Source of the DNA: Incurvaria masculella
Lineage: Eukaryota > Arthropoda > Insecta > Lepidoptera > Incurvariidae
Direction: 5' to 3'
NCBI GenBank assembly: GCA_946894095.1
Contig: OX335644.1
Location: 15,047,595-15,111,594, forward strand
Length of the DNA: 64,000 bases
The translations under genes were made by a program, and so were the position numbers. Within the stretch, counting starts at the first letter, position 1. Each line of letters opens with the position of its first letter. The notes below the pieces were generated by a model. It had not been told where the DNA came from, ran no database searches, and worked only from the letters and a program-made list of their open reading frames with translations. Below, one piece after another: positions 1 through 64,000 of the stretch.

Positions 1-1625
1 GCCTCGTTACCTTTCCAGCCAACCGTACCGTACACTGCGTCTTCTAGTTGTGAAAACAGTGGGTGTATGATATGAGGCACATTCATTTCTGCCTAAAATT
101 CAAAAATAGAACTTGCTCAAAGCTGTAATGTAATCTCCTTTTCACAGAAGGATGAACGCAATAACACTCCTCCATCTAAAATGTTATGCCAATCCATATA
201 AGTGCCCCTAATAGTAACCCGAATAAATTGCGTAGCCGCCCCGCCATATAGGATTGGATCCCTACTTTTGTCTGACAGCTTGGCCACCAACTACCCAAGT
301 AGGAGTTTATTGTATCTTGCATTTTGCTTGCAAATTAAATTTTGTTGATATCCTAGAATTATTCTGGGTTAAATTCGAATGAACCTAGAAATAAGTTACC
401 AATGCAGTGGTTTTATGTATTGTATTGTATTTATTTAGCATAACACAAAGTAACACACATATAACAAAACATTGTCATTGGTGGTCGTTAATATTACTTG
501 TCATTATTTTCGATAGCAAAAAAATCTAACATTTAACATTCTAACAATAACATCAAATAAAAATAAAAAATAACAATAGTCAAGTTGGTCACAATAATCA
601 AATCAAATAAAATAAACTATGGAAAAATCATTAAAGTCAACATATATACACATTGGACGTTCGCTGAAAACCATTTCATTAATTTGTATGTGAGGTCAAT
701 CAATGATATACCCCTTTTAGGGTTCCGAAATAATGAGGTAATACTTTCGTCATGTCTTCAGTTCATCTATCCGTCTCTCAGCGGGATTTAACCGCTTATT
801 TATTATGTACCGCTTATTTTTTGTACGTGTGTAGATAATAATGGATTATTTAATAAATCGATGCAATAATTTGCTTTACTCGTGGACATTATTATTTCAT
901 CAATGTCTTTTAATGTACGCTGTTAGAGGTTTACTCTAATAATGGAATAATAAAGAACTCAATAACAAGCATGCATGCGAAGGTAAATACATTATTCCTT
1001 GAACCTGTCATAAAGATAAGGTTTTAAAAAACCTTTCGAGTGGTCTTTGAAAATACAATTAAAGTTGCATATGACAGAAGTGATGGAATCTAATTCCATC
1101 GCTTCCGAGCTTTGAATGTTAATAAAACTCAAACCCACCTCGCCTTTTCTCGAACTCTGCATTTGAAATAACTGAAATAAAAGGTTATTTAGCGTGATAC
1201 TAAGTAGCCTTATAGTAATAAAACGCTTCGAAATCGGTTAAGTGGTTTCATACGGCAGACATTGGATATTATGTGTAGTAAAAATTGAGGTTGAAATTTT
1301 TTTTTAGACGAAAATTTCTGAATCCCATTCCCGCACGGATCATCCTCATAATGCGTTCACAACACAAAAGCAACTAAATCACACTGCCTCCCAAAAAGAA
1401 AAACCGGTCCAGCGTGATCGTGTTCACGTGCCCAGGGTACCGTGATACCGTCACGGCTGGAACAGACATGGAAGAAATTCGCCCTCGCCTGCGGATTATT
1501 TAAAAATTTCATACGAAATTGGCGCTCCATAAAAAAACATATTTTCTCAAAAAACTGTGAAGTTTTGTTCAAGAGTAATTTGTTGGTTTGCAACCACATA
1601 CATAAGTGTACCTATATCGTTTCTA
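1..1625. other. No gene recognised (AT-rich DNA)
   Basis: I see no coding region, RNA gene or clear mobile element here. A short run of TATTG-type repeats near 414-436 followed by TTTATTT resembles the tail of a minus-strand LINE 3' end, but there is too little sequence to assign it. The small ORFs present have no recognisable motif. Confidence 0.5.
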
Positions 1626-1929
1626 TTTTTTAGGGTTTCGTACCCAAAGGGTGCCAACGGAACCCTATTACTAAGCCTCCGCTGTCCGTCCCTCCATCAA
1701 TCCGTCCGTCCGTCCGTCTGTCACAGGGCTGTATCCCATGAACCGTAATACGTTAGGCAGCTGATTCTTTCACAGAGTTTGTATTTATTTTTTCGCTATA
1801 ATAACAAATAGGTAAAATAAAAAAATAATAAAAATTGAAAGGGGCCCATACAAAAACCATGATTTTTATTGTTAAATCTTGTACGACGGTACGGAACCTT
1901 TCGTGTGCGAGTCCGACGCGGTTTTTGCG
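1626..1929 (-). repeat. Lepidopteran (GTCC)n-associated dispersed repeat, copy 1
   Basis: The stretch reads from a TAGGGTT(C)CGTACCC start through a GTCCGTCCGTCC-type microsatellite, then ACAGGGCTGTAT and CATGAACCGTAATA, to a GTACGGAACC box and a final GCGAGTCC. The same ordered modules recur at 5.7, 5.9, 9.3 and 37.5 kb. This combination is common in moth genomes next to (GTCC)n microsatellites (general knowledge). It has no ORF, so it is a non-autonomous repeat. The strand is set relative to the copy at 9281, taken as plus. Confidence 0.75.
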
Positions 1930-2462
1930 AATTTACAAATAAACGTTACTAAGAACAATTCGTGACAAAATGCATGTCACCGACAGACACCAGAGCCAGA
2001 CCATAAGGGTGCTATTTTTCGCTTTATGCAACGAGACCCTAAAACGGTACGCGTTCAATTGTATTGCCCGAAGGCTTTTACCTTCAATCTGTGCAGGAAG
2101 AGTGAGACCCAAAGCGTATCGAAGTGAGGGCAAATACGGAAGGTGATGCGAGGGGAGATCCCCCCTTGACGCCCTTCCACACTTGTTGCTCAACGGAGCT
2201 TGCTTTCCGGGAAGAATTCCTCGGATCTATAAGTCCGGAAAGAATGATCCTATTACGGTTCGTCGATATCTCAACACTTTTTCTAATATGGGTTCTGGCT
2301 GTAACATCCAATGTGTGTTGTACCACAGCGTATCGAATCCTGAAGACGGCATTATTTTCTTAAAATTTTATTTAGCACAAGGTAGACGTATTACATATGT
2401 ATATATTTATATTAGTTTGGCGGCCCAGTTGCCCGTGGAAGGTTTTTCTGGATTACTTATGT
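1930..2462. other. No gene recognised
   Basis: Short overlapping ORFs exist on both strands, but none carries a recognisable domain. I could assign no repeat family. Confidence 0.4.
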
Positions 2463-3500
2463 CTTTTTTATTTATGAAACTACATGGACGGATAATACCA
2501 CGGAGGATAGAGGGAGAGAGGACATGTTTTAAACTCATATTACTAAGGATCGCAGCGTGACCATAGACCTAGCATGCGTGCGCAGCGTGACACTGTGCGG
2601 GGAAGCGGGGGGAAAATCGCTTCATGGTTGGGTCATGCTCCGCCCATTTTTGCGAAATCCATTTACCGGAAGAATCGATATTCTGGTAGCAGCTATTCCG
2701 AGAGCTATTCTTAGTGGTTACAAGACTACAACTAGATGGCGCCTTTTAAATTTTACTAAATGTTTTTTCTATAAAAAAACCTTAAAAATTTAAATCTATG
2801 CCTTCGCGCGGATTCAAATAATTTTAATTTAAAAATGTCATTAAAATTTGCATCATGAGATCAACATTTCTTACCGTAAAACTAAAATGATTGCGCGCCA
2901 TCTATCGGCACATAGCAAGAGCGATACCTCGATACAATGCTCGAATATTGACTTAAATTATAAAATATGAGGTGGTTTACTGACAAATAAAACGTAACTT
3001 TAGATTATTTTGTCCTGTGTAATGTTTGCAACATTTTACACAAAATCTCATCGTGTTATCGACTGTTCGCCGAAAATTGCGCCGCAATATATATTGTCCC
3101 ACAACCTAACACCGCCAGCGCCATGTCGCGAATGTCGCTAAGCCCCGGCTTCTTTATCACGTGGGCTGTGACGTAGCGACCCACTTGGTGAACACAGACC
3201 CAGTTTGCTTAGACCATCTCCTCTCTACCTCTATCCTCCGTGGATAATACCAATGGCATGACCTACTGTCATGACATCAGCATCACACCAAATTCCCGAA
3301 GGAATTAAATAGCTTGCCAGGACCGCCCCTTATTAGCACAGCTAATCTAAACTGAATGGATAACACACACATTTCAATGCCTCTGTGGATGTTGTGAATG
3401 GTACCCGGGCGGGCTTAACTCTTATCATTTCGCAGGGATAGTATTACAGTTTTAACATGGATTCCGACCCAAACAGCAGCTCGCATTACAACTTAATGCA
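2463..3500 (-). mobile_element. tRNA-derived SINE, interrupted by a hAT-like element
   Basis: Minus-strand copy of the SINE family found throughout the window. The poly(A) tail side lies at 2463-2498 (T-run, then a degraded ATGGCTAATACC motif). The body resumes at 3251 with the CATGACAT, ATTCCCGAAGGAATTA, CCAGGACC and CCCGGGCGGGCTTAA modules, and the match is lost near 3500. The two halves are separated by the 744-bp insertion at 2499-3242. The copy is rather diverged and its tRNA-like head is not recognisable. Confidence 0.7.
2499..3242. mobile_element. Non-autonomous hAT-like DNA transposon with 8-bp target duplication
   Basis: The ends are inverted repeats starting CACGGAGGATAGAGG, about 24 bp with one or two mismatches. 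The element is flanked on both sides by the same 8 bp, GATAATAC (2491-2498 and 3243-3250). That 8-mer is part of the surrounding SINE, so the empty site can be read directly. An 8-bp duplication fits hAT (P and MULE elements are alternatives). There is no transposase ORF inside, so it was mobilised in trans. Confidence 0.75.
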
Positions 3501-4320
3501 CTCGGAAGATTAAATTTGTGCATTCACGAAGCAGGATTGGAAATTGACTTCTCCAATGAAGAACGAAGGTTTACGGAATTTACTAAATCCAAGACCAAAA
3601 TAGGGGGCTTTATACCGTTGCCGAAGGTTCTTTTCATTGGTGCAACTATTTCTTCATTACAAATTACAGATTGGGCAGGCTACATAATACACACATGGCC
3701 GATATGGGCCACACACACACACACACGCCAAGCCATATATGGTAAGGTAGTTGGTGTCGAGCGTCCGTCTGTTGACTCACAACTCACCGTTGGCCTGGAG
3801 TATCTGCGCCATAGACGGTTTGTAGAGTCGCTCCCCTATTCCTCCCCTCTAACCTATATCCGGAGCACCCTCCGCAGAGAATCAGACCACCCATTTGTAG
3901 TTGATATTAGGCTTTTGAGAAAAATAGTTTCTCAAACGAATTTCCCTACAACCTGGCATTTTCAAACGTAATATGAACAAGCTCGCTAGCTCTGCAATAG
4001 TCCGCAAATCCGCTGGAACGATGCCTCGCTGCGCGTGGTTTCGCAAGGTGAGGTAGACCTGGCTTTTCAGAGCAGATTTGTTCTCTCGGCACGTTTCGGT
4101 TTAATTTTTCATGAAAAAGGGTTTTATTTCATAGATACATCTCAATTTTTCGATCACATTTGACCGCATTATAGGTACTTCACTTTAGTTCCCATATGCT
4201 TCGAACCATGTCAGCCATTGTGTTAGCTAAGAGCTGATAGCGTTATTGAACAGAAGTACCTCTGCTACAAAGCATCGGCATATCGACACATTTGCCTCTC
4301 AACAGTAGCTATTCATGCGT
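3501..4320. other. No gene recognised; short (AC)n run
   Basis: An open frame at 3516-3971 (151 codons, plus) has no recognisable domain and crosses an (AC)n microsatellite near 3710-3727, so I do not call it a gene. Nothing else is identifiable. Confidence 0.4.
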
Positions 4321-4420
4321 TCCGCGACGTCGCGGTACTGTCGAACCTCACACGTTGAGTAGGGTCGTGCGGAGAGGCGGGCGCGGCGAGAACATCGAGT
4401 GAGAAAGCAGGGAAGTGGCT

Positions 4421-4431
4421 CGTCTATATAG
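4421..4431 (+). promoter_or_regulatory. Possible TATA box downstream of a GC-rich stretch
   Basis: TATATAG at 4425-4431 follows a GC-rich, CpG-containing segment (about 4320-4420) in otherwise AT-rich DNA. The layout resembles an insect core promoter, but no initiator, splice donor or coding exon could be tied to it. Chance occurrence is quite possible. Confidence 0.2.
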
Positions 4432-4459
4432 CGGTATCGTTGATGTCACAGGAAATGTA

Positions 4460-5666
4460 AGATTTTTTTTTAGAAATGCATTCTTTGTGCAAAGGCACAA
4501 ATTTGCACGGCGACTGCCATTAAACTAGCTAAATCGTCTTCTATGCCCTAACGTTTCCCTATAACCCAAGACATTGTCAGATTTTAATCATTTTTAGCAC
4601 TTGAGAAATCTTCATCCCATGTCCGTATGTACCTAAATATATATATTTTTGGGTAAAAAAAAATCTAATATTAACGTTAAGAAAGACAACTATTTTCCAA
4701 TATTTATTAGGAAATGTTTTCCAATCTAAAAGGTTTAAAAAAAAAATTAAACCTACAGACGTAGATTTAGACAATATATTTTAGATTCCAATGTTTCAAC
4801 AACCTAGTAAAACATTAGGAGCATGTAAACAGTTATCGCCCGTCGTATGGGGAATTGGCAGCGTAAAGACTCTCTTAATAATTAGTTAACTCCCGGGTGG
4901 TTAACATGTTAAATAAATTCAAGGCAAGTGAGTGATTAGTTGAGTTTCGCACCATGCTAACTGTGAAACGCGTGTTATTCGGCTTACCCTTGTTTTCACC
5001 ACCTCCATTTACCTGAAATCCGATAAATAACTTTCGGTTACATTATATATTTACACGGTATGACCGAAAGGTTGCTTTGGGATTTTTCTAGCTGAAGGTG
5101 GTGGAAACGGACATACGTGAACTGAAATTTACGAGTGAGCTTGGTACGAAATCCAACTAAACGTCAGATGTTATCACTCACTTGCCTGTTCACCCGACGA
5201 GTTAATTTATAATAAGAATATAAGCAACTTATTAAAACCGTTTTACGGGCATACACTAGATAATAGTCTAAACTTTGATGTTTCAATTTTTTTACCGGTG
5301 TTTATGCTGAACCGAAGCTGAGATAAAATAAAAATAAGACCCAAAAATTTTGGAGGTTAGCGTCATGTGGAGCCTTAAGTCGACATTCCCGCCCTTTCTT
5401 TCTCGATGGGCGGGAAGGAATCGGCAGGTGTGTTGAGTTTTAGCGATTGTTCGGCGCCTTCGAAGCGGAAAGCAAGAGCGGACGAGAATCGATTTCCAAC
5501 GTCAATGCTCGGCTGTGCGTTGTCGCGCTCTTTGTATGGTCTTGTACTTGTCATGTTTTGCGCAATCTACCTCTTGATTAAAATACGGTTCCAAGATTAA
5601 AATATACCAGGGATATGGGTTAAAATATGATAAGTCTATAATGAAAATGTTGATTCCACGGTGTCT
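4460..5666. other. No gene recognised (AT-rich DNA)
   Basis: Nothing beyond small unsupported ORFs. A short inverted repeat (CCCGCCC ... GGGCGGG, about 5388-5414) is the only structured feature I noticed. Confidence 0.4.
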
Positions 5667-5826
5667 TATTAATACACATTCTGTGAACATTTCAGCTGTC
5701 TACCTATTACGGTTCATGAGATACAGCCCTGTGACGGATGGATAGACGGGCGGAAGGACGGACGAAAGGACATTAGGGGCTTAGTAATAGAGTTCTATGG
5801 TCACCCTTTGGGTACGGAACCCTAAA
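5667..5826 (+). repeat. (GTCC)n-associated dispersed repeat, copy 2 (5' truncated)
   Basis: Contains the family's ordered modules: TCTGTGAACATTTCAGC, CCTATTACGGTTCATGAG, an impure GACG microsatellite, then CCCTTTGGGTACGGAACCC. It begins inside the element, so it is truncated. A second, longer copy follows about 80 bp downstream in the same orientation. Confidence 0.7.
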
Positions 5827-5904
5827 GAACAAGTTGAAAAGATTTTGTTGCTGCAAGATGTGACATCCTGCAATAGTATGTAATTAAAAATCATCGGACT
5901 AGCA

Positions 5905-6076
5905 CAAGGAGAGTTCCGTACCATCGTACAAGATTGAAAAAAAACACGTTTTTTGTATGGGCGTCCCCTGCCTACCTATTACGGTTCATGAGAAACAGCC
6001 CTGTGACGGACGGATGGACAGCAAAGGCTTAGTAATAGGGTTCCGTTAGCACCCTTTGGGTACGGAACCATAAAAA
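5905..6076 (+). repeat. (GTCC)n-associated dispersed repeat, copy 3
   Basis: Begins with GTTCCGTACCATCGTACAAG, continues through CCTATTACGGTTCATGAG and ACAGCCCTGTGACGGACGG, and ends with CCCTTTGGGTACGGAACC. Two copies in the same orientation 80 bp apart suggest either preferred insertion next to an older copy or a local duplication. Confidence 0.75.
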
Positions 6077-6719
6077 TCATATGATTACATTATCGGTCTA
6101 CAAGGCAAAACAGCGTGAACGAGTGACCATAATTCAAGATTCTCTTATTCAGTGGAGGCTGTATCGTGGCGCGCTCCGAACAGGAGATAAATGATAGGAA
6201 ATCAGGATCCATTCTTGTTCAAAGCGACAGCTATTTGCTCGAAAATTTCCCGGAACGGTATCTGTGAAATGAACTGAGAAAAATACTTCTCATTTTTTCG
6301 CCAAAGGATGTAATCAATTTTTATTAGCGTTCACAATTCAATGTCTGTTCAGTATTTTAAAATTAAAATATTTTTACTCCATTTTATGGTACGAAAATTC
6401 ATTATTGCCAGCGCGATCTCCATTGATCAAAAAAGGGATGAAAGTCGATTGCATGAATTACCGGTCTCTACAACCTTCAGATTGGTTCTGGGTTCTTTCA
6501 TACGACTTCTACCTTCCATTTATACCAATCACTGACTGCATGAATACAATACAAAATTACGAAATGACATATATATTAGATATACACAGGGCGTTTGGGA
6601 CACAATCACAATAAATTTAACAAAGAACTCAATTTCGGATTCTAAAAACACCTAGGTACATCATTTTGAAAAACTTTGCAATGAGTAATCATACAAAAAT
6701 CAAGTTAAAACAGGTCTAA
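6077..6719. other. No gene recognised
   Basis: Two overlapping short ORFs (6341-6614) show no domain. No repeat family was identified. Confidence 0.4.
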
Positions 6720-6795
6720 CGCGATCAGGTGACGCACAACCGCGCACCTCGCCTCCCTCGCCTCCCTCGCGCCCCCGCGCAGCCTGCCGCGCCGG

Positions 6796-6953
6796 GAGAT
6801 AAATAGTCGTCACCGAATCTAATGCTAACGCAAAGTAGTACTTTGTGACGTCACTTTGACACGATTTGTATGGACGAAATCTCAAAGTAATGCCAATTGA
6901 CGTCACAAAGTACTCTTAGTTAGTCTTTAGTTTCTGTTACGACTATTTATCTC
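6796..6953. mobile_element. Short MITE-like inverted-repeat element
   Basis: A 158-bp segment whose ends are a perfect 15-bp inverted repeat (GAGATAAATAGTCGT). A second internal inverted pair (ACAAAGTA...TGACGTCA) gives a fold-back structure. No clear target duplication was seen. A degraded relative of its right end may occur near 30720. Confidence 0.5.
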
Positions 6954-6999
6954 AGCCTCAGTGAATAAGTACGTTAGGTAGGTACAAGCGCTATTTGGT

Positions 7000-7780
7000 A
7001 CTCACACACAGACGACCGCCTTCATAGCCTGTTTTCTATGTGCTCGCCCTGCATTGCAATGCACATTTCGCAGCGCCGTATCAGGGAGCCGCGAACCCTT
7101 CTGGAGAGAAGACCGTCAGCGGAGTCTGCTCGAAATTTGTTGAACGCGTCAACGAGCCTCACTCGCATAAGGTCGGCATTAGCACCATTGTCTTGTGCTC
7201 AATCCTAACCGATTACCGGCCACGCGTGTACTGGATGTCGGGTTTTGCCGAAAATAAGCCAGCACTTCCTCCTCTCGAGCAATAGCAACCTCGCGGCCCG
7301 CACCCTCCCCTTTCGACACGACACTTTTGTTTTCACGCACACGTTGCACAGCTTGCACAATAACATTGCCGTTTGCTGGTGTTCGGCGATTAGGAAAACG
7401 TTCGCGGTACTACGCAGAGCTTGATGGGCGTTTTAATGGTACTCCCCGTATAACAGTATCATATCCATGTACTCTTGCGAGGTAAACACGTGCTGTGGCA
7501 TAATTACGTACAATTGTTTTAACACAAATAAACACAAAAGTCACAAGATACAAATAACTGAACACGTACGGACGCGGCGCGGCGTGGCGAGTACACGGCA
7601 CAATGCCGGCGCTTGCGCAGGCGACTGAAATTCAAAAAATCCCCTATTCCACCCTCCTCCTCCGCCGCGCCCCCCGCGCCCCCCGCGACGCCAGCGCGGA
7701 GCGCGCCCCGCCTCCGCCTCCCGCCGCCTCCCACCAACGCAGTACTTGAACACGCCGCCGCGCCGGCCTTATTTTGGAAA
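7000..7780. other. GC-rich, CpG-dense segment, possible 5' region of a host gene
   Basis: Base composition shifts sharply to GC-rich in 6720-6795 and 7560-7770, with long pyrimidine or CCG runs. In an AT-rich insect genome such islands often mark promoters or 5' exons. The ORFs here (for example minus 7519-7806, rich in Ala, Arg and Gly) look like composition artefacts. I cannot define exon boundaries. Confidence 0.3.
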
Positions 7781-8022
7781 ATGAAAGGAATTACGTGACA
7801 TGACATATTACTGATTTCGAGGGGAAAAACAACTCCAAATCATCGACGTAGCATAGCGCGCTGTGCTTACAAGACAAATAAAGCGTGGGAGTGTGACGTC
7901 AACTCAAGTTTAGTTTAAGGTTAGTTAGTTAGGTTTAGTTTAAAGTTAATAGCAATTTTAATTAAGGACCTATTACAAAAAAAAAAAACAATTATTCCCT
8001 CAGTTTTATTGTTTATATGTTA

Positions 8023-8808
8023 CTAGCAGCCCGTCCCGGCTTTGCACGGGCATAACGTCATTTAAAAAAATATTATTTTGACACAATGATACACAAATAA
8101 ACCATTTTTACGTAGAGTTCCTACATTGAGATATTTGAAATAAAAAAAACTTATATATTATTATTACATGATTATTAGATATTAGAGAAATAATAAATTC
8201 AAAGTGCTATAGGGAGAACCGCGGCCTCCGAGGCACGCTCCCGCCGCCCCGGCAGGCCGGTACCGCCGCAAGCACTACATCCCGCAATTTTTTAATCTAT
8301 AATATCTTCGAAAATATTCATTTAAATCATATGCTGTAAAGGGCCGTATAGATCTATATTAAATCAACAATGTATTAAAGGTATTTAATTGTATAAGGAT
8401 TAATGCTGTATTGGTTAAAATCGCTTCAAAAATTAGCCATTATTTGTCGTAAAATGTTATTGTGGGATATCCATAAGAGATAGATAGATACCATCGCGGA
8501 GTTTTCTGTAGACCTTTTCAATGTATACAATACTTAGTACATTATTTTGATAAATCTCGTAGGGTTCAGCCTGCGTTTGCAATGTAAGCGGAAAAAAAAA
8601 TTTTTTTACGACATCACATTGGAAACCTCAAAAATAACAGTATTTCTCAAATATTTAATGGATATTATTATACATATAAACCTTCCTCTTGAATCACTCT
8701 ATCTATTAAAAAAAATCGCTTCAAAATCCGTTGCGTAGTTTTAAAGATTTAAGCGTACATGGGGATATAGGGACAGAGAAAGCGACTTTGTTTTATACTA
8801 TGTAGTGA
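8023..8808 (-). mobile_element. Non-autonomous Helitron, copy 1
   Basis: On the minus strand it starts TCACTACATAGTATAAAAC and ends with a short GC hairpin (CCCGTGC ... GGGACGGG) a few bases before CTAG. It sits between A and T, the classical Helitron pattern of 5'-TC, 3' hairpin plus CTRR and AT insertion. It is 786 bp with no Rep/helicase ORF. A GC-rich patch near 8215-8280 sits inside an AT-rich body. It is closely related to the copy at 45856-46721. Confidence 0.85.
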
Positions 8809-9280
8809 TTATGATGTACACTGCACTCGGATTTGTCATATTTTATCATTAACCAGTTCAGCAATTCCAGCGAAGAACTTTCACGTTCATTCCAAATAGA
8901 AAAACATAAATTCATGGAATAATAATGATTATTTATTTCGACGCCCCGGATATCGATCTCCGTTTTCGAAGCACTCGAACGTCATGACAGTTACAAGCTA
9001 CAACAGATGAAATATAATTCAAAATCTAACATGCCAAATAAGTACGCAAACATTTTTTATGGCCGCGTCAAGGGAGCAAAGAAATCCTAGTCTGACAGAA
9101 AAACGAAGGTCGCATGAGCTGTGTAGCGAATCTTTCAAATATTTAGAATAACTGCCGGAGGTCCCCGGGCGCTGCGGAGGCGGCATTGGAATTGTAGCGG
9201 GAATTTTACACAGAGCGGCACGGGGCTGGCGGCAGTGCTGGCGCGGACTATGGTGGCTGGCTAAAGCACACATTGATAGT
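8809..9280. other. No gene recognised
   Basis: A moderately GC-rich patch at about 9150-9250 carries a proline-rich minus-strand ORF without a recognisable domain. It has no splice or promoter support. Confidence 0.3.
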
Positions 9281-9568
9281 AAAAAACCGGCCAAAAGGAC
9301 AAAGGGTGTACCATCGTACACGATTTAACCCAAAAAAAATACGTTTCTTGTGTTGTGTTGTATGTTTCTTGGGCCTTAAATTTTTATATTTTTTTAATTT
9401 TATATTTTTTTTGTTATAGCGGCAAAATAAATTCACACTCTGTGAAAATTTCAGCAACCTACCTATTACGGTTCATGAGATACAGCCTTGTGACAGACGG
9501 ACGGACGGACAGCGGAGGCTTAGTAATAGGGTTTAGTTGGCACCCTTTGGGTACGGAACCCTAAAAAC
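9281..9568 (+). repeat. (GTCC)n-associated dispersed repeat, copy 4 (near full length)
   Basis: Begins AAAAACCGGCCAA, then GTACCATCGTAC, a poly-T/A middle, TCTGTGAAAATTTCAGC, CCTATTACGGTTCATGAG, GACGGACGGACGGACAG, and ends GGGTACGGAACCCTAAAAAC. It shows the module order of the whole family and is used as the reference orientation for the other copies. Confidence 0.8.
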
Positions 9569-9689
9569 ATTTTTAAAAACAAGGTTACATAAAGCATTTA
9601 CAAGGTTAAATGCTCCGCTATAAAAATTAAAGCTTGTTTTTAAAAATGATTTGTACGAGTATTTTATTTTTTAGTTTTCACTCGACAGT

Positions 9690-10550
9690 GCTGTCGGAGT
9701 ACAACCCTGAGAGCATTAGCCATATCATAGTAAAACTTAGAACGGACTTTCTTAATTAAATAAGTATCCAACATTTCGTGTCTATGCGAAGTTTAAAGAG
9801 CCAACCTTACGTGCAAATAGCCATCTCATGGTGTAGGGCCGAGTGCACGACACAAAATCAAAATCAACATCAACGTATGATTAAACACGTCACTTTTATG
9901 GACAGTATGTAAAGGAGGTGAATCAACTCCAAACCGTCACTAAAATTGACGTGTTTGAACACCATCGATAAAAAGAAAGGCGATATGCCTTCGAGCGCGT
10001 CTACTATAAGACCCACTGTCTCCAATTTTCAAAAACTACCAACCCAACGAAAACGTACATGTCACATGCAAATATAGTCGCAGACGTATTCGAAGGTTTG
10101 TGTGGGTGGGAACTGACTTAACGAACGCATTTTTAGAGCACATTCGCGCGCGGTGGAGATTTTTCGACTGTGTGACATACGACGCTCCGCTGGATTCCCA
10201 AACAATGATTTGGTCTCTTTACCCATTCGGCAAAGATGCGATATCAACCGCATGCCACTTCTCCTCCCTTTATCTTCAGTGACTTAGATGTATGTTCCAA
10301 CAATCGGGGCTTAGAATAAGTTATCATATTTCGTGTCTACGCTATTAACAGGTGAGAAGTTCCCTTGTTAGGAGTCAATCCTGAGGGGAGTAGCCATGTC
10401 ATGGTGACACTTAGAATCGACAATCATAATTGAATGCGTATACAACATTTCATGTATGTGCTGCTAACCATTGAGAAGTTCCCTAGCCAGAATCCAACCC
10501 TGTGCAGCAACCATCTCATGCTAAAATTTTAAGCCGGATATCATAACAAA
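9690..10550 (+). repeat. Diverged tandem repeat, interrupted
   Basis: A unit containing AACTTAGAA, CCAACATTTCGTGTCTATGC, GAGAAGTTCCC, CAACCCTGAG and GCCAT(C/G)TCATGGTG occurs at about 9690-9850, 10300-10410 and 10410-10550. About 450 bp of unrelated sequence separates the first from the others. The copies are well diverged. I cannot name the family. Confidence 0.45.
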
Positions 10551-10618
10551 ATACTATATTAGGAAGGGGTTCTAATTCATCTTGCAACACTTAACATACT
10601 TACATGCATTGAATGAAG

Positions 10619-10771
10619 AATTTTCCATCCAGTTCAATGTAGCCGTGCTCATAAAGGGAAGGTCCTGGCATGGCATCTAATTCCTTGGGGAATGTGGTAT
10701 ATTGGGCTTATTTCATAACGGTAGTTTTGTGGTATTGTATAACAATCTATGTCAGGACGCATAAAAAAAAA
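10619..10771 (+). mobile_element. SINE, 5'-truncated
   Basis: Plus-strand copy containing the 3' half of the window's main SINE: CCATCCAGTTCAATGTAGCC, GTGCTCATAAAGGGAAGGTC, TGGCATGGCA and CCTTGGGGAATGTGG, then GTCAGGACGCAT followed by a poly(A) run. The tRNA-like head is missing. Confidence 0.75.
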
Positions 10772-12012
10772 CATTAGAAGTAAAAGAAAACTTGTAAATA
10801 AACGCAAAATCTTATGCAGTATGCAAGTAAATATACTTTTTCGTACTGAGAAAGCACTTCGTTTTTTTTTTTCAATAAATGCGATATGTATGTAGATTCC
10901 ACCGTGAAGTAGAGACACGTTAAGAATTTTCCTGAAAATTGCGGTTACCAATTTCATTCATAATTTTACATTTTCCTACAGTCCCTACTCGCATAAACAA
11001 TGCCTTCTACTAACACGGTGTTTAAGATTAAACATACATTTATTTAATGCTTTACTTGCGTTGCGGACATTGACTGCAAAGATTGGACATTCTAACACAC
11101 TGAACTATATGTGTTCAAAGCCATCGGCATCTGAAACAGGAATTCAAGGGCCTTGCAACTACAGAAAAAAAGATGCCGAAGAAATGAGAACCTCCTCCTT
11201 TTTTTTGATGTCGCTTAAAAATACTCTACGGTTACTGAGGTAGAGTAGCCGGTATTCTTGTCCCTTCGTCGTCTGTCAGATGATAATATGATTATCCCTT
11301 ACCACGGACACGGTAAATAATGAAGAGATGATTTTATTTCTAAAATAATGTGTCGAGTGGCCTATTTCATTGAAACATGGGCAAACTCTACCGAACGTTT
11401 TTAGAATTGATGCTTTTAGCATGCTTTTTCGATCGCTTCAGTAGAGTTTATTAACCCGCTTTCAAGAAAATTGTCGCCGAGCGATAGCGTCCTCAATTAT
11501 TAAGATAGAGAAATAAAAAAGCTATCAAAAGATGCGATAGTAAAAGGATTCGGTAAATACGTTAATCTTTTTTTATTGTTAAAAAAATGAAAAATTTTTA
11601 CCGTTTTTTTAGGACGATGGAAACATTTCGCAAGCGAAAGGAGATATAAGAAGAATTGCTAATATGATACCATGTTGGTTTCTATAGGATTTTTATTAAG
11701 GGTAGATGTTTTCTCCTTCCCTTTTAATAACTTCTGTGTTTTTAAGTGACTTAGGGCTGATTTTTAAATAGTTTTTTTTATATACGCTTCTGATTATCCA
11801 TCCGATATACTAAGTCCAGACGTTTATTAGTAAAATTATAGTCAGGTAATTGTGGTAGAAGATATGCTGCTCCTTTAATGACTATACGTCGTTTGACAAA
11901 CGAGAATTTGTACTATCAGTCCGACAAGTACTATCTCATGATTGAAAAATTGGCCCTCAATCAAATAAAGTAATTTCCAATGCGACGGAAAGTCATGGGG
12001 CCATGAGTTCTC
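10772..12012. other. No gene recognised (AT-rich DNA)
   Basis: No coding region with a recognisable domain and no identifiable repeat family. Small ORFs at 11061-11243 and 11875-12164 are unsupported; the latter overlap a SINE fragment. Confidence 0.4.
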
Positions 12013-12115
12013 TGTTTTTTTTTTACAAATGACTGGATATGGATGGCTAATACCACACCTACTGTTAAGATATTCGCCCACCATATGGGAACCAAGTACC
12101 ATGCCCGGACCTGAA
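12013..12115 (-). mobile_element. SINE fragment
   Basis: T-run, then ATGGATGGCTAATACCACAC, TAAGATATT, CACCATATGGGAAC and CCATGCC: the tail-proximal part of the SINE in minus orientation. It is directly followed by a fragment of the TTAA MITE. Confidence 0.65.
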
Positions 12116-12130
12116 AGCTGCACGAAATAA

Positions 12131-12470
12131 TATGGTCCTTCCCGCTCAACTCCCTAACAAACATGGAAAGAAGATCATGCCTATATTTATTATCAGAGAT
12201 GCAAAATTATACTCAAACCAGCTTTATTTCATCAAACTAGATGTGTGATGACCATTGGCATTGCAAAATAGTGTTTGGTTTCAAAGATCTAAGGTCCGAA
12301 AGTTCGAATTTCTCGCGCATTTTATACAATAACTTTAAAAACATATTTAAAATGTTAGTATGAGACCTGGCTGGTTTCATGAAGATTTATAATCAATTTT
12401 AATTTGTAAACATTTTTTGTTTGATTATTGACTACAGCGGTCGTGATTTACTTTTAGCTATAAGTAATAT
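12131..12470 (-). mobile_element. Diverged fragment of the TTAA-flanked (piggyBac-type) MITE
   Basis: Shares ordered blocks with the complete element at 40330-40872, in reverse orientation: TTCCCGCTCAACTCC, GGAAAGAAGATCATGCC, GATGACCATTGGCATT, GGTCCGAAAGTTCGAATT, then ACTACAGCGGTCGTGATTTA. One terminus is degraded and the other is lost. Confidence 0.7.
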
Positions 12471-12949
12471 TGCAATAAAAAAAAATAACAATTTTCATAG
12501 CGATTTTCAATACGACGCGCGGCCGTCTTCCCATAAACATACTTTATCCATACGGTGGTGTCGCGACAACGAACACATGCCATTTATTTCTCCTTCCTCT
12601 TCTCTTCAGTGGTAAACCCACAGCTTTGCTACTAGACACGGCATGGCATGTCTTAATTTTATTGTGATGGGTGTTCACTTTTCTTCTAGCATCTCCTCGC
12701 TACTTGACTCGTTCTATGATCTACGGCGTAGCACAGAAAACGAGAGGGCAGCTCCCGGAGATGACGGGAGCTGCAAATGGAATTACATGCGATTCTTACC
12801 CCCCTTTGTCCCTCCTTTATTACTTTCGAGATTTAAAGCTTTGAGGCTTCTGCAACTAGATAGCGAAGGATATTGGCTGAAGAAAGAGGAACCATGAGTA
12901 ATTTTCACGGAAGCAATAGAGGTAAGGTTTAACTATTTTAGGTTCAAAG
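12471..12949. other. No gene recognised; perfect 10-bp-stem hairpin
   Basis: A plus-strand open frame (12643-12897, 84 codons) has no domain support. Inside it, 12748-12774 is an exact inverted repeat with a 10-bp stem (GCAGCTCCCG) and a 7-nt loop. Confidence 0.35.
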
Positions 12950-13275
12950 TCTAATATCCGATAACACAGACACGCTTCAACAAATGCTGAGAAAGCTCGC
13001 AGACCCAATTAGAGCAGCGAGTCTTACCATGAATGAATAAAAAACAAAAGTAATTAAGATCAGGGAAGAAAAAGTACCGACTGTAGGAGATGGCCAATAT
13101 ATTGAATACGTAACAATTACCCATATCTAGAGGAAATCATATGTTTTAAAGAGCAGATATATGCATCGAAAAAAATGTTCCTAAAGCGTGGAGAATATAT
13201 AAGTCACTGAAAGATATACTCTTACTGAAAAGTAAATACTTCCTGATGACAATCAAAATAAAAATGTTCATTTAG
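12950..13275 (+). pseudogene. Relic of an RTE-type LINE reverse transcriptase
   Basis: Conceptual translation in shifting frames gives blocks typical of the RT C-terminal region of RTE-like elements: an L-x-MLRKLAD-like block, MNE(stop)KTKV, DGQYIEYV and, downstream, AWRIYKSLKDILLLKSKYF. Stops and frameshifts are present, so it is dead. The assignment rests on the order and spacing of these short blocks. The relic ends just before the CCGG that flanks the MITE at 13291. Confidence 0.6.
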
Positions 13276-13290
13276 CATAAACTGATCCGG

Positions 13291-13594
13291 TAGTCTCAGT
13301 TCTCACCTAAATTGGGGTTTACGTAACTTCGAAGTTCCGTAAAACCGTCAAACTACATAAAAGTTTTTACTAGATATTCTGTGGTTTTACTTCTTCAAGC
13401 TGTCAAAGTCAAACGCGGACTTCCGATTTGTATGAAAACGCGGAGTGGACGTAAACGGCAACGTTGAGTAAGCTCTCAAATCAAGCTCGGACTCGCAAAT
13501 GTTAGTTCGCGCGCACACTTCAATTTCTCCATACATTTGAAAACGCCAGTCGATCGGTTTGCCGTAACGCTAATTTAGGTGACAACTGAGACTA
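13291..13594. mobile_element. MITE with CCGG flank, abutted by the CACTA element
   Basis: The ends are long inverted repeats starting TAGTCTCAGTT and including TCACCTAAATT, with a few mismatches over about 33 bp. CCGG precedes it (13287-13290). The matching CCGG lies at 26680-26683, after the 13-kb CACTA element, because that element inserted into the terminal TA of this MITE. No ORF; about 304 bp. Confidence 0.8.
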
Positions 13595-13929
13595 CACTCA
13601 GAAAACGAGACGTTAGCCGAGTGAGATTTTAGCTCGGCTAATTTTTTCTTGATTAAAAATAATCAAGTAGCGGCTAAAATTTAACAAGTGCTTGTAGCTA
13701 GCCCAACCATGCAAAAACGGTTAAAAATGTATTGCTAATTTTAAAACACTGATTGATTAAAAATACACTAGTTTTTTATCAAATATCAACAAGGAGCTAT
13801 TTGTTAAAAATAGCAAGTGTCTTGTTTAATATTAAACAATCGGTTATTTAAAACCTACACATCACTCGGGAAAAAATAAACGAATCAATAGTCTATATTT
13901 ATGAATTAAAATTGGCTATAATTAACCGA

Positions 13930-15289
13930 GCATCTCGGTAGTAAATGAATACTTCAGTCTGTTCATTTTAACACACTAGTGGGTAAGTTGATCGATTAAC
14001 TTATCAGTTTTTAACCGTGTGGTTTTTCTGTGTTATCTCGGCAATAATCAAACACTTTGGTTGCTAAATATAGCACATCCATCGGCAAATTTCAACGGAC
14101 TTATTTGTCAATATTTAATCAATGATATCTGCAGTAATCACTCGAACATCTCGGCAATAATCAGACACTTATGCTTGTTAAATATAGCACATCTATGGGC
14201 AAATCTTAACTGATTTACTTGACGATTTATTAAACCTTGTTGTTTGCTATTATTTACCGAATATCTCAGCAAAATCAAACAAATTCGCCTGTTAAATATA
14301 GCACATCAATGGCCAAATTTTAACCGATTTACTTTACGATTTATTAAACCTTGTTGTTTGCTATTATTTACCGAATATCTCAGCAAAATCAGACAAATTC
14401 GCCTGTTAAATATAGCACATCTATGGGCAAATTTAAACCAATTAACTTTACGATTTATTAAACCTTGTTGTTTGCTATTATTTACCGAATATCTCAGCAA
14501 AATCAGACAAATTCGCCTGTTAAATATAGCACATCTATGGGCAAATTTAAACCGATTTACTTTACGATTTATTAAACCTTGTTGTTTGCTATTATTTACC
14601 GAATATCTCAGCAAAATCAGACAAATTCGCCTGTTAAATATAGCACATCTATGGGCAAATTTTAACCGATTTACTTTACGATTTATTAAACCTTGTTGTT
14701 TGCTATTATTTACCGAATATCTCAGCAAAATCAGACAAATTCGCCTGTTAAATATAGCACATCGATTGGCAAATTTCAATCGATTCAATCGTCAATATTT
14801 ATAAAATGGTGTATGCAGTAATCAACAGAGGATCTGGGCAATAATCGTCCAATTATGTTTGTGACATAAATGTCAATCGGCAAATTTAAACCGATTTACT
14901 TTTCAATATTTAAACATGAGTATCAGGGGAAATTTAATGATCATCTCGGCAATAATCACACCTTGGTGACGTTTGAATATAGCTCTTAGGTGAGCAAATA
15001 TAAACCAATATACTTGTCAATATTTAAACATTGTTGTTTGCCGTAATTAACGGAGTCTCTGCATTAATCAGACAAATTGGTCTGTTAAATACGGCGAATC
15101 GATTGGCAAATTTCAACTGCTTTACTTATCAATATTTAAATAATTTGTGTCCGTAGACATTTACCGAACATCTTGACAATAATCAGACACATTAGTCTGT
15201 TAAATATAGCGTACCAATTGGCGAATTTCAACCAATTTATTTGTCAAAATAGAAACATTAGTGTATGCAGTAAGTGCATATTACAGTTA
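13930..15289 (+). repeat. Left subterminal satellite, 114-bp unit
   Basis: About a dozen units. Five near-identical ones (14230-14800) repeat at exactly 114-bp steps (the CCTTGTTG motif falls at 14235, 14349, 14463, 14577 and 14691). Diverged units flank them on both sides. Each holds TTAAATATAGCACATC, GGCAAATTT(A)AACCGAT and TATTTACCGAATATCTC(A/G)GC. Because 114 is divisible by three, both strands stay open, creating artificial ORFs (14244-14804 plus and 14306-14788 minus). Such arrays in CACTA elements are transposase binding sites (known family property; inferred here). Confidence 0.85.
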
Positions 15290-15589
15290 AGGTCTAACCG
15301 CACTAGGCGGAACTGCACTGCAGCGGAACGACGCGACGCGACGCGGCCAGATATTCTTTGTATTAAATTGTATGCGCTATAACGCACTACGCGGCAGCGG
15401 AACTTCGCGACAAAGTTGAGCAACTCACCAAACATGTCGCGCCGTGTCGCGGCGCGTAGTTCCGCTGCCGCTAGTGCGATATAGCAAGCGGCGCGACATG
15501 CAGTGTTATTCAATTCATAACGTGTATTGTGGGCATGTATCAAATATTTTAACGACCTTGGGTGTAAAACAGTTTTTTTTTTCGATCTC

Positions 15590-15668
15590 TTTTTCATGCA
15601 ACATGACATCCATGGCTGTCTAATGCCACACGACTACCGTTATGACATTAGTCCAACACACCATATTC
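15590..15668 (-). mobile_element. SINE fragment inside the Harbinger-like element
   Basis: ATGCAACATGACATCCATGG, CTAATGCCACACGACTACCG and TTATGACATTAGTCCAACAC are the tail-side SINE modules in minus orientation. Only about 80 bp remain. Confidence 0.65.
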
Positions 15669-15689
15669 AGTTATTTTTGTTTTATGTAT

Positions 15690-16770
15690 TTCTCTCTCTA
15701 TGTGTAAAAACTTGTTTTTGTTATATCTTGGGTAACACTGGTCGTTGACCCATCATGCGACCACTCAAAGTAAACACCCCGACCTGATCTACCTTCCTGT
15801 CATGTCAAAATTTGTTTTGGTTATATCTTTGGAAACACTGGTCGTAGACCCATCATGCTGCTACTCAAAATGAACGCCATGACCTGATCTACCTAGCTGT
15901 CATGTCAAAATCTGTGTTTGTTATATCTTGGGAAACACTGGTCGCAGACCCATCATGCGACCACTTAAAGCAAACGTCCCGACTTGATCTACCTTTCTGT
16001 CATGTCAAAATTTGTTTTCATTGTATCTTGGGAAACACTGGTCATAATGCGACCATTCCAAGTAAACGCTCAAAACACAGATGATATGACAGGCAGGTAG
16101 ATCAAGTCGGGACGTTTGCTTTAAGTGGTCGCATGATGGGTCTGCTACCAGTGTTTCCCAAGATATATCGAAAACAAACTTTAACATGACAGGAAGGTAG
16201 ATCAGGTCGAGGCGTTTACTTTGAGTGGTCGCATGATGGGTCCACGACAAGTGTTTCCCAAGATATAACAAAAACAAATTTTGATATGACAGGAAGATTA
16301 ATGAGGTCGGGGCGTTTATTTTGAGTGGTCGCATGATGGGTCTACGACCAGTGTTTCCCATGAAATAACGAAAACAAATTTTAGAACGACAGGAAGGTAG
16401 GTCAGGTCGGGGCATTTACTTTGAGTGGTCGCATGATGGGTCCACGACCAGTATTTCCCAAGATATAACAAAAACAAATTTTGACATGACAGGAAGATTG
16501 ATGACGTCGGAGCGTTTATTTTCAGTGAGCGCATGATGGGTCTACGACCAGTGTTTCCCATGATATAACGAAAACAAATTTTGACATGACAGGAAAGTAG
16601 GTCAGGTCGGGGCGTTTACTTTGAGTGGTCGCATGATGGGTCTACGACCAGTGTTTCCTAAGATATAACGGAAACAAATTATGACATGACAGGCAGGTAG
16701 AGCAGGTTGGGGCGTTTACTTTGAGTCGTCGCATGATGGGTCTGCGACTAGTGTTTCCTACCTTTTGATT
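15690..16770. repeat. 100-bp satellite arranged as two opposing blocks
   Basis: In the right block the motif GCATGATGGG falls at 16131, 16231, 16331, 16431, 16531, 16631 and 16731, exactly 100 bp apart (seven units). In the left block its complement falls at about 15751, 15851 and 15951, with a partial fourth unit, in the opposite orientation. Units contain GTGTTTCCCAAGATATAAC and TGACAGGAAGGTAG. The switch point is near 16075. A transcript through it could form a long hairpin. The small ORFs here are repeat artefacts. Confidence 0.85.
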
Positions 16771-17033
16771 GCCCACTCATGTCCACTCCAAAATAAACCA
16801 GAATAAAAAAACCGGCCAAGTGCGAGTCGCCCTTGCTACAAACTATTTTCTTCCTCACAGAGCAAAGTAACTATTATAATATCCATCTGAGTTTCTTCCA
16901 TCTTGCTCAGAAGCTGCCGATCGACTGCAAGCAAAATTTGCCGCGTAGTGTCGCGCTAGTGCGGTATACTCAGTAGAGCCGCGCCGCGTCGCTCCGCTGC
17001 AGTGCAGTTCCGCCTAGTGCGGTTAGACCTTTA

Positions 17034-17811
17034 GGCCCCCTTGCACCAACATCGTATTTAAATCACTAAATACGAGTTTTGTTAAATTGTTTTTAAGTTC
17101 GTAACTCGCTAAATGAGACTACGCGTTGCATCAACAGATAAGTTCATCTATTTAGCTAAATACGCATTTAGCGAAGAAACAATTAATTTTCTAAGCAATG
17201 GCAGCACTTTGGCAGTTTGTTCTGTTCCATTAAAGTGCCGTCTCTATCTTTTGACGCATGAAGAAGAGTGATGGTAAATTGGACTAAAAACGTATTTATG
17301 CATCAATAAAACAAACCCCACACTGTTGCCTGATTGGAATTATTTAAGTTAAATTTCGGTTGTCGTCCTTTTGAAAATCGAATCTATGTTTAATTTTGTC
17401 CAGCAAATGTAGGCCCGCAGTCTTTGAGATTCGAAATTTACGAAATAAATATTTGTCGCGCATGTTCACAAAATGGTCAGTTCTATCTATTGAAAAAATG
17501 TGTGCCGATTAAATCAATTGTTTCTCCGCCATCATCAGAATAATCGACGAAATCCATGTCTGTTGGTTGTTTGTTTGGCTCAACCAAACAAAGAACCAAC
17601 AGCTCCATCCAAATGTATAACTTGACCCTCAACAGCTCCCTAAACACGTATTTAGCGAGTTAAATGCGCGAAAAGGCTCATTTAACTTTTATTTTCTTAA
17701 ATACGATTTAAAGTGACGTTTAACGTTGGTGCAACGAACATTATTGAGTTAAATCCATTTAAGCCGTTAAACCTTATTTAAATCGCTAAGTGAGATTGAT
17801 GCAAGGCACCC
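17034..17811. mobile_element. Nested MITE flanked by TA
   Basis: Inverted ends GGCCCCCTTGCACCAAC / GGGTGCCTTGCATCAAT, with further inverted similarity inside (TATTTAAATCACTAAATAC-like blocks and their complements). Flanked by TA at 17032-17033 and 17812-17813. It is 778 bp with no ORF. It directly abuts the TTA duplication of the Harbinger-like element. Confidence 0.65.
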
Positions 17812-17869
17812 TACATTGTTATTGCTACTTTCTGCAAATTAAATCAAGCATAAATTATTTATCTTTAGC

Positions 17870-18150
17870 AGTGTACGCAATAATCCGAGTAAAAATAATC
17901 AGCTTGGCTGATTTAACGTGAACTTGGTTGATTTCAACCAAGTATGGTCAGTAGATTTCAGCCGAGTAAATTGGCTCAGTAAAATTATACCAATATATCT
18001 GCTAATTCTTGCCAAGTAAGCTCGGTTGATTACAACCGACTATATGAACTTGGTAAAATTATACCAAAACCTTGGCTGAGTTTTGCCAAGTAATCTCGGT
18101 TGATTACAGCCGAATGAGTTACTCAATTTTGCCAAGTTAAGTCGGTTGAG
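17870..18150 (+). repeat. Short-spaced subterminal motifs upstream of the promoter
   Basis: Repeated variants of GGTTGATT(A/T)CAACCGA, GCCAAGTAA and AACTTGGTAAAATTATACCA, in both orientations. They share the GCCGAGT / GCCAAGT core with the terminal regions at both ends of the element. They probably belong to the same binding-site system (inference). Confidence 0.6.
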
Positions 18151-18157
18151 CAAATAC

Positions 18158-18193
18158 TATATAAGGAAATGCACCAGTGTTCCGTTCCTCAGT
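18158..18193 (+). promoter_or_regulatory. Core promoter: TATA box plus TCAGT initiator
   Basis: TATATAAGG starts at 18158 and the arthropod initiator TCAGT lies at 18189-18193. The A at 18191 is 33 bp from the first T of the TATA box, which is canonical spacing. The promoter sits just after the subterminal motif cluster, so transposase binding could feed back on transcription, as in En/Spm (inference). Confidence 0.65.
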
Positions 18194-18688
18194 CTTTTAA
18201 AGTTTGGTAGGTGTGCGTATCAAAGATTGTCGGGCGGGCGGAACTAGGTCTCATTCTTTCAACATGGCGGCGTTGGCGGTGCCATCGTTCTTAGCAACGG
18301 TACATCGCCCATGGATCGTCATGTTGACAGAATGTGTACCTCTGGGTTTTGCCCGCCCGACCACGTGTTACTGTTGGCGATCGGCGCGAAAACCTCATAA
18401 GTCCGATATTGTGAAGTGCGAACTAATTAAATGTGTTTCTTTTGAATGGGAATTTTAACGTACAGTGCTGCGTATTATATATTATATCTGTATCAAACGT
18501 GAAGAAAGGGGATTTTTACCGTTTAATTCGTGACATTTCGTATATATTCTGTGTTAATGTGGCGTCATAAATATATAATCTGTGTTTGTGTGCCGTTACA
18601 AGTACAGTGTATTCTGTGGTGCTGTGCTGAGCCTGATAGCGTGGCGTCATTGCTGGTTTCTTCGGACAATTTACGCATCTCCTTCATT
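18194..18688 (+). other. Putative 5' leader of the CACTA genes, with an upstream ORF
   Basis: About 500 nt between the predicted start site and the SAM-protein ATG. It contains a good-context ATG (CAACATGGCGGCG, at 18264) opening a 64-aa uORF that ends at 18458, out of frame with the SAM protein. The CATGGCGGC block resembles a YY1/Pho-type site. The uORF may damp translation, or the leader may be spliced. Confidence 0.4.
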
Positions 18689-21600
18689 ATGGATCAAGAT
18701 GTATCCAATTTACTGACAGAGTGGGGTCTGCCGCAGTACGTCGAGATATTTAAAGGTACTTATACAACTATACAAATAGATCACTGTCTTGACATAACCC
18801 CACGTGCCACATTCTCGAAGCAATTAGGTGCGATGCCAGGGCATTACTTATAGCTGAGCGCTGCAACATTGAACTGAACGGAAAATACGTTTACCGCTTC
18901 GACCATATTTCACCTAACGCTATGGTAACAACATGGTCTGGCTTTAGTTTTACATACAGTTTTATCTCTTTGTGCCATGAATCCCTTAGTCGGCTCTTAA
19001 AACAAGCAGCTGAAGTGCTAGTAATACATTTTATAAAGTGAGATTTGGTTATGATTGTTTCAGAAAATGCCATTACATCGATGACAATGGCTCTACTGGG
19101 TGCCCCCGAAATAAAGGAGCTAATACCAATAATAGGGCACCGGACGCTCTTCACGAGACATTTAGATGAGTGGCGAAAGTCAATGCATCCCGAGGCAACC
19201 AGCACTCCAGTTAGTGATTGTCATTGTTCTATACCCACTAAACTAAAATGTTTGATTTTAGAATTTAATCCATTTCCACATTTCTATTAATTATTGTTGT
19301 TCTGTGTAATGTGCTAACTTTTATTGACAGTAACTATAGGTGCTTTGTGTTATTATATGACAGGTCTATGATGCAGAAGTCTCACTGACACAACTGGCAG
19401 ATCTGAGCTTCCCAATAAGTCAGATTTTATCCACCGAACCTCAACCGAGCACTTCAGCGAGCTGTGCAGTACTGCACCCTACTCCAATTACAATAACATT
19501 GCCGGGCGAATCCATAGAAACAGAAAATGTGAGTGCACATTCATTTATTTGGCTAGTTTTATCGCTATACCCATAACCTTCAATATATGAATTAATTTTT
19601 TTGTTTATGCGACCTGACATGAATGGCTAATACCACACAACTACCGTTATGATATTAGCCAAATACACCACATTCCTGAATGAATTAGGTGCCATGGCAG
19701 GACCTTCCCTTTATGAGCACGGCTACATTGAACTGGATGGAAAACACGGACAATTTTTCATTGCCGCTTTGACCATCTTTTCATCCAATGCGATGGTACC
19801 AACCCGGGCGGGCTTAAACCCTGCCACCTAGTAGGGGAAGGGGACCTACAGTTTTACATGGATTCCGAACCATGAAGCAGCTCGCATTCGTGACGAAAAT
19901 GCACTTATCGAACTCTTAAAGAGAAAGACAGTGGTGCAAGTTGGTAATGAACCCGGGCCTCTGGTACGCTAGGCCAGTCCCCGCACCACTAGGCTACGAG
20001 CCACTCTTTTCTTTAACAGTGTTAGGTTTACCCGTCGCTGTACATATGTTTTGTCGAACGCAAAAATTCCCGGTGTGCGATGCCGTACTGGACCGACATG
20101 TTTCGCCCCCAACAACGGAGGCATCGTCGGGGCAACTGCTTCCATGAAAAATGTCTGTCCAGTATAGTATCGCACACCGGAAATCGGTAGCGCTGTATTA
20201 CAATAATTTATTTCCTTTTCCCAGGACCTACAAGTACTACTAGAAGGTACCCTAGAGGGCAAAGGGCTTTTGGGTGCTGACAGGGCTGCTCCACTGGCAA
20301 ATGTTGCTCGAATCCGCTTGGTGCGATTAATTTGCACGCACATTTTAAAAAACAACCCGGAGAGAAATATAACATCAGAAATATATGCCCGATGGGCCCA
20401 CGAGATTGTGCATATATTTCCACAAGAGCAGAGATCTGTTTATTTCTACATTAAGTTTGTGGAAACTATTCGTGGAATCTCCAGGAGGCTGGGAGGAAAA
20501 CTCCCAGACCAAATACATAATTTAAAGAGGAAATACCGTGATACGGGTATAATAGTAAAACGGCGAAGATCGCCATCCATATCACCTGCTTCAACTGGAC
20601 CCAGCTCAGCAAAATCACCATCATTATCCCACCTGCCACATTTTGAGATAGAAAATGAGGAAATTGATCAAGAAAATCTACAATGGCTAAATAATTCAAG
20701 CGACCCATGGAGTCTAGTCGAACAGAAGTGGAAAAGTACAACTAATGCTCGGCTTAACAAATATAAAAATATATCTATCAGCGAATATTTCAAAGAGTTT
20801 CCCGCTCTACAGAAACCGCTGGGATACAAACTTGTAAGTATTGAAATAAATATCTTCAATTTATATACTATTTATTAAAAACAACCATCATGCACCTGCT
20901 TGGTCACTTGGCATCGACTACACTGTTTTGTATTTTTTTTGTGAACGAATGGTAATAATAAGAAAACCTTATTCGCAGCTGGAGCAAGACTTTGACTCAG
21001 TATACCCTGACAGTTCTGCGGGATTAGCGGAAAACTTTCCTCCACTAAAAAATAAGATATTCGACGTAGCCAAGAAGCGGCTGGCCTCCAGCAAAGATCA
21101 ATACGCCCAGCACCTTCTTGGTTTGGATACCGGTGAGCATATTATTCCCTTCCTTAGTAGATAATTCTTAATCAATGTTTATGCGTTTATTGTTGTAGCA
21201 TGGTAAAAAAAAGTCTCCAAGAGGCTCTTAAGATGATTCGAAACAAACTCCTCCCGCCGCGTGAAAGCCTAAGTTTTTCTAATGTGTCTATGAACCGCAG
21301 TAACGTCACATTTAAGTAATTTAATTATTAATTCACAGTAATTTAAAAGACAATTAATTTTACCTATACATATCAATGTAATTAGACAAATTTACAATTG
21401 GCGGAATCCTAAAAATATTATGGCCAAAACAACCCTTCGTAACAAATGCATGGTAAAAATAGTTCGCTGCGTTTGGTATTGATAGTAAGTATTTGGCAAA
21501 TATATTGAATTTCTCGCTATAGCCCAGTTGTGACGATTGCGTTAAATGTAAATTTGTGAAATGAAGTTGTATGGCTACAATGAAATTATTTTCCAACTTT

Positions 21601-22350
21601 AGCCGGATAGATATAGATACAGCCAGATATAGAAGATATAGCCAGCATTTTAATTCACCTTAATATGTTATGAGTAGCTCTTGCACCCAACCACAACTAT
21701 ATTGCACGGCTACATTGAACTGGTTGGAAAAGTCAGACAATTTTCATTGCCGCCTCCACCATCGTGCACACCCCAGCAGGGAGTGTTTCAGGAGGCTAAA
21801 TGTTTGACTCCTGCTCATAGAGTGCAGCATGGAGTGGAATGCTTATTTTACTGTTTTTTTTTCAGCTTCGGAGGAGATATCCAACATTGCGTGTTTCCTC
21901 TTGGTACCATCTCTACTGGCTGTCTCAACGGTGCGGTTAAAGAACTCGAACAAGAAGGTGTGGCGCCCATCGAAGTCGGAGGTTCGCGACGGGTTCGTGA
22001 CCCACGTCCAAAGCGATGCAGAATTGAGGGAAGTGCTTCATTTGCGTCGCAAAAAGTTTTCTGAGCTACGTCTCACAATTCAACCTTCTATATTTATTGT
22101 GGGTCCGTCCTTGGATCAGATTACGTCCCATTTTGTAATTGTGAATGATACTTTTTATATAGTACCCAGCATTTTTTATGCAGTAAATGCCTGTTTCAAA
22201 ATTATATGGGTTGTTAATGCCGAATATCCAGCGGAGTGTCGTTGCACGTGGACATTCGTGCAAAAAGCATTTTATAAAATTAAAACACATTTAGATGCAG
22301 ACTCAACCACAGTAAATACTCTCCTTGGTGAGTTAGGTATTTGCAACTAA
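18689..22350 (+). CDS. SAM-domain protein encoded by the CACTA element (six exons, 541 aa)
   Basis: Exons: 18689-18755, 19064-19209, 19364-19528, 20225-20833, 20979-21132 and 21866-22350. All introns are GT-AG and all phases match, giving 541 codons plus TAA. The start is the ATG at 18689 (MDQDV). Residues ~5-65 form a SAM domain split by intron 1 (EWGLPQYVEIF, then ENAITS, LLGAPEIKELIPIIGHRTLF), a fold used for oligomerisation or RNA/DNA partner binding. Residues 127-240 contain a basic helical region (ITSEIYARWAHEIVHIFP, LKRKYRD) and a KRRR cluster near 238, a possible nuclear signal followed by a Ser/Pro-rich linker. The C-terminal ~160 residues are unassigned. It lies 51 bp upstream of the transposase ORF on the same strand, suggesting a TnpA-like partner role (inference). 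The full gene is not disrupted despite insertions in intron 3. Confidence 0.8.
19595..20003 (-). mobile_element. Full-length SINE (head type A) in intron 3
   Basis: On the minus strand: a tRNA-like head with an A box TAGCCTAGTGGTG and a B box GGGTTCATTACC, then the SINE body (CGAGCTGCTTCATGGTTCGG, CCCGCCCGGGTTGGTACC, TTCAATGTAGCC-type blocks) and an A-rich tail. It lies wholly within intron 3, so it does not disturb the coding sequence. Confidence 0.85.
20066..20184. mobile_element. Small fold-back element in intron 3
   Basis: Inverted ends ATTCCCGGTGTGCGAT / ATTTCCGGTGTGCGAT continue inward as similar arms (ACTGGACNGACAT). The 119-bp unit folds almost completely on itself. It lies 3' of the SINE and 40 bp before the exon 4 acceptor. 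No clear target duplication. Confidence 0.6.
21700..21775 (-). mobile_element. SINE fragment in intron 5
   Basis: CGGCTACATTGAACTGG, GACAATTTTCATTGCCGCC and ACCATCGTGCA are middle modules of the SINE in minus orientation. Only about 70 bp can be recognised. Confidence 0.5.
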
Positions 22351-22413
22351 AATAATTTTACCACACTGTGGTGTGTTTGCGTAATATTTTATTGGCCTTT
22401 AATGAGTACTCAG
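22351..22413 (+). other. Junction between the two CACTA genes, with a possible splice acceptor
   Basis: There is no AATAAA between the first gene's stop (22350) and the second ORF. The stretch is T-rich and reaches ACTCAG at 22408-22413. The base after it is in phase 0 with the transposase frame, and exons 2, 3 and 4 of the SAM gene all end in phase 0. An alternative transcript could therefore fuse the SAM N-terminus to the transposase, or the message could be dicistronic (inference). Confidence 0.4.
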
Positions 22414-24882
22414 TATTTTCGTACTTTACCATTATTACTTAGAGCTTTAATAATGGTTGTTTGTTTTGTTTGCGGATCTTCAGTAGAAAATCTTAAACGT
22501 CTTAGACAACATTTCAAATTGACTCACGGTGACCATAATTTTGTAACCTACAATTGTAACGAAGACGATTGTAAGCGGTCATTTCAACTTTACAGTTCAT
22601 TCAAAAGACACTTCGAGAAGGAACATACTTCCAGAATCATTGATGAACTAGCCAATACTTCTAATGCGATTTTCAGAAATACACAGAATGATGAAGTTGT
22701 CACTGTACACAATAGCCCTGAAGAGCAAGCTACTAATATAGTTACAGAAAATGGGGCAGATAAAGTGTTATCAGTTTTTATTGCATCCCTGTATGCAAAT
22801 ACATTATTGCCTAGAAACATTATACAAAGTATAGTTGATGGTTTAGGAGATTATTTTGTTTCATTGGGCCCAGTTATCGAAAGCTGTATAAACACATTTT
22901 CTTTTGAAAGCTCGATGTCAGCTGACACTACAAGATCCTTAGCCCAAACGCTCATACCTTTGATGCCATCTTCGTTGGAAGTGTTTTCAACGGAACGCAA
23001 AAGATGTAACTATTTTATTGAACATGGATCTTATATTCAACCTCAAGCAATTGTCATTGGCCAGAGATTTGATAGAGTTAAAAAACGTGGCTTGACACGA
23101 ATTGAACCTGTCACATGCCAAGAACATTTCATTCCTCTTAGACATGTTTTGAAAAAGTTTTTCTCTCTCGATAGCATACTGTCCGAAACATTACAATACA
23201 TGGACAGTCTTAAAAGTAAAAATGTTACAGAAAACTTTATTCAAGGCACTTATTGGAAACACAGAGTAACTCAACATTCCGGTCGGATAGTTTTACCTCT
23301 GTTCATGTACTTCGATGACTATGAGATCGGAAATGTTCTTGGCAGTCATGCTGGTGTTCATAAATTAGGAGCAGTGTACGTATCGGTTTCGTGCCTTCCA
23401 CCATGGCGCTCATCAGTCCTATCGAACATATTCCTAGCTTTACTGTTTCATTCATCTGATAGAGTAGCCTTTGGTAACCATGTTATATTTAGACCAGTTA
23501 TTGATGAGTTCAATTTTCTTAGCGAACAAGGTGTACTGATAGATATTCCAACTTTCAAAGGTACTTTATTTTTTGAACTTGCTTTAATTCTTGGTGACAA
23601 TTTAGGAATACATGCAATGACAGGGTTTGTTGAGAGTTTTTCAGCAAATTTTTCTTGCAGAGTGTGTAAAGTTTCAAAGAATGTATTAAAACAACAGTGC
23701 CGTGAGGATAAAGCTCTTCTTCGTGATAAGTCTAATTATGAAACTGACTTGGCTTTGAATAATCCATCTTTAACCGGTATCAAAGAAAAATGTGTGTTTC
23801 TTGATGTACACAATTTTGATTTATTTCAACAGGTAGGAGCTGATATTATGCATGATGTGCTCGAAGGTGTAGCTAAATACATCTTAAGTTTTATGCTGTT
23901 ACAGTACACTGAAAGTTACAAATTATTTTCATTATCTGTTTTCAATGAAAAACTATTAACTTTTTCCTACGGACCCGATAGCAAAAATAGGCCATGTACT
24001 ATAGAAAGAGAACACCTGCATAAGGGTAGCATACGTTTGTCTTCTGGCGAAATGATGACTCTCTTACGTTTCTTTGGATTACTTGTTGGCGATTTTGTGC
24101 CAAGGGATGAAGCCATTTGGGCTATGTACATAACATTGCGTAAAATTCTTGATATACTGTTAAGTGTAAACATTTCGGTTGGAATTGATGCTTCATTGCA
24201 GGTCTTGGTAGCTGAGCTTAATGAAATGTATATGAAATTAACTAAAACCTCTCTGAAACCAAAATTTCACAATCTCGTTCATTATCACTCTGCTCTTAAA
24301 AAATATGGTCCAATTACATCACTGTGGTCGATGAGATTCGAAGCTAAGCACAGGCAATCCAAAATGGCTGCTAGAGCATCTTGCAACCGAATGAATGTCA
24401 CCTTAACTTTAGCAATGAAACATCAACTTCAACTAAATGAAATGTTTCTGAGGGGAAAACTTAGCAGTATACTTGCTTTAGGACCTAAACAGGTTATCTG
24501 GCCACATGACATAAAAAATGTTCAGTCTCAGTTAGCATTGGACCCTAAAAAGACTTTGATAAGAGTAAATTGGGCGGCAATGTCTTCCGTACGCTATGAA
24601 AAAGGATCAGTCTTAGTAGAAAATGTATGCCAAGATAGTTATAACTACAATTTTTTCATTGTGAAAAAAATTTACTTGTATGATTCCGATCGTTTGATTT
24701 TTGATGGAACTTTTCTGAACACCCTAAGTTTTGACGAACACTATTTTGCATATCAAGTCGAAACTCCATCAATAGGAAATCATATTATCATGTTTCTTGA
24801 ATCATTTCTTTCACCTATTCCAAACACGAAAAATGTAACACTAAACGGTAACCAGTACGTAGTTTTAAGAAGCCCTTTATAG
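22402..24882 (+). CDS. CACTA/CMC-type transposase (826 codons, intact)
   Basis: An uninterrupted frame of 826 codons. The ATG at codon 18 (22453) is an equally good start and begins right at the first zinc finger. Residues 21-41 form a C2H2 finger (C-x2-C-x12-H-x4-H) and residues 52-75 a second (C-x4-C-x12-H-x4-H). The catalytic core has FDD (305-306), LGDN (D399), CRVC (419-422), DIMHDVLEGV (481-490), HNLVHYH (623-629) and MRFEAKHR (E647). D305 or D306, D399 and E647 are the likely DDE residues; CxxC plus the HD and HxxxH motifs are the zinc-binding insert of the CMC superfamily. It should bind the element's ends, cut and rejoin DNA in the nucleus. The lack of stops over 2.5 kb suggests recent activity. 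Confidence 0.88.
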   Translation: MSTQYFRTLPLLLRALIMVVCFVCGSSVENLKRLRQHFKLTHGDHNFVTYNCNEDDCKRSFQLYSSFKRHFEKEHTSRIIDELANTSNAIFRNTQNDEVVTVHNSPEEQATNIVTENGADKVLSVFIASLYANTLLPRNIIQSIVDGLGDYFVSLGPVIESCINTFSFESSMSADTTRSLAQTLIPLMPSSLEVFSTERKRCNYFIEHGSYIQPQAIVIGQRFDRVKKRGLTRIEPVTCQEHFIPLRHVLKKFFSLDSILSETLQYMDSLKSKNVTENFIQGTYWKHRVTQHSGRIVLPLFMYFDDYEIGNVLGSHAGVHKLGAVYVSVSCLPPWRSSVLSNIFLALLFHSSDRVAFGNHVIFRPVIDEFNFLSEQGVLIDIPTFKGTLFFELALILGDNLGIHAMTGFVESFSANFSCRVCKVSKNVLKQQCREDKALLRDKSNYETDLALNNPSLTGIKEKCVFLDVHNFDLFQQVGADIMHDVLEGVAKYILSFMLLQYTESYKLFSLSVFNEKLLTFSYGPDSKNRPCTIEREHLHKGSIRLSSGEMMTLLRFFGLLVGDFVPRDEAIWAMYITLRKILDILLSVNISVGIDASLQVLVAELNEMYMKLTKTSLKPKFHNLVHYHSALKKYGPITSLWSMRFEAKHRQSKMAARASCNRMNVTLTLAMKHQLQLNEMFLRGKLSSILALGPKQVIWPHDIKNVQSQLALDPKKTLIRVNWAAMSSVRYEKGSVLVENVCQDSYNYNFFIVKKIYLYDSDRLIFDGTFLNTLSFDEHYFAYQVETPSIGNHIIMFLESFLSPIPNTKNVTLNGNQYVVLRSPL

Positions 24883-25069
24883 CTAAGATTGGCAAGTGTT
24901 GATACGTTTTAGAATTTACACTGTCACAGTGGACCAAAGATTAAAGGATACACTTGCAGTCAAAATGCATTCAAATATAATCGAGAACATATATTATTTA
25001 TTTCCTACATGTATTTTTTTATAATTGTTAAAAAAACAAAATACTAAGTGAGGTTGCATTAGTAATTGT

Positions 25070-25327
25070 AATAAATAGTCCATTATTTTTTGTGTTGTAT
25101 GCAAGAACCTTTGCACGGGTATGACCGGTTCGGAAACCCGCTAATGTCTTTTTTTCACTTTTAACTGGAAGTGTATTGTTTGAACTTTAGTCGATTGTAC
25201 ATCAAGTTAATCAAGAAAACATGTAACTCTATATTTTATTTTTAAGTTCTGCACATTTCAATATTCATTTAATTTTATTGTAATTTGACTCATTCCTACA
25301 GTTTGTAAGTATTTTTTATTCAATAAA
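25070..25327 (+). terminator. Polyadenylation signals after the transposase gene
   Basis: AATAAA occurs at 25070-25075 and 25322-25327, 190 and 440 bp after the stop codon and before the right subterminal array. These are the first good signals downstream of both CACTA genes, so a shared 3' end is plausible. Confidence 0.5.
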
Positions 25328-25493
25328 ATAATGTCAACTGTACGCCCATTTGTTTATTTTTTATATTTTCTAGGTGATTTTCCTGATGCGAAGAAATACT
25401 TGGGGCTACGCGTAGTCCTTTAGATAACTGCATCATTACGCAGTTATTGAAAAAGACACCTGTATCATCCGGCTGCAACTTTGTAGCCAACTT

Positions 25494-26540
25494 ACTTGGT
25501 TGTGTTAGCCAACCTACTTGGCTGTGGTAGGGAACCATTAATCGGCTGCTGCAGCCAACCTGGTTTGGCTACCGGCTGTGGTAGCCAAACTTGGTTTACT
25601 GAAGCAGCCGATTATAGGTTCCCTACCACAGCCAAGTAGATTGGCTAACACTACCAAGTAAGTTGGCTGCAACAGCAGAGTAGGTTGCCTACCACAACCC
25701 GGTAGGTTTGCTACCACAGCCGAGTAGGTTAGCTAACACAACCGAGTAAGTTGGCTGTTACAGCTTAGTAAGTTGCCTACCACAACCAGGTAGGTTTGCT
25801 ACCACAGCTGAGTAAGATGGCTTCGACAACCGAGCAAGTTGGCTACCACAATCGCGTGGGTTTGTTACCACAATCGAGTAGGTCAGCTACCACAGCCGAG
25901 TAAGATGGCTCCGACAACCGAGCAAGCTGGCTACCACCACCGAGTGGGTTTGATAAAATAACCGAGTAGGTTTGCTACCACAGACCAGTAGGTTTGCTAC
26001 CACAGCTAAGTAAGATAGCTCAGACCACCGAGCAAGTTGGCTACCACAGCCGAGTGTGTTTCATAAAATAACCGAGTAGGTTTGCTACCACAGACCAGTA
26101 GGTTTGCTACCACAGCTGAGTAAGATAGCTCCGTCAACCGAGCAAGTTGGCTACCACAGCCGAGTGGGTTTAATAAAATAACCGAATAGGTTTGCTACCA
26201 AAGACCAGTAGGTTTGCTACCACAGCGAGTAGGTTTGCTACCACAGCTGTGCAGGTTGGCTACAACAGCCGGGCAGGTTGGCTACAACAGACGAAAGAGT
26301 TTTATAATATAATCGAGTAGTTCGGCTACGACAGCCAAGTAGCTTGATTACCACAGTCGAGTAGGCTGGCTGCGACAGCAGAGTCGGTTGACTGCCACAG
26401 CCCAGACGTTGGCTGCCACAACTGTGTAGGTTGGCTAAAATTAGCAGATTAAATCGGTTTGGTGTGTATGTGTGTGTGAGGTGCTTAACCAAGCAACTCG
26501 GCTGCGGTAACCGAGTGAAATTTAACCGAGTTATTAGGGT
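25494..26540. repeat. Right subterminal array: 22-bp units in 110-bp blocks
   Basis: The unit core GCTACCACAGCCGAGTA recurs about every 22 bp for a kilobase. In its middle the landmark ATAAAATAACCGA falls at 25953, 26063 and 26173, so five units form a 110-bp higher-order repeat. The first part (25430-25620) also holds units in reverse orientation. The GCCGAGT core is shared with the left terminus (TTAGCCGAGTGAG at about 13613). It is probably the transposase recognition array. Confidence 0.85.
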
Positions 26541-26727
26541 ATTTTCAAGCAAGATATGTTTACCAAATCGACTCGACTAAAATGTGCCAATTCTGTTTGC
26601 AAGCGCTATTTTAGCAACGGGGTTGGCAGATTTTTGCCATCAATTTGGCTGTTTCTAACCATTCCGTTTTCTCAGTGTACCGGCTCAGCACACAGTTAAC
26701 AATTAAAGTACATTTTTTTATCTAAAA

Positions 26728-26830
26728 CGCGGCATGTAGCGTACGCCAGGCCCTCACCTAAGAGGTGTCTAATGGCGCCCATGGGCTTCCGAACCTTCAC
26801 AGGTGCTGCGAACACCATGCCGGTCGGCTG
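26728..26830. repeat. Dispersed repeat with GCCCATGGGCTTCCGAACC core, copy 1
   Basis: Contains CGTACGCCAGG, GCCCATGGGCTTCCGAAC and CTGCGAACACCATGCCGG. Related blocks occur at 59607-59810 and, inverted, at 63158-63212. It could be a fragment of a retroelement; I cannot name the family. Confidence 0.5.
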
Positions 26831-27825
26831 ATGCTTCTCCGTGATCTTCATGCAGTGTTTGAAGGATACCTGGCGGGCTACCAAGGTAATGAACATTAAA
26901 TAAGTGAGTAGATTAACTACTGTTATGATATTAAGGGGACGGAGGTATAGCGTTATGAAAGTCTTTTCGGAATCGATTGGGACGACACGGCACTGTATCG
27001 AACCAAACATATACATAGATTATCCGCCCCATAGAAGTGAACAATAATTCACAATATTCATATACACGTAATGATCGGCATCGTGTATCTTTATCGAAAA
27101 CCAATCAACCTCGTTTATTAAAATATTTAAATTCTAAAATATTGTTTTTAAAACCAAACAACTTCATCATAAAACTGAAAAAACATTTACGAGACGAACC
27201 TTTTAACCAGCGCTAGGCATCGCCCCGGCTCCGCAGCCGACTGGCCCGGTGCACGCGCACTCATGCGATAGGCCGAAACCAATATTTTTGTTGGTGGATT
27301 CAAAAAACATTTTTTTCTGAAAGTTTTGTCATGTTTTTTTTGTTTAATTTTACTTCATGTTATTTCATCTATTAGGAGTTTCACTGTTGCAGGTATCTTT
27401 AAGGTCAGCCAATGTCTAATAAAATTGTGAATACAGCTACATGTAGAGTCGTTGCATGCAGAAGTGCGGAGATTGAATTATTTCTATTTTATTTAATAAA
27501 ACTAACATAACGTGAAATGTATTTGTTTTTATTATCCAGTGCAAGTTAGCAATGGATTGCGCTGTTACGGTTACACCAGACATAAATTTTTACCGACTTC
27601 AGAAAAGGAGGAGGTTCTATGTTCGGCTGTATGTATTTCTTATGCCTGTTCACCGATTTCTTCGTCAATTGTGGATACGTACAAATAAAACATCAATCCG
27701 TTTCCCGAATGGATGGTAGGTAGATATGATAGATCCCTTGTGTTGGTGCAGCATATTTCTCTCGCCTCTTAAAAGACCTTCTATTACGGGTACTACGAAC
27801 CTTTAGAATCATATGTCATGAGTGT
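26831..27825. other. No gene recognised
   Basis: AT-rich DNA with a small GC-rich patch (27205-27265). No ORF with a recognisable domain and no repeat assigned. Confidence 0.4.
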
Positions 27826-27900
27826 GGCTTTTGGCCTCGTGGTTAAAGACCGAGGTCTCTTGTGTCAATGATGGCGGGTTCGAATCCAACATTTATTTAC
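27826..27900 (+). mobile_element. tRNA-derived SINE head (second SINE family)
   Basis: TTGGCCTCGTGGTTAAAGACC resembles an A box, and GGGTTCGAATCC 40 nt later is a good B box. There is no matching acceptor stem, so it is not a functional tRNA gene. A relative with a similar downstream sequence (GTGTCTT) lies in reverse at about 38690-38800. Confidence 0.5.
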
Positions 27901-27984
27901 CTCGTTTTTGTTATCCAAAATTTAAATATTGTGTCTTTTCGTTAAGAACGTGGGGACCCCTGTGCTCCGGTAGTTCCTTACTCA

Positions 27985-28200
27985 CTAGTTGAGCTAGGAA
28001 TCAAGTCCACCCGGTGAGTATTCATCGCATTGGATGAAAGATGGTCAAAGTGTTAATTATTTTCCGTAATTTTCATCCAGCTTAATTACGGAGATCGCCG
28101 TGAGTCAATGCAACTGTTCAAGAAAAGGCCTGCCATGGCAAAGAATTCCTTCGGGAAAACAATTTTTTGGACGTATATCATGACGGTGGGTGTTAGCAAT
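27985..28200 (+). mobile_element. Diverged SINE
   Basis: The modules CTTACTCACTAG, CCACCCGGTGAGTA, CATCGCATTGGATGAA, TTCATCCAG, GCCTGCCATGGCA and ATTCCTTCGGGAA appear in SINE order on the plus strand, but with many substitutions and indels. It lacks an intact head and tail. Confidence 0.55.
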
Positions 28201-29160
28201 GCGAATGTCCAGTTAACAAGAAAACCTTACCCCTTTTGCTTACGTAAATGTAATGAGTTTTACCCTTTTTATTGGCACTCGGGTCTATCGTCGTCATAAA
28301 TAAGCGACCTTGCACCCCTTTTAATCCAAGGCAGGATTAGTTTCTCGACTAACGCCAGGTCGTTTGATTAAATACCAACTTAATTCGTCGGAAAGTTCGT
28401 ATCCGTTCTCTCAGCGGCCTTTCGTCCAGAAAAGAGGCCAGCTAGTCCATTCCGCCCGTTAGAGAGAATTGAGTATGAGGAGCATGTTCCGCCGTTAACA
28501 GCCAATCTTTCCTATTAGGACCCAATTACTCGCACGAGTCGGATAGAGTCCCCTTCACCTAAATTCAACCCTCTGACTTTCGCTGCCTGGGCATAATACC
28601 GAAACATGTTCTACGTCAAACACCTTTATTGACTTCAACTAGACAACATAACCTTCTAAGGAACGTTTTCACGTAATGGCATATTGACTCCCTGATTATA
28701 GCTGCGGTAGCCGACTCTGCTCGGGATAGTATCGAACCTATAACATAACCTATCGAGTACATAGCCTATCTCTAACGATTTGTATAAAACGGTGCAACAA
28801 GTGTGTACACTGTACAGAACTTAAACTTCTTTGTATTATTATTTTTAAACGCCATTTAATAAAATTATATTTTTAATTAATATATCTCTCTTTTTAATGC
28901 GTACAAGGGGTTATTCTGGCGACAAATATAAGCAGCTAACTCTTAAAAAAACCTAAAAAAAATTGCAGCACCCATACGTTTTAGTCATGTACCTTCGATT
29001 TTTAATTATCTGTGGATTGGAGCGCAATTCGAAATTCAAATAAATTGTTTACCATACTATTTTCATTTCAAATTCAGTCATTTATTTTTGACAGCGTTTT
29101 GTTTTTGTAAAATTGGACTAGTTTTTGGAGCCACCAACTGAAAATTCGTACAATTTTAGA
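28201..29160. other. No gene recognised
   Basis: Nothing assignable. The region runs into a mariner relic at 29167. Confidence 0.4.
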
Positions 29161-29166
29161 ATCTGA

Positions 29167-29631
29167 GTGTCCTACGTAATAACGCTAAACGTAAATAACG
29201 CTGCGCAAGCAACACGAAACATTAACGACATGTACGGGCCTAACACCACTTTCATAAACACAGTTAATGATTGGTTAAATCTGGAGAGATCTGGAAATTG
29301 TGATTTTAAGAATGATCCTCGCGATCGGCCGGTTACCATAGCCGACAACGACGAATTGGATGCGATACTAGCGGCGCCAAATCAATCTGCGGGAATTGGA
29401 GTTAGTGTTAAAACAATATTGAAACACTTACGTCAAATCGGAAAGATAAAAAAGCTACACAAGTGGGTGCCACACGAACTAAGCGACCGACATATGAGTA
29501 GCACTACTGAATCGGCATAAAAACGAGGGAATTCTAAATCGAATTGTTTCCTGCGATGAAAAGTGGATCGTGTACGACACCGCAAGCGTTCGTCATGTGG
29601 GTGGACCCGGGTGCAGCTGCTCAGGCAATTT
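29167..29631 (+). pseudogene. Mariner transposase pseudogene, cut by a SINE
   Basis: Open for 117 codons, with the mariner order: ATRNIND, a divergent middle, RPVTIADNDELDA, LKHLRQIGKIKKL, then KWVPHELS. After a frameshift, LNRIVSCDEKWIVYD is the conserved block around the first catalytic Asp. It then runs into the T-run of the SINE at 29632. The N-terminus is shortened and the C-terminal half, with the other catalytic Asp residues, is missing. It is inactive. Confidence 0.8.
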
Positions 29632-29976
29632 GTTTTTTTTATGTAACTGTACAAGAATGGCTAATACCGAAAAAACCGTCATATATTAGCCTAACACACC
29701 ACATGGGAACTAGGTGCCATGCCAGGATCTTCCTTTTATTGCTTGGCTACATTGAACTGGATGGAAAATACGGACAATTTTCATTGCCGCTTCGACCATC
29801 GTTCATTCAATGCGATGGTACCAACCAGGGCGGGATTTACCGCGTGGAGCCGCGTATTACGTGGAATCCAAGCCTCAACGGTTGAAAATGGTCACCCATC
29901 CAGAACCTAACCGCGCTCAGAGGTGCTTTCGCAGCTTATCGATTCGCAAGGCGTCGGTCACTGAGCTACCGAGGCT
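29632..29976 (-). mobile_element. SINE (head type B) inserted in the mariner relic
   Basis: On the minus strand it starts CAGCCTCGGTAGCTCAGTGA-like and continues GCGATTCGATAAG, CTCTGAGCGCGGTTAGG and TGGGTGACCATTTTCAACC. It then has the shared body (TTCGACCATCG, AACTGGATGGAAAATAC and GGAACTAGGTGCCATGCC in plus sense) and an A tail. It shares its body with type A SINEs but not the tRNA-like head. Confidence 0.8.
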
Positions 29977-31011
29977 GGTGATGATAAATAGCCTATAAAC
30001 AATGCAACTGAGTCATAATGTGGTACTTACGATGTTGTAAATTTACTAGTGGGTGGAAAGACAAACAGAAGCCATATATATTTTTTTACAACTATTAGTT
30101 ATCGACATAAATGTAAGCAAGTACATTCGAGTTTATAAATTACTATTTAGGTAAATCGCCAGGCAGCTTTCTGGCAGGGTTTTTAACAACATGAAGTCGC
30201 TAAATGGGACTCTTTTGCATTTTCTGACGATTTTCTTTACACATCTTCAGCTCAAGGTCACACCGAAACTGAGATCAACGAGCACATTAACTTAAATGGA
30301 CGGCCGTCAAGTACAAAGCCTTTTGCTAATAAGGCATTTAAGATTTAGTACAAACGTGATACGAAGGTACGCGGGAATTATATGTCATGGAAATCTAAAT
30401 TGTGATCACTAGGTTTCAATGCAAACGCATGATTTGAAATAAATATTTATTGTAAAATTGTTTATTCATCATATTTTAAGACACAAATCTGTCAATATGG
30501 AATCCGAAGCATTGAATATTGTATTGTATCGCAAAGAAGTCGCAACGAAATAAAAAATTTTTTTATTCAAACGTCTTTATAACAATTTAGAAATAATGAA
30601 ACCTAGCATTAGAATTCTGAACCTAATATAAACCAAAATTAATACTCATTAGTGTACATTTAATCTATATAAAATGTGTCACAGTGATATAAAGAAGTAC
30701 CACTTCACGGGTTTTAGTTTCAGTTGCGACTATCTCAGCCTCGGCCTCTGGAGCTTTAAATTCTAAAATGATGTAAATTTCATATTAATAAAACATCATA
30801 AAGAAGTTAATAAAAAAGAGCGTTTAATATTATAGGTTTCAAATATAGCTCGACCTTTTTTTTATTAAAAAATCTGTTGTAATTAATTTTACAAATAATA
30901 AAATGTGGAGTCATTAACGCGCTAATGAAAGCGAATGCCGTAGTCACAACCTTAAATTTATATTTTCAAAACGGCAAATAAACATAAAAAAAATGCCTGA
31001 ATCTGATATTT
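29977..31011. other. No gene recognised (AT-rich DNA)
   Basis: No ORF of note. GTTGCGACTATCTCAGCCTC at about 30723 resembles the right end of the fold-back element at 6796-6953 and could be a remnant. Confidence 0.4.
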
Positions 31012-31488
31012 TTAGCTAGACAGTAAATACGTGATTTTACAATATATTTTTAAGAAACATAATAACCGATCGATCACAAATGTTGTGTAGTGTTGTACAA
31101 AAAACATTGCATTGGCTGGACATATCCGCAACCAATAAAAGTACAAGTCCTTTGACTTCACTTGTAGCAAAATAGCCCGCCCCATCTGGCCTCTGCTAAA
31201 GTCACTAGCGAACAGACTACAAGAGCGAATTGAATCATATATTGTGTTAATTGGTGGAGTAACAACGCTTCCATGACGGTTGAGTCTAATTTTCCTGTCT
31301 CTAGAAGCTGTCACGGTAGACATAACCCTTCGATTCTCGCGCAACACTCGCCAGAACTGCCTCCCTGTGTCCAAAAAACACGCGTTGGCATAAAGCAGTG
31401 AGGCATGGAGCAGTCGTCCGGAGAATTCAGACGTAGGTATACATAATATACATATGCATGAGGCCAGCGGGCCGTGTCGGGCCCCCAT
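31012..31488 (-). other. Unassigned 158-codon open frame, possible LINE remnant
   Basis: It reads ...GRQFWRVLRENRRVMSTVTASRDRKIRL..., followed by SVVTPPI. That resembles, weakly, the C-terminal RVTSAYRTVS...VVTGTPPI region of R1-clade reverse transcriptases. The rest is not recognisable. It is not supported as a host gene. Confidence 0.25.
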
Positions 31489-32883
31489 GTCCCTTCGATG
31501 TGGTCAGAATGTAATTACATCCTTTCTATTTTGGACGTACAGTATGTAGAAAAGTGATGAAATGTTTCATTTAGATCTCTATTTCCAAAATTAGAAAGTT
31601 ACAAACTGTAGAATGCAAAAGGTGAAATTGACTTCGAATCGCGCGCCAATTTCGACTATTTCAAATAATTAAGAGTCGAAATTATTGTTGAGTCACCCAT
31701 ATTTGGTGTTTGTTTGAGACATAAAAAATTACGAATATGGTGCATTATAGCTTGTAAGAACGTTTTATCATAGTGAAAACCCGTTTCAGAAATCAGGAAA
31801 ATTTTACTGTGACGATTCGTAAGTTACTTGATAATTTCGGCGTGCAGAAATTACCATCGCGGCCTTCTATTAAAGTTTTGATCAAAACATTTTACGCGTT
31901 TTTCAAAAAGTAAGGTCTAAGATGGGTCCGAGCGAGCCACCCCGAGGAACTCAAAAAATAAATTTACGTCAAATTGGTAAAATCTAGCAGCCCTTAATGC
32001 AAAGTGTACTGCAAAAAATATATTGCAAAAAAAACCTATTCTGAGTTTATTAATAAAATACGGTATACCAACTTCTCAATGGCAGTTCTTTTTATGGTCA
32101 AAGTTTTACAATTTGTTTAAATTTTATGTCATATGTTTTTTATAAGACAAATATGTTCCTGGTTTATTATTTTAACTTCTTAGATGTTAAATCGTGGCCT
32201 ACATATATTTAATTTAAAAAGCTACCGATACTGCAATGCTACCTACTAAGTACGAATCACTAAAGCATGATGGTATACCTGAGGTAAACGCTTATACTTT
32301 TATATGCCTGGGGATAGGCGCAATAAATTTTATTTTTATTATTGTGATTTAGTAAAGCCTCATTAACCGTTAACGTGAAAAAATAAAACTATTTTAAAAT
32401 AAGAAAAGATTTTTATAAAACATTATATCTTTTCACACTAAATTATAACGGTTAAATGAATGAAGTCTCCGCATTTTAAATCGTTTGTCCAAAGTAAAGG
32501 AGTCTCAGAATTTAAGAATAGAATTTGAGTAAAAAAATACTTAACTTAATTTAATATTTTAGAAAGCTAAGTGGTGGTGCTTCCTCGCCCATTTTAAATT
32601 GTTATTAATATTTAATTGTTTTACTCAATTAATTTCTTTTTAATGGAAAAGTGCGTAGTATTTTTTCTGCTCCAATGTCAAGCACGAGTTATTTATGAAA
32701 TTACGGAAAGGATGTCATATTCTTGGCCAAGCTTATGTCGACCTTTACTACAAAACATTAAATAGTTTCTTTGTTTTCGTGATTTAATTTTTAATTCCAA
32801 AATATTTCTAAGAAATCGAACCCTAGATTCGAAACATTAAATATTTATTTTGAAGACGCAGCTTCTAAGAGCCACGTGAAATC
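31489..32883. other. No gene recognised (very AT-rich DNA)
   Basis: No ORF with a domain and no identifiable repeat family. Confidence 0.45.
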
Positions 32884-33020
32884 ATGCACCACTTTCTTTC
32901 TCTTTCTGATTTGGATAAGTACATTTCGTCCCGCTCCCTACTTGGTGATAGGGTTAAGCCCGGGTTGGTACCATCGCATTCGATGATAAAGTAGTCGAAA
33001 CGGCAATGAAAAATTGTCAT
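32884..33020 (+). mobile_element. SINE fragment (type A body)
   Basis: TGCACCACTTTCTTTCTC, GATTTGGATAAGTACATTTC, GGGTTGGTACCATCGCATTC and GGCAATGAAAAATTGTC in order, with an internal deletion of the AGCTGCTCCATGG part. Head and tail are absent. Confidence 0.7.
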
Positions 33021-33868
33021 ATAGACTTTTATTTAAATCAGCCCCATGAGTCCTTCGTTTTTTTATCGCAATTCCTTATAGTTTCGGATTTAGCCATGAA
33101 GGCACACTTCAAAAAATCTACCCATAAATAATGTGCGATACATTATTGAGTAAACCACTTCACTGCGAGCCAAGGCTGTGCATCGTAATCAGTTTCAAAT
33201 AATAAAACCCTGTTAATGTTCTTTCAATTTATTTTTTCCGTTTTTCAATGCGTTAAAATCTAAAATTAGGCTATACTCTTCAATTATGAATTACCATAGA
33301 CTGCTAAAATTCGCAACAAATTTGAGGGATATTGCTTTAACGCAATGGCCGCCATACATTTTCAAATTTCGAGCGTCTCTATTGATCGACCCTCTGATAA
33401 ATCAATCAAAATCTACGAGCAAAAATAAAATAACCGCCATATTTATTCCCGGAAAATCCACAGAAGGGCGAACTTTTCTTACAATGGGCACCGGGGATGG
33501 GTGAGCAAATTGCTGTTAAATTGAGCTGGTCCTTGCTAAATAACGATATCGAATGAAATAACGAAATAAGAAGCGGTATTCTCTCCGTCCGAATCACCTC
33601 TAACATGATGTTACTCGAGTCCTTTCTCGTAATAACTTATTTCAACTTTAAATATATAATCGATAATTTTGTTCCGAAAAAGTAAATTCGTCGAATCTAT
33701 CTTCAAAAAATTCCATTAAAATCCATTCAATTCAAAATGTGTTGCCTTAAATTGACACGGTGTATATAGCTATTCAGGATGTTGATTTAGTTCTAGTTCA
33801 AATGCTAACTATTTACTCCAAGCAACAATTGGTTTAACAACAAAGGATAAGTGTAAACATATTTGAGC
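33021..33868. other. No gene recognised
   Basis: Short unsupported ORFs only. Confidence 0.4.
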
Positions 33869-34240
33869 AGCTCATGGGCGCGGGGAATAGCTTCCCATAC
33901 CAGAAGACATGGGTTCTTCCATTCAATTTCTGAATTATATTGAATTAAATTGAATTTGTGACGAATGTCAGCTGTTCCATGGTTCAGGATTGATGTCAAA
34001 CGTAGATCCCCATCCACTACTAGGCCTACTAAGCCCGCAAGGATTGGTGTCATCGCAATAGATAAAAAGGTAGTCCCAGTGGCAACGAAAAATTGTCCAT
34101 GTTTTCCATCCATTTCAATGTAGCCATGCTCATAAAGAGAAAGTCCGGGAATGAAATATACCTGCGGGAATGCGGTGTTCCAGATTAATTTCTTGGCGGT
34201 GTGTGGTATCAGCTATCCATTTCTAGTTAGAAAAAAAAAA
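33869..34240 (+). mobile_element. SINE (type A), nearly full length
   Basis: The degraded head (CTCATGGGCGCGGGGAATAG, ATGGGTTC B box) is followed by GACGAATGTCAGCTGTTCCATG, CTACTAGGCCTACTAAGCC, GGCAACGAAAAATTGTCC, CCATGCTCATAAAGAG and GCGGGAATGCGG. It ends with a poly(A) run at 34231-34240. It is more diverged than the copies at 19.6 and 58.2 kb. Confidence 0.7.
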
Positions 34241-37200
34241 TGGAGTTCTTAAAATGTTTTTTTTTCAATTCATATTTTATTCAATTCACATCTGTCAATT
34301 TATATCTGAAGAATGAGAGGTGATATTAAAACAAGTATTTCCGAATATGATGACTCCGAAGTTACAGCAATGAATAATTTTATTTGACTGACTGAACTGA
34401 CTACACAGTGAAGATAACATGGGAATGTTGTATGGGGGGAAACAAACAAACCGAACCGTCAAAAACGGGACTTCGCTTCACTCTGGCTATAACCAGAACT
34501 CTCGTTATATGAAATGTCTGATTGGAATGAAATTGACGAGGTATCGTTCCATTCCCTTCATTGCTTTCGAAGCAATAAAAACAGAAAACAGTTCTCTCCT
34601 GAGAGGCGAAAATAAATTGCGGAGCCCACCGACGATTGCCTTTCTGTGGCTCTTCGTATTTTTTCCCGAAATGCTTTGGTTTCTGTCACTGTGGCTTCAT
34701 GTACTGTATTATATTTGAAGTTGCTTAATTTGAGCTCCTTAATTTCATTCTATTCTTATTTTGTTCTGTATTTGGGAAACAAATATTTTAGATTTGAGGT
34801 TATCCAATGACATCTACATTGAAGCATTGTAACTAGATTTTGAAAATAATCAAAAATAGTTTTTGCTCGTGGAAATTCGTGAAAAGCAGGATTCGAATTA
34901 GATTAGGTTAGCTTTAAGTTTCGCGAAACTAGCGCCATTTAGTCGTAAAGCATTGTGCCGAACCGAATACAATCGAGTAATTCGTTGGCAGACGTAATTG
35001 TCAAGATAGCTCAGCGGTATGAGCAGAGAGAAGTTTTAACGTATCCATTAAATACATAAGATTTCAATCCGGTATTATAGTTTGGGTCGCATCTAAAAAG
35101 TCATACGCATAGAAAAGTCAGCTTCATATTTGCACATATTTTTTGTGTTGTGTGGGTACCGGCACTTAAAATAATACGAATGGGCTCACAGCACTTCTTC
35201 CAGTGCATGTCGTCGTATCACTTGGTTCCAAAGCGATTTTTCGTTTTATGGATCGATTTCCACGAAAAGTAGGGCTAGTATATTACCGCTACTAGTGTTA
35301 CTACTAAACGAATAGATTGTAGGGTAAAACCCCGTTTTGGGGTTGGCACTATCTCATTGAATTAAAGATGGCGAAGCGATAATGAAAATCATAATGCGTG
35401 TTGGGCTAATATCACTATGTGCGGTATTCGCCTCCCCTATGCAGTTACGACTAAATTTCAAGCTCCTATATACTCAAGATTGTTGCAATGATAATATCTT
35501 CACTAGAACTTTCATTCTTCGGCAAACTCTTTTATTCTTAAACAAAAGGTTTTCCAACGCGGAGGGGCAGCCCTAACGAGTTTAGACAATGTTTGACCCG
35601 AACAAATGGAACATGCTTTCCGGAATTTCTATGACGTTACAAATATGGCGGGTGTTGGTGAAGTCACAATAAGTAAAAAAAAGTCTTGAGTGTCGCTTAA
35701 GCATCATTAATGTGATCAGATCTTTGATGAAATATAATTATTGGGAAAAACTATCAAAATAATACCGTGAGGACGGATATACATCCGTCGCAACCAATAA
35801 TTTTAAAGGCCTTTAAATAAACATAGAAATTACGAACAAGTGATGTACATAATTATTTAATTACTCAACTCACACATTTGTTGTGCAGGGTTTCGCAAGC
35901 ATACAAGTCAAGTGTGCGTGTCGATCAATCACCAGTCTGTTTAACATTTTAATACCCATATTTTGTCTCTATGCATCACGCAATCATTCGTGGGGATAAA
36001 TATGGCATGGAAAAACCATTCATGCAAATAATACGTATAATTAATCATACGTATCTGCCCCAGTGTAATAAAAAAAACAAGTGCATTCTAACAGTTCACA
36101 ATATCAATTGTATAAAAATGGTTTATCGTTTTGTATCTTTAGGACCTAGCACCTAAATTATCATTTTACACTCATTATAATCTATTTCTATTTTAATTCC
36201 ATTTACACTGAGGATGGATGTTTATTTTGTTCTTTGTTCACTTTCTTAAACTGTTCTAAGAACTGATTGGCCATAGCATTTAGATCTAAGTGTGTATTTC
36301 AATAATTGTGGGCGGAAAACATATTACAATCAGTCACATTTCTTTGCAGGTTCTTCTATACTTCTTTTCTAGTTGATCGAATCCGTGGCTTTATCAATAC
36401 AATGTAACTTAGTGAAGTCTGATTACAAAATATTTAAATAAATTACATGTTTAGAATCATAATAGTATCCTAGATTTGTACCGTCGATATTAGATTTAGG
36501 ATTTTTTTTATTAATAATACTTAACATTCTATGTTATTACGCAACTGTAGTGTAATGGGAGTCCAACTATGGTCTCGGACTATCGAGAAGTTATCCGATC
36601 ACAGATATTTTATCAAAAACTGGCATCTATGGGTCTGGGTTTATACCTCCTAGGGCCTGTCCGCTCCATGAAGTTTCTCTTAAGGCTGCGTGGTCAGCTG
36701 CGGTCACGTTGTTGCGGTTTCATTATCTGTGTTGTGTATCGTGGCCAGCCTCCCCCTCCACAGTACCTCGTACCCTGAATCCCCTTGCAAATACCTCGCC
36801 TATCTGTACGCTCATCCTTACGGTGGGTACTCATCGAATCACGTATTTGATACCGTATCCTGGTGCCTATGCCTATGCCTGTGCGTATGCCTGTATGTCC
36901 GTATGCCTGGGTGCCTTGTGTCAATATGCGAGCAGTGTAGCAAACTTTTGGCGGCAAAATGATATGAAAGAAACGTATAATCGCCACTGAGATCATTTGC
37001 GAACCCCTTTTTGCCTACCCAGGTTGATACGCTACGTGTAGTTTGCAGCGGCGGTATATCCACTTAATACTGTGATTCGTAGCAGAGATGAGTACCTGTC
37101 TTCACACCTTGAAGCGATTGCCCAAACTTTCTTCATTTATTAATCCCTCACTATGGCTGGGGAAGCGGGAGGAAAATGAAATACTTCCAGTTCTTCAGAC

Positions 37201-37492
37201 GTGACACCAAAGTCGGACATGTTATAGCATATTGCTGGAAAGGAAAATCCGTTAACTTACGTTGCCGGATATAGTCTACCCACCCTCGTCACTAACAGAT
37301 GAAATGAAATTAAATATAAAATAGATTATATAAAAATACAATTGAATATTAAGGCATAAAAGTTACATGTTCTTATCTCTTCGAATATATTAAATATTCA
37401 TATTTACATTACATCCGTTTTCCAAAACAATCTACACAACATATTTTATTTATTTTAGTTAATTGTGCGTATCAGATCTAGTTTTCACTGCT
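34241..37492. other. No gene recognised; scattered small repeats
   Basis: A tRNA-like stretch at 34990-35060 (AGATAGCTCAGCGGTATGAG and a weak B box GATTTCAATCC) is probably a SINE head, not a tRNA gene. At about 36865-36910 there is a short minisatellite of (C)TATGCCTGTG-type units. ORFs in the region show no domains. Confidence 0.4.
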
Positions 37493-37737
37493 TTTTAGGG
37501 AAAACGGAACCCTCTTACTAAGCCTCCGCTGTCCGTCCGTCCGTCCGTCCGTCTGTCACATGGCTGCATCGCATGAACCGTAATAGGTAGGCAGCTGAAA
37601 TTTTCACAGAGTGTGTATTAATTTTGCTATAACAACAAATAAGTAAAATAAAAAAATTAAAAAAATGTTTTTTTTTATCTTTTACGATGGTACGGAACCC
37701 TTCATGTGGGAGTCCAACTCGCACTTGACCGGTTTTC
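37493..37737 (-). repeat. (GTCC)n-associated dispersed repeat, copy 5
   Basis: AACGGAACCCTCTTACTAAG, then CCGTCCGTCCGTCCGTCTG, ATGAACCGTAATAGGTAGGC, TTTTCACAGAGTGTG, GATGGTACGGAACCC and CTCGCACTTGACCGG, the complete module order in the opposite orientation to the copy at 9281. It is well preserved. Confidence 0.8.
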
Positions 37738-38064
37738 GTGTTTACTCAATGCAACGGTTTCTAAATCTATGTACTCAAGTCTTTTTGGGAACACGAAATT
37801 AATACGAATAGAAAAATTGGCTCAATCTGTCATCATTCTTGCACGTTGCTTACTCTATTTTCTCCACAACAGACTCCTTTAAGTATCCACGCGTCACATC
37901 TTAAGCCTTGGAATCATTAAATAAAAGTTTAATGGTAGATTCTGTGCGCGTTTTCTAGCCGGTTATAAATCTCTGCTTCCCATTCCGCAGACGCAATCTC
38001 CCAGGGCTGGCCTGTGCACCGACTCGGTCTAAGGCCATAAACTTTATTGCCTCGCCAGACAAGT

Positions 38065-38133
38065 TTAATGTAACGCCTAGCTCCTGGGCTGTATGTGCTG
38101 TTCGCCTAGAATCTTAGGCGTTCGTTACATTAT
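38065..38133. repeat. Short imperfect inverted repeat
   Basis: AATGTAACGCCTAG and its counterpart CTTAGGCGTTCGTTACATT form a roughly 69-bp fold-back. It could be a very small MITE. No target duplication is visible. Confidence 0.3.
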
Positions 38134-38278
38134 AACACGTGAATGTCCGAGATTGATATATTTTTAAATAGCGCCTTGTGGTACAATTTTTTACTTGTCT
38201 GATGCCTAAGATTAAAGCCTATTGATATCTTCTGTTAAAGATAAAGACGAGGAAGTAGTGAGATACCGAGGGTATCAC

Positions 38279-38567
38279 AGCGCGAGTACTTGCCTAGCAT
38301 CCTCACCCCGTTCATGCACCACTTTCTTTCTCTTTCTGAGTTGGATAAATGCATTTTGTCACGAATGCGAGCTGCTCCATGGTTCGGAATCCATTAATTC
38401 CCCTAGTAGGGGAAGGGGACTGCAGGTCCAGTTCAATGTAGCCGTGCTCATAAAGGGGTTTTCTGGCATGGCACCTAATTCCTTTGGGAATTTGGTGTAT
38501 TGGGCTAATATCGTAACTGTAGTTTTGTGGTATCAGCCATCCATGTCAGGTTGCATGAAAAAAAAAA
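38279..38567 (+). mobile_element. SINE (type A) with internal deletion
   Basis: Part of the head (TTGCCTAGCATCC), then CACCACTTTCTTTCTCTTTC, GCGAGCTGCTCCATGGTTCG and CCCCTAGTAGGGGAAGGGGA. It skips to TCCAGTTCAATGTAGCCGTG and continues to GTCAGGTTGCAT plus poly(A). About 100 bp of body (the GGTTGGTACCATCG segment) is missing. Confidence 0.8.
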
Positions 38568-38689
38568 TTCTACCCTTTCTTACTTAACGGAAATTTAGTC
38601 TGCATTTTCGTAGAGAACACGTACGTATAAAAATATTGTCAATTACAATATGCTATCCAGGAGCAGATATGTGCATTTTTAAATATTAA

Positions 38690-38800
38690 TATTTTATTTA
38701 ATTTTAAGAATTGTGTCTTAGAAAGACTGATTTGCAATAGGATTTGAACCTGAGACCTCTGGATTGCATGTTTGCTATTCTAACCTCGTTTAAACTGAGA
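38690..38800 (-). mobile_element. tRNA-derived SINE head, second family
   Basis: On the minus strand: GAGGTCTCAGGTTCAAATCC is a good B box, preceded by a degraded A box, then CTAAGACACAATTCTTAAAAT. It is probably related to the element at 27826. Confidence 0.45.
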
Positions 38801-39214
38801 TAAAAACATCTAGTCCAAAATGTCTCCTACTCATTTTCAAAATCCAATTTCATCGCTTTGATGTAGAAATCGGTAAAGTAGTAATAATTCAAAATAAAAA
38901 TATTATAATTTACGCTCTGGCGAATGCATTTGACAACACAAAACAATAAAAAAAGGTTTGTTGATTTATTACAAACTGTCTCTCGGTTTCAGATATATTT
39001 TTTCTCCTGTTCAAAAAAAACATTTTCTCCTCTTTTATCTGCAGACTGACTTGGATTTTGTAATAATTGTGACGGAGAATTCATCCAAAAATATCTGAAA
39101 TGTTTCTTTTTACATTCATTTATTGGAAGCAATCAAGACATTTTATTTTACTAGTAAATAAACTGTTATAATATTTCACTGAAAAAAAAAATGGTTCAAA
39201 CCTTTAATTTATTA

Positions 39215-39445
39215 TATTGATTGATTGATTGAAAATTCTTTATTACGCCACAAAAAAAACAATTTATATTCGGTATATATTCGTAGGTAGTGGCGGTAGG
39301 TTTGGTTTGTTACTTTGAGTATTAACCTAAAACTAAGTAATCATTTGGTACATACATACATACATTAGTTATGTAATAAACTTACTTAAAAATATTATAA
39401 CAATAAACCTACATATATAATATATATATATATATATAAAGAACG
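39215..39445 (-). mobile_element. Possible 3' end of a LINE, plus (TA)n microsatellite
   Basis: A (TTGA)n run at about 39220-39233, followed by TTCTTTATTACGCCACAAAA, resembles a short tandem tail and 3' UTR of a minus-strand non-LTR retrotransposon. No ORF remains. A TA dinucleotide run follows at about 39417-39440. Confidence 0.35.
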
Positions 39446-40325
39446 AAAACGCTCATTGAGCAAAAAATAGCTCTTAACGCGTTGTGATTAGTGTAAAATA
39501 TCCATATCGCAAAATTCGTGGTTCACAAAAACGCCCTTAACGCGTTGTGAAACAAAGAAAGACCACATAGATTCGTGTGGTGACTGTAGCGAATTTCGTC
39601 AATGCATTCGTCGAAAACGCAATCCGCTCTCAATATAGATGGTTAGCCAACTATCATCCATGTACAAAGGTAGGTTCTCCCTTGCCACGGCTCCCAACGT
39701 TCCACGCTCATCGGTTATTCATGGAGCAAGTGGCCAGGCAGTCAGGGGAGCGAGAAAATACAATACATTGTACCAACCGTGGATGTAATTTGATTTATTC
39801 AAGCCACAGTCTGCCATATTGCCTTCTGCCTTGGATATTCTGTAATCTCCTGTAATCAACGCCTGATAGACCCTGTGTTGTGTATGTGCTGTGATGTTAC
39901 TTGTGTCTAGCTTTGACGATATGCTCGGTGGTTAACGTTAGAGGCGAACTGGATGATTTGGAAGCAATTAACATACAAGCCAACCTACAACATACAAGCT
40001 AAGTGATGATCAAAATATGAATGATTATTAAATGACATGGATCATGGGTGTTGTATCCTAGCTATCTTCCCGAACTATTATATAACATGGTTTATCTAAT
40101 TTGCAAATTTATTCGATGTGATCGATTCGATGAACAATCTAATTCGTCTCTAACTTGAACATTGGTAGAAATTGAACCCGAACAACACAATACACAGAAA
40201 CACTTGAACCCGACTGCTTCCGGTATTGCTTAACCTATATATTCGAAAACCCACAGCACTATGAAAAGTATTAACTATTTTATAAGAAAGCCATGGCTTT
40301 TAATAATCCAATAAATGTATCATTA
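39446..40325. other. No gene recognised
   Basis: Contains two copies of a CTTAACGCGTTGTGA motif 65 bp apart (39472 and 39537) and an unsupported ORF at 39577-39855. Nothing else is assignable. Confidence 0.35.
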
Positions 40326-40329
40326 TTAA

Positions 40330-40872
40330 GGTGGCCCAACCCGGCGGGCCTAACTCATTCGCGGGCACGGTACAAAACCGTGCTGTTGCGCTCTGGGACC
40401 TTCTCTGTTTCAAAGAACAAGACAGGCTCCGTGATGAGGAAGATGCAACATGTCCACAAAAAAGACAATGTGCATAGTGTATGATTTGGTAAGATTTACG
40501 AAAATTCTAATTTCAAAAAGACTTATAGCTAAAAGTAAACCACGACCGCTGTAGTCAAAAATCTTACAAAAACCAAATATATTATAAATCTTGATTAAAT
40601 AAGCTATGTCTGATGACTAATCTTTTTTAGATATTCTTACTTTATCAATGCGTAATCCACCTCCAAAGTTATTATATAAAACGCGCGAATAATTCGAACT
40701 TTCGGACCTTATAACTTAGAAACCAAACATTGTAAAATTAATGCCAATGGTCATCAGACATCTAGTTCGATCAAATAAAGCTATTTTGAGCAAAATTTTG
40801 GATCTCTGACAAGAAATATGAGCGTGATCTTCTTTCCCTTTTTGTATGGGGAGATGAGCGGGATGGGCCACC
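40330..40872 (+). mobile_element. Complete piggyBac-type MITE with TTAA on both sides
   Basis: It is flanked by TTAA at 40326-40329 and 40873-40876. The ends are inverted: GGTGGCCCAACCCGGC / GGTGGCCCATCCCGCTC. It is 543 bp without a transposase. Both the exact TTAA flanks and the GG start fit piggyBac-mobilised elements. Older relatives lie at 12131-12470 and 55333-55873 in the opposite orientation. Confidence 0.85.
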
Positions 40873-40876
40873 TTAA

Positions 40877-41780
40877 GTCCTATACAAATCTTATAATTTG
40901 TGTTAAAACTTTTATTCTACTTAATCTTTCTAAGCTAAATGTATTTTTAACAGAATTCATCTGCACGAATTAGCCTTTATTTAGAGATATTTTAATTATT
41001 TATAGACTTTATTTATTTCACGAAATTGATTTTATTATACTTAAAAAATATATATTTTCCACCCAGCTTCGGTTGGATTAACCTTAATTAAAATTATAAA
41101 TGCGCTGCACAATTTAATAATAAGGGTTCCTGTTACAATTAATTTAAACGAACATTTCTGCATTTGCAATTAAACATTTCCCTCATAATTTTCCCACAAA
41201 TCTCCATTATTGTAGTTGTTAACATCTTAACAATAGCACAAAAGTACCTGGACATGTATCAGGGTAAGTTTGCAGATTGAAATTCCACCATATAACTATG
41301 TATACTTCGAGCAGAGCTCAGTTTTGTAAGAAGATAAGTATGTATACATTTAAGCCAGGAAATTATGGACAAGCGAAATTGGTTTACCCTTCATTGTTGT
41401 ACGAGAAAGAGAGTGTAAGGGTACGATTAATGGCAGTCAAAAACGGTTAATGACTTCATAGCTCGTAGGAGAAGGAATATTTCATTATCATACCCGACTA
41501 AAGGAGACTGAGCGAAAATAAAAAAGTGTTTTTTCATATTTAAGTTGTACTAAAATGAAAATAATATTTTTACGCAAGTTGAATATTATTTATGTATGTG
41601 AATATAATAAAATATGACAAAAGAATCTCCTCTATAAAAAGTACCTACTTAAATAGGCACGAAATTAGGAAATCATTGAAAAATTATGAAAAGCTAAACC
41701 TAATATTCTGCTCAATCAAATAATTTTATAAACATGTTATTTTTAAAGTGTATTGTTTATTAATACATTTGTATACTATG
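40877..41780. other. No gene recognised (AT-rich DNA)
   Basis: No ORF or repeat that I can support. Confidence 0.45.
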
Positions 41781-41957
41781 TGATCGTACCAACCGGGCGG
41801 GGCTAAATTTTGAACATATATTTCACCATGAGACTGCCCACATTCAAAACGAAATGCACTCATCCAACTCAGAAATAGACACGGGGTTTGAATTAAATCT
41901 ATGACCTCTGGTCAGTAGAAAGTGAAAAGAGCCCACACGTCAGTGGGCTACGAGCCA
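41781..41957 (-). mobile_element. SINE (type A), head portion
   Basis: On the minus strand it starts TTGGCTCGTAGCCCACTG, passes a B-box-like segment, then ATGAGTGCATTTCGTTTTG, and ends at CCGCCCGGTTGGTACGATC. The tail half is lost. Confidence 0.65.
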
Positions 41958-42429
41958 AATCTATCTACTGCTAGATCCCGAAACAACCAAATTGAAATAG
42001 CTCTTTTCTGATTATAATCTTTTAGGCTGGAGTGTACACCATCTACGGTTAGTAACAAAATAAAAATAAAAATTTACCAATTGTAGCTGTCAAAAGGCAA
42101 GTTGGCGTTCACAATCTCCTTTTGGTGTTACTACTAAGTTGCCAGTCGACAAAACCAATTTTAATTACAATATTTGCAAATATTTGCGCAAAATAGCTCT
42201 AAGATATAGGGGTATTTTTCCCGGGCGGAAATACATAATACCAAAAAAATAAACTATAGGTCTCCGCTTACATTAACACACATCAGCGCCATATTTATGT
42301 TAATACATAAAGAATCGAGTGTTTTTGGTTGGTATTAATTTATTAAGTCATTTGGACGTTCATCGGCTATTATAACTGGTATCAGAATCTCCAGCCTGAG
42401 AGATGAAATTTTAAGAATTAAATTTTAGT
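41958..42429. other. Downstream flank of the GMC gene, nothing recognised
   Basis: AT-rich DNA 3' of the GMC gene. No repeat family was assigned. Confidence 0.4.
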
Positions 42430-42435
42430 TTTATT
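42430..42435 (-). terminator. Polyadenylation signal of the GMC gene
   Basis: AATAAA on the minus strand, 13-18 nt after the TGA stop. That is unusually close. A second copy about 100 nt further downstream could be used instead. Confidence 0.4.
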
Positions 42436-42447
42436 TGGTTTTGCCCG

Positions 42448-44696
42448 TCAATAACCCCATTCATCGGAAATGATATCAGCGGCCCTTTCCCCGATTGCGA
42501 TACACGCCGCAGCCGTGCAGCCGCGCGGCAGGAGCGGCATGACGCTGCCGTCGGCGACGCGCAGCCGCCGCACGCCGCGCACGCGCAGCGCACCGTCCAC
42601 CGCGCGCCCCAGCGCCGCCGACCCCGCGCCGTGGTACACCGAGCCCGTCAGCACGCGCACCCAACACGACCAGTACTCCTTCCCCTCGCACTCCTCCAGC
42701 TCGAGCCGCACTAGCGACGCGTTTTGCCCTCTGAAACTGGACGTCTCCAGCAGCCGCTCGATCAGCCGAACACCACGCACCAACGCCGCGGCATCTCGCT
42801 TGTCCTCAAGATAATCTGCATGCAAGAGGACGGGATCGTCAGGGTTGGAGCTCCGAAGTTGGATCCGTCCGCGCGACGCAGGCCGCAGAACGACGGCCGC
42901 GAAGATCAAAAGCTCACTGGCTAGGTTGATAGCCTCGATCTGGTCTAGGATATCCGGCCGGAGACCGGTCGTGTCAGCGAGGATCGAGCGCGCGAGCATT
43001 GCGGCGCCGCGCGGCAGACGGGCGTGGATCATCTGCAGGTCGGGCAACTCGCAGTCATCACCGAATACACCTGGACCTCGCTCTAAGCAACCGGTGTTAA
43101 CAAAGGTGGTGTGGTCGGTAATGTCTATGGTCGACAAAGGACTGTTTGCATCGCCGAGGGAACGCAACAGATCAGGACCAACTTGTAGGATTGGTAGCGA
43201 ATTTAGTGGACCGGACCCCGCTGCTTGTATTTTCACCATTAACATTGCAAGAACGTGGTCCTGAAGATCTTCGCCCACAGCGGGCAAGTCGACATGTACC
43301 GTGACATTCACTCGCCTCAGGTGCTCTGCGGGTCCCACACCCGACAACAGAAGCAAGCGAGGTGTCCCAATTGCACCAGCTGACAATATCACTTCTTTCT
43401 CGGCGTAAACACGGATGCGCCTTCCGTCTATTAGTTTTGCGATCACTCCGACGGCCCTACATCCCTCGTTGATGATAACGCGATCAACGCGCGCTCTCTT
43501 TACGAGAATCAAGTTGCTCCTCGAAGCCAAAGGTGATAGATACGCTTGCGCCGTGCTTTGTCGTTCACCTTCGTGTACGTAACCCAAGCTTTTTGTCACG
43601 CCGAGTTGACTGCGGCCATTGATATCGGGGTTAAAGGGAACGCCAACTTCGTTGTAAGCAGTGACCAGTCTCTCGGGCCACGGGGATTGGTTTTTTTTAA
43701 AGAAATCTATGTTAAGGGGTCCGTCGACTTCATGGTATGGCCAGGAGGTCGGTGGTAACTCTCGAAGTTTCTTAAGCCCCTCTGCGCGTAGGAAGTATGG
43801 CTCGAGGTCACGCCAGCTCCAGCCGGGCACTCCCCACTCGTCGTAGTCACGCCGGTTGCCGCGGACGTAGAGCATGAAGTTGGTGCTGGTCCCTCCGCCG
43901 AGGACGCGTCCCGCCGCGTAGTTGCAGGAGCCATCATCCTGTCCGAGGCAGGACTTACCGTTGCCGACGGTCTCGTAGCTCCAGTCCGTTTCGCTTCGAA
44001 AGTTCAGAGGAACCAGAGCCGGTACCTGGAATTTGTTATTTAATTGATTCATTCATAATGAATTTTTGTTTTTATTTAAGAATGTGTGCTAGACAAGAGC
44101 TAGGCCTGGTCCCAGCCATGTGAAATGCTGCTAAATATGTTGTATTATTCAACAATAGCTTGGTTTTCTACCATACATCCCCTAAAACGACCAATACGCT
44201 TTTGCACAGCACTTGCGACTGATCGCAACGAGACAACCAAAAAAATATGGGTCTTCATTTAGCCCCATTAGCGTGATTCTCACGAGACTGACCCTGGACG
44301 TGAGGTGTGGATCACCGCCTGCCTCGAACAGCAGCACTGAGGCCCCGCGCTCCGCCAGCCGTGCCGCCAGCACGGCTCCAGCCGCGCCGGCGCCCACCAC
44401 CACAAAGTCCCACTCCGATCCATCTAAAGTGAACAACATCACATATCACATGCCATAAAGGGGAGTTCTGTACTAACAAAACTGTGTTTAAAAAGTTGAA
44501 CTTGCAGACTACTGTTCAATCAGGTAGATAATTAATTAATAGTACGGATTGTTTTTAATATGTCGGATATATTACAGCTTGTTACAGGAGCTAAAAGAGC
44601 TAAAGACTCACCTTTAAGGCCACTGCTTCCATCCGGAGAATACTGGGAGAGCACGCACGAGATAACAAGGCTCCATACAAAAACATGACCATACAT
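42448..44696 (-). CDS. GMC-family FAD oxidoreductase, glucose-dehydrogenase-like (three exons, 597 aa)
   Basis: Minus-strand exons 44696-44612, 44423-44293 and 44025-42448; both introns are GT-AG and the phases match. Start ATG at 44696: the first ~18 residues (MYGHVFVWSLVISCVLS) are a signal peptide, so the enzyme is probably secreted or lumenal. The FAD-binding GAGAAG lies at 39-44 with an acidic residue at 62 (LLFEAGG). GMC signature 1 is at 111-121 (GRVLGGGTSTN) and signature 2 at 287-301 (SAGAIGTPRLLLLSG). The catalytic His537 is in VYHGAG. The second catalytic position, usually N or H in RG-N-T, is C575 here (PRGCTAAA). Length is normal for insect GMC enzymes, which oxidise sugars, alcohols or ecdysteroids; the substrate cannot be told from sequence. 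A broken paralogue lies at 53565-54259. Activity is uncertain because of C575. Confidence 0.9.
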
Positions 44697-45855
44697 TACG
44701 TTTTTGCAGCCTGGCAAACTTAAGAGCCGTCAGAATATTGGAATTGTATCGAAAATATTATCAACCACTCCTGGTACACTACGCCGCCTGCGAAGAAGAT
44801 CTTTGACTCGCCGAGAGTACACATGAACAGCTTGATGTTGCTTTACTGCGAGCGGGGATATTATGGTATGCCTCATCTATTTCGTCGAAAGAATTGCAAA
44901 CAAGTGCTTATAAAATTGAGGTGTCAGGATGTTTAGAACTAAATTAAACATATTCCACGTCTCTGATTGGCGTGGGTTCAGACCGTGAAGTGTTAATTGG
45001 CACGTTCGTCTTGTTATATTAGTGAAGTGATGGCACGCGATGTTACAGCGATTTCTCGGTAAAGACACCTCTTGCTTGATTGAAGCAAGGAAAGTGTTTG
45101 AAGACTACGGTGAGGTTTCAGATTCCGAAAAATAATAATATGGAGTCCGATTTTTTTAAATTAAGTGAATGCACGTAATTTCTAAGGTTTTTCAATAAAC
45201 TCAATTTAATGCAATTCCTCTACAAAATATTTATCAAATATTTTGAAAATTGTAAATACAATTTAATAAGCTAATCTTACTGTTACTACCAACATTACTT
45301 TATTATTGAATCTATGAATCCAAATAATAATGAAATTGACAGTATTCAGAAGATTAATTTTACTATTAATACAATTTAATTTAAACAAAGAATCTAAATA
45401 TTAATTAATGGGCATCATTTAGAATATTACTGTTACTACCAAGAATGTTATTTAAAGTATCAATCTAAGTAATATTTACATGAACAGCCATCAGAAAATT
45501 ACCGATATTATCGATTACATAAAATTTGCATCTCATCTCAAATAGATCATCACAATCTGATCTGTTACTGTTACTCGTACCATCTGATTTTGGTTGGTTG
45601 GATTGGTTGTTGTTCATGTTCATATTATTGTTTCTATTTACCCAGCTAAAATATATACCCGAATGTTATTTGTACCATCTCGCTATATGAGATACTGTAA
45701 ATTATCTTTTTTGTTTCTTTTGCGATCTGACAGTAATGTGTTGCACTGAATTGTCTAAGCAAAAATGTCTAATTTTTACTATTTGACTATTTGTCGATGT
45801 TGACTATATAAAAATAGGTACTCTTCAAGATGGTTATTTTTATTTTATGTTTTTA
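44697..45855. other. Upstream region of the GMC gene, no further gene recognised
   Basis: Should contain the GMC promoter and 5' UTR, possibly with a non-coding exon: TTTGCCAG just before the start codon could be an acceptor. I found no convincing TATA/initiator pair. Confidence 0.35.
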
Positions 45856-46721
45856 CTAGCAGCCCGTCCCGGCTTTGCACGGGCATAATATAATTAAAAA
45901 AAAAATTATTTTGACACAATGATACACAAATAAACCCTTTTTACGTAGAGTTCCTACATTGAAATATTTAGAATAAAATAAAACTTAAAAATTATTATTA
46001 GATGATTATTAGATAGTAGAGAGCTCCGATAATAAACGCGTCCGATCGTTGCTAAAATCAAAGTGCTATAGGGAGACCCGCGGCCTCCGACGCGCTATTT
46101 GTAGGCAGGCACGCTCCCGCGCGCCGTCCCGGCGGCCGGTACCGCCGCAAACGATACGTCCCGCAATTTGTAAATCTGTAATATCTTTAAATATATTAAT
46201 TCAAATCATATGCTGTAAAGGGCCATATAGATCTATATTAAATCAACAATGTATTTAAGGTATTTAATTGGATAAGGATTGATGCTGTATTGGTTAAAAT
46301 CGCTTCGAAAATTAGCAATTATTTGTCGTAAAAAGTAAATGCCAAAAAAAGTTACTGTGGGATATCCATAAGAGATAGACATATACCATCGCGGAGTTTT
46401 CTGTAGACCTTTTCAATGTGTACAATACTTAGTACATTGTTTTGATAAATCTCGTAGGGTTCAGCCTGCGTTTGCAATGTAAGCGGAAAAAAATTAATTA
46501 TTTACGACATCACATTAGAAACCTCAAAAATAACATTATTTCTCTAATTTTTAATGTATGTTAAAATACATATAAACCTTCCTCTTCAATCACTCCATCT
46601 ATTAAAAAAAAACCGCATCAAAATACGTTGCGTAATTTGAAAGATTTAAGCATACATAGGGAAATAGGGACATAGGGATATAGGGACAGAGAAAGCGACT
46701 TTGTTTTATACTATGTAGTGA
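45856..46721 (-). mobile_element. Non-autonomous Helitron, copy 2
   Basis: Same ends as the copy at 8023-8808: TCACTACATAGTATAAAAC at the 5' end on the minus strand, a GC hairpin and CTAG at the 3' end, between A and T. It is 866 bp and differs by small indels and an extra GC-rich segment (46070-46160). High identity between the two implies one source, amplified fairly recently. Confidence 0.85.
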
Positions 46722-46984
46722 TAGTGATTACTAACCATATGAACAATTAAATTAAAATAAAACTGTATTGTAAAAATATTACAATATTATAGTCACTGGA
46801 CACGAAGATAGTTGTGATTGAAATCAATGCATTTTAATATTTTTTATTGTAACGTGCTTCAGTCATTTTGCCTTCATTGTCCCAGCTTAAAATGTTTGCA
46901 TACATTTTTTTGTAGACAAGCAGGTAAGTTAGCAATCGTCACATAGCAAAACATTCAACCCTTCACGAAAGTTATTTTTAGAGT

Positions 46985-47205
46985 GGCCGGCAAGAAGCGG
47001 TCCCCACGCAGCCAGCGGACGCCCTCGCCGCCGCAAGATTGATGGGTTACAAGTTTTAACGAGGGCGCAAAGTTTGGGCGCTAATAGAAATATTCCGACA
47101 GCGGGCCGCAGCCATCGGAGATCCGATACTAGATAGCACCTTCATATCGGATTGCGTCGCCTCCGCTACAGCAACCTTTTTCTTATCTGCAACCACGGAG
47201 ACGAG
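46985..47205 (+). other. Candidate non-coding first exon with splice donor
   Basis: GC-rich DNA (GCCAGCGGACGCCCTCGCCG) in AT-rich surroundings ends in GGAGACGAG followed by GTATGT, a good donor at 47206. No long ORF crosses it, so if real it would be 5' UTR. The downstream gene would lie outside the window or be hidden in short exons. Confidence 0.3.
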
Positions 47206-47315
47206 GTATGTTAATGTATTTTATTTAAGGGGTACTCAGTAATTGGGACTTTTATTTACAAACGCAAGGTGGCAAGGGGCGCTATGAATGTTTGGAACTA
47301 TGTTCCTTGACTCTT

Positions 47316-47655
47316 CAGCCTCGGTAGTCCAGTGGTGCGATGCCTAGCGATTCGATAAGCTGGTTGAAGAACCTCTGAGCGCGCTTGGGTTCTGGATCGG
47401 TGACCATTTCCAACCGTTGAGGCTGGCTTTGGTTCGGATTCCACGTAAAACTGAAGATATCCTACCTTACTTATTAAGTGGTAAAGATAATCCCGCCCGG
47501 GTTGCTACCATCGCATTGAATGAACGATGGTCGAAGCGGCAATGAAAATTTTCCGTGTTTTATATCCAGTCCAATGTAGCCGAGCAATATAAGGAAGTTC
47601 CTGTTCCCTAGTCCCAGTCAGTTTGGTATTAACTATCCATGTCCAGTTACAAATA
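47316..47655 (+). mobile_element. SINE (type B), nearly full length
   Basis: The head CAGCCTCGGTAGTCCAGTGG (A box) and GGGTTCTGGATCGG (B box) are followed by GTTCGGATTCCACGTAAAAC, CCGCCCGGGTTGCTACCATC, GAACGATGGTCGAAGCGG, CCAATGTAGCCGAGCAATAT and the tail end CCATGTCCAGTTAC. It is a reference copy for the type B head. Confidence 0.85.
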
Positions 47656-48500
47656 ACATCTCACTGAATAACCAGAGGGGTGAGCAGTGAGGGTTGCAGG
47701 ACTGCTCTTCCATGAATCTCTATGGAAATGGGGGAAGAATATCACTCTAATTTATGAGAGTGGTGATAGGGTTAGTGCTTATAACTTGCGAACATCAGTC
47801 CAAAACGGCATTGACTCGAGCGAAGGCTGGGTTACTCGGCTAGTATATAAATTAAACACACGTAATCAAGCGTAACATACGAAACATTTAATGTCCATTT
47901 TGACCATTAAACATTATGCTCTAAAGGAAATTAACTATAAGTCACGGAATTCAACGTCACACAATAGATTGAGTCACATATTACAAAATATTAAATATTA
48001 TTAATTAAAAATATTACACGGCGAAGAGAAATAAGCGTAAATGCATCGCTTCCTATTTACATAATTCAAATGCGACAACAGCTTGAAATTTGAAAGTGAA
48101 AGCGGGAGGTTACTTTTCTTAAAAACTTTCAAAAGACTTTTAAACAAAATTTTAGATTTTGTAGAACTTTGAAGCTCGCAGGAATTTAATTAGACTTTCA
48201 ATATCGATGTTTTTTTAAAGAGGAATGATCGATAATTGCACGGATAAATGGGACTCTTCACTTCAAGGTTTGGGAGACTTAACAGTTTTGTTCGTTGCTA
48301 TAGTTCTTATTTTTGGAAGGTAGACAGATTATCATTATCTGCCCGTTCCGCGTAGTGCGAAGGTAGAAAGGGGTCGGAGGGACAGCGTTATGCAGCTCCG
48401 ACTATCATTCCTGAGTTAAAGATGATGAAAGTCCAGAGAGCCAAGCAGGTGCTTAGCTATGCCGTCCCACAAATGCGAACAATAGCCCACGCAAGACCTT
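47656..48500. other. No gene recognised
   Basis: One unsupported ORF (47687-47875). Nothing else identifiable. Confidence 0.4.
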
Positions 48501-48673
48501 CAGGCCTATTCTTGGAATTGCTTAATGAGGAATCAGGATTCTGACTCTACAAAACCGCTTCTGTAATTCCGAAATCTTTTTGTCAAAAAAATCGCTTTGA
48601 AAACCTCTAGAAAAGCGTCTATCTAGACTAAGGATTCCAGATTATTGATTAAGGATTTCCAGGAATAGGCCTG
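48501..48673. mobile_element. MITE, CAGG(C/T)CTATTC family, copy 1
   Basis: Inverted ends CAGGCCTATTCTTGGAAT / CAGGCCTATTCCTGGAAA over 173 bp, with the internal blocks AATCAGGATTCTGACTCTA and AAAACCGCTTCTGTA. Relatives are at 56456-56601 (partial) and 63598-63785. Confidence 0.6.
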
Positions 48674-49388
48674 CCTATCTGCGCTTTGCAGAGTAGCAGT
48701 TTTCGTTTCCTTTCATTCGCTTATGCAATAATAAAGTGTATCGAATTAGTCATGTAATATGTAACACCTATATTTATTTATTTATTTATTTCATAGGAAA
48801 ATCAACAGCTTACATAGTAAAACTTAAATTCTAACTTAAATATCTAGAATAAAGCCAATAAAAGATTTTCTCCAGTTTTACAATTTAGAAAGCGCTTTAC
48901 TAAAAAAGTTTAACATGTATGTGTGTGAGGTAGGGTGTGTATGTTTGTGTGATAGGGTGTGTGTGTGTGTGTGTGTAGGTGTGGTTTTTTGAGATGTCTG
49001 AAAATATGGATGTTTACTGGTCGATGTGGATGTTTCTATTAGCCAGTAATTGTTTTTTTATATCATTCTTAAATTTCAGTTTATTTGGTATAAAAATATC
49101 TACATCACTAAAACTGGTATTGTAGGTGTTTGAAAGTCGTGCAATAACTGAGTTCTGAGCGTAATTTGTGCGGTGCAGTGGTGTGTGAAAGAGGTGTGTG
49201 TGACGTGTGCGACGGATTGGAACGTTGAAACTGATCTCCCCGACTAGCTCTGGACAGTCTATTCGGCTGTTTACCAGGTCAAACAGGAACGCCATATCCA
49301 ATAGTGTTCTTCTCTCCTCTAACGTTAAGATATTGTACCGTTTGCATTTTTTTAGATATGAGTCAGATTTACTATTAGTCTTGAAATT

Positions 49389-49862
49389 TCAAAATTTTAC
49401 GAATTTGGATTGTAAACGTTCGATTTGTGCCTTATGAGTTTCATACTGAGTTGACCAGATACAAGAGCCATACTCCAAAATACTTCTCACAAAAGCAAAG
49501 AACAATGTCTTTAAGCATTCGACGTCGGTAAAAGGCTTTCCAATCCGCATAACAAATCCTAGATTTTTATATGCTTTATCTGTTATAGCTTCCAGGTTGT
49601 TGGTGAATAACAGTTTCATATCTAATAGGACGCCTAAATCTCGCACTGTGTTAACTTTTTCAATAATGGTATTATTCATGATATAGTTATAAATTATAGG
49701 TTTAGAGCTGCGAGTGAAAGAGATTTGTTGACATTTACTGCTATTGACTTGGATCCTATTCATTTTATAATATTCCTGAAGAAGGTTGAGATCCCCTTGG
49801 AGTTGTTCACAATCATTTAAATCCTTAATTACCTTTATGACCTTTTTGTCGTCAGCATACAT
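49389..49862 (-). pseudogene. LINE ORF2, C-terminal RT part (after the frameshift)
   Basis: Starts at the YADD motif (MYADDKK) and continues through VNTVRDLGVLLD and FAFVRSILEYGSCIW to a premature TGA. The same frame resumes after the stop and continues to 49014, so only one nonsense change separates it from the tail of the protein. Confidence 0.85.
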
Positions 49863-49891
49863 AGAGTATTTTGAGGAAAAAAGACAAGTGC

Positions 49892-51540
49892 CTATGTCAA
49901 ATAAGTAAGCATTAAAAACAATGGGCCAAGGTGTGAACCCTGCGGCACCCCAGAAGGTATTGCTATAAAGTCAGATCTAAATCCTCCCATGACAACAGCC
50001 TGTGATCGGTTAGATAAATATGATTCCACCCATCTTAGAAGGTCACCATGTATACCCAAACATTTAAGTTTATGCAACAGGATGGTGTGATCTACACGAT
50101 CGAACGCTTTCTCAAAATCGGTGTATATCACATCAACCTGACCACCACCTTGAATATGTTTTATTATGTAATTAGTGTACTGAGTGAGATTCGTTGTAGT
50201 TGATTTGCCTTTTAAAAATCCATGCTGAGATTCTGAGATGCCATTTGATATTGTAGAATAGATTCCATTGAGAACTATTTTCTCGAACAATTTGCTAAAA
50301 ATGTTAAGAATAGAAATGCCTCTGTAATTTTCGATTTTGGTTTTGGTTCCTTTTTTGTGTATCGGAATTATATGCGCTTCCTTCCATATGTTTGGAAAAA
50401 CGCCTTCACGAATAGAACGAGTAAATATTATGAGCAATGGGTATGATAGCGATGTAGCACAGTTTCTAATATATATTGGAGATAGATTATCACTTCCGGC
50501 ACCTTTATTTATATCAATATTTAACAGTAGCTTTTTAATTAAATTAATATTTATATCAATTGTATGTATGTACCCCGTATCCCCATATTGATTAACTGAA
50601 ACTTGAATGTTATCATAGTTACGTGATGGCAACTGAAATACGCTCTCAAAGAAATCACTAAATCCATTGCAAATATCCCTCGTGTCAGTAAACTTTGTCA
50701 GCCCAAACGAAAATGATTTAGGATAATTAGAGGTACCTCTTTTTGATTTTATGTATGACCATAATTTTTTAGGGTTGGACTTAATTGAATTCTGAACCGA
50801 TTGAATGTAATTGTAATAACATTCATTTTGTAATATATGTTGTCTTTTCCTTAGTAAAGCAAACTCATCGTAGTCACTTGGATTATTGAATACTTTCCAT
50901 CGGCGATGTGCTCGTGATTTATGTTTTATTACTTTAATGAGTTTCCGAGTGTACCATATAGGGTAATTATTTTTATTTTGCTTCGTCGAAAATGGTATAT
51001 ATTTATGTAAGCTTTCATAGATTATGTTATAAAATAAATTTACTACATGATCCACCGTTCCAGAATATAAAATATTATCCCAATTGATGTTTTCCAAAAA
51101 AATGTTTATGTTCTCATAATCACCCCTCGTATAGTTAAATCTGCGCGTACATGCCTCAATTAACGGCGCTACTTGCAGATCTGTAGCATCTAAAATGAAA
51201 GATGGGTGTGCACTGTCTTCTCTGATTAGGGGCGAGTCACATCTAATAATATCTCCAGTAAAATTGGTAAAAACTAGGTCTAAAGTATGGTCATACGAAT
51301 TTTTTAGGATATTTCGTTGATTAAAACCTAAAAGGTTTAATTCCTCTACTAATCTATGTCCAGCGTTTTGAATGTCTACCGAACCACGTCGAAGGTGGAC
51401 TGGTTGTTCAGAAGTCCAAATAATGTGGGGTAAGTTAAAGTCACCGATTACAAGAAAGTGATCTTCCCTGTGAGCTGCAGTGAGGCACGTTACAGAGTCT
51501 AATATTCTATCGAGTTCGATCGGTATCAGTGCAACCGGTT
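49892..51540 (-). pseudogene. LINE ORF2, endonuclease C-terminus and RT N-terminal part
   Basis: Open from about 51540 to the frameshift (stop at 49892). It holds the end of the endonuclease domain, then the linker and RT motifs up to PSGVPQGS. The frame breaks directly before the segment leading to YADD. Confidence 0.85.
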
Positions 51541-51545
51541 GCGGC

Positions 51546-52233
51546 GGGATTTAGAGAGGAAATAAAGAGATATATGTCTGTGGTGTCAAACTGAATTTTG
51601 TTGTGATTGTACTTCGTGGAACATTTTCTTGTTTATCTTTGACATTCTTTCAAGTTACTCTCTGTGTTACTTTAACGATTAGTTTTGATGTCGCGAAGAA
51701 TAAACATTTCTACTTGAACCAAACTTTCGTAATGGGTGATACGTTTTGGTGAAAATTCTCCGGATCTAAGAACCCAGGCAAGGTAGCTGGTTTTAATTTC
51801 GTGAAGTGTTTGCGGAATGAAATGGGTCTTTCCAAGGGATGACACACTTTTGAGCCAATCAATTTTCCTTTAAGGGCGTGAGAAGAGTCGATTGCGTTTA
51901 GTTTTAGGACGTAAGAAAAACAACATTTAATTTTATTTAAAAGTGATTACAATGAATTTTGATGATCAATAAAGTTAATATCAAAATTAATGGTCTATCT
52001 AAATTCAAAGATAAATATATCTAAAAGTCTATTGTGCTTTGTGTTCTGAAATTAGACAAATATTGATTAACTTTCATATCAAAAGTTTGAACAGAGAATA
52101 TTGACGTCAGAAATTTACTTTTATAGATTTAAAATATAGCTAGACTATCATACATCTTGCGACTATTTGAAATTCCTAAATAAGTATTAATTATTTTTAA
52201 AAGTGATGACTTATGCCCTTATGGAACTGATGC
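51546..52233. other. No gene recognised
   Basis: Flank upstream of the LINE truncation point. No repeat assigned. Confidence 0.4.
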
Positions 52234-52332
52234 AAGTGCATTCCGTCACGAGTACGAGCTGCTTCATGGTTCGGAACCCATGTAAAGCTTTAGGTCCCTT
52301 CCCCTACTAGTTGGTAGGGTTTAAACCCAAGT
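52234..52332 (+). mobile_element. SINE fragment (type A)
   Basis: GCAAGTGCATTCCGTCACGA, GAGCTGCTTCATGGTTCGG and CCCCTACTAGTTGGTAGGG on the plus strand. It stops abruptly where a minus-strand type B SINE begins. Confidence 0.7.
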
Positions 52333-52334
52333 AA

Positions 52335-52653
52335 CTAGACATTTCAACTGTCATGATATTTGCCTAACACACCATATGGGAACTAGGTTCCATGCCAGGA
52401 CATTTCTGATGTTGCTCGGCTACATTGAACTGTTGTCATTGCCGCTTCGACCATCTTGCATTTAATACGATGGTACGAACCGGGGCGGGTAAACCTACCA
52501 CCTAGTAAGTAAGGGAACCTACAGTTTTACTTGGAATCCGAACCACGGCCAGCCTCAACGGTTAAAAACGGTCACCCATCTAGAAAACAACTGCACTCAA
52601 AGATGCTTCACTAGCTTCTCGAACCGCAAGGCGTCGCGCTACTGGGCTACCGA
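52335..52653 (-). mobile_element. SINE (type B)
   Basis: On the minus strand: head GTAGCCCAGTAGCGCGACGC, GCGGTTCGAGAAGC and TGGGTGACCGTTTTTAACCG, then the shared body ending near GTTCCCATATGGTGTG and CATGACAGTTG. The tail is poorly preserved. It directly abuts a type A fragment in inverted orientation. Confidence 0.75.
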
Positions 52654-53564
52654 TAACTTTTTATCCTAGTTTTATCCGAGATTTTTGTTTCCTGATTTTC
52701 CTGAACGTAACCTGGTACCGTAGCTTACGTATTCGGCCATCGAAAATAATCGTTTTAGTTAACATAACAGATAATTAACATTATTTGAGTGCGCGAATCA
52801 AATATTTAGTCGTTCTTACATAGGTTTAACCGGTTGTTGTATGAGCACACAAGTTTCGCCTCCAAAAAAAAAGACCAATTCTTGACAAATATTTTTCTAC
52901 TCGACCGTAATCATTTTACTTTAAAATCCTGTTTCGTTTAGAATATTTAATCAAAATGTATAATTACCCTTCATAATTGTATTTATGAATTCACGGATTA
53001 ATTACATTTAATTTAAAAACTCAAACACAACGCACTAGCAGTGGAGTAAAGTGTTTTCAACACGATTCATGACGGTAATCGAATTTTAAAAATATTCTCA
53101 TACAAAACAAGATGTTGTATTGAGAATTGTGACCACTTGTGTTCTCTGCCAGTATCCTCTATAAAAGCCCCACCATAAGGTGTGAGTCTTTTAAAATTAC
53201 TACTCATACGTACTATCTTAAGCATTCACGGCCTATCCGTAGTTCCTAGCGCTCGAAGCACGGAGTTAGATGAAAAACATATAAGTCACCTTTGATTTCA
53301 CCATACGCTTAGAATGAAAAGACATACAGAGTCAACTGATAGGTGAGACTAAAATCGTTTTATTTATACAAAATATAATGAAATTTCTTTTACTACTCAA
53401 AAAAATTCCTAAATATCTATGTAGCTTCATAATAATGATCCGAAGTTATGTTTTAAGTTTTACTTGGTAATTTTGAGGGCAAGTTAAGAAATTTGACCGA
53501 CAAAGAATCAGTGGGTCATCCCTTATTTACCATAAAAAAATGTTTTTGTCCGGGTTTTCCTGCA
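52654..53564. other. No gene recognised
   Basis: AT-rich DNA with no supported feature. Confidence 0.45.
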
Positions 53565-54259
53565 CCCGCCTGCCGCGCCAGCAGGAGGATGTGTATCCTC
53601 GGTCGGATTGTAGAAATCAACATATTCAGCGAGCTTTTAATATTCGCGCCCGTCCTACTGCGCTGCAGTTTAACTTCGGACCTCCGACCCTGATGTCCCT
53701 GCCCTCTTGCACACAGATTATCTTGAGGACAATCGAGATGTAGCAGCGTTAATTGGTGGTGTTCAACTGATAGAGCAGCTGCTGGGAACGACCAGTTTCA
53801 AAAAACATAACGCCACGCTCGTGCGCTTGAAACTCAAGGAGTGCGAGGAGCACTTGAATAGAGCAGGCATATGAGGGATACACTAAATCGCCCACACATG
53901 GATTTTTTTATTTGTGTAGAAATATGAAATAATATAAATGTGTCAAAAATATGTATCTACACAGATATACAATCCCTTGGACGGGCGATTTAGTGTATCC
54001 CTCGAATGCCTGCTCTATTCAATGGTGTAAACCTGTGGAAACGAAGAGCTCAGCGAAATTTCGATAAGTGATGTATAACTGATAATGGGGGCCGCCTCTG
54101 GTCGTGTTGGGTGCGCGTGCTGACGGGCTCGGTGTACCACGGCGCGGGGTCGACGACGCCAGGGACATGCCGCTCCTGCCGCGCGGCAACACTGCTGCGG
54201 CGTGTATTGCAATCGGTGAAAAAGCTGCTGACATTATATCCGATGAGTGGCATTTCTAA
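53565..54259 (+). pseudogene. Broken GMC oxidoreductase paralogue
   Basis: Matches the C-terminal part of the GMC gene at 42448-44696 in opposite orientation. From CGCCTGCCGCGC (53570) it follows the codons for SELLIFA.V, DYLEDNRD.AAL and LIEQLLG.TSF, with frameshifts and stops. It is then interrupted at 53854-54022 by a fold-back MITE and extra DNA. It resumes at about 54094 with a roughly 50-bp block identical to the intact gene (CTGGTCGTGTTGGGTGCGCG and on, encoding VLTGSVYHGAG). After a deletion of some 70 bp it ends PRGNTAAACIAIGEKAADII and a stop at 54257. Unlike the intact gene it keeps the catalytic Asn (GNT). The upstream two-thirds of the gene are absent. Confidence 0.85.
53854..54022. 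mobile_element. Fold-back MITE inside the GMC pseudogene
   Basis: Arms of about 40 bp beginning TTGAATAGAGCAGGCAT, identical except for two or so bases, flank an AT-rich loop. It is 169 bp with no ORF. No clear target duplication. Its insertion is one of several lesions in the pseudogene. Confidence 0.75.
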
Positions 54260-54640
54260 CAGGCAACACAACCAAATCATTATAATACTTTGATGAGATG
54301 ATACCCCATGGTGCTCCATCTTTTCAGCATACTCTACATTTAGAAATAAGATAAAATACATTCATATTAGGAATAATATTTAAAAAACGTAACAGTAAAA
54401 TTTATAAAAAGAATTATAAAGCGTGGCTTATGATTTATATACCAAACAATGCAGATTTTTGGAATGCAATAAAACATTCTACTAGGTCTGTGCATCCGTC
54501 TGTAGTGGGATTCGAACCTTTTTTTTCATTTTATACACATATTTTGCCTATGGCAAAATAATATTAGCTTATTTTTTGTTGTAATTTCTATAATGTGTAA
54601 CCCTGTATGTGAACTAATAAATAAATAAATAAATACGTTA
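54260..54640 (+). other. Possible LINE/SINE remnants
   Basis: A B-box-like GGTTCGAATCCCACTAC on the minus strand (about 54505-54521) could be a SINE head. A GAACTAATAAATAAATAAAT stretch (54613-54637) looks like the 3' tail of a plus-strand non-LTR element. Neither is complete. Confidence 0.35.
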
Positions 54641-54967
54641 AGTCTACATCACTCAAGAAATTTTACAAGGAGCAATGTGTCACTGTCTCGATGCAAATAA
54701 TAAATCCCGTGATGGTCGAACTATCTACTTACTGTATACAGAATGCTCGGTGCTCGAGTCCAAATCGCACTTGCCCGGTTTTCTTTATAATTTATATTCC
54801 TCTCCTAAACTTTGAGAAAACGTCTGTTGACGAGAAAATAACCTAAAAGTTTTCTTGTTGGTACATACGGTTCATTTTTTTAATATAAGAATCGACAGAA
54901 CATGCCTGCTGTTTGTAGAAAGGCTGATCTTAATTATTTCTATAACAAAGAAACCTACGTCGCACGT

Positions 54968-55092
54968 ATTTTTTTATGCAACGTAACATTGATGGCTAAT
55001 TCCACACAACTATCGTTATGATATTAGCCCAATATACCACATTCCCGAAGGAATTAGGTGCCATGCTAGGACATTCCCTTTATGTTACCTAC
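54968..55092 (-). mobile_element. SINE fragment (tail half)
   Basis: T-run, then ATGCAACGTAACATTGATGG, ACAACTATCGTTATGATATT, CATTCCCGAAGGAATTAGG and GCCATGCTAGGACATTCCC. It is well preserved but truncated at the TTATG box. Confidence 0.75.
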
Positions 55093-55332
55093 ATTTACCG
55101 AAACTTTATCGATCGATGAATGCGTCGATCTCCGTGGATGGATGTGTCTACAATATGCTATCCGCTCTCTAATAGATCGAGTTTACAGGTTTATTTTTCA
55201 CACAATTTAATTAAGAAATAAATTTGTGCAACTGGCAAACACGAAGACACTTTGGCATTCTTCGTCTGACGCGTCGAAAAGGAAATTGGGTCGCCCGCAG
55301 AGCCACACTCGGCGGCTCTGTCGAAGTAGATT

Positions 55333-55873
55333 GGTGGCCCATCTCGCTCATCTCTCCATACAAAAGGGGAAAGAAGATCACGCCCATATTTCTTGTCAGA
55401 GATCCAAAATTTTGCTAAAAATAGCTTTATTTGATCGAAATAAATGTCTGATGACCATTGGCATTGTAAAATTGTGTTTGGTTTCTAAGTTACAAGGTCC
55501 GAAAGTTCGAATTTTTCGCGCGTTTTATACAATAACTTTGGAGGTGGATTACGCAACGATAAAGGAAGAACATCGTAAAAAGATTAGTCATCAGACATAG
55601 CTTATTTAATCAAGATTTATGATCTATTTGGTTTTTGTTAGATTTTTTACTACAGCGGTCGTGGTTTACTTTTAACTATAAGTCGTTTTGAAATTAAAAT
55701 GTTCGTAAATCTTACCCAATCATACACTATGCACATTGTCTTTTTTGTGGACATGTTGAATCATCCTTATCATGGAGCCTGTCTTATTCTTTGAAACAGA
55801 GAAGGTCCCAGAGCGCAACAGCACGGTTTTGTACCGTGCCCGCGAATGAGTTAGGCCCGCCGGGTTGGGCCAC
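55333..55873 (-). mobile_element. piggyBac-type MITE, older copy
   Basis: Near full length (541 bp) relative of the element at 40330-40872 in reverse orientation. Ends GGTGGCCCATCTCGCTC and GCCGGGTTGGGCCAC are present, but the TTAA flanks have decayed. The internal segment from 55600 to 55860 is nearly identical to the other copy. Confidence 0.8.
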
Positions 55874-55889
55874 ATTCAGACCCATAGAA

Positions 55890-55935
55890 TAGTGGCCGCT
55901 TCTGTCAGAGACTGTGGGTTCGCATTCCAGGGCAT
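55890..55935 (+). mobile_element. SINE-like B-box fragment
   Basis: AATAGTGGCCGCTTCTGTC followed by TGTGGGTTCGCATTCCAG looks like degraded A and B boxes of a tRNA-derived element. Too short for a firm call. Confidence 0.3.
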
Positions 55936-56188
55936 ACAAGTATTCCGGTCGTATCCAAGATTGATTAAGTGCACTTAAGAATTCGGGTTACTTCATAGTT
56001 TGAATTTCCGTATGTAGGTACCTGCACTTACACCTAGGTACGAACTAGATATGGGGCTTGAGTACAATCTTGAGTCCGGGCGTGCTTAACCCTACGACCA
56101 GCCCAGTTCCCATAAAAATGTGTGACGCCGTTTTCCAGAATGGTTGGCTTAAAGCTAATAGCAATGGCTATGGTGATGTGACTAAATT

Positions 56189-56400
56189 ATGCAGCCACGC
56201 GACACCTCTACCGCCGACGCAATAACGCTGTTTCCGACTCCGCGCGCCGCTGCCTCCTCCGCGCCGCTGTCGACACGCGACAATTTGACAGCTCTACAGA
56301 AACTGCACCAGTCGTCGCGTCGCCTGGGAATGCGAAAATTACGCTTCGCCTCGCTGCAACTCGCCTGTCGCTCGTAGAGCTGCTCTGAAAGCGACAAAAT
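56189..56400. other. GC-rich island, possible promoter or exon
   Basis: CpG-dense sequence (CTCCGCGCGCCGCTGCC) in AT-rich surroundings, with open frames on both strands (62 and 71 codons) but no recognisable domain. It may be a 5' end of a host gene; the strand is unknown. Confidence 0.3.
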
Positions 56401-56455
56401 GAACAGAACGTGGTGACAACTTACATTGTTCGGAAGTATGAAGTTTTGGTAAGTT

Positions 56456-56601
56456 CAGCAGTCCTATTCCTGGAATTCCGTTATCAGGGTTTTAAAGTGA
56501 TTTTTTTTTCTACAGAAAAACTTTATGAATTTAAATAGTATGCTCCGGAATCTTTTCGGTTATGAAATCGCATTGAAAACGCCTTTAAAAGCGGGTTTCA
56601 A
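56456..56601. mobile_element. MITE, CAGG(C/T)CTATTC family, partial copy
   Basis: CAGCAGTCCTATTCCTGGAA, ATCAGGGTTTTAAAGTGATT and, further on, CGGAATCTTTTCGGTTATGA fit the left half of the family. The right end is lost. Confidence 0.45.
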
Positions 56602-56609
56602 TGGAATGA

Positions 56610-56757
56610 AGGAATGCACCTAACACATCACATTTCCTACGTGGTATGCATTCCAGGTGCGTTGCTAGGACCTTCCCTATGTTGCACAGCTGCACTGAAC
56701 TCAATATTCATTGCCGCTTCGAACATCTTTTATTAAATACAATTGTACCTACCCGGC
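56610..56757 (-). mobile_element. SINE fragment
   Basis: AATGCACCTAACACATCACA, CCTACGTGGTATGC, GTGCGTTGCTAGGACCTTCC, ATTCATTGCCGCTTCGAACA: the middle of the SINE in minus orientation. It is followed within 30 bp by a plus-strand type B copy. Confidence 0.6.
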
Positions 56758-56782
56758 AACTTAACTTAATTTCTAACTTTTG

Positions 56783-57115
56783 TCAGCCTCGGTAGCCCAG
56801 TGCTGCGACGCCTTGCGATTTCATAAGCTGGGTAAGCATCACTGAGCGCGGTTGAGGCTGACCGTGGTTCGGATTTCACCTAAAGTTGTAGGTCCCCTTC
56901 CTTACTTACTGGGTGGTAGGGTTAATCCCGCCCGGGTTGGTACCATCGCATTGAATGAACGATGGTCGAAGCGGCGATGAAAATTGTCCAAGTTTGTCCA
57001 AGTTTTCATCCAGTTCAATATTGCCGGCATGGCACCTAGTTCCCATGTGGTGTGTTAGGCTAATATCTGACGCTCAGTTTGTTATTAGCCATCCATTTCC
57101 AGTTGCATAAAAAAA
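56783..57115 (+). mobile_element. SINE (type B), full length
   Basis: Head TCAGCCTCGGTAGCCCAGTG and GCGATTTCATAAGCTGGGTA, then GAGCGCGGTTGAGG, CCGTGGTTCGGATTTCACC, CCGCCCGGGTTGGTACCATC and GATGGTCGAAGCGGCGATG. It ends at CCAGTTGCAT and a poly(A) run at 57109-57115. It lacks a short body segment before GGCATGGCACC. Confidence 0.85.
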
Positions 57116-57419
57116 TACTACGAGCTGTTTAAAAAAGTTCATGGTTAAATAACCGATTTTTCATTGTTTTTTGTATTGTATTGTTTACTTATAATCTTTA
57201 TTATTATCCCCGCCATCTCACATGTTGACAATTGAAGCCAGTCCCACAAACAGCATCTGTTCACGAGCATCATGCACAGCTGTCACCTCTCTCAACTATA
57301 TTTTAGGGAACGTGGTGAATATGTATAGTGACGATGAACCTAAACAAAAATTAAACTTACTTACTACATGTAAGTACACATATTAAAAAGTCCTGCAGTT
57401 CTCATTATCAACCGACGAC

Positions 57420-57723
57420 ACCTCATGCGAGAAGTTGGATGCGACAGCGACGGGCAGCCGTCAGCATTCGCGTCCGCCATTGTCGGAACTTGGGCGTTGG
57501 CGGAAATGAAACTTTCCCGCGGACGCGAGCGCGGGGGGGTGGGGGGTGGGGTGTGGGCGACGAGGGAGCGGAAGTGCACTTCGAGCGGACTTCCTCACCC
57601 TCCACCCGCCCGCCTACCGAGCGAGCTGAAGAGAAGTTAATTAATTTATCGGAGCCTAGTCAGTCTAGACTCTATGTAGAGTAACGAGCAATCGTCGGTC
57701 TAGAGTCTAGACTGGACCGTCCG
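57420..57723 (+). promoter_or_regulatory. CpG island with initiator and splice donor, candidate 5' end of a host gene
   Basis: A GC-rich stretch (57430-57600) is followed by an arthropod-type TCAGT at about 57659. A palindrome-rich segment comes next (CTAGACTCTATGTAGAG, GTCTAGAGTCTAGAC), then CCGTCCG with donor GTGAGT at 57724. This is the best candidate in the window for the promoter and non-coding first exon of a further host gene. The next exon was not found. Confidence 0.4.
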
Positions 57724-58228
57724 GTGAGTGAGATAGGTTGCAAAGCCAGGCATCCGTCACTCCTAAATACCTACTCAGATCTTTCCCCGCCGCTCTTGGG
57801 AACCCGAGGTTCCAAGTTGAGTCAGGGCCGCGCGCACACGCTCCGCACGTCCAGTCGTTTCGGAAATCGCACTTTCGGCGTATTTATTCGTAATAATGTC
57901 TTATCATCAGATAATGTAATAAAATAACTTTTGCGTGAAAGGATGTTACAGTATACAGAAAAAAACTAAGTTATTTTTCTTTGCGCTACCCAAAGATTCT
58001 GAAAGGTAAGTTGGTTTTTTGAGTTTAGGTTTATTGACATTTTGTATTGACGTTTTGCCTTATCTGTAGGTATATGTGTTATGAGGGACATGTTGACACT
58101 TAATTAACTGGTATCAGCACAGCATTATACTATATGGAAAAAACGACATTAATTGGTTTTTTCTAGTGAAAGAATAATGGGCAGATGACCGGAAAAGACA
58201 CGTACTGACAAGTACCTATGTAAGTCAC
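57724..58228. other. Putative intron or intergenic DNA
   Basis: No coding feature. If the donor at 57724 is real, this would be the start of a long intron. Confidence 0.3.
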
Positions 58229-58611
58229 TTTTTTTTATGCGACCTGACATGGACAACTACCGTTATGATATTAGCCCAATACACCACATTCCCGAAAAAA
58301 TTAGGTGCCATGCCAGGACCTTCCTTTATGACCACGGCTACATTGAACTGGATCGAAAACACGGACAATTTTTCATCGCCGCTTCGACCATCTTTTAATC
58401 CAATGCTATGGTACGAACCCGGGCGGGCTTAAACCCTACCACCTAGTAGGGGAAGGGGACTGACGGTTTTACATGGATTCCGAACCATGGAGCAGCTCAC
58501 TTTCGTGACGAAATGCACTTTTCGAACTCGGAAAGAGAAAGAAAGTGGTGCATTGAACCCAGACCTCTAGTACGCTAGGCCAGTCCCCGTGCCACTAGGC
58601 TACGAGCCGCT
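58229..58611 (-). mobile_element. SINE (type A), full length and best preserved
   Basis: On the minus strand: GCGGCTCGTAGCCTAGTGGC (A box), GGTCTGGGTTCAATGC (B box), CACTTTCTTTCTCTTTCCGA, GCTGCTCCATGGTTCGG and CCCCTTCCCCTACTAGGTGG. Then CCCGCCCGGGTTCGTACC, GGTCGAAGCGGCGATG, TCCAGTTCAATGTAGCCGTG, CATGTCAGGTCGCAT and an A tail. It is the reference for head A. Confidence 0.88.
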
Positions 58612-58839
58612 CATACGAGTCATACATAAGATTGTGCGGTCGGTCGATTCTACATCATAGCATATTCTTTGAAACATGGCTTTCTTAGAGAGTCTTGATG
58701 AACACATCAAACGTTGTTATATGTGCAAACACGATCATACTTATGATACTGACCGAATAATCACCGCTTTTCAGTAGGAATTAGATAATTTATGATACAT
58801 TATAAATAAATAGTTTTGAAAGTTGTGTTTTATTCCACT

Positions 58840-58990
58840 TTTAAAACGATAGGCGGCGGCGCGGCAGCGCGTGACAACCCTAGCGACAAAAGTGGTGTGG
58901 TGAGGCGGGGGGGGCGAGGACGCGTTTCATCTCGCCGCCGTGCCGACAGTGAGCGAAGTAATAGATACTTTAGCTTAGCGTCAATTAAGA
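58840..58990. other. GC-rich island
   Basis: Runs of GGCGGCGGCGCGGC and GGCGGGGGGGGCGAGG. The plus-strand ORF over it (58816-59100) looks compositional, with no domain. It could belong to the same promoter region as 57.4 kb. Confidence 0.3.
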
Positions 58991-59606
58991 TCAAAATTGA
59001 TTACTTACTGTCAGGGAGTGCAACTTCTGTGCGTAGCACTATTACTTATTCTGTGGCAAAGCCTCTTTCTTTCTCTTGCCAATTCTGCAATATGGTTTGA
59101 ATTCAAAAGACGTTGTCTCCACTTATTTATTTTTTACGCAAACTTCGCAACACGACAGCGTGTCGGTTTTCTTTCTCATACACATTAAATGGCTTGATCG
59201 CATAAAAAACTTCTTTAGGTTCCGTTGAGGCTTGATTAGATCTGGGGGAATATTTCTATTCAGCCTTCGATCACATGTCACATCAACCGGATTTTTTGTC
59301 AAACTGTGATATCAGATGTTTTGTCAGACTATGATTTTTGAGTTTTTAGGACGATTTTCAAAGAATATAAAGTTCTCTTAAACTGAACAGATAAAAATAA
59401 TAATCGTGGAGAATTTAGTTAATGATACTATGAAATGATTTCTTATATTTCGTTCAGAATCTGGTCATTTGTCTTATCGAGACAACTGTCGTAGATATGG
59501 TTTAATTTCCTGAGATAGGTTTTGTCATACATTTTAAATATGTTTCCACGTTGTCTACTACGCTGCCCAAATTGTTTGAGATATGTGCATTTTTTTTATT
59601 TTATGC
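58991..59606. other. No gene recognised
   Basis: AT-rich DNA, nothing assigned. Confidence 0.4.
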
Positions 59607-59810
59607 TAAGTGCAGCATATGGCATACGCCAGGAACTGATGAGGTGCCCGACGACGCCCATGGGCATTCGATCTTTCAGACCGGTGGAAAAAACCATGCC
59701 GGCCGGCCAGGGTGTTTCATAACACCATGTTTGATGGCCCCTTAAGATACCCGACGATGCCCATGGGCTTCAAACTTTCAGAGTGCGGCTGCGAAGACAA
59801 AGCCGGCAGG
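59607..59810. repeat. Dispersed repeat with GCCCATGGGC core, copy 2 (tandem)
   Basis: Two successive blocks: CATACGCCAGGAACTGATGA with GACGCCCATGGGCATTCG, then CGACGATGCCCATGGGCTTC, each followed by a TTTCAGA...AA(A/G)CC(A)TGCCGGC-like part. It is the same family as 26728-26830. Confidence 0.5.
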
Positions 59811-61333
59811 ATAGGCTTGGATTAGATTCAAATCTTTGTTGCACTAAAATGTTGTAAATAAGCCTAAAATCGAAATGTGTGCAGTTGTTGAGAATCCTAA
59901 GGAAAATGGGACATGTTTAAATCTGAGATGGCTAAATGTTATTTTAATAATTATGGGGCAATGGGGTTTAAACAAATTTATGGTAATACAATTTACATTT
60001 TCATTTTTTTTTTTGTGCAATGTTAACGCATTTTCTGTAATTTCGCAATATTCTATATCAACATGAAACTGCAAATATAATATTGATGATTAATTACCAA
60101 TAGAATGTCGGAGCATAAAATATTCAGAAACATGGTTGCAATACGAGATAGATTAGAAGCCCCATTAAAATCCGCATTGCCCAAATCTCTTTCTCTCTCT
60201 CTCTCTCTTTTACGAAAGATGGAATAAACCTTCGCTTCACTTAACGAGACGACGAACTTGGCAGCTCGCTGAATTAATTACAGGCCGCAAACAAACAACA
60301 CCTCACAGAAACAGCACCTATAATAACGGCAGACAACCGCCTCCACCGCCCTCCAATTACCTTCCTTGTTGTGTACCAACTCAGAAAATGTATTCAATAA
60401 CCTTCATGGGCATTACTACAGAAGAGAAAAGGAAGAAGAAGTGTCATGTGGTAGTTGCTCGTGATCCCGCAGTATGAACAAATTATTCATATATTCGTAC
60501 GGTAAGCCGCCTGAGCTTCGTATACCACACAGTCCAAACAATACCACCGCGCGCGAATTTGGTAACGTAGTGGGTTTGCTAAATAAGCTCCTACTAGTGA
60601 GCATGGAAGTACGGGAGTAGCCACGTGCCACGAATTTGGTGCACTAAATGACTTACGTGTGCTTCCGGGGTCCTACGGATCGATGAACTTCGAAAACATT
60701 AGCAGTGCTTATTCGTAAGGCGAGGGATCGCCGGCGCTCCCGCTTTTGTATGTAAAAGTGGCTACGCCGCCTCTATACAAACTAGTTTCGGTTTCCACCT
60801 CCGTCCTTCCATGCTCGCTGGTCCCCATCCACACAAACCCTCCAATGCGACAACTGGCTGGTGGGCGGTCTCATAGCATGGGGGTCTCATATGGCACATC
60901 TCGTTCCATTTTTTATCTGAAGGCGAAACTCTTGACGGTTTCGAATTTTAATTGATCGTGTTTACCAAGACCTTGTATTTTAGTTAATTTGTACATAGCT
61001 CTTATTTTTCATTAACATAAACCCCACAGCTGATGGGCTGCAATACATCGTCCATCAATGAGGTGCCCTGCCAAGACTTTCCCTTTAATTTAACCTGTGT
61101 GAACTGGTTCTTAAAACCAAGACTATTTTCATCTTTCACCATTTTACATTGACGATGAGAACACTCAAAATTAATAAAGATGTAGAAGAAAGTATTTCAG
61201 TAAATTATCAAATGACCATAACTTTAGTATTTGATAGAAAGCTTTTCAACTAACATTGATTGAATATCTAGTCTTATAGCAATACATTATCATCCCAATA
61301 ATTGTATGTAGGCTTACGTAAAACAATTACACT
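59811..61333. other. No gene recognised; (CT)n microsatellite
   Basis: CT-rich run at about 60185-60212. Several short ORFs (60416-60955) have no domain. Confidence 0.4.
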
Positions 61334-61440
61334 CGTATTCAGAGAGAACCTGTCAAATCTTAGTTAATTAGCACCGGACTAACCATACAAAAACCGGTTT
61401 AGTCCGCGGTATTTAAGTTAATCCGCTCACTCTGAATACG
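61334..61440. mobile_element. Short MITE with CGTATTCAGAG ends
   Basis: Inverted ends CGTATTCAGAG on both sides of 107 bp, including an internal ACCGGACTAA / TTTAGTCCG inverted pair. No clear target duplication. Confidence 0.5.
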
Positions 61441-62009
61441 GCTGTTAAATATTAATTTGTACCCTTTTTAGGTGCAGAAACATTTAATATTACTCGATCT
61501 CGATAATCGTGATTTCAGAGCCATTACATTTCCACCATGAAAAAATTATGAATATGAATAAATTAAAAATATTGCTGTAATTATTTATTTCGGGTAATAA
61601 ATGACAGTGCCCAAAACAAATATTTGTGTGTAACAGGAAGAATATTTTTCGATCAAGTTGTGGTCATGAAAAAAGATAAATCGCAAAACATTGTTGTGTA
61701 TTTGTCCCGAGTGAAAGTTGGTCACGCATGAAAGATATGAGTTACCCGTGGGAAGGTGGAGGCTTGCATCATACATCACGAAATTCCAGGAAGCCGATCG
61801 CCCGAACAATTCCTTGGAACGGGAATTTCTTGCGAACTGTGGCAATGACACAATTTTGTTTACCTGAATTCGTAATTTACGTAATGTTTACGTTTTATAC
61901 TTTCTTTTCTGTATTCCTGTTTCTTCCTGAGAAAGCAAAAATATAATAGCAGATTTCGGATTACACCATTTACACATGTTTTTATTTTTATAATACTATA
62001 AAAAAAATT
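61441..62009. other. No gene recognised
   Basis: AT-rich. Unsupported ORFs only. Confidence 0.4.
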
Positions 62010-62299
62010 GCAACTAAGCATGGATGTCTAATACCATAGCCTCCGTCATAATTATCCCAACAGACCGCATTTGGTGCCATTCGCTTTATGAGCCCGCACA
62101 CAATGTTGCATTCGTATTTCTTTTAAAAAGACCCTAGGCCATGCCAGCCCGGGAGGAATTAGCCCTACCTACCAGCTAGAATGTGAGGAAAGGGACCTTA
62201 CCGTACAAACGGTTCAAAACGGTCACCTCCAACCTCGCTTAGAGTTGTTTCACCAAGCTTATCGAACCGCAAGGAGTCGTGGACACTGGGCTACCGACT
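62010..62299 (-). mobile_element. SINE (type B), diverged
   Basis: On the minus strand: GTCGGTAGCCCAGTGTCCAC, TTGCGGTTCGATAAGCTTGG and AGGTGACCGTTTTGAACCG, then the degraded body, to TAGACATCCATGCTTAG and an A-rich tail. Confidence 0.7.
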
Positions 62300-62579
62300 C
62301 TGACAATGCCACACTGTCATAATATTTGCACATGGAAACTAGGCGCTAGCCAGGAACTTTCTTTAACTGAATAAAGCTATTTTGCTGAATACAAAATGTG
62401 GACAATTTTTATTGCCGTTTCGATCATAAGTTGTGTAATGCGGCACCGGTTCATGTTCACATAGAAGAATATGGTTTTGTCTGAAAATTACTTGAAAGTA
62501 AAATGTATACCTGCTCTAAATGACATCTTCCTTAGTCCACTCATTAGAACGCTATTGTTTAGATATAATATGTAGTGTT

Positions 62580-62725
62580 GACGCGACCGCGGCGGGCGGG
62601 CGGCGCGGGTCGCAGGACGCGCGTCGCGCGACATCTAGCGTCATGAATCATCACGACATCCATCATTGTGACACGAGTAGGCCCAGACATGAGGGACCGC
62701 ACCCCCTCCCCCGCCCAGCCGCCCT
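62580..62725. other. GC-rich island
   Basis: CGCGACCGCGGCGGGCGGGC and CCCCCTCCCCCGCCCAGCCG flank a segment with no repeat match. ORFs on both strands are compositional. Function unknown. Confidence 0.3.
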
Positions 62726-62897
62726 CGACGCGTCCGATGATAAGGCGGATCACGCATTTCCCACGTTTTTACGACAATATAATGGATGATTACTTTGCAT
62801 AGCTTCGCCATATATTTTAAACGACTTTTAAAACGAGAGGTGTCGCGGGACACCAGGCCACAGAATAACGCAATCCTTTATATTTTATAGTAGTACC

Positions 62898-63123
62898 CGA
62901 AGATTCGATAAGCTAGGTTAGGTTAGGTTAGGCACCTCTGAGCGCGGTTAGATTCTGGATGGGTGACCATTTTGAACTGGCCGTGGTTCGGTTTCCACGT
63001 AAAACTATTGGTTCCATTCCTTACTTACTTACTATATTGTAGGGTTAATCCCGCCTGTGATGGTACAATCGCATTCAATGAACGATGGTCGCAGCGGCAA
63101 TGAAAATTATCCGTATTTTCCAT
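62898..63123 (+). mobile_element. SINE (type B) carrying a (TTAGG)n insertion
   Basis: GATTCGATAAGCT, then a run of (TTAGG) at 62914-62932, then CACCTCTGAGCGCGGTTAG, GATGGGTGACCATTTTGAAC, CGTGGTTCGGTTTCCACG, GAACGATGGTCGCAGCGGC and TCCGTATTTTCCAT. The start of the head and the tail are missing. Confidence 0.75.
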
Positions 63124-63157
63124 AGGCGAACTCTTACTTTAGGAATTTTTTGTAACT

Positions 63158-63212
63158 TTTCCGGCCGGCATGGTTTTCGCAGCCCCTGTGAAAGTCCGAA
63201 AGCCCATGGAAT
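63158..63212. repeat. Dispersed repeat with GCCCATGG core, copy 3 (inverted)
   Basis: TCCGGCCGGCATGGTTTTCG, CAGCCCCTGTGAAAGTCCG and AAAGCCCATGG are the reverse complement of the family at 26728 and 59607. It directly follows the SINE. Confidence 0.5.
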
Positions 63213-63597
63213 ATCTCACAATAATTTATTCAGGAGATTTTCATTCACGATTATTGTAAATTTTACCGACCACCAAATTGATTGCAAGCAAATCCAAATA
63301 CCTATGTGCTAAGAATATTGAACATGAGTCTCATATTGTTTCTCGATTGTGCTTGCGAAGCTGCTACAAGTGATAAGTCAGTCAGCTAACTTCAACCGTA
63401 ATGAATAGATTATTAATTCAGAAACTTTGAAGATTTCAGTAGTTTCAGTGTACACACAGCGCCATCCGACGAGTTTCGTGATGAAGTTTTAATAAGGTTT
63501 GCGCAAGACACAATTATCTGAAATGGAAAGCATCTAAAGCAACTGTAAAATGCACCAACTTTCACTGAAATTGAAAAATGAACTGACTGAAAGGGCT

Positions 63598-63785
63598 CAG
63601 CAGGTCTATTCTTGGCATTTATTAATCAGGAATCCTGAGTCTAGAAAACCGCTTTTGTAGCTGTTTTCAAAGCGATTTTCTTGACGAAAATATTCCGAAG
63701 CATAGTTTTTTTTAATCAATCAAGGTTTTGAAAATCGCTATTAAAGCTGTTTCCTGATTACTGAATGCTAGGAATAGACCTGCTG
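63598..63785. mobile_element. MITE, CAGG(C/T)CTATTC family, copy 3
   Basis: Inverted ends CAGCAGGTCTATTCTTGGCA / CAGCAGGTCTATTCCTAGCA over 188 bp, with internal inverted blocks (CTGTTTTCAAAGCGATTTTC and its partner AAAATCGCTATTAAAGCTG). The best-preserved copy of the family here. Confidence 0.7.
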
Positions 63786-64000
63786 TGCAGTCATTGAAGG
63801 TCAAGTTTTTTATTTTAATCCAAGATGAGCAGGTGTGGAGGGAAGCTCTGATGATATTTCGAACTGTCCAAATTACTTTTTTACCTGAAAGAGATTGCCT
63901 CTCCACGTATATTTTTCCCTATGCTATTTATGTGTCTTCACTATTAAAATTTACAATAATTCTCTAGATATGGGAATTCGTGAAATTGTTTCCATTTGGT

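Follow-up and report, generated by a model that had tools for sequence, protein, structure and literature searches.

The window, a stretch of 64,000 nucleotides from Incurvaria masculella, contains a 13-kb element (13595–26677) with two co-directional genes, subterminal repeat arrays and short inverted ends. The left terminal inverted repeat, CACTCAGAAAACG (13595–13607, plus strand), and the right one, CACTGAGAAAACG (26665–26677, minus strand), occur once each in the window and are identical in 12 of 13 bases. Both are flanked by TA, the 2-bp target duplication (13593–13594 and 26678–26679). Not one of 100 Markov-simulated windows held an equally good TA-flanked CACT pair, confirming the matching CACT(C/G) ends with TA on both sides described in a previous sequence-only reading. 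Genome-wide, the 13-mer end was counted 63 + 68 times versus 11 + 11 times for a reversed control pattern. Matching 2-bp target duplications (TA, TC, TG, TT or CA) were found in 18 of 21 element pairs with these ends, which had been selected by the CACTC/CACTG pattern itself. The other three pairs lacked a 2-bp match, and a 3-bp duplication occurred in none of the 21.

Subterminal repeats and nested insertions

The terminal portions of the element are rich in CCGAG/CTCGG. The density is 11.4 per kb in the left subterminal region (13595–14033), 11.0 per kb in its second part (17813–18175) and 12.5 per kb in the right terminal region (26438–26677), compared with 0.4 per kb in the core and 0.75–1.0 per kb in the flanks. 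Adjacent to these regions lie a left subterminal array (14034–15288), whose 114-bp units lie at 14065–14785, and a right subterminal array of 22/88/110-bp units (25483–26437), so that the arrays noted earlier near both ends are real. The two parts of the left subterminal region are separated by the left array and by two nested MITE-like inserts. N1 (15290–17030) has 52-nt inverted ends that are 96% alike, TTA on both sides and inner 100-bp arrays; N2 (17034–17811) has imperfect inverted ends and TA on both sides. Furthermore, a host SINE-like repeat resides in intron 3 of gene 1 (19593–20006, plus strand; 86% to the copy at 58229–58612), and further SINE-like pieces were located at 18790–18944 and 21698–21768. 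These nested MITEs and intronic SINEs are carried along within the 13 kb, leaving a remainder of about 10 kb. The description of this size as unusual calls for some reservation, since the available text of an earlier description reports an Aedes relative of 9.2 kb (PMC1636069) and part of the 13 kb consists of nested MITEs and SINEs. When the window was scanned for tRNAs and for Rfam families (gathering threshold), neither were detected.

The element interrupts the right end of a MITE of about 310 bp with inverted ends (13290–13319 and 13566–13595, 90% identity), a context missed by the sequence-only reading. This MITE is part of the target and not of the element: it begins near 13284, extends to 13594 and continues from 26680, where its last bases, CCGGCTC, resume (26680–26686). 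At least 40 near-full-length MITE places, the window's included, were recorded (40 of 1286 candidates scored). An uninterrupted MITE end with a single TA was present in three other copies (L056, L089 and L090). Of the eight MITE ends that were read besides the window's, five diverge from it after GAGAC and do not display the site.

Outside the element, one long host-like frame resembles ecdysone oxidases. All its named matches at E ≤ 1e-100 belong to species that we take, from their names, to be Lepidoptera, in agreement with the proposal of an insect element.

Gene 1 encodes a protein with a predicted SAM domain

Gene 1 is composed of six GT-AG exons on the plus strand and encodes a product of 541 aa. 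Exon 1 (18689–18755) contains the start codon and the onset of the SAM domain, and exon 2 (19064–19209) its remainder. Exons 3 (19364–19528), 4 (20225–20833) and 5 (20979–21132) are followed by exon 6 (21866–22350), which ends with the stop codon TAA (22348–22350). Of the two open genes reported previously, both are indeed intact, but gene 1 does not form a single open frame. A TATA-like box and a TCAGTC initiator-like site are located upstream (18158–18194, plus strand) and are not significant alone. The window contains three TATA/TCAGT pairs on both strands versus 1.45 expected, which is not clearly rarer than chance, and the suggested core promoter was dropped as independent evidence.

Several lines of evidence point to a SAM fold at the N-terminus. 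The SAM_1 match of gene 1 (E 0.001, 19.9 bits) lies under the Pfam cut-off of 23, and precomputed PF00536 assignments exist for the gene 1 relatives P0079 and P0082. The predicted model of a relative from Eupeodes superimposed on the tankyrase-2 SAM domain at 1.5 Å (TM 0.85 by target; Foldseek E 0.07). The domain is similar to those of tankyrase, ANKS3 and Shank, among which several polymerise. Pfam returned SAM and DUF4769 for gene 1, each below cut-off, and no kelch repeats. Beyond the SAM domain the model is poor (mean pLDDT 57) and too weak for fold matching.

Relatives of gene 1 occur across several insect orders. Gene 1 might instead be carried along neutrally or counteract silencing, outside the transposition complex: its tie to the ends is putative, and plant TNPA is described, in the available text, as also regulatory (PMC1636069). 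Against this, gene 1 adjoins the transposase gene even in families whose transposases share 30–36% identity. We regard a role outside the complex as rather unlikely, yet as the most serious competitor to a role in transposition.

Gene 2 encodes a RAG1-like transposase

Gene 2 (22453–24882, plus strand) encodes a transposase of 809 aa plus stop with N-terminal C2H2 fingers, a RAG1-like DDE core and a possibly BAH-like C-terminus. The start codon was placed at 22453 and not at 22402 because the upstream extension is missing in 26 of 29 aligned homologues. D305, D399, C419-x2-C422, H623-x3-H627 and E647 are invariant in all 30 aligned sequences. The first catalytic aspartate would be D305 or D306, the latter present in 27 of the 30. 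The Transposase_21 (tnp2) Pfam score of 17.2 bits is below the cut-off of 28.6; among 30 members, Transposase_21 matches were obtained for 8 at E ≤ 0.01 and for 14 at E ≤ 5. The predicted fold matches the RNase H-like DDE fold of the RAG1/Transib group. Together, the invariant D-D-E triad, the equally invariant C(2)C and H(3)H pairs, the CAC..GTG ends and the 2-bp duplications bear out the assignment to the CACTA/CMC type. Pfam scans of both genes revealed no TET/JBP domain.

Transposase relatives are found in several insect orders. In a quick tree of 45 rows, a hoverfly protein and one further sequence cluster with the transposase of the window (SH-aLRT 94), and the named transposases from Lepidoptera do not form one group, at least four changes being forced. 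This pattern is no proof of horizontal transfer, as many old lineages of such elements coexist in one genome. Viral-contig and genome-contig collections scanned with the transposase alignment yielded no relative. A BFVD structure search gave no match at E ≤ 0.001 and hence no sign of a viral carrier.

Copies in the genome support recent mobility

The genome of the window (552 Mb, 31 contigs) was searched for further copies. Besides the window copy on C4, two copies with these ends were detected, on C17 and C5, providing the shared ends by which the sequence-only reading had proposed to judge mobility. Over 13,082 aligned bases, 6 substitutions (99.95% identity), none of them in coding sequence, separate the C17 copy (13,282 bp) from that of the window, in addition to two units of an internal array and one base. 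The C17 copy carries N1 and N2, and its left subterminal region is 100% identical. The C5 copy is damaged by a stop in gene 1 exon 4 and a 9.4-kb insert; it retains N1, lacks about 360 bp of N2 and is 99% identical in the left subterminal region. The C17 site is unrelated to the window site, and TA stands on both sides of each of these two copies. Given this near-identical copy, the 2-bp duplications and the unfilled MITE site, the element has recently transposed and is probably autonomous as judged from its sequence. We consider it, with a probability of roughly 0.92, a two-gene DNA transposon of the EnSpm/CACTA type (CMC) that is intact and was mobile very recently.

Many related copies are intact in the genome. 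A 13,965-bp element on C13 has the same 13-bp ends in the CACTG form, a CA duplication and an open transposase frame with 62% identity to the window's. Most short derivatives examined have ends like the C13, C1 and C2 copies. For the 49% family, the left end CACTGAAAAAAATT was located and the right end did not resolve. C13 and the derivatives would suit an element whose own transposase is inactive and that was recently moved in trans by such a relative. This is improbable, as the window's transposase is open, keeps the invariant positions and does not differ between the C4 and C17 copies, and nothing points to inactivity. Alternatively, 99.95% identity across 13 kb could reflect a recent segmental or assembly duplication; however, the identity begins and ends at the inverted repeats, the flanks are unlike, and the joined C17 flanks matched the filled site alone, marking it as single copy, which makes this explanation very improbable. 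Least of all do we favor a domesticated locus, an ex-transposon retained at one position because it serves the host, which both intact genes and relatives in several insect orders might suggest: it is refuted by copies in the same genome, namely the near-identical one, which lies on a separate contig and has flanks and a duplication of its own, and the many intact relatives, and by MITE copies with an unfilled site.

Relation to known elements

Plant CACTA elements have CACTA termini and 3-bp duplications, and maize Spm/En contains subterminal repeats, as does the recently mobile transposon described here. Its CACTC/CACTG ends and 2-bp duplications set it apart from the plant type. Maize Spm/En shares with it the CACT ends. 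In both, a transposase is accompanied by a second protein, TNPD and TNPA in the case of maize (available text of PMC1636069). The CMCT clade takes in ESTA, Mirage, Chapaev, Transib and RAG1, and its EnSpm/CACTA members have 5′-CA..TG-3′ ends, duplications of 2–5 bp and a Transposase_21 (tnp2) domain (available text of PMC12730594). The CACTC/CACTG ends fall within this definition, as do the 2-bp duplications in the end pairs and the single TA at unfilled relatives. ESTA is defined there by TA duplications, whereas the group studied here also generates TC, TG, TT and CA and is therefore not assigned to ESTA.

Among animal elements, SmTRC1 of Schistosoma and copies from Aedes and Tribolium constitute the TRC type, which has a Transposase_21-related transposase, as the present element may have, and likewise 2-bp duplications, long insect members and more than one protein, but ends starting with CCC instead of CACT, which excludes this subtype (available text of PMC1636069). 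According to the same 2006 description, the second proteins of SmTRC1 are without detectable conservation; the conserved SAM partner with relatives in several insect orders bears on this gap. RAG1L-RAG2L transposons also combine two genes, a RAG1-like catalytic core and a possible chromatin-reader domain (available text of PMC7204232). Their genes are convergent, in contrast to the co-directional genes here, and their partner contains kelch and PHD domains, whereas the present element has a SAM partner free of kelch in the Pfam scan and a reader-like, possibly BAH-like domain on the transposase; it was not placed in this group.

It is a doubtful idea that these elements represent an undescribed, widespread insect lineage of two-gene CACTA transposons, in which a RAG1-like transposase bears a chromatin reader of the BAH type, corresponding to the RAG2 PHD finger, and cooperates with a SAM partner polymerising along CCGAG-rich arrays. 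If true, this lineage would have arrived independently at a two-protein system around the catalytic core of the V(D)J recombinase, and would still be active in a lepidopteran genome. The combination of a RAG1-like core and a tail that may read chromatin is relevant to how chromatin sensing arose in transposases and in the V(D)J recombinase. The genome offers a natural test system, with two copies whose coding sequences are identical, short derivatives that have the same ends, and a sister family; cell tests in this system could determine if one protein is enough for an animal CACTA element or two are required.

In the proposed mechanism, the CCGAG-rich subterminal repeats would be bound first by the transposase, the gene 1 protein or both. 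The gene 1 protein may gather many bound sites via its SAM domain and would then resemble TNPA of maize Spm in its role. With its RAG1-like core, the transposase would cut at the CAC ends and insert the released element again through cuts staggered by 2 bp. Both proteins may share one transcription unit through alternative splicing, a possibility raised by the close spacing of the gene 1 stop and the transposase start codon, which are 102 bp apart here and one base apart in a related family.

Ends and subterminal motifs of the element

The window element (13595–26677) is a real, intact and recently mobile two-gene element of the CACTA type. Its ends had been placed exactly by the sequence-only reading: CACTCAGAAAACG at 13595 and, on the other strand, CACTGAGAAAACG ending at 26677 agree in 12 of 13 bases, and neither is present elsewhere in the window. 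The claimed TA on both sides and the arrays near each end were confirmed, and no TA-flanked end pair of such quality occurred in 100 Markov-simulated windows. The proposed core promoter was not significant on its own (three TATA/TCAGT pairs observed versus 1.45 expected on both strands of the window).

The motif CCGAG/CTCGG reached 11–12.5 per kb in four terminal pieces of the element, compared to 2.4 in the 114-bp array, 0.4 in the core, 0.75–1.0 in the flanks and 0 in the nested insert N1, an enrichment that is partly by construction since the motif was chosen via a search for shared k-mers. High densities were also found in related elements of the same genome, namely at the right end only of the copy on contig C13 (20.7 per kb) and at the ends of the copies on C1 (13.2 and 9.9 per kb) and C2 (13.2 and 10.6 per kb), the latter two being closely alike and not independent. 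Outside the ends of these three copies the motif was rare (0–2.7 per kb). A further family, whose transposase is 49% identical to that of the window (49% family), differs at the left end and showed no high density (1.07 and 0.77 per kb). CCGAG/CTCGG would fit a candidate lineage-specific binding site.

Copies in the genome and the related empty site

The search of the host assembly proposed by the sequence-only reading yielded several copies with common ends. The 13-mer end was found at 63+68 places in the whole genome versus 11+11 for a reversed control pattern. Three copies constitute the window family: the window copy (C4), C17:17210679–17223960 and C5:20542993–20565223. C17 differs from C4 by six substitutions over 13,082 aligned bases, all located outside the coding exons (17978, 21292, 21308, 22421, 26238 and 26376), by 200 additional bp in the 100-bp array and by having one base fewer. 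Both copies have the same sequence in the transposase frame and in each of the six gene 1 exons. The lepidopteran mutation rate is about 3e-9 per site and generation, at which six differences place the split of both copies, as a rough figure, 75,000 generations ago.

By block, the C5 copy is 94–98% identical to the window copy. It is damaged: exon 4 of gene 1 contains a TAG, and a 9.4-kb insert carrying retrotransposon-like frames sits shortly before the start codon of gene 1. The transposase of this copy has an open frame in which 12 bases differ from C4, changing 11 codons, 6 of which alter the residue. Relative to the window copy, the insert falls between 18646 and 18655; its long frames resemble LINE and copia-type polyproteins, and its end is formed by a copy of the MITE that hosts the window element. 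A 104-bp host repeat, 82% alike, is present in the window right flank (26725–26828) and in the C5 left flank (L049:1337–1440).

The left flank of the window element is this MITE of about 310 bp, whose right end reads GAGACTA, element, then TACCGGCTC. The right end was read in eight other copies, seven from short stretches (L084–L090) and one inside the C5 insert (L056). L056, L089 and L090 displayed an unbroken GACTACCGGCTC with a single TA and diverged afterwards, while the other five depart from the MITE directly after GAGAC and are uninformative on the site. The unbroken single-TA ends place the element 9 bp inside the MITE end, with the TA duplicated on arrival. These three loci correspond to the empty site of a relative rather than to an empty allele.

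Target duplications were analyzed in all 21 convergent end pairs within about 25 kb, taken from the 100 places listed out of 131 for the 13-mer. The same 2 bp flanked 18 pairs (exceptions: L061, L062 and L063), mostly TA, with TC, TG, TT and CA also occurring; a 3-bp duplication fitted none of the 21. Owing to the frequency of TA, 128 of 420 mismatched pairings agreed as well. The ends of the 13 short copies (195–1022 bp) are closer to those of C1, C2 and C13 than to those of the window family; the tie to the window element is the common 13-bp end and transposase kinship.

The sister element on C13 (G000:C13:13591024–13604988) shares the 13-bp ends in the CACTG form and has a CA duplication, an open transposase frame (62% identical) and one open gene 1 exon.

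Nested insertions and element size

Two MITE-like insertions were identified: N1 (15290–17030), with TTA on both sides and 52-nt ends that are 96% alike, and N2 (17034–17811), flanked by TA. Inside N1, two arrays of 100-bp units face each other, and the unit number differs by two between C4 and C17. Introns of the element harbor pieces of a SINE-like host repeat. As N1, N2 and the SINE pieces are also present in the C17 copy, they travel with the element. Subtraction of N1, N2 and the long SINE leaves about 10 kb. Other members are likewise long, with 13,965 bp for C13 and probably about 13.2 kb for the 49% family.

A conserved gene pair

Both genes claimed to be open are intact, but gene 1, the SAM-domain partner, is open only after joining six GT-AG exons (within 18689–22350; 541 aa). 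Gene 2, a transposase with a RAG1-like DDE core and a possibly BAH-like C-terminus, spans 22453–24882 (809 aa); its start was placed at 22453 because an extension from 22402 is absent in 26 of 29 aligned homologues. Among the 120 listed of 327 protein matches, the best named relatives of gene 2 were from Eupeodes (65%) and Cydia (60%), followed by Photinus (58% over 71% of the query) and aphids (48–49%). Gene 1 gave three matches, Eupeodes (52%), Cydia (51%) and Microctonus (48% over 61% of the query), a low count that may reflect the word filter, as only the 7,994 candidates with most common words were scored.

The transposase matched 52 places in its own genome, 30 of which were examined as loci. 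At 27 of these 30, the transposase is preceded on its own strand by the final exon of a gene 1 relative, also where transposase identity is only 30–36%; the 30 include near-identical copies and by eye represent about a dozen lineages. The exceptions are L031, the 3′ part of a copy covered by L035, L037, with only a weak match to another gene 1 exon, and L038, a fragment without a gene 1 match. Among the 120 database proteins listed for the transposase, seven have gene 1 sequence ahead of it (P0044, P0055, P0062, P0071, P0074, P0079 and P0082), with oddly overlapping matches in P0044.

New in the window element is the conserved SAM partner of the transposase and, with less certainty, the tail resembling a chromatin reader that is attached to a RAG1-like core. 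Among the titles and abstract openings covered, with few subscription papers, none described a SAM partner in such transposons or a BAH domain in DNA transposases; Repbase/Dfam may list such elements. For CACTA elements, horizontal transfer between invertebrates has already been described (PMC4298943).

The genes are separated by 102 bp in the window and by one base in the 49% family (L013 and L015: TAA-G-ATG), the latter being unusual for an animal gene pair. Such spacings suggest that alternative splicing or reinitiation may be used; alternative splicing is described for Spm and SmTRC1 (PMC1636069).

Nine copies of the 49% family (L013–L021 on C2, C12, C20, C21, C25 and C26) differ from L015 by 0–2 of 5,427 bases compared, a very recent burst across several contigs. 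On C21, L015 and L022 lie about 11 kb apart in the same direction, and gene 1 matches recur at the same distance.

Other features of the window

The minus strand of the window also contains a GMC oxidoreductase frame resembling ecdysone oxidase (42448–44052; 33 matches at E up to 1e-100), which is at most 45% identical to relatives among the matches listed; the named ones are all from Lepidoptera, which suggests a lepidopteran host. Frames resembling LINE reverse transcriptase are located at 49389–51097 on the same strand.
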